Positions 1-25,710 of a stretch of 25,710 nt of DNA are shown here, in pieces. The stretch covers positions 1 through 25,710 of the IMG/VR virus record IMGVR_UViG_3300048839_000119. One strand, written 5' to 3'. Each line of letters starts with the position of its first letter. Position 1 is the first letter of the stretch. Both the position numbers and the translations under genes were made by a program. The notes below the pieces were generated by a model. That model made no database searches, was not told the origin of the DNA, and saw nothing but the letters and a program-made list of their open reading frames with translations. The stretch is from a virus.

Positions 1-2
1 TG

Positions 3-446
3 AGTCGTAGGGGTCCACTTCCCCAGCACGTCAACAAGCCCAAAACGACTTCCCTTGTGCCCCCGGTTGAGCCTACGGTTGAGAAGCCATCCTTGGATAT
101 GGCTCAACTGGATCAGACGATTTCCGAGACAGTTCGTAGGGTCATTCAGGCAGAACTTTCCAAGATTCAGATTCCAGCGCCTACGGTTGCTGCTCCACCC
201 CCTGTGTTGGACAAGGACGAGTTGTTGAGCACTATTTCAGCGGCATTGAGACAAATACCTGTCTCTGCCGGGTATGGTGGAAATGTTGCGTCCCCTCCTA
301 AAAAGGATGACGACGTATTGTTCATTCCTACCAACATTGTGGAAAAGGACAGCAAGACTACCATTGCCTTGAAAACCGAGGTATCAGACGACAAGTTGGA
401 TGATGCCGCACAAGCTCTACGAAACCTTCGCAAGAAAAAGAAGTGA
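3..446 (+). CDS. Small proline-rich, basic-tailed protein, 5' truncated
   Basis: The reading frame is open from base 3, so the gene probably begins upstream. A GTG at 57 is the first usable internal start but has no Shine-Dalgarno sequence. The visible protein has Pro/Thr/Val-rich linkers, a helical stretch (LDQTISETVRRVIQAELSKI) about 20 residues after that GTG, a second helix after a PPP segment, and a very basic end (LRNLRKKKK). Its stop codon overlaps the GTG start of the actin-like gene (GTGA, 443-446), so the two are probably translationally coupled. No family is recognised. From the coupling and the basic tail I infer a possible adaptor or DNA-binding partner of the actin-like protein, but a structural or scaffold role is equally possible. 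Confidence 0.6.
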   Translation, partial: SRRGPLPQHVNKPKTTSLVPPVEPTVEKPSLDMAQLDQTISETVRRVIQAELSKIQIPAPTVAAPPPVLDKDELLSTISAALRQIPVSAGYGGNVASPPKKDDDVLFIPTNIVEKDSKTTIALKTEVSDDKLDDAAQALRNLRKKKK

Positions 447-1483
447 TTATGGGGAGACCAAAGAAAATGACAGATGCAGATAAGTTCCTTGGGGTGGGGC
501 TCGATATGGGCACCATGAACATCGTTTCCGCACGCCGAACCGAGCAGGGGGTTGTAACCAACCGTATCCGAGACTCGTTCATCACGGTCCCCAAGGAGCA
601 CAAAAAGATGCTCCGACTTGGGAACGTCCACTTCAAGGAGATGGGCGATGACATCGTAATCGTCGGAGACGCTGCATACGACATGGCTAACGTGTTCGGC
701 AAGGAAGTGCGACGCCCATTGTCAGCCGGTCTTATCGCTTCCGGCGAGATGGATGCTATGACTGTGTTGGGTTTCTTGGTACAACAGGTGCTCAAAGACC
801 CCAAAGTTCCGAACGAAGTGTGCTATTTCTCCGTTCCAGCGGCTCCTGTGGATGATCCTACGAAGGACGTGATTTACCACCGGGGGGTACTTGAGCGTAT
901 CATCACGGAATGTGGGTACAAGGCGGTTCCTGCGAATGAGGCGATGGCGATTATTTACTCCGAGTGTGCCAAGGAAAATTTCTCTGGTATTTCGTTCTCA
1001 TTTGGCTCTGGTATGACCAACGTAGCCCTCTCCATCTTCACCCAGGAGGGACTGAGCTTCTCGGTTGCCCGAGGTGGAGATTGGATTGACCAAGGTGCGG
1101 CTAGATCTACAGGGAGCACCCAGGCTCGCATGTGTACGATCAAGGAAAAGGGCCTGAATTTGATGAAGCCCGAAGGTCGGGAGCAAGAGGCTCTGACCGT
1201 GTACTACAAGAACCTCATCGAGTATGCGATTGATGCTGTCTCTCGTGAGTTCGATAAGGTGAGAAATAAGTTCGACCTTCCCAACGCGATCCCGATTATT
1301 GTATCCGGTGGTACCAGTAAAGCTGAAGGGTTCTTGGAGTTCTTCAAGCAGGTGTTTGAGGATCGTCGTAAGCGATTTCCTATCGAAATCAGTGAGATCC
1401 GAGCAGCCCGTGATCCTCTTAATGCCGTTGCACAGGGTTTACTAGTCCAGGCGGTCCAAGAGTACGAGGACGACGAAGATTGA
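443..1483 (+). CDS. Actin-like (ParM/MreB/Hsp70-fold) ATPase
   Basis: This 346-residue protein shows the actin-fold nucleotide-binding motifs in order. Phosphate-1 is LDMGTMNIVSA (Asp21-Met22-Gly23-Thr24), the connect-like segment is PANEAMAIIYSE (about 163-174), phosphate-2 is FSFGSGMTNVA (about 185-195), and the adenosine motif is IIVSGGTSKAEGF (about 285-297). Such proteins in phages and plasmids form ATP-dependent filaments that position DNA or replication centres. An Hsp70-like non-filament role cannot be excluded. Oddly, the Asp that normally opens phosphate-2 (DxGxGT) is Ser here. The C-terminus is acidic (YEDDED). The GTG at 443 overlaps the previous stop; an ATG at 449 (MGRPKK) is an alternative start. 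The fold is clear and the cellular role is inferred. Confidence 0.8.
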   Translation: MIMGRPKKMTDADKFLGVGLDMGTMNIVSARRTEQGVVTNRIRDSFITVPKEHKKMLRLGNVHFKEMGDDIVIVGDAAYDMANVFGKEVRRPLSAGLIASGEMDAMTVLGFLVQQVLKDPKVPNEVCYFSVPAAPVDDPTKDVIYHRGVLERIITECGYKAVPANEAMAIIYSECAKENFSGISFSFGSGMTNVALSIFTQEGLSFSVARGGDWIDQGAARSTGSTQARMCTIKEKGLNLMKPEGREQEALTVYYKNLIEYAIDAVSREFDKVRNKFDLPNAIPIIVSGGTSKAEGFLEFFKQVFEDRRKRFPIEISEIRAARDPLNAVAQGLLVQAVQEYEDDED

Positions 1484-1521
1484 TTTTTCACCCTATGCTC
1501 ATGCTAGGGGAGAGGCTTTGA

Positions 1522-2751
1522 ATGTACTTCTACCTCACAGAGCAGATCCAGCGAAAGTTCATTTGGGAGTTACGTCGTTACTGGCAGTATCACCCCAAAT
1601 ATCAGGACATCGTAGAGCACATTCAGGGGAAATATTCGTTTCGAGAACGTCCTCAGTATGGCATCATCCTGAAAAACAGTTCAGGTAACTTGGTCACTTT
1701 GGCCGCTGACAACTTTGTAGGTCACGTCCAAAGCTATGTCCAACTTGCTCATGTGGAAAACTACCCAGGAACATCTATTGAATGGGTTCGTGAGAACGCG
1801 AAGGCCATTCAAGAGAACGAGGGATATTTTCCAGCGATGCCTGGGATTTATTACATCGAGCTTTGTGATGAGAATGGGAACCCCTCGACGGAGAAGTTCT
1901 TTGTAGACCCTTTGTTGGATGTCACGGATGAGACCGTCTTGTACGTGTCGGGGGACACGTACCAACTCGCACGAGGGAAGTTCTTACCGGGCACTCTGAA
2001 GCTGTATGAAATGCCGGGGAGCATCGAGCTAGTCGAGGGGGTCAACTATACGGCAGACCCAGAAACAGGCGCTATCGAACTTATCATTCCTCTCGAAACC
2101 GCCAAAAATGAGTTCCTATCCGCCGATTATCGGTACCCCGCGGAGACAATGGGGCCATACAAGGTTCAAGAGCGTATGGGGTTGATTGATGCTATTCCCG
2201 GTGTTGTATTGGCATTTGGTCAGCGTATTGTCCCAGGGGATAGACTTGCTGTTGTGGTCACGGAGAGCCGGGATCTGACGGCGATGGAGTTCGGTGGAAA
2301 ATGGGACTTGAATATTGACTTCGATATCACGGCGAGGTCACCCAATACCCAGAGGGAGATTTTGGACCAGACAGCGACGTACCTCTGGGGTGTCGCTCGT
2401 TCTCGACTGTCCGCAGAGGGGATTGAGATGGTTTCATTGTCGTTGGGCGGTGAGAGTGAGGAGATTTACGACGACAATGGGGACGACTATTTTTACACGG
2501 CGAGTTTTTCTGTTTCTGTACAGACGGATTGGTGTCTCCATGTCCCATTAGGAGCTACCATTCGACGTATCCTCCCCGGTTTCGAGGATGGTTATGGGGC
2601 ATTGGCTGGACTCAGTGATGAGGAAATCGCTAAAGTGGATGCTGGGTTGCAACCTTTGGAGAGCCTTGGCTTACGCAGTCCCTTTGACCCGTTTTTCGTG
2701 GGCAAGGCGAATCGACCGGGTGTGCTCGCTACGTTCGAGAGGATCATCTAA
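1522..2751 (+). CDS. Virion structural protein, possible neck/tail-terminator
   Basis: This 409-residue protein has no signal peptide or membrane segment. A purine-rich Shine-Dalgarno tract (aggggagagg) lies about 8 nt before the ATG. Residues 1-130 hold aromatic-rich alpha/beta sequence. The middle (about 130-210) has alternating beta strands and a PETGAIEL turn. Residues about 265-345 follow the pattern 'DLNIDFDITARSPNTQRE...YLWGVARSRL...FSVSVQTDW', which resembles the strand-helix-strand layout of tail terminator/neck proteins that measure subunits around a ring. Its position upstream of the sheath, in a structural operon, supports a neck or tail-completion role. I do not recognise a definite family. 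A baseplate or head-tail connector protein is the main alternative. Confidence 0.72.
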   Translation: MYFYLTEQIQRKFIWELRRYWQYHPKYQDIVEHIQGKYSFRERPQYGIILKNSSGNLVTLAADNFVGHVQSYVQLAHVENYPGTSIEWVRENAKAIQENEGYFPAMPGIYYIELCDENGNPSTEKFFVDPLLDVTDETVLYVSGDTYQLARGKFLPGTLKLYEMPGSIELVEGVNYTADPETGAIELIIPLETAKNEFLSADYRYPAETMGPYKVQERMGLIDAIPGVVLAFGQRIVPGDRLAVVVTESRDLTAMEFGGKWDLNIDFDITARSPNTQREILDQTATYLWGVARSRLSAEGIEMVSLSLGGESEEIYDDNGDDYFYTASFSVSVQTDWCLHVPLGATIRRILPGFEDGYGALAGLSDEEIAKVDAGLQPLESLGLRSPFDPFFVGKANRPGVLATFERII

Positions 2752-2786
2752 ATCACTATCTAGGCTATATCTCGAATGGTATAGAC

Positions 2787-2805
2787 AAGGGAGAGTAGCG
2801 TCATT
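2787..2805 (+). promoter_or_regulatory. Shine-Dalgarno site deciding an ATT start
   Basis: AAGGGAGAG (2787-2795) is a strong Shine-Dalgarno match. Its last base lies 7 nt before ATT 2803, an optimal spacing, and no standard start codon sits in the window it would serve. Together with the conserved N-terminal pattern this fixes the start of the zinc-ribbon gene. AUU initiation is known for bacterial infC, where it is used for autoregulation. Confidence 0.6.
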
Positions 2806-3270
2806 CCTAGCTTTAATTACCAGTGTTCCAAGTGCGGTTTGCGATTTGAGCAGATTGTGTCTGCCTCGAACGCAGACCTTAGTGTTCCGTGCAAACGGTG
2901 CAAGAGTGGAACAAAAAAACTGGTATCCGCTGGAAGTTTTACTGTCTCCCATGTGCCCAATGGACCGAAACCTCAAAACACTGGTTTTTCATCAGTTGAC
3001 CATGAGGTTGACCGTATTATTGGGCGTGACGCCGAGCTTCGCTTACGAGAGATGCAAAAACGACAGGATCTCAAACGTTCTGTCATTCACAAAAATGCGA
3101 CCGATGGGTTTCATTTGAGTCGTCAAGTTGAAGGGGACTATCGAGTCATGACGGATGAAGAAAAAGTGGCAGCGGAGAAGGGTCGTAACCTCCATCTACA
3201 GGCATTAGAGAAGATTAATGCGTATTTGAAACGTCGAAAGGCCAAAGAATCCGCAAACGGGACTGCCTAA
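2803..3270 (+). CDS. FmdB-like zinc-ribbon protein with probable ATT start
   Basis: The protein has 155 residues if started at ATT 2803. It then begins MPSFNYQCSKCG, matching the 'MPxYxYxCxxCG' start of FmdB-type zinc ribbons, and has two knuckles, Cys8/Cys11 and Cys30/Cys33. The first ATG-like alternative in frame, TTG 2839, would delete the first CxxC and break the zinc site. An in-frame stop at 2782 and the absence of ATG, GTG or TTG between there and 2839 leave ATT as the best start. After the ribbon comes a charged, largely helical region (about 75-150) with a basic Lys/Arg-rich end. FmdB-like ribbons are common small proteins of uncertain function. Placement just before the sheath suggests a virion or late-regulation role, which is inference. 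Confidence 0.75.
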   Translation: MPSFNYQCSKCGLRFEQIVSASNADLSVPCKRCKSGTKKLVSAGSFTVSHVPNGPKPQNTGFSSVDHEVDRIIGRDAELRLREMQKRQDLKRSVIHKNATDGFHLSRQVEGDYRVMTDEEKVAAEKGRNLHLQALEKINAYLKRRKAKESANGTA

Positions 3271-3432
3271 GTTGGTAGTCGCTACTTACCCGCAAGGGGA
3301 TATTTAGATAGTACATACTCACTAGATTTGAATAAACATCGTCAGCCTACCTTCGTGGAAAATATTGAGACCTATTTACCCCACCATATTTAGACCAAAC
3401 GACATTTTCCAACAAGCGACTTCCCAACCCAG

Positions 3433-3469
3433 GGATGGATTTCAATTCATCCTAGTCTAAAAATAGAGG
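3433..3469 (+). promoter_or_regulatory. Sheath 5'-leader hairpin plus ribosome binding site
   Basis: An 8-bp hairpin (3433-3440 with 3445-3452, loop TTCA, one G-T pair) is followed by an AGAGG Shine-Dalgarno sequence at 3465-3469, 8 nt before the sheath ATG. It lacks a T-tract, so it is more likely an mRNA-stabilising leader stem than a terminator. The rest of the 207-bp spacer (3271-3477) shows no gene and no convincing promoter. Confidence 0.45.
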
Positions 3470-3477
3470 CTGTCAAC

Positions 3478-6400
3478 ATGACTTTTCCAGGAAACATTTA
3501 TGCGCCACCAGGCGTTTACACCCAGACTAATTTTGAGTCCCCTACGGGCGGAGTCATCGCAGGTGTAAGAATTCCAGTTATCGTAGGTACTGGTAACGAG
3601 ATTTTAACCCAGTCGAACCTTGAGGTGATTCGTGGTTCGTCTTCCCAGGTAGACCAGTTTGTTCCTCAAGAGGACATGACAGGTCGTGCGGTGGTACAAG
3701 TGCTTACCACAGGTGAGGTCGTTCTCGGAGACTTCAACGGCTCCCGTAGAAAAATCCAGGTTCGTAACTTCCCCATCGTACAGGGTGACGGTTCCGGTAC
3801 GGTTGCTTCCGACACCAGCGTTGTGTTGGTGACCATCAATGGTCGCCCTGACGTGGTATTGAGCGTGTCCCAGGCATCCCAGGGTATCATCGAGCTTTCG
3901 ACGGCTCCCCAGCTTGGAGACGACGTTCGGGTTTCGTACTACTTCAACCGCACTGACACTCGCACCACGGACAATGTATCCTCACAGGTTACTTCCTCCG
4001 CAGCGATCATCGAAGGTCTGAAGGGCGCACCCGTAGGCGGCTTCCTTTTCGCACAGGAGACTCGTTCCCTTCAGGTTCGTGTTGATGGCACCCTTCTTAC
4101 CATCGACCTTGGTCTCGGTGCAAAAAATGCCGCAACGGTGGTTTCTTTGATCAACGGTGCTGCAACGGGGACTTCCCTTGTGGCGAGCACGTTCACCAAC
4201 AACTTCGCCCAGACGGCTATCCGTTTGACGGCAGCACAGGAACTTGAGATTCTTTCCGGTGGGGCAAATACGGTTCTTGGGTTCACCACGGGGGATAAGA
4301 CCGTCCGTAACAATGTGTTCTTTGTTTACAACGGACCCATCGTGACGGGTGACAACGGTGGTGTTACGACTACCGACCCTTCCCGTGTCACGGTCAAGGT
4401 GAACAATGTTCAGGTGATTCCAACCGCTGTTGACGGTCAGACTCGCGCAGTAACCCTACCCTTCGCACCAGCGGCGGGCTCGACGGTTACCATTGAGTAC
4501 TACTTCAACACCTGGCAGGATACGTTCGACTACCTGGCAAACATCGGGATCACCCAGGTTCTTTCCTGTGGTATCGTGCCAAATAACCGCGACTACGTTC
4601 AGGGGGCGGACTTCATCCTCAAGGATGACAAGATCCTCTGGGGGACATCGTTCCTCATTTCGGCGGGAGAAAATACCTCTGGGGCAACCCTGTTCAACGA
4701 GGTTCAGGTGTCTGGACTTCTGATTGACAATCGTTGGTTCCTGTCTCCTACCTCGTCGGTGACGGACACATCCGTGAACCCTCCAGTAACGAGCCGGGTT
4801 CAGTTCTCACTTCCAGTTCAGCCTACCACGGGTGACGGTCGTAACAACCCCCTTGGTCTCTCGGAGTTCGAGAAAGTCTCGAATGGTCGTCGTGACCTTC
4901 CTACCAACAACCCAAATCTTGTTCTGGCCTATTGGGGGTTCGGTGTTCAGGATGCAATCGACCGTGGGCCAGTTCCAGTGCTCAAGGTCGAGGGGAATGT
5001 TATCACCCTCAAGAACCCCGTGCCCGTTGGAGCAGAAGTCTTTGCTACCTTCTACTACAATGTGCTTGTAGACAATGAGTATTCTCTCGTTGTGGACAAC
5101 CCCGGACCTTCGGGACTTGGTACATACCGTATTCTTGACAAGGACGGAAATGCCATTTACACTCCGGTATTTGGGAGCAAGGGTCCAGCCCTTACGGGGA
5201 TCACGATCAACTTCCCAAGTGGATCGGAGTTGACCCCTGACGTTCGTTTCGAGGGTGGAGCAACCGGACCTGTTGAGGAGACGGTGACTGTTACCTTCGC
5301 GGAACAGGATGCGACCTTGGCGAAGTTCTCGGTTCCTGGAGCCGGGCCATACTTCTTCATCGAGAACGCTTCCGACCGCGCTCGTGTGACGGTAGACAGC
5401 GCAACCCTCGTTGGAGGTGCGGCTGGTATTGACCTCAGCGCCGTGAACGGAATCTCGGGACTTGGTTTCGCGGCTTCGATTCTCGGTGAGGAAATCAGCT
5501 ACACCATCAGTTCGGGTCAAACGACGTATGACATTCTTCCCGGTGTGAATGACCAGTTGGCCATCACCGTAGACGATGTTGTTATCAATGTCGAGGTTCC
5601 CGCACAGAATGGTGTGAACGCTGATGCCTATGTTGAGGCAATCAACGCTCACGCTAAGTTGGAGGAGTTCGCTCCGGTGTACGAGAGCACCACGAGTTTC
5701 TTGGCTCCCGTGGTGATTTCGGCGGGCGCTTATGATTCTGTCTACTTCAACTACACGGGTGTTACAAGCGGACCTACCGGACCTGTTGCGGTGTCCATCC
5801 CAGCGGGGACATATAACTCGCCAAGTCAACTCGCGGCGGCTGTGGACTCGGCATTTGATACCGCAATCGTTGCGTTGCCAGCAATTTATGACGGTTTCGA
5901 TGTTCAGGTGAATGTCAATGCTGAAGGCAAGCTGACCTTCAAGCTCCTTGGAGCGGACGCTGACCTTGGAACCTTTGCATCGGGTACGATTACCTCCAAT
6001 AGCTCGGTTCTCGGAGATACCTTCGAGATTGACGGGGTAACCGTCACGGGATCCTTGACTCAAACTTCGGGAGGATTAAACTACAATACGGGACAAGCTC
6101 GTGCGACCTTGGTGCCAACGGGAGTTCAGCCCGGAGACACCTTCACCATCGACGTTGGTGGTGGTCCGATTGTCATCACGGCAGCGGGAGCACAGACCTC
6201 CGGTGGGTTCAACTTCGATGAGGGGGATCAGGCAACTGGTTCGTTCGTCGTGGCGGGACCAATCCCAGGGGATACGGTAACCATCGGTTCCGTGACGCTT
6301 ACGGCGGCTGGGGCTGAGACGGGTGCGTTGGACTTCGATGAGGGTGTTCGCGCATCCGGGTCGGTCCAGTTGGTCGGCGCATTGTATGGGGATACCTTTA

Positions 6401-9400
6401 CAATGGATGCTTCTCCCTTCGGAGGTGGTTTGGTCACCCTTACGGCTGGCCCAACACGTACTCCGGGTGGGTTGAACTTCAACGCTGGTACCAAGGCGAG
6501 CGGTACCGTTACTTTCAACGGTGTTCGAATCGGTGACGTACTCACCATCAACGGTAACCCACTTACCGCAGTGGGTAACGGAGCCCCTGTTCTGGCCGAC
6601 CAGTTCTATGCTGGAGACCAGGCAACCGCCTCTGTCACCCTAATCGCCAATGCGTTGCCAAACACGGGTCTTCTTTACGGAGATACCGTGACCATCGGTG
6701 GTGTAACCCTTACCGCAGCCAACACCATCGTTTCCGGTGGGTTGAACTTCGATATCGGTCTCCAGGCGACCACCTCGGTCACCATCGCCCTGTCGTCATC
6801 AACCGCTACCTTGACCATTGACGGATTGCCTCTGGCACCCGCTGGTGGACCTCGTACCTCCGGTGGTAACGACTACGACAACACCCTCGGAACTACGGCG
6901 CTTATCGCCGCAGACGTGGTAGCAGCGATTAACGATCCTGCGAACGCTTTCTCGGGTCGTATGACGGCAGCACTTGGCCCCGGTCCAAACGATGTCACCT
7001 TGACATGGATTGTTCCCGGTTCGTTTGCAAACGGTGTCTTGGTATCCTCCTCGGATGCAACCATCACGGTGGCGGGTAACTTCGCTGGTGGTGTGGGTGA
7101 CGAGAACCTGTCGGCAGCATCCCTTGCGGTAGCTGTCAACGATGCCCTCAACGGCATTGCAGGTACGGTATCGGCACTTGCAGCGGCTAACGTGGTGAAC
7201 CTTACCGCTGTGACTCCAGGGTTGGCTGGTAACAGCATCCTGCTTACCTCAAGCGATCTCGTTCGCTTGGCAACGGTGGCCTTCGCGGGTGGTGCGGGTG
7301 ACAACCCAACGGCAGCCTCGAATGCTAACGCCGCAATCAACCTTATCACAAACTCCTTCGCAGTGGATGTCGCATCCACAGTAGTAGGAAATGTGGTAAC
7401 GCTTACGGCGGTGGTTCCAGGTTCGGTGGGCAACAGCATCACGCTCAATGCTGGTTTGGCGGCGGGACGTTTCGTTCTCTCCGGTGCAACCCTCGTAGGC
7501 GGTGTCGGAAACGACATTTCCGCAGCATCGAGCTTGGTCCAGGCAATCCAGGATCCACTCAACGGTCTGTCCCAGTACTTCGTAGTGGACAATGCCGGTG
7601 GTACATCCAATACGATCAGCATCCTTGCGTTCACTCCAGGGGTGGCCGGTAACGCCGTCACTTTGGTGGATAACACCGGGTCTGTTCGTATCATTCCAAT
7701 CGCGGGTACCCTGCTTGGTGGTGTAGGAACCAACGCAACCGTTGCTGCTTCGCTGGCCGCAGCCATCAACAATCCTCTCAACGGATTGACAACCCTGGTC
7801 TCCGCGCTCGCGGTAGGTGCAACCGTGAATATCACGGCTGTGACCCCAGGAAACGCTGGAAATACCATCGTGTTGGCTTCCAGTAACGCTCTACGGTTGG
7901 TCCGCAGCGGTGCTACTCTCACGGGTGGCGTCGGTACGAATCTTTCCGTGGCCAACAGCATCGTGGCAGCCATCAATGACATCGCAAACGGCCTTGCCGT
8001 CGCGGTAACCGCATCCAATGAGAGCGGAACCTCGACAACGGTAACGGTCTACGCGAATGTTCCAGGGGTGGCCGGTAACGCCTTCACCATCGCTTCGAGT
8101 ACGGGTGTTCGATTGCCCGTATCCGGTGCGAACTTCGTGGGTGGTCTTACCAACATCCAGGTCGCCTCGACAATGGTGGCAGCAATCAATGATGCCCTCA
8201 ACGGACTCAATGGAGTTGTATCGGCAGATAACCTCTCTGGTACTTCCGCCATTGTGACCGTAACCGCAGAAGTCCCCGGACCTCTCGGTAACAGCATCGT
8301 GTTGGCTTCCAGCAACGGAACCCGCTTGCCTCTCTCCGGCGCAACCCTCACGGGTGGCGTGGGCCTTGGAGGTGGATACTTGGAGTTCATCGACGCCCCT
8401 GTGGCGGCGGAGGACTTCGCAATCCTCGCGGGTATCTCCACCGATGAGCTTCCTGGGGAATCCCAGACCAAGATCATCAATGGTGATATCGCCCGTCGCT
8501 TCACCGTGGCGGGAGCATCCGGTCGCTTGATTTACGACCGTATCCTCCTTCGTAACCGTATCATCCCCGGTGATTCCTCCGTGTTCGGTGGATCACAGGT
8601 GGGTCAGACCAACCTTATCGTTCAGGGTAACAACGCGATCACCGAAACTGGACTTCTCCCACAAGCCTCTGGTCTTGCAGGAATCCAGGCAACCGTGTCG
8701 CCATCAACCCTGGTCGGAAATGTTGGATTTGCCGATGGTCAGGTTCCAAACGGTACCTACGGCGATGCCCGTGACGGTCAACCAGCGGTGATTTTCTTCG
8801 CTGAGGGTGGAACAAACCCAGCCAACAACGTGTTCAAGTTCAACGTTGATGGTCGTCCCGTAACCGTCGTGTTCCGAGATGCCTCCGGTGTGGTAATCCC
8901 CTCCGGTGGGTCCGCAAGTGTTCCACTTGGTCCCGTAGGTGTGGCAAACACGGTCCTGAATCAGATTCAGGCCGCAGCGGTGGCACAGGGTCTCCCCTCC
9001 TCCGTCGTTCGCCAAGAAGGTGCTGGAATCCGTCTCGTGTCCTCGTTGACCAACACGGATTCGAGTGTCGCTATCGGTAACGCTAGCGCCAATGATAGAC
9101 TCGGGTTCTCTAACAACGCTCTCGTGAGCCGCGTTTCCGTACAACCCGAAGTCGCAGCCTCCGCATTGATGTCCCATGCCAATGCCGCGATTAGTGACCT
9201 CTACCTGGATTTCCAGAATCCAGATTCCGGTTACTTTGCAGCACAAGCCTTGGCAGGTGTCATCCGTGACGACGTGGGTGCAGAATATCTGTACCTCCAG
9301 TCGCAGGCAAATAACATCATCGGCCTCGGACCTTCCTCGAACATCACGCTCGAAAATGCTACCACCAACTCCTGGTTGCTCCCAGGAACCAAGTTGGACG

Positions 9401-10842
9401 CAACTCCATTCAGTGGAGCCTCGGGAGAAGCCGGAATCTCCGGTTTCTATGTCACCTCCTCCGATCCAGTCAATGGCTCGGGTTCGGCTAACACCTCCGT
9501 TCTCAACAGCGGTGTCGGTCAGGATGGTGTCATCGGTCAAACCTACCGCGATGCCATCACCGGCCTCGTGTTCACAATCCTCCCACGCTCCGGTGGCGGA
9601 AACTACCCAACCGGACCAGGGGCAGAGTTCACCTTTGAAGTTCGTGAATTGGTCACAACCAACGCGAACCTTCCAGTCAACTCTATCCCAGGATTGGAAT
9701 TGTTGGTCGCAAATACCACGGGTATCGCCTCCGGGGATACCGCTATCGTGGAGACCTTCGAGCGCGGTGGAAATGAACCAGCGGTTGGAGACAGCTACTT
9801 CGTAACGTATAACTACGCTAAGTCCGAAGCTGACTTCCAGACCCGAGTGTTCTCACAACAAAGAGTTGTGGAGCGTAACTATGGCGCAACAACCCCTGAA
9901 AATCCTGTGTCCCTTGCCGCCTTCTTGACCTTCTCCAACGGAGCAGTTCTCGTAGGTATCAAGCAAGTTCCAAAAGACCCAGGTAGCAATCAGGCATCGG
10001 TAGCCTCCTACCTCGACGCATTCGACTCCCTTACAGGATTCTTGCCAGGTGGAGCATCACTGGATACCATCACACCCCTTCGTGGCGACAGCTTGACCCT
10101 GTTCCAGCGTCTCTCTAACCACGTCGATATCCAGTCCAGTATCCGCTACCGTCAGGAGCGCACAGCGATTATCGGAGTTTCCTCCGGTACTCAACCCACC
10201 GAAGTTGGGGATATCGCAGAGGCAATCAAGAACACACGTATGCGTTTGATCTACCCAGACATCGCATTACTCACCATTTCCGATGCCCTCGGAAATGATA
10301 AGCAGTTCTTGGTCGATGGTACCTACTTGGCCGCAGCCGTCGCAGGTACACGCGCCTCCCCAACCCGAGACGTGGCAACACCCTGGACACGTACTCCAAT
10401 CGTTGGTTTCGACTCATTGGGTCGTACCCTCGATGCAGTACAACAAAATCAGGTCGCCGTTCGCGGTGTCACTGTCATCGAAGAACGTGGTCGCTCCATG
10501 CGTATCATGCAGGGTCTCACTACGGATAACTCGAACGTCCTCACTCGTACACCAACTACGATTACTATCGCAGACGAGGTGCAGCGAGCAGCACGTCGAG
10601 ACTTGGACCGTTTCATCGGTATCAAGTTCCTCCCCGGTGTTCTCCCAGAAATCGAAGGCCAGTTGACCTTCACCCTCAAACAGTTGAAAAACAGCGAAAT
10701 CATCGCTGCCTACACTGGAGTACAAGCACGTACAACCAATGACCCAACAACGGTCGAGGTTTTGGGTTACTACCAGCCGGTATTCCCACTGCTGTACATT
10801 ATCATCACGTTCAACCTCCGCTCTAACCTCGGAGCAGGATGA
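3478..10842 (+). CDS. Giant tail sheath protein (2454 aa) with repeat insertion
   Basis: The protein starts MTFPGNIYAPPGVYT, the typical sheath opening. From about residue 2100 it carries a recognisable sheath core and C-terminal domain: SLAAFLTFSNGAVLV, a QERTAIIGV strand, RMRLIYPDIA, a DGTYLAAAVAG segment, then RRDLDRFIGIKFLPG and a beta-rich end. Contractile sheath proteins are usually about 350-700 residues, so this is several times longer. The excess lies between the N-terminal strand and the core. It contains three Ig-like units ending in YYFN/YYN, at least six units with a GDTxTI...SGGLNF pattern, and seven tandem units of about 70 residues ending in GATLxGGVG. The gene uses codons such as AAC, TTC, ACC and GGT heavily, consistent with high expression. 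The insertion probably decorates the tail surface, possibly for host or glycan contact (inferred). Identification as sheath is firm from both ends. Confidence 0.9.
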   Translation: MTFPGNIYAPPGVYTQTNFESPTGGVIAGVRIPVIVGTGNEILTQSNLEVIRGSSSQVDQFVPQEDMTGRAVVQVLTTGEVVLGDFNGSRRKIQVRNFPIVQGDGSGTVASDTSVVLVTINGRPDVVLSVSQASQGIIELSTAPQLGDDVRVSYYFNRTDTRTTDNVSSQVTSSAAIIEGLKGAPVGGFLFAQETRSLQVRVDGTLLTIDLGLGAKNAATVVSLINGAATGTSLVASTFTNNFAQTAIRLTAAQELEILSGGANTVLGFTTGDKTVRNNVFFVYNGPIVTGDNGGVTTTDPSRVTVKVNNVQVIPTAVDGQTRAVTLPFAPAAGSTVTIEYYFNTWQDTFDYLANIGITQVLSCGIVPNNRDYVQGADFILKDDKILWGTSFLISAGENTSGATLFNEVQVSGLLIDNRWFLSPTSSVTDTSVNPPVTSRVQFSLPVQPTTGDGRNNPLGLSEFEKVSNGRRDLPTNNPNLVLAYWGFGVQDAIDRGPVPVLKVEGNVITLKNPVPVGAEVFATFYYNVLVDNEYSLVVDNPGPSGLGTYRILDKDGNAIYTPVFGSKGPALTGITINFPSGSELTPDVRFEGGATGPVEETVTVTFAEQDATLAKFSVPGAGPYFFIENASDRARVTVDSATLVGGAAGIDLSAVNGISGLGFAASILGEEISYTISSGQTTYDILPGVNDQLAITVDDVVINVEVPAQNGVNADAYVEAINAHAKLEEFAPVYESTTSFLAPVVISAGAYDSVYFNYTGVTSGPTGPVAVSIPAGTYNSPSQLAAAVDSAFDTAIVALPAIYDGFDVQVNVNAEGKLTFKLLGADADLGTFASGTITSNSSVLGDTFEIDGVTVTGSLTQTSGGLNYNTGQARATLVPTGVQPGDTFTIDVGGGPIVITAAGAQTSGGFNFDEGDQATGSFVVAGPIPGDTVTIGSVTLTAAGAETGALDFDEGVRASGSVQLVGALYGDTFTMDASPFGGGLVTLTAGPTRTPGGLNFNAGTKASGTVTFNGVRIGDVLTINGNPLTAVGNGAPVLADQFYAGDQATASVTLIANALPNTGLLYGDTVTIGGVTLTAANTIVSGGLNFDIGLQATTSVTIALSSSTATLTIDGLPLAPAGGPRTSGGNDYDNTLGTTALIAADVVAAINDPANAFSGRMTAALGPGPNDVTLTWIVPGSFANGVLVSSSDATITVAGNFAGGVGDENLSAASLAVAVNDALNGIAGTVSALAAANVVNLTAVTPGLAGNSILLTSSDLVRLATVAFAGGAGDNPTAASNANAAINLITNSFAVDVASTVVGNVVTLTAVVPGSVGNSITLNAGLAAGRFVLSGATLVGGVGNDISAASSLVQAIQDPLNGLSQYFVVDNAGGTSNTISILAFTPGVAGNAVTLVDNTGSVRIIPIAGTLLGGVGTNATVAASLAAAINNPLNGLTTLVSALAVGATVNITAVTPGNAGNTIVLASSNALRLVRSGATLTGGVGTNLSVANSIVAAINDIANGLAVAVTASNESGTSTTVTVYANVPGVAGNAFTIASSTGVRLPVSGANFVGGLTNIQVASTMVAAINDALNGLNGVVSADNLSGTSAIVTVTAEVPGPLGNSIVLASSNGTRLPLSGATLTGGVGLGGGYLEFIDAPVAAEDFAILAGISTDELPGESQTKIINGDIARRFTVAGASGRLIYDRILLRNRIIPGDSSVFGGSQVGQTNLIVQGNNAITETGLLPQASGLAGIQATVSPSTLVGNVGFADGQVPNGTYGDARDGQPAVIFFAEGGTNPANNVFKFNVDGRPVTVVFRDASGVVIPSGGSASVPLGPVGVANTVLNQIQAAAVAQGLPSSVVRQEGAGIRLVSSLTNTDSSVAIGNASANDRLGFSNNALVSRVSVQPEVAASALMSHANAAISDLYLDFQNPDSGYFAAQALAGVIRDDVGAEYLYLQSQANNIIGLGPSSNITLENATTNSWLLPGTKLDATPFSGASGEAGISGFYVTSSDPVNGSGSANTSVLNSGVGQDGVIGQTYRDAITGLVFTILPRSGGGNYPTGPGAEFTFEVRELVTTNANLPVNSIPGLELLVANTTGIASGDTAIVETFERGGNEPAVGDSYFVTYNYAKSEADFQTRVFSQQRVVERNYGATTPENPVSLAAFLTFSNGAVLVGIKQVPKDPGSNQASVASYLDAFDSLTGFLPGGASLDTITPLRGDSLTLFQRLSNHVDIQSSIRYRQERTAIIGVSSGTQPTEVGDIAEAIKNTRMRLIYPDIALLTISDALGNDKQFLVDGTYLAAAVAGTRASPTRDVATPWTRTPIVGFDSLGRTLDAVQQNQVAVRGVTVIEERGRSMRIMQGLTTDNSNVLTRTPTTITIADEVQRAARRDLDRFIGIKFLPGVLPEIEGQLTFTLKQLKNSEIIAAYTGVQARTTNDPTTVEVLGYYQPVFPLLYIIITFNLRSNLGAG
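3817..5070 (+). repeat. Three Ig-like beta units in the sheath insertion
   Basis: Three diverged protein units at 3817-3954, 4381-4515 and 4963-5070 share the pattern V-x-V-x-x-N/G-x...hydrophobic strand...P-x-x-G-x-x-V-x-x-x-YYFN (YYN in the third). They are spaced irregularly and look like surface beta-sandwich units. Resemblance is at protein level only. Confidence 0.55.
6010..6897 (+). repeat. GDTxTI/SGGLNF tandem protein repeats in sheath
   Basis: Units begin near 6013, 6133, 6268, 6388, 6532 and 6679, with a degenerate seventh near 6796. Each has GDTFTIDG or a variant, then V-x-L-T-x-A, then TSGGLNF-x-x-G-x-x-A, then a variable strand. Unit length is about 40-50 residues. The DNA is diverged between copies, so this is an old protein-level expansion. 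Confidence 0.7.
6898..8364 (+). repeat. Seven tandem ~70-residue GGVG repeats in sheath
   Basis: Copies run 6898-7107, 7108-7305, 7306-7515, 7516-7734, 7735-7941, 7942-8154 and 8155-8364, that is 198-219 bases each. The consensus is a helix (AASLAAAINDPLNGL), a strand pair, T-A-x-x-P-G-x-A-G-N-x-I-x-L, then SSxxxRL and SGATLxGGVG. Similar 'PGxxGNxIxL' units occur in other phage tail and fibre proteins. The last copies (5-7) are the most alike. Confidence 0.8.
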
Positions 10843-10848
10843 CGAAGG

Positions 10849-10891
10849 TAGTTGCATTAGTGATCCCGATTGGGGTATACTAATGCAACTA
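10849..10891 (+). promoter_or_regulatory. 13-bp perfect dyad over a promoter-like site
   Basis: TAGTTGCATTAGT (10849-10861) and ACTAATGCAACTA (10879-10891) are perfect inverted repeats. The loop can add a short inner stem (10863-10867 with 10872-10876). TTGCAT (10852-10857) and TATACT (10876-10881) sit 18 bp apart like -35 and -10 boxes, and each overlaps one arm. The downstream arm reaches the A of ATG 10891. It could be an operator-promoter, a start-codon-hiding hairpin, or a post-sheath mRNA stem. No T-tract follows. Confidence 0.45.
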
Positions 10892-13161
10892 TGATGGATC
10901 GAATAATCGAGGGGTTTGCAAAACAAGTCTCGGCTAACGAACTAGCGAAGGAGCTAGGGGTTAGCCGAGACTTGGTATTTAAGGTGTGGGGTGAGGAGTA
11001 CGGTCAAGAGGCCATACGGGAGAGAGGGAATCGGTTACGTTCGCAACGGAAGTTGGGTACGGGTAACAACGCGAAGGATGAGGTGAGGGAGAGAAGCTAT
11101 GAGTTGTTTGAGGGTGGGGTGTTACAGAAGGATGCGGCGAAGGAGTTAGGGGTCCACCCTACGGTGATTGGGGCTTGGTGGAAGGAACGATTTGGCCTTG
11201 ATAGGATTCGAGAACGTGGTGCGAGTTTGAAGTCAAAGAGTTTGAAGGGTCAAAAAAGAGAGCCCAAGGTTGTGATTTGTGAGAAATGTGGGAAGCCTGG
11301 TAGTGGTCATCTTGAACCTTACGTTTGTGAGGTGTGCTCGACTGCACCCTTGCCGTTTAAATGCCCTGCCTGTGGTGTTGGGTTTTCGACACGTAGGGGA
11401 TTAGGATTGCATGTTGGGCATCAAAAAGGGGATGGGGTACATGATGAGATTCATCTACCTAAAGTGCGTAGGTACAAGGCACGTCCTCCGATTCAGCGCA
11501 AGGGCCTGAAGAAAGCGGTGGCATGTACGGAGTGCTCTGTGGAGTTTCAGGCATCGAGGTTTAGTCGGCAGATCGTATGTTCCCCCTGTCGAGAGAAAAG
11601 CAAGGTGCCATCGGTACATGTGACCTGTATGGAATGTGGGTATAAGGCAGAAAATCTTGTGTCTCACGTTATGTCCGCGCACCCTGGGTTGAAGTACAAG
11701 GTCAAGTACCCTGACTTCAAGATGGCTGTTCACAAGGATTCCCATAAGAAGGGATATCAGTTCTCGAAAGAGGAGCTTTCGAAGTATGTGGATGAGAAGG
11801 GGCAAGTCATTGTGTCACAGGTAGCAAGGGTGTACAAATGTGCTCCATACACCGTGACCCGAGCTTGCAACAAATGGGGACTAAAAACCCGTAGCAGGTT
11901 AGCTTGGCAGGAAGCGGTTTTGAAGGAAGCCTCGAAGATTTTTGGGGAGTGTATCACCAACTGGACTCGCCCCGACATTGTATCCCCCACCACCAACCAT
12001 GTGCTTTATTACGACGGGTTTTTTCCTGAGCACAACTTGATCATTGAGGCACATGGTAAGCAACATTTTCATTTCATTCACAACTGGCATCGTTCGTATG
12101 ACAAGTTTGAGGAACTTCAAGCGATTGATGAGTGGAAGGTACAGCGAGCAAGGGAGCTTGGATACAAGATCCGAGTGGTTCGATATACGGACTCATTGGA
12201 AGACCCGTCTTTTTGGACTGAGTTGATGGACAGCGATTTGTTTGTCCAAGAAAAGACGGACATCAAAGAGATTGTCGATTCATTGGGTCCATTTCCTGTC
12301 ATCCAACCGAGTTCCAAAACCCAAGGGGAGTTTGAGAAACTGAAGACTCAAACTTTTTACTTGGACGAAGCCAACACGATACGGAAATACTCCCTACGTG
12401 GAACGGTCATTTGTTCCTCCTACTTCCCCAACCGTTATTCGGCAAGGTATAAGGGGATGATGTCGGTTAGGGAGGCGTGGGACGACCCTGACATGTTGGC
12501 CAAAGCGGTCAAGGTGCAAGTCAATTCAGGGGACAAAATCGACCCAGGGAGCGTTCTCAAGGCGTTGGTGATGTTGTGTAAGACACCTTCCGTGTTTCGG
12601 CCCGGAGTGGCCAAGTTTATTTGTGATCGATATGCCAAAAAAGGCGTGGTTTTTGACCCTTGCGCGGGATACGGGGGTCGCTTGTTCGGTGCTTTAGCAA
12701 GTGGGGTGACGTATCACGGGATAGATATCAACCCGGATACGGTTCAAGGGAACCTTGACCTTGCGAGGGCTTTGGGGTTGGAATCAAAAGTCACCTTGGA
12801 GCATTCGTCGATTGAGGAGTTCGTCCCTCCCAGTGGAGTGGCGGATTTGGTGTTCACTTCTCCTCCTTACTATGATTTGGAGAGGTATGGTCATGAGAAC
12901 ACATATTTGAGTGCTCAAGATTGGGAAGATCGATTTCTTCGTAGTTTGGTGTCCAAGGCGCAACAGGTTTTGAAGTCAGGGGGGGTTTTGGCTCTCAACC
13001 TCCCAGCAAAGCCGGTTTCCGGGTATTGTATCTTGGACCGGGTGATGAAGCTAGCTTTGGAATCTGGGTTCGATTTCCTTGAGACTTTGTACATGCCCAT
13101 TCGAGGTGTAAAATCTGGAGAGAAGGTTGAACCGATAGTTAGCTTCGTCAAAAGTAGATAA
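10891..13161 (+). CDS. Zinc-finger/HTH nuclease-DNA methyltransferase fusion
   Basis: The protein has 756 residues from ATG 10891. A TTG at 10870 would add seven but lies inside a hairpin loop. Positions here count from the TTG (subtract 7 for the ATG). Two similar HTH units (about 10-60 and 70-125) each end in IRERG. Four Cys/His zinc modules follow (C137/C140/C153/C156; C165/C168/H181; C219/C222/C237/C240; C253/C256/H266/H271), then a third HTH-like part (about 300-345). Residues about 380-440 form a Vsr/PD-(D/E)XK-like nuclease: YDGFFPEHN, IIEAHGKQHF, then AIDEWK and GYKIRVVRY. Residues about 577-763 are an amino-methyltransferase: motif I DPCAGYGG (596-603), GIDINP (617-622), catalytic SPPYYD (664-669). 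It would bind DNA, cut it and methylate adenine-N6 or cytosine-N4. It could be a self-protecting homing endonuclease or a single-chain restriction-modification protein. Codon use (TTT, GGG, TTG) differs from the sheath. Confidence 0.82.
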   Translation: MMDRIIEGFAKQVSANELAKELGVSRDLVFKVWGEEYGQEAIRERGNRLRSQRKLGTGNNAKDEVRERSYELFEGGVLQKDAAKELGVHPTVIGAWWKERFGLDRIRERGASLKSKSLKGQKREPKVVICEKCGKPGSGHLEPYVCEVCSTAPLPFKCPACGVGFSTRRGLGLHVGHQKGDGVHDEIHLPKVRRYKARPPIQRKGLKKAVACTECSVEFQASRFSRQIVCSPCREKSKVPSVHVTCMECGYKAENLVSHVMSAHPGLKYKVKYPDFKMAVHKDSHKKGYQFSKEELSKYVDEKGQVIVSQVARVYKCAPYTVTRACNKWGLKTRSRLAWQEAVLKEASKIFGECITNWTRPDIVSPTTNHVLYYDGFFPEHNLIIEAHGKQHFHFIHNWHRSYDKFEELQAIDEWKVQRARELGYKIRVVRYTDSLEDPSFWTELMDSDLFVQEKTDIKEIVDSLGPFPVIQPSSKTQGEFEKLKTQTFYLDEANTIRKYSLRGTVICSSYFPNRYSARYKGMMSVREAWDDPDMLAKAVKVQVNSGDKIDPGSVLKALVMLCKTPSVFRPGVAKFICDRYAKKGVVFDPCAGYGGRLFGALASGVTYHGIDINPDTVQGNLDLARALGLESKVTLEHSSIEEFVPPSGVADLVFTSPPYYDLERYGHENTYLSAQDWEDRFLRSLVSKAQQVLKSGGVLALNLPAKPVSGYCILDRVMKLALESGFDFLETLYMPIRGVKSGEKVEPIVSFVKSR

Positions 13162-13164
13162 AAA

Positions 13165-13184
13165 TGCTATAATTAGAGTCTAAT
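13165..13184 (+). promoter_or_regulatory. Extended -10 promoter with overlapping operator-like dyad
   Basis: TGCTATAAT (13165-13173) is a perfect extended -10 element just after the methyltransferase-fusion stop. The upstream TTCGTCA near 13144-13150 is a weak -35. ATTAGA-G-TCTAAT (13172-13184) is a perfect 6+6 dyad covering the expected transcription start near 13180, where a repressor could bind. Confidence 0.55.
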
Positions 13185-13337
13185 ACGATGAGGATGCGGA
13201 TAGCGTCGATTTTAGCTGCGGTATCATGAACATCCGAAAGCGTTAGAGTTCTCTCTGTAGCGGTGTGTGCTTGTGGAAACAGGCTCCTGCTCACCGACCC
13301 CAACCCGAAGTTCCACGGGTGCGGGGTCGGTTTTTTT
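13179..13337 (+). ncRNA. Structured leader RNA or small RNA before the SpeD gene
   Basis: About 155 noncoding bases lie between the extended -10 promoter and an intrinsic terminator. By eye it forms an irregular long hairpin: 13179-13182 plus 13185-13187 pair with 13241-13247 (2-nt bulge), enclosing GGATG/CATCC (13192-13196 with 13231-13235) and GATA/TATC (13199-13202 with 13222-13225). A small AGAG/CTCT hairpin follows (13245-13256), overlapping the first stem's edge. CGGTG (13261-13265) can pair with CACCG (13292-13296), which overlaps the terminator's 5' arm, so the two folds are mutually exclusive as in attenuators and riboswitches. It matches no riboswitch class I can recall. A free-standing small RNA is the alternative. 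Confidence 0.45.
13293..13337 (+). terminator. Intrinsic terminator upstream of the SpeD gene
   Basis: ACCGACCCC (13293-13301) pairs perfectly with GGGGTCGGT (13323-13331). ACCCG/CGGGT (13303-13307 with 13316-13320) extends the stem inside the loop. A run of T follows to 13337. It lies before the SpeD start, so it would cut off leader transcription unless read through. Confidence 0.85.
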
Positions 13338-13357
13338 GTTATGGGATATGTAATGGT

Positions 13358-13753
13358 ATGCGAGGGGTAAACGCTGGTTATCATCTCATCATGGATGCTG
13401 TTGTAGTGCCGTCGATGGCGGACAAACTCAACGATCCTGTTTTTTTGGACTCCTTTTTCCGGGATTTAATCCCTGTGTTGAAGATGGAAATCTTGGAAGA
13501 ACCTAGATTCAAGGTTGTGCCATTTATTCCTGGCAATTTGGAGTCAGATTCAGACGAGGGTGGTGTTACGGGTACATGTTTGATCACGACGAGTCATGTT
13601 TCGATTCACACATGGCCGTTACGTCGGAAGTTTTCGATGGATGTGTTTTCTTGCAAGGAGTTCAGTCGTCAGGAGGCGGAGGAGTTTATTTGCAAGTCTC
13701 TTGGAGTGTCCCAGAAATGGGTTCACTGGGTTGAGCGCAATTGGCCCGGCTGA
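13358..13753 (+). CDS. speD: SpeD-family pyruvoyl decarboxylase (AdoMetDC-like)
   Basis: The protein has 131 residues, close to the short bacterial/archaeal class of S-adenosylmethionine decarboxylase. It begins near the family's GYHLIMD strand. The core is TTSHVSIHTWP...MDVFSC. Ser79 is the expected pyruvoyl-forming serine, His84 lies five residues on and Cys99 twenty residues on, the same spacing as Ser63/His68/Cys83 of the Thermotoga enzyme. The Glu normally before the cleavage serine is Thr78, and the Glu usual after the HTWP motif is Leu88. AdoMetDC makes decarboxylated SAM for spermidine synthesis. Some SpeD homologues are reported to decarboxylate ornithine or arginine instead, so the substrate is open. 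The frame is open upstream to 13265 but that extension is the terminator, so ATG 13358 is chosen, although its Shine-Dalgarno is weak. Confidence 0.8.
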   Translation: MRGVNAGYHLIMDAVVVPSMADKLNDPVFLDSFFRDLIPVLKMEILEEPRFKVVPFIPGNLESDSDEGGVTGTCLITTSHVSIHTWPLRRKFSMDVFSCKEFSRQEAEEFICKSLGVSQKWVHWVERNWPG

Positions 13754-13791
13754 TTTCGTTGATTCCTCTATAAATTGCCTCATAGGTAAGA

Positions 13792-13818
13792 GGGGAGATT
13801 TTTCGTCTCTCCATTTTG
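13792..13818 (+). terminator. Weak terminator-like hairpin after the SpeD gene
   Basis: GGGGAGA (13792-13798) pairs with TCTCTCC (13806-13812) with one G-T pair around a 7-nt T-rich loop, followed by ATTTTG. The stem is moderate and the T-tract short, so it may be a partial terminator or a leader stem for the tube gene. Confidence 0.4.
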
Positions 13819-13864
13819 TGCGGTCACTTACCGAGCCGGTCTGGGCCGTTTATCAGAGGTTTTT

Positions 13865-14656
13865 ATGGCAAACAGAGATCTTAATCCTCAGAATGGTATT
13901 CAGGGTTCCAGCTATCTATATGACTATGGTACGTCCGCTCAGACGCGAACGGCTGTAAGTCAGAAGGTTCGTATTTTGACGCCGCAGTATGGATCACAGG
14001 CGGGCACTTTGCTTCAGATTGGTGTGTTGAGTTCATTCTCCCCCCAAGAAAACAAGAACGTTGATGAGATTCGTGGTATTGGCTTTGGTGATCAGATCGC
14101 GGAGTTGGTACCGACCGTAACAACGGCGATGACCGCTTCTATGGAGCGTGCTTTGCTTTACCTCTCGAATTTGTGGCAGGCTACTGGATTTGCTAGTGGT
14201 GTATCTGGTCCTGTGCGTTCGTTGAAGCATCACCGTTGGCCGTTCGACATTGAGATGCAGTTGGTTTTCTCGACCATTGCTGACATTGACCTTACGGGTC
14301 AGACGGGTGTTGGATTTAACGGATCTGGTGGTTCTTTCAACGGTGGTGTGAAAGAAATCAAGTACCCCACGGTGACTAACGATCCGAACGGGAATCCTGG
14401 GGATCTTCGAGGTCACACGGCGATCATCACGTTGTATGAGGCTTGCTGGTTCACTTCTTACAGCATTCAGAACATCAACAAGGACTCTGGTTTCTTGATG
14501 GAGAGCGGGGATGTCATTATTTCTGACATTCACGATTTCCAGTCGGAGTATGGAGAGTTCCTTGCAACTGGTAATGATCCTACGATTGGTCAGTTGGGCT
14601 CGATCCGTTTCACGGGTGGCGAGACCAATGGCGGAACTCCGTTCATTACTGCCTAA
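13865..14656 (+). CDS. Tail tube protein
   Basis: This 263-residue protein comes second to the sheath in the structural order, separated only by the inserted cassette, which is the standard place for the tube of contractile phages. AGAGG (about 13855-13859) gives good Shine-Dalgarno spacing. The sequence is soluble and beta-rich. Residues about 40-110 hold GTLLQIGVLSSFSPQ, an E-N-K-N-V-D-E-I-R-G-I segment and a helix. The C-terminal half alternates strands (FDIEMQLVFSTI, HTAIITLYEACWFTSYSI, GDVIISDIHDFQ), which fits the tube beta-barrel with subunit-contact arms. It would polymerise as hexameric rings on the tape measure inside the sheath. The family is inferred mainly from context and strand pattern. 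A second baseplate tube protein is less likely. Confidence 0.75.
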   Translation: MANRDLNPQNGIQGSSYLYDYGTSAQTRTAVSQKVRILTPQYGSQAGTLLQIGVLSSFSPQENKNVDEIRGIGFGDQIAELVPTVTTAMTASMERALLYLSNLWQATGFASGVSGPVRSLKHHRWPFDIEMQLVFSTIADIDLTGQTGVGFNGSGGSFNGGVKEIKYPTVTNDPNGNPGDLRGHTAIITLYEACWFTSYSIQNINKDSGFLMESGDVIISDIHDFQSEYGEFLATGNDPTIGQLGSIRFTGGETNGGTPFITA

Positions 14657-14931
14657 TGAGTTTGTGCTGGACGGGGGAACTCTGGTATAATTCCCCCGTC
14701 CCGTTCCTCATCTTGAGGAATTTGAGCTATACCAAACCGAATGCATTTCGGCGGACAATATTGAGATAGAAGCAGATATACACGAATGACATCCTTTTGA
14801 GCTTTCTTTTTGATCTTCTGGTCGGGTATTCGACTTAGACATGATGTAGAACTGATGTACAACCTTACGAATGTGTATCTGCGTTTGTTTTTTATTGCCG
14901 ACCGACTTGCTTCACTGAAAGTGGAGAAGTC
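14657..14931. other. 275-bp hairpin-rich spacer without a convincing gene
   Basis: Besides the 14669-14701 stem, the spacer has two small hairpins (CCTCA/TGAGG near 14705-14717 and CCGAA/TTCGG near 14736-14750). It has an 11-bp tandem repeat with one mismatch (TGATGTAGAAC 14842-14852, TGATGTACAAC 14853-14863). A GCAGATATACAC segment (near 14772) can pair, apart from two extra bases, with GTGTATCTGC (about 14874-14883), which is followed by a T-tract. A GGAG Shine-Dalgarno (near 14923) serves the next gene. A 69-codon minus-strand frame is not convincing. Confidence 0.5.
14669..14701 (+). promoter_or_regulatory. 11-bp perfect inverted repeat containing an extended -10
   Basis: GGACGGGGGAA (14669-14679) and TTCCCCCGTCC (14691-14701) are perfect inverted repeats with an 11-nt loop. 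TGGTATAAT (14683-14691) within it is a consensus extended -10. No T-tract follows on either strand. It may be a 3'-end protecting stem for the tube mRNA, an operator-promoter, or both. Confidence 0.45.
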
Positions 14932-16152
14932 ATGTTAAGTCTAAAAGCCCTAGAGAACGCTCTAGTCAAAGTAGAAAAAGTCCGAGAGCACGAGATTACC
15001 TTCGAGGCTGGGGATACCCAGATTACCTTACGAGCGCCGTTACCGGATGAGGAAAAAGAAATCCTTCGGTATGCGGAAGTAGCGATGGAGAACACTGGGG
15101 TGATGTCAGACATGACGGTGATGTCTGACTACCTGGACCGTCAGCGATACAGCACCTTGGGCCACTGTATTGTCAAGATCGGAAATCTTGATCTTCGCAA
15201 CGTGGATTACATCGAGACTGATGACTTTGATGACGAGGGGAACAAAGTCATCTTGTCCAAGCATGACGCCGTGATTCAGTTGATGCGGGCACAATGGTCG
15301 CGCTCGATGATCAGTCAGGTGTTCCTGAAGTTTGCCGAGCTAGCCGAACGGATTGAAACCCGAGCGGAGAAGGCGATCAAGTTTGACCCTTCGGATTTGG
15401 ATGAGGAGATCGGTCGTGTATCCAAGCGACTGGAGGAGTTGAAGGCAGCAAGGGACAAGACCCAAAGCCCCGCTCAAGACCTTGTTCAGAAATCGCAACA
15501 GGCGGCTATCAAGGCCAGTGAACTTCAGGCCAAGGTTCGACATGACGGCGTGGTAACGAAGCCCGTCGTACCAGAGGAAGTCAGTGAACCACCCCCAGAG
15601 CCGGTAGCGCAACGTCGCCCCGTGGTTCCGGTAGCGGCGCCTCCGCCAGTGAAAAAGCCGGTGGACGACCCTTTAGCGAAACCTCTAGTGTTTGATGACG
15701 TGAATGCTAGAGGTGATGATGAGGGGGAAGAAGAAGTCGTGGTAGAGAACCCCAATCGCATCCCAGATCCTTATGAGGGAGACAGTTTCATGGATATGGG
15801 AGACCCTGATGCTGCGATTGAAGCGGAGACCCGTAGACAACAGGTGATTTTCCGTCAAATGCAGGAGCAGAAGGAAGCTCAGGAACGCGCTCGCCAGCAA
15901 GTCAAGCGAGAGCCTCCTCCGCCAGCTACTCCACCCCCTGGTCCGGTCCATGATGTTTCCTCCTTTGGTGGAAAAGACCCCGGCCTTCGAGCGGCTTTGA
16001 ACATTCAGAACCGTGGCGCCAGTGAACCTCCGATTGCCAAGCTCCCCACTCAAGTGTTGGATCGTCGCAGTCAGGACCAACGTGCTTCAGGACCAGTCAT
16101 TGACCAAGTGGGGTCTACCAATCGAAATCCACGCTTCCGTCCTAAAGTCTAA
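14932..16152 (+). CDS. Putative tail assembly chaperone 1, disordered C-terminus
   Basis: This 406-residue protein lies between tube and tape measure, where tail assembly chaperones sit. Residues 1-165 look globular: ITFEAGDTQITLRAPLPDEE then a helix, a conserved-looking GHCIVKIGNLDLRN strand pair, and a long helix with MRAQWSRSMISQVFLKFAEL. Residues about 165-205 are a charged coiled-coil-like helix. Residues about 205-406 are Pro/Glu/Arg-rich and probably disordered, interrupted by a helix rich in Gln/Glu/Arg (about 300-325). Its N-terminal layout parallels the next gene. The stop overlaps the next ATG (TAATG, 16150-16154), so the two are coupled. Chaperone function is inferred from position and architecture. 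A scaffold-like virion protein is the alternative. Confidence 0.6.
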   Translation: MLSLKALENALVKVEKVREHEITFEAGDTQITLRAPLPDEEKEILRYAEVAMENTGVMSDMTVMSDYLDRQRYSTLGHCIVKIGNLDLRNVDYIETDDFDDEGNKVILSKHDAVIQLMRAQWSRSMISQVFLKFAELAERIETRAEKAIKFDPSDLDEEIGRVSKRLEELKAARDKTQSPAQDLVQKSQQAAIKASELQAKVRHDGVVTKPVVPEEVSEPPPEPVAQRRPVVPVAAPPPVKKPVDDPLAKPLVFDDVNARGDDEGEEEVVVENPNRIPDPYEGDSFMDMGDPDAAIEAETRRQQVIFRQMQEQKEAQERARQQVKREPPPPATPPPGPVHDVSSFGGKDPGLRAALNIQNRGASEPPIAKLPTQVLDRRSQDQRASGPVIDQVGSTNRNPRFRPKV

Positions 16153-17378
16153 TGCCACTTCCACAAACCACGTCTGAACAACGCACGGTGATGTACGACG
16201 ACGTTCGTACATTACTCGTGCCTGGGTTTATTTCCCAGTCGGTTGAGATCAACGGTATTTCGTTGGCGATGCGGTCCTTGAACACCTCGGACTTTTTCAT
16301 CCTGAAGCATCGTGTAGGTTTGCAACACAAGGAGAGTTCCTGGAAGTCTTGGTTGATTGCTATGTCGATTTGGATGGTGGATGGGCAGATCGTCATCGGG
16401 AATCAGGAAGCAACCCTTCGTCTTTACGAGATGGCGCAGAAGTTACCAGAAAGCGTTCGAGATGCTTTGAACTCGATCGCCATGACGTTAATTCGTCGTT
16501 TGGACAAGGCGTTGTCGATGACGGAATCCTATCTCTATGAGATTGAGTCGAGATACTTGTGGAAAGGGGAGGGATTACGTGCATTGGACCACAACTGGTT
16601 TGGGTTTTCGAGCGGATCTTCCGCGAACCCGATCCAAAAGCTCTGGGTGTACTACAATACGTTAGAGGATGAGCGTGAGCAGTACAACATCACTTGGACG
16701 ATGGCGAAATTCCAGATCGGCCCGCATGCTCCGAAGAGCGTGGAAAAGCTCAACAACAAGGACAGACAGACGGATGCGGCGCTAACACACAAGAGACAAG
16801 AGATCCAGGACAAAGCCTACTACAAGTACATAGGGGTTCTGAAGGAGGATTCCCAGGTAAGCACGGCATCCGTGGACACAGTGCAAGTCGCGTATTCGGT
16901 GGAGGAATTGCAGCAACAGATGAAAAACTGGGTTGCTGGGATTAAGGACTCTCACGACCTTGTTGTGGATCAGGTGAAGGCGAAGATTCGTCATGAGGTG
17001 GAGACGAATAAGCAGGAAGCTATTCGTCATGCAGAGGAGATTCGTCAGATGTTGGATGAGCAGGGGATTAACGAACCCGCCCTTACGCCTTTGTATGGAG
17101 AGGCGGCGATGGAAATCCTCAACAAGCTCAACAGTCGGTCTGAAAATCCCGGAGCCCGTCGGGTATTTGACAGTGGTGGGCATAACTCGGCTTACGACAA
17201 GTACATCAGAAACAACCCGGATGTTGGGGTGTTGAGAGTCAATGACCAGGGACAAATTGTGAGTGATTCTTCGATAACCCCTGATATGCAGGAGGAGCTA
17301 GTGACTTTGTTGAAGGGCAAACCAGAGGAAAAAGCGGCTCCACTAGATTTTAGTGAGCGACGCCCCCTCTTGAAGTGA
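16152..17378 (+). CDS. Putative tail assembly chaperone 2
   Basis: This 408-residue protein immediately precedes the tape measure gene. Residues about 25-130 follow the same plan as the preceding protein: VEINGISLAMRSLNTSD with a helix, WLIAMSIWMVDGQIVIGN, then long helices (LRLYEMAQKLPESVRDAL...MTLIRRLDKAL). Residues about 170-240 are rich in Trp, Tyr and charged residues (KLWVYYNTLEDEREQYN, then FQIGPHAPKS), and the C-terminal half is mainly charged helix. In phages the pre-tape-measure proteins coat the tape measure until the tube assembles around it. Here the two are separate overlapping genes, and I saw no obvious frameshift site joining them. The role is inferred from context. Confidence 0.6.
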   Translation: MPLPQTTSEQRTVMYDDVRTLLVPGFISQSVEINGISLAMRSLNTSDFFILKHRVGLQHKESSWKSWLIAMSIWMVDGQIVIGNQEATLRLYEMAQKLPESVRDALNSIAMTLIRRLDKALSMTESYLYEIESRYLWKGEGLRALDHNWFGFSSGSSANPIQKLWVYYNTLEDEREQYNITWTMAKFQIGPHAPKSVEKLNNKDRQTDAALTHKRQEIQDKAYYKYIGVLKEDSQVSTASVDTVQVAYSVEELQQQMKNWVAGIKDSHDLVVDQVKAKIRHEVETNKQEAIRHAEEIRQMLDEQGINEPALTPLYGEAAMEILNKLNSRSENPGARRVFDSGGHNSAYDKYIRNNPDVGVLRVNDQGQIVSDSSITPDMQEELVTLLKGKPEEKAAPLDFSERRPLLK

Positions 17379-17387
17379 TTTTCCGTC

Positions 17388-20300
17388 ATGGCACGTAAAC
17401 GTAGATCTAGTATTGCTGACAAAATGTCGAGTCCTCGGGGGATCACACCGAGGGAATCTGCTGAATTGTCAAAAAGTCAGCAAAGGGTCTTTCAGGATGC
17501 CAAGAAACTAAGAGACGAAGCCGCCAGTGCTGCGATTACCTTGGCAAAGGCCCAAGGAAAGGTTGGCAAGGAGTGGAACAAGAAACTCACAGGGCCGCTT
17601 ACACAGGCATTGGGAGACTTGCATCAGGCTCTCCGTGCGGGTGACATCGCTAGGGTAGAGAGTATTCGTCGTGAACTTGAACTTCAGGCGAAGGGAAATC
17701 GTGAGCAGTTGGAGGCTATGAAAAATGCTTACGAGGAGATCTACAAGAAGCAGAAACAATCAGCCTCCCAGATGGTAGATTCCTTCACTGAAGGTGCTGA
17801 TGAGTTCCGTTCGGTTCTTAGCGGAGGTGACTTTGCAAGAGCTTTTGTAGACCAATTAACCAAGGGTGCCGGAAAACTTCAACTATTGGGTCAGGCACGT
17901 CAGGGACGGGCCGCTCAGCTATCCGCGATGGGGGATACAAAGGGCGCGCAAGGGATGGCTCAAATGGGCCAGACGTTGGCCAAGGTAGGAGCCGCCGTAG
18001 CGACATTTGCAGCGGTAGCGGGGGCTGTGGTCCTCCTTGTCAAGCTGTTCATGGACTTGGAGTCCAAGGCCAAGGACATGAACAAGGCGATCCTGGAGTC
18101 AGCTTCCGCATCGGACTTTGGACTTGGGCGTGCGGACGTGTTGGGTGGGAAACTCACAAACACGTTGGAGCAGATTCGTAGTGAAACCACGGCGGTCAAC
18201 GACAACTTTCTTCGGTTCCGACTTAGCGCCAAGGATCAACAGGATACATTGGCTGCGTTGAATCAAGCCGGGTACACGTATGCTCGCATGAAGAAGGACA
18301 TCGACGATGCTCGAAACTCCGTGGAGTCTTTCTCCGATGTAACGGTTCTAGCCGTGACTTACTCCAGAAACCTGGGACTTGGGGTCACAGAGATGGCACA
18401 GGCAATGGGTCAGTACCAAATGGAGACGGGTACTGGAATCGAACAAATCGCGCAACAGTTTTCCGTGATCACCCGAGAAGCGGCGGCAGCGGGAGTGCAG
18501 ACCAAGCGATTCTATCAAGCGGTCTCCGAGGCGAGTTCGGGGATGGCCTTTTATGGAGTTCGTATCGAGGAGACGGCTCGATTGCTATCGACCTTTGACT
18601 CCCTTTTAGGAGAGGCGGTAGGAACAGAGGCGTTCAAGGCTTTGGTTGGACAGTATCAGGACAAGTCCGCTCAAGACGCTCTTCAAGACTTCTTGGTCAA
18701 GGGCCAAGAGTTCACGACGGAGCAGTTCAGTCGAGCCTATGAGCGCCAGTTACAAGTTTTGAGCAGAGACTTTGCAGGGGACTTGGGTGGTCAGAATCTT
18801 GAGGACATTCTCAAGGGAGCCAAGTCTGAAACGGACCTTGTGAAGACGTTAGCGGACATGGGTATTTCCGGGGAGAAGCGTTCGCAGATCTCGAACCTTT
18901 TTGGGTTGAGGCAAGCAGCAACCGGAAACAGAGCGGCTCAGATGGCCTACAAAGGTGCGGCTGGTCCGGGGTTTGACATCGCTATGGCGATGAAGGCGGC
19001 GTTGCCTTTGCAACAGTTTGGGGACAACATTGGTCAGGTGTTTGAAGCGGCGGTTAGCGGACAGAATGAAGCGGCTTTGATCGCTTTGCAGGATTTGAGC
19101 AAACACACCGGGAAATCCTTCGATCAGATTAAGCAGTTGTCTATTGAGTCCCAGGCGACTTTTGAACGCTTGCAAAAGGCACAGTTGGAGGGAGGCGAGA
19201 TCCCTGAAGACCTGAAGAAGCTAGGATTCTTCATTGATGCGGAGACCAAGGAAATCAAGCGTGGTGTTATCAATGCAGAGGGGAATATTGATAAGGTTGG
19301 GGCAACACTCGTGGAGGATGTCTATGACGTTCTAGCAGCTACTCCTACCGAGGGAGAAGCACAACTCCAAGAGGCTCTGACCAAGGACCAACAGATCGCC
19401 GCAGCGATGTCACGAGAGATTACGGGTCTGTCGGACATTATGGAGCAGACGGTTGCTGCTATCTTGAACGAAATCTACGATGTCATCGTAATGATGGCTG
19501 ATTTCATGTTCAAGGATGACAAAGAAAGAATGGCGGAGTTACAGCTTCAAAAGTCTACGAAGGAGCACACAGAAAGAGCACAGGAAGAGTATCAGAAAGT
19601 CACTGAAGAGGTGAAGGCCCTCCAGGCGAAACTTGACGCAGCACCACCGGAACAGAAGGATGCGCTCATAAAAGAACTGGACGAACTGTACAAAAAGCAA
19701 GTGCAGGCTGAAGAAGAAGTCAACCGTAGAAAACAAGCTCAAGAAGGCTCTAAAAATGTCGCCGGTAAGGACATTCTTGAGCAGGGTGCTGGGACGGTTC
19801 TCAAGGATCTTCTAGGGGAAGGCGCGGGAGGTCGTAGATCCAAAGCTCTAGACAGGACGATTCGAGATACCTCCGTTACCGAAGCGCCTTCGGGGTGGTT
19901 GAATGCGGTTGCAAGAACCCTTAGCCCTACAATGGCTATGACTCAAGAAGCTCAGTTTCTTGCAAAGGGCTCCTCGGATATTGCGGCTGAAATTCGTGCG
20001 GGGTTGGTTGAAAGTGGATTAGCTGAGGCCGATATAGAGAGAATCGTTGCGGCGGCGGTGAAGGCCGCCGATGAGGCTGGTGCATCCTCTACCGCTTGGA
20101 CGGCTACGGGTCGATTTGCTCAGCAGAGAGAAGCAGCCATTGTTGCCGCCCAGTTAGAAGCCGGATTGAAAGAACCCTTGTTGAAAATTGCCGAGAACAC
20201 AGAAACTACCAGTGAGTTCTCATGGGCTAATTTAGTTACAGGGATGAGAAAGGCGAACGATGTCATCATCCCAAAGAGTGGGCCACCAATCATCACGGAC

Positions 20301-20453
20301 TCGGCTGACACGATCGTAGCTTCAAAACCCGGTGGTGCAATCGACAGGGCTGGAGGTAGAGGTGGAAGCGTAGTTCTGAACATCAATGGTGGTGATCAGA
20401 AAGAAGTCTATCAAACCGTGCTACGAGCACTAAAGGAGTCTGGTCTTGCCTAA
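17388..20453 (+). CDS. Tape measure protein
   Basis: This 1021-residue, mostly helical protein lies in the canonical place after the chaperone-like genes. Residues 1-125 are basic then coiled-coil-like. A hydrophobic membrane-type segment (about 199-221, VGAAVATFAAVAGAVVLLVK) is followed by DLESKAKDMN, typical of tape measure proteins that insert into the host membrane at injection. A second weakly hydrophobic helix is near 690-705, and a highly charged coiled coil spans about 710-790. The end is Gly-rich with a beta strand. I see no lysozyme or peptidase motif. By the usual 0.15 nm per residue this suggests a tail near 150 nm. The ATG at 17388 lies 10 nt after the previous stop. The end overlaps the next TTG start. 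Confidence 0.85.
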   Translation: MARKRRSSIADKMSSPRGITPRESAELSKSQQRVFQDAKKLRDEAASAAITLAKAQGKVGKEWNKKLTGPLTQALGDLHQALRAGDIARVESIRRELELQAKGNREQLEAMKNAYEEIYKKQKQSASQMVDSFTEGADEFRSVLSGGDFARAFVDQLTKGAGKLQLLGQARQGRAAQLSAMGDTKGAQGMAQMGQTLAKVGAAVATFAAVAGAVVLLVKLFMDLESKAKDMNKAILESASASDFGLGRADVLGGKLTNTLEQIRSETTAVNDNFLRFRLSAKDQQDTLAALNQAGYTYARMKKDIDDARNSVESFSDVTVLAVTYSRNLGLGVTEMAQAMGQYQMETGTGIEQIAQQFSVITREAAAAGVQTKRFYQAVSEASSGMAFYGVRIEETARLLSTFDSLLGEAVGTEAFKALVGQYQDKSAQDALQDFLVKGQEFTTEQFSRAYERQLQVLSRDFAGDLGGQNLEDILKGAKSETDLVKTLADMGISGEKRSQISNLFGLRQAATGNRAAQMAYKGAAGPGFDIAMAMKAALPLQQFGDNIGQVFEAAVSGQNEAALIALQDLSKHTGKSFDQIKQLSIESQATFERLQKAQLEGGEIPEDLKKLGFFIDAETKEIKRGVINAEGNIDKVGATLVEDVYDVLAATPTEGEAQLQEALTKDQQIAAAMSREITGLSDIMEQTVAAILNEIYDVIVMMADFMFKDDKERMAELQLQKSTKEHTERAQEEYQKVTEEVKALQAKLDAAPPEQKDALIKELDELYKKQVQAEEEVNRRKQAQEGSKNVAGKDILEQGAGTVLKDLLGEGAGGRRSKALDRTIRDTSVTEAPSGWLNAVARTLSPTMAMTQEAQFLAKGSSDIAAEIRAGLVESGLAEADIERIVAAAVKAADEAGASSTAWTATGRFAQQREAAIVAAQLEAGLKEPLLKIAENTETTSEFSWANLVTGMRKANDVIIPKSGPPIITDSADTIVASKPGGAIDRAGGRGGSVVLNINGGDQKEVYQTVLRALKESGLA
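20432..20448 (+). promoter_or_regulatory. Strong ribosome binding site for a TTG start
   Basis: AAAGGAG (20432-20438) lies 7 nt before TTG 20446, inside the last codons of the tape measure gene. It supports TTG as the true start of the next gene, which overlaps the tape measure stop. Confidence 0.7.
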
Positions 20454-21096
20454 TTTAAGAGGTGCCTTTGAGTCATGGCGTGATAAAGACTTGGGCCTGG
20501 GGAAAAGGCCCGTGATTTTTGACGTGCTCGCGCCGGATAGAACTACTAGCCTGCTTCCTGACAACTTGAAGTTCGTCCTGTATGTCAACCCCAGGACGAT
20601 GCAGGTTAACCACACGAAGCTCATTGACCGCGCTCGTACTCGTGGTGGGTTCGTCGAGTTTAACTGGGGGGATGCCCCAGAGACAGTCAGCTTTGAGGGG
20701 GCCACAGGAGGGTTTATGCGCCTATACACTGGCGTGGTGGGGAACACCTCTCCACAGGGTAGACGCCAGACCCTTGCGTACCAGAAGTATCTCGATCTCC
20801 TAGCTTTGTTCCATTGGAACGGAGCGGTATTTGACCAGAACGGTCAAATTGCAGCACAGGGGTACTTACAAATGACCTTCGATGAGGGGGTCTATACGGG
20901 ATGGTTCCAGGACAGCCTGACAATCACCGAATCCGCACAAAAACCGTTCATGTTCGACTGGAGCGGGACTTTCGTGGTCGAAACCGAAGTCATGAATCTC
21001 CGCACGGTCAATTTCAACCAGCAAACAGGCTTGGTCACTCCGAATGGTGTGGGCGTACAACCCGGTCAGACGATCATAGGTAACAGTAATGAGTAA
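20446..21096 (+). CDS. Baseplate/tube-end protein, paralogue 1
   Basis: This 216-residue protein starts at TTG with a strong Shine-Dalgarno and overlaps the tape measure stop by 8 nt. Residues about 42-90 read LKFVLYVNPRTMQV...RTRGGFVEFNWG then VSFEGATGGF. Residues about 110-185 have YQKYLDLLALFHWNGAVFD and a beta-rich part ending FDWSGTFVVETE. The next gene repeats this plan (LFVNPEEF, a Gly-rich strand, LMNLYQIFKNNGVIY, FDFSFTVSF), so the two are paralogues. Position between tape measure and hub fits the baseplate collar or LysM-region proteins at the tube tip. I see no LysM motif. The exact family is not recognised. Confidence 0.65.
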   Translation: MPNLRGAFESWRDKDLGLGKRPVIFDVLAPDRTTSLLPDNLKFVLYVNPRTMQVNHTKLIDRARTRGGFVEFNWGDAPETVSFEGATGGFMRLYTGVVGNTSPQGRRQTLAYQKYLDLLALFHWNGAVFDQNGQIAAQGYLQMTFDEGVYTGWFQDSLTITESAQKPFMFDWSGTFVVETEVMNLRTVNFNQQTGLVTPNGVGVQPGQTIIGNSNE

Positions 21097-22294
21097 GACC
21101 TCCGCACAGATATACGGTTCTCTGGGGACCGGACCCACCTTGATTAGTCGATATGAGCCTAATCGAGCGTTGCCTATTGATGGTACGAACCAGTCTCTAC
21201 GGGATCCCGTTACAGGAAGTCCGTTCACTGTCTATCTCGTTCCACCAAGCACGTTAGTCAATGCACTCTCCGGTGGAGGCACCTCACGACCTCGAAGCGT
21301 CTTTGACCCGTTACTTGAGGAAGCCAATCAGATCGCTGTTGCAGGAAACCAAAACCCAATCGGAACCCGTGTCCCTGCTAGTAGCAATGTGGGGATTATT
21401 GACTCCGCCTTGAAGTCGAACAGCAATTGGTCTGCTGTGAAAAGCCGCCAGTCGAACTTCAAGACTAAAAAATTCGTCTCTACTCCGACCGGGCAGCCAA
21501 CTAATCAGAATCTCGTTGCTCAAAACGGCACGAACTTCAACGACCGCACGGCTTATAACTCGAACGCCAATCAGGTTGCTATTGCGGACGTTCAGCAAGC
21601 CTTGTCCGTGCTCTCTCAATTGAGGGCAATTCTTAACACCCCACGACTCACTCTTTTTGTCAACCCAGAGGAGTTCAGTCGAGTATTCACCAAAAAGGTC
21701 TCCTACTCGGAGAGAAACCGTAACGGGTACCTTCTTCAAAGCAGTTTCGATGAACAAGTGACCTTATCCGGTCGAGGAAGAACGGGTAACTTCATTACGG
21801 GTGTTCCCACGGGGGTTAGTGGACCGAATGGACAAAACCCGACTACCTCTGGGGTGCAATATGCCAGCAAGTTAGACTCCGCTGCTTGGCAGAACCTCAT
21901 GAACCTCTACCAGATTTTCAAGAATAACGGGGTGATTTATAACCCCGATGGCTCGGAGGCTCATTTGTGGACTGGGTTAGTGGCGATTGAATACGACCAG
22001 TTTGTGTACTATGGACAGTTTGATTCATTCAACTACAATTATGACGAATCCTCACCAAATGCCATCGCGTTTGATTTTAGTTTCACGGTATCATTCATGA
22101 CGGATGTGGCTGAAAATTCCCCCGTTCTCCCGATGCAGTCCCCTACCCCAAGTCCAAGTGACCCCCGTTACATAGGTCAAAACCCTAGCAATGTTCCTTT
22201 TTCCACCAACACTCGTTCTAATCAAGTCACCACGGGGGCTGCTTCCCAGATCGGGCAGGATGCCACCTTTGATCCTTTTGTGACCAATGAGTAA
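21089..22294 (+). CDS. Baseplate/tube-end protein, paralogue 2 with long N-terminus
   Basis: This 401-residue protein overlaps the previous stop by 8 nt. Residues 1-165 are low-complexity, rich in Asn, Ser, Thr and Gly, and lack a counterpart in the smaller paralogue. Residues about 180-350 carry the shared domain: TLFVNPEEF, a GYLLQSSFDEQVTLSG strand pair with RTGNF, then LMNLYQIFKNNGVIYNPDG and VYYGQFDSFNYNYDE, FDFSFTVSF. The last 50 residues are again Pro/Ser/Asn-rich. It probably forms the ring between the tube end and the hub with its paralogue (inferred from order and similarity). The extended N-terminus may be an arm tying it to other baseplate parts. Confidence 0.65.
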   Translation: MSKTSAQIYGSLGTGPTLISRYEPNRALPIDGTNQSLRDPVTGSPFTVYLVPPSTLVNALSGGGTSRPRSVFDPLLEEANQIAVAGNQNPIGTRVPASSNVGIIDSALKSNSNWSAVKSRQSNFKTKKFVSTPTGQPTNQNLVAQNGTNFNDRTAYNSNANQVAIADVQQALSVLSQLRAILNTPRLTLFVNPEEFSRVFTKKVSYSERNRNGYLLQSSFDEQVTLSGRGRTGNFITGVPTGVSGPNGQNPTTSGVQYASKLDSAAWQNLMNLYQIFKNNGVIYNPDGSEAHLWTGLVAIEYDQFVYYGQFDSFNYNYDESSPNAIAFDFSFTVSFMTDVAENSPVLPMQSPTPSPSDPRYIGQNPSNVPFSTNTRSNQVTTGAASQIGQDATFDPFVTNE

Positions 22295-25200
22295 TATCAA
22301 CGACAGTCCGTACACGGGCAATTGGACATTCAACCAGACACAGGTCATCAAGTACACTCCTGATGCCCTCGTGTACATCAATGGGGATTTAAGCATCCCC
22401 GGTTGTAACAGTTGCAACGGTCGGATTGACATCCAGAAGTACATTACGAGTATTTCTGTAGATGCCTCGACTGACCCAACGGGTCACTCCGCGAACATTA
22501 CCCTCTCCTTGCCCAAGGTTCAGGGGGAGCAGGTGTTCATTGACGGCAAGAACATCCTCCGCCCTGGGTTGGAAGTCCACATTTTCATGCGTGGGGCTTT
22601 CCCAATCGCCGGGCAGTTTAATCAGGTGGAAAACCCACAGATCTCCGATGATGGCTCGGAGAATTTCGATCTTACGAACTATGCCTCGTATCCCTACTAT
22701 CCCGTGTTCCACGGAGTAGTCACGCAGTCGAACTACGAGTATGGTGATGGTTTTTATTCCGGGTCACTAGCATGTTCTGGTATGCTTCATTTCTGGAACT
22801 ACCAGAACATCACCTCGAACCAAGCCTTCCTTGGAACCCGTCCAAACAACACACCGGGTAAGACTTCGTTAGTTGGGCACAACTTCAACAATATGCACCC
22901 GTATGCCATCATCTACACCTTGTACAAGGATACAACGGGTGCAGCGATGGCCGTGGAGTACGCCCTTGACGAGCAGACCAATCTTGATGCGGTTGGAGCT
23001 AACGGACAACAGATCTACGACCAGATTTCTTTGTACTGGGAGCAACGCTTCAAAACCCGTGTCATGTCGTTGCGCATGTACGGTGTCAATGGTCAGATGT
23101 TCAATGCGGCACAACAGGCGTTCCTTGCCTCTGCATCGAACCGAGACCTTGAAGGGTTGATGTCCAACAACTTGTACTCGGACCCAGAAACTCAACGCTC
23201 AGAGAGTGACCCTTTTTCATCTCGACTCTCCGTGGCCAAAGCATTGGGGCTAGCAAACGGAGGATTGGACCTTACTTACTCCCCATACATCAACTCGGAG
23301 GGGGATTCCTTGAATCTGTCCATCCTCGACATGTATGCCTTCAATCAGGAGCAGAGTGAGATTGGAACAGTGCCTCTGTTTGAGACAACTTACCAGACCA
23401 AGATGGACGTAGCTCAAGCGGTGACCGAGGTCACTGGATTTGAGTTGTACCAGGACGTTGACGGGGATATCGTTTTCAAACCTCCCTTCTACAACTTAGA
23501 CACTTCGACCAATCGTTTCTACCGAATCGAGGATGTTGACATTCTCGACATATCTTTCGTAGAGAAAGAACCAGAGGCTACATTCATCAGTGTTCGAGGT
23601 AGCTGGTTCAAGGGCCTTTCCGGTGTTGTTCCCAACACGGGTGTCACGGGTAAGCGAGGTTTGTACATCGACTACAAGCTAGTAGCACAGTTCGGCTGGC
23701 GTCCTGCTAATCTGGAGGTGAACTACGCTACTGACCCAAGAATCCTGTTCTTCATCGGTGTCGCCCGATTGGACCAGTTGAACATTGACGTGAACTCTGC
23801 TTCTGTCACAATCGCTCCAGGAAGACCTGAGTTACGTCCCGGCTACCCCGTGTACATTCCGTTTGTGGATAGCTACTATTACGTGACATCGGTGAGTCAC
23901 AGCTTTGCTTTCGGGGGTCGTTTTACCTCTACGTTGACCCTGACATGCCGTAGATCCAAGTTCTTACCTCCCGCTGAGACAGGAGATCCTGGTCCGGGTC
24001 AGTCGATGATCGATTTGGTCAAGCTCGATCGGCCTGACTTGCCACGTCGCACGATTCAGGTCTACGACAAGCAAGGCATTCCTCGCATTGTGGGATTTCC
24101 TAACGTCGTTTTAGCGTTGGACCCCACCAAAGCTAACCCCCATTTCTTCCCAGTGGGTGCGGGGTTGGATTACATCAATTCGACGGATGACGTGAGGGCG
24201 TTCTTCCAGTTCTTGAGAGAAGATATCGCAGCCCAGACGCCACAGATTTTGCGAGTTTCCCCCGAGTTCGCGGACGTAGATGGTCGTGTCAAAGCCTCTG
24301 TTCCTACCGAGGAAGTAACCTACCAGCTAGACTTGGATGCGAACAACAGCGTAACCTTTAGCTTGACTGATCTAGAGAGAGGGTTCACGGATCTTCAGTC
24401 CGTTCGAGACAACATTCGTTCCTTGGAGGAGCAGATTCGTCTAAAACGGGATGAACAACAGACGGCAATTCAGGAGGAAAACATCTTTAGCTCTGGAAAA
24501 AAACAGGCTAACGTAGCTGGACCATCCTCGAACCGAAGACAGGTTGAGTCGGAGCTTCTGTCGTTGCAACAGCAGTTGCAAAATGAGAGTGCTAAACTCC
24601 AAGGACTTATTGGAGATGAGGGGTCAGCCAACCAGAATAAGCTGGTCTTGGTCCTCAATGCACTTCAACAGAATCGAGGAAGCCCTTCGAGAAGAAAAAT
24701 CAATGGACTTCCCGCCTCGGATGTCAAAGCGACTTACTTCGACTCTCTCTTGAACTTGAAGAGTCAGTTTGGGGTGAGCGATCTCCCCGGTCGTTTTAGG
24801 TACTTCTCCTCCGCACACCCTAACCCTGATTATCAGGGCCAACCCATCATTCTCTTTGATGATGGTGAGGTACAACCACCCACGGGCAATCCTCAGTTAA
24901 CTCAAGATCCTCCCGTTGGTGGATCGGGTGTAGGTGGGCCTCTAGGTGGGTTGGCTAACGCTGTGGGGGACTCGCTTACGGCTACCACGACACCGGCTAA
25001 ACCTCCTACTACTAGCGGGGGGTTCCCTACGGACCCAAGAAGACGGCTACAGGCGAAAATCGACACCTTGGGTGTAGAGTGGATTGGTGCTAATCAGTTG
25101 AGTGCCAGTACGTTGATTGCTCGTGGTGAGATTCCTCCTGGATCGTCGAAGGGTTCAGCGGGAGCTTTCTCCTACGGAGGTAGAGCAGAAAACTTGACAG

Positions 25201-25710
25201 AGGAGGTGTCGAACAACATCGCCAATGTGATTGACGCTGCGAATAATATCCGTTCTCGATTGCTGTCGAATTCAGAGTTTGCTAGTCTCGGGTTTTCGAT
25301 CGGAGCGGGTAGCTTCTGGAGAGATAAACCAGAAGATGAGGCAAGCGAGAGCCTTCATAAATTAGGCAAGGCTATTGACTTGGGGCTACGACCTACCCAG
25401 AGCGACGCCATCAAAGCCGGGAAGCTGACGGAGTTCAAGAGAGCCTTTGACATTTTCAAAGCTGAGTGTTTGAAGGCGTTTGGTAACCGAGAGGTAAATT
25501 TCGTCCAGGTGTACGAAAATAGGGGAAGTGGTAAGGGTGACTTCATCCACATTGACATCCGATCTCCTGAAGATGGTTCCCCAGGATTTGCCTTTCGTGG
25601 TGTGTCTCCGACTGGAGACCCCTACGTTGTGAACGGCAACCCATCAAGTTCGGCTGCAAGAGCAGAGAGAGAACGACTTGCTCAAATCGGTGGTTTCAAC
25701 TACACGGACC
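22287..25710 (+). CDS. Baseplate hub with C-terminal M15-like peptidase, 3' partial
   Basis: The frame starts at ATG 22287, overlapping the previous stop, and stays open for 1141 codons to the window end. Residues about 1-570 are beta-rich with the late-control/gp27-like hub pattern: an early ITSISVDAS strand, a middle TKMDVAQAVTEVTGFELYQDVDGDIVF, and RPELRPGYPVYIPF then YYYVTSVSHSF. A coiled coil spans about 692-774, followed by a Gly/Pro/Thr linker (about 865-918). Near the end, SLHKLGKAIDLG then GDFIHID gives His1024, Asp1031 and His1088, with Asp1085 three residues before the last His. This is the zinc-ligand and catalytic spacing of M15 D,D-/L,D-peptidases such as T5 endolysin. It would cut peptidoglycan stems during DNA entry. 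The protein continues beyond the window. Confidence 0.82.
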   Translation, partial: MSNINDSPYTGNWTFNQTQVIKYTPDALVYINGDLSIPGCNSCNGRIDIQKYITSISVDASTDPTGHSANITLSLPKVQGEQVFIDGKNILRPGLEVHIFMRGAFPIAGQFNQVENPQISDDGSENFDLTNYASYPYYPVFHGVVTQSNYEYGDGFYSGSLACSGMLHFWNYQNITSNQAFLGTRPNNTPGKTSLVGHNFNNMHPYAIIYTLYKDTTGAAMAVEYALDEQTNLDAVGANGQQIYDQISLYWEQRFKTRVMSLRMYGVNGQMFNAAQQAFLASASNRDLEGLMSNNLYSDPETQRSESDPFSSRLSVAKALGLANGGLDLTYSPYINSEGDSLNLSILDMYAFNQEQSEIGTVPLFETTYQTKMDVAQAVTEVTGFELYQDVDGDIVFKPPFYNLDTSTNRFYRIEDVDILDISFVEKEPEATFISVRGSWFKGLSGVVPNTGVTGKRGLYIDYKLVAQFGWRPANLEVNYATDPRILFFIGVARLDQLNIDVNSASVTIAPGRPELRPGYPVYIPFVDSYYYVTSVSHSFAFGGRFTSTLTLTCRRSKFLPPAETGDPGPGQSMIDLVKLDRPDLPRRTIQVYDKQGIPRIVGFPNVVLALDPTKANPHFFPVGAGLDYINSTDDVRAFFQFLREDIAAQTPQILRVSPEFADVDGRVKASVPTEEVTYQLDLDANNSVTFSLTDLERGFTDLQSVRDNIRSLEEQIRLKRDEQQTAIQEENIFSSGKKQANVAGPSSNRRQVESELLSLQQQLQNESAKLQGLIGDEGSANQNKLVLVLNALQQNRGSPSRRKINGLPASDVKATYFDSLLNLKSQFGVSDLPGRFRYFSSAHPNPDYQGQPIILFDDGEVQPPTGNPQLTQDPPVGGSGVGGPLGGLANAVGDSLTATTTPAKPPTTSGGFPTDPRRRLQAKIDTLGVEWIGANQLSASTLIARGEIPPGSSKGSAGAFSYGGRAENLTEEVSNNIANVIDAANNIRSRLLSNSEFASLGFSIGAGSFWRDKPEDEASESLHKLGKAIDLGLRPTQSDAIKAGKLTEFKRAFDIFKAECLKAFGNREVNFVQVYENRGSGKGDFIHIDIRSPEDGSPGFAFRGVSPTGDPYVVNGNPSSSAARAERERLAQIGGFNYTD

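Follow-up and report, generated by a model that had tools for sequence, protein, structure and literature searches.

A nuclease-methyltransferase fusion gene behind a virion gene

The window analysed here is the whole 25,710-nucleotide stretch of viral DNA in record IMGVR_UViG_3300048839_000119, in which a long open frame encoding a nuclease fused to an amino-methyltransferase (MT) follows a gene of the virion. The features of this locus are as follows.

3478-10842, + strand: virion gene of 2454 aa upstream of the fusion, a probable tail sheath gene and the conserved neighbour at the putative homing site
10774-10839, + strand: last 22 codons of the upstream gene, putative target region, recoded in other fusion carriers and not clearly so in the window
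10849-10891, strandless: perfect 13-bp inverted repeat ending at the start codon, arms 10849-10861 and 10879-10891
10891-13161, + strand: HTH-zinc-EDxHD nuclease-methyltransferase fusion gene, 756 aa from the ATG at 10891 (763 aa from an alternative TTG at 10870)
10891-11250, + strand: two duplicated HTH modules (sequence repeat; AlphaFold helices 2-56 and 59-121; weak match to HTH_28)
11275-11682, + strand: four zinc modules, CxxC pairs plus C2H2-like (Cys/His pattern read in the sequence; modelled structure of low confidence here)
11893-12237, + strand: Vsr/EDxHD nuclease core, with invariant D376, E387, H393, D414 and K417, and Asn358 against Glu in relatives
12340-13158, + strand: amino-methyltransferase (MT) domain, with DPCAGYGGR at 12655-12681 and SPPY at 12859-12870

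The chain runs from the two HTH modules through the four zinc modules and the nuclease core to the MT at its C-terminus. By eye, the HTH duplicates read KELGVSRDLVFKVWGEEYG..IRERG and KELGVHPTVIGAWWKERFG..IRERG, and the AlphaFold model contains two matching helical modules; the zinc modules are readable at residues 131-264, where C247, C250 and H260 are near-invariant among 26 relatives. Modelling of the full fusion by AlphaFold2 with 25 relatives yielded a mean pLDDT of 80. A search of the PDB with the fusion sequence retrieved zinc fingers and weak methyltransferases only, and an NCBIfam search returned nothing above the cutoff. The first-pass annotation, made from the sequence without database searches, had described a real chain of HTH, zinc, nuclease and MT parts, a description borne out by the open frame, the HTH repeat, the Cys/His pattern, the PHROG and Pfam matches, the predicted fold and the conservation among relatives.

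The same annotation had placed the gene between sheath and tube genes, and this stands in part. The C-terminus of the upstream gene resembles Phage_sheath_1C weakly (E 0.12), and a PDB profile search with this gene gave chance matches only. Directly downstream of the fusion, however, lies a gene for S-adenosylmethionine decarboxylase (13265-13753, + strand; AdoMet_dc, E 4e-18), and no tube gene was recognised among the ORFs next downstream. In a contig without the fusion (L092), an S-adenosylmethionine decarboxylase gene directly follows the putative sheath gene. An Rfam scan of the window recovered 0 RNA families, so no known intron lies there, and ARAGORN found no tRNA in the window. Positions 443-1483 (+ strand) of the window match the Pfam family Volactin (PF25216, E 4e-77) and thus encode a phage homologue of this actin-like protein, which was described from archaea.

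A Vsr-like nuclease core joined to a conserved methyltransferase

PHROG 559, annotated as 'HNH endonuclease', matches residues 208-490 of the fusion (E 2e-9). Because methyltransferases fill the Foldseek list obtained with the whole model, we folded the nuclease region by itself (pLDDT 89). The Foldseek E-value of this model to Vsr was modest (2e-3); re-alignment with VIA gave Z scores of 9.9 for the Vsr structure 1cw0 (124 aligned, 3.6 Å) and 8.8 for 1vsr, and brought up the homing enzyme I-Bth0305I (3r3p; Z 8.2, 94 aligned, 3.8 Å), which lay outside Foldseek's top 50 by E-value. In the model, the catalytic domain is a Vsr/I-Bth0305I-like fold. The nuclease residues named in the first-pass annotation, Asp382, Glu393, Gln398 and Lys423 when counted from the TTG, correspond to columns D376, E387, Q392 and K417; three of them are invariant in 26 sequences, as are H393 and D414, and Gln398 is near-invariant. 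The Vsr-like nuclease proposed at the outset is thus upheld by the PHROG match, by the Vsr and I-Bth0305I fold scores and by residue conservation. At position 358, the window protein has Asn in a column where nearly all relatives have Glu.

The MT half scores above the Pfam gathering threshold for N6_N4_Mtase (E 1.6e-6) and retains DPCAGYGGR and SPPY intact, in keeping with its initial assignment as an SPPY amino-methyltransferase; PHROG 12517 and the PADLOC mad2 model also match this domain (E 8e-16 each). The SAM motif I and the SPPY-type motif IV are invariant in 12 fused MTs, the exception being L002, in which motif IV is changed to SIPY. The top folds by Z are tRNA m2G methyltransferases, so DNA, the substrate suggested by the Pfam and PADLOC matches and by context, is assigned provisionally. 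Where dS was resolvable, dN/dS was 0.12 for the EDxHD or LAGLIDADG part and 0.06-0.10 for the MT, and by this estimate purifying selection is acting on both nuclease and MT. Together with the intact family motifs, the MT ratio argues that the MT is used.

Fusion, nuclease-only and empty alleles at one site

With the upstream gene as a second probe, we collected 84 loci, some of them duplicate contigs and the window among them. Directly behind the stop codon of this gene, 20 loci (window included) have the fusion, 18 an EDxHD nuclease without MT and 37 neither, 'neither' or empty meaning no match to nuclease or MT profiles, a definition that might overlook homing genes of other kinds; the remaining 9 loci are incomplete. 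Presence and absence are polymorphic at one precise site in L161/L160, L120/L121, L117/L118, L106/L145 and other pairs; L123 and L101, whose state differences were apparent and due to contig ends, were left out. Over the 6.2 kb that lead to the stop codon, the fusion carrier L161 and the empty L160 share 99.8% identity; 2.4 kb then follows in L161 and 62 bp in L160, after which the two align again at 97.5%. Likewise, L120, a fusion carrier, and L121, which has an MT-less nuclease, share 99.2% identity as far as the stop codon.

The mismatches within these pairs are concentrated at the 3' end of the upstream gene. The final 1600 bp hold 12 mismatches between L161 and L160, every one of them synonymous and located at -13 to -76; in L120/L121, 15 of 16 mismatches lie at -10 to -64. 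Conversely, L120 and L161, both carriers, have diverged further upstream, with differences at 108 of 370 codons (29%), yet a single base separates them over the last 105 bp, and their identity stays at about 100% over 3.3 kb that take in the fusion and DNA downstream of it. Over codons -22 to -8, carriers and non-carriers differ at 9-11 of 15 positions, as against a background rate of 4 of 15 between L160 and L121, both of them without the fusion. Across lineages, local GC3 is 0.51 in fusion carriers compared with a background of 0.80 (n=15; p 0.001, a rough value since related contigs were counted as independent) and 0.81 compared with 0.81 in empties (n=28). Next to MT-less nucleases, a shorter recoded stretch, confined to the last 10 codons, was seen in two of three pairs. 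We interpret the recoded tract as the probable co-conversion footprint of a cut-resistant target copy carried by the element, with cutting presumed from the pattern of sequence change. The 'homing enzyme' of the first-pass annotation gains strong support from these footprints and from the fusion, MT-less and empty alleles at one site, and the gene is, judged from this comparison, very probably a free-standing phage homing endonuclease.

In the window itself, the end of the upstream gene has no clear recoding and no AT-rich shift, and as Asn358 moreover takes the place of a nearly invariant Glu, this copy may be weakened as an element. The same two features could be read further, as signs of decay in which the nuclease would have died already and the MT or DNA-binding part would remain, but the 756 codons read through without interruption and D376, E387, H393, D414 and K417 are intact; we regard such decay as most improbable.

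A second site behind the major head gene

The major head protein gene (PHROG 2522, E 2e-52) is the immediate upstream neighbour of 36 of 40 other fusions, all but one of LAGLIDADG type. The alleles at this site are LAGLIDADG with MT, LAGLIDADG alone and neither, and synonymous change is raised in the last 30 codons of the head gene in several pairs. L288, which has the MT, is 100% identical over 4.3 kb to L287, L292 and L294, which have none, up to the point where the MT stops (L291 is truncated by the end of its contig); the MT can thus be lost while the nuclease frame stays open. This clean loss, along with the SIPY motif of L002, would also suit a homing endonuclease whose MT fold serves chiefly in DNA binding or dimerisation and methylates incidentally or not at all. 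The invariant SAM motif and SPPY of the 12 fused MTs and the MT dN/dS of 0.06-0.10 speak against a mere binding role, and we regard it as decidedly improbable.

Contig L254 (512 kb) carries tandem homing genes after the major head gene (1828-6203, + strand), one LAGLIDADG alone and one LAGLIDADG-MT, and also has an MT-less EDxHD gene after a sheath-like gene (L119).

One methyltransferase clade with several nuclease types

A scan of viral contigs with the whole protein as sole query gave no confirmed relative, and alignment-based scans were therefore needed. The scan with an MT alignment yielded 80 loci, the best of which are fusions: EDxHD nuclease with MT in L007-L009; LAGLIDADG with MT in L010-L015, L017, L064, L074 and also L003 (Pfam LAGLIDADG_2 in L010, E 2e-25); HNH domains in L016 (PHROG 374, E 5e-105); and a second, diverged Vsr-like nuclease with MT in L002 (Pfam Vsr, E 3e-6). 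A second viral scan added 25 further distinct LAGLIDADG-MT fusions. The nuclease of L255, which has a homing-endonuclease match (PHROG 314, E 2e-8), is probably GIY-YIG, and that of L240 is, from its sequence, probably PD-(D/E)XK-like; four more fusions of the L240 type, under the same PD-(D/E)XK-like reading, lie at the capsid site (L322, L333, L336 and L342).

The MT tree unites the fused MTs in a single clade of 28 rows, 3 of them unfused (SH-aLRT 86, inner node 97), which suggests a single nuclease-MT association followed by swapping of nucleases, with the caveat that the LAGLIDADG label requires 3 changes on this tree. A separate MT origin for each type of fusion was largely set aside on the basis of this single clade. 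No such fusion was found in a scan of 84,980 prokaryote species, so the family appears to be viral, one MT module on changing nucleases; related unfused MTs are common in phages. A search for relatives with and without the nuclease half had been proposed, and MT-fused nucleases, nucleases without MT and unfused MTs were all found.

Two loci have further features. L003, from a 485-kb phage, encodes a protein of 1229 aa (1985-5674, + strand) that has an MT, C-terminal zinc ribbons and two LAGLIDADG-like regions, of which the first shows degenerate motifs. In L002, the nuclease gene beside the diverged fusion (1440-3152, + strand) matches the homing endonuclease family PHROG 3339 (E 1e-94); its C-terminus looks GNAT/Mom-like by eye, and it is possibly another homing nuclease with a DNA-modifying domain.

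A proposed homing cycle and a possible role of the methyltransferase

We propose that the HTH and zinc modules would bind the 3' end of the virion gene in a co-infecting, element-free phage and that the EDxHD domain would cut at the bound gene end, whereupon repair from the carrier would copy the fusion gene and its recoded, cut-resistant site into the element-free phage. The MT, guided by the same DNA-binding arm, would methylate the target or DNA close to it, along with sites that resemble it, and its mark would spare the carrier and any freshly converted genome; this protection would supplement the recoding as an optional second layer. Taken as a whole, a free-standing homing endonuclease with an MT that protects carrier and converted genomes is a reading to which we give about an even chance. 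Self-protection is presumably the role that best fits the MT. That the enzyme methylates its own target, as had been suggested at first, we infer from an MT that is intact and under purifying selection, yet MT-less relatives exist, and these together with the one clean loss indicate that the MT is optional. Immunity appears to come at least partly from the recoded target, and as recoding already explains self-immunity, protection by the MT may be redundant.

The mark might instead shield the shared site, or the genome, from rival homing nucleases or host restriction enzymes. Fusions and MT-less nucleases do compete for one site; L120 and L121 represent either the replacement of one by the other or the arrival of both in the same background; unfused relatives of the MT are common in phages; and phage MTases are reported to protect against restriction (PMC4190342). 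Such a role, however, would not account for an MT that shares a chain with the nuclease instead of having its own gene, or for one MT clade that tracks homing nucleases of several folds, and we judge it rather unlikely.

The presence of nuclease and MT in one chain also raises a single-chain restriction-modification weapon of type IIG kind, akin to the single-gene weapon of the first-pass annotation and directed at many sites in unmethylated DNA of competing phages or the host, for which insertion beside a virion gene would be incidental. The full model matches the type IIG enzyme BpuSI (3s1s) in Foldseek (E 4e-8, 539 columns, rmsd 14.3), and a phage intron endonuclease is reported to act in interference competition (PMC11620839). 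Homing is indicated instead by the two strictly conserved insertion sites, the co-conversion footprints and the MT-less alleles that share a site with the fusion; no recognition domain follows the MT, and no fusion was found among the 84,980 prokaryote species scanned. We therefore consider a weapon improbable.

Returning to homing with self-protection, these genes could be generalised as virus-specific, 'modification-armed' homing elements, in which one MT clade swaps among at least three, probably five, nuclease types on conserved virion genes of large phages, each element bringing a recoded copy of its target and methylating the target as self. We put this forward tentatively, as plausible but somewhat doubtful.

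Relation to known systems

The fusion shares with EDxHD homing endonucleases (I-Bth0305I and the intron VSR enzymes of Staphylococcus phages) a Vsr-like core, a long HTH/zinc DNA-binding arm and a phage-borne gene; at the sequence level, its nuclease part is weakly related to the intron VSR enzymes. Those enzymes, however, have no methyltransferase, and those relatives are intronic, whereas the fusion gene is free-standing after a virion gene. In common with the T4-type free-standing enzymes Seg, Mob and Hef, it is an intronless gene beside a conserved gene, with presence/absence polymorphism and co-conversion of flanks (PMC2988022). Cleavage by the T4-type enzymes takes place at a distance of hundreds to thousands of bp from the gene (PMC2988022), whereas the putative target of the fusion lies within about 75 bp of the gene; PMC2988022 mentions no methyltransferase half for them.

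Type IIG enzymes such as BpuSI likewise combine nuclease and amino-methyltransferase in one chain. The first-pass annotation had held that the order of parts differs from theirs, and indeed the order nuclease-MT-recognition was not encountered: the recognition arm of the fusion is an N-terminal HTH/zinc arm, not a domain after the MT, and the protein ends with the MT. The fusion, moreover, shows homing-type insertion behaviour and was only viral in this search. Phage amino-methyltransferases of PHROG 12517 and PADLOC mad2 belong to the same MT domain family, but most of them are unfused proteins of 320-400 aa, and the fused MTs form a mostly separate clade.

We found no fusion of a homing endonuclease with a methyltransferase in the open literature searched, a scope that leaves most subscription papers outside. 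The 'new kind of element' announced at first is a fair term for the composite, one MT clade with several homing nuclease types at two virion-gene sites; the gene itself appears to be a variant of the homing endonuclease, for which homing is well supported by sequence comparison. Homing endonucleases and restriction-modification are usually treated as separate selfish elements, and here one protein appears to join both chemistries, a pairing that is repeated, next to conserved virion genes, for several nuclease types unrelated to one another. The near-identical genome pairs (fusion, nuclease-only, empty) offer ready substrates for testing what keeps a homing element from cutting its own DNA. 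In its layout, the recoded gene end is reminiscent of engineered home-and-rescue drives and, if the reading is true, would be their natural counterpart.

An inverted repeat at the start codon

The 13-bp inverted repeat of the window overlaps, by eye, promoter-like hexamers (TTGCAT and TATACT), a promoter reading that a promoter scan did not recover. Strong inverted repeats precede 14 of 27 tail-site genes, compared with 2 of 81 shuffles. Several repeats ahead of tail-site homing genes overlap promoter hexamers of TTGAC type, again by eye, and some of the tail-site repeats probably serve the upstream gene as terminators. The repeat could act as the operator of an autorepressor or as a hairpin at the start codon.
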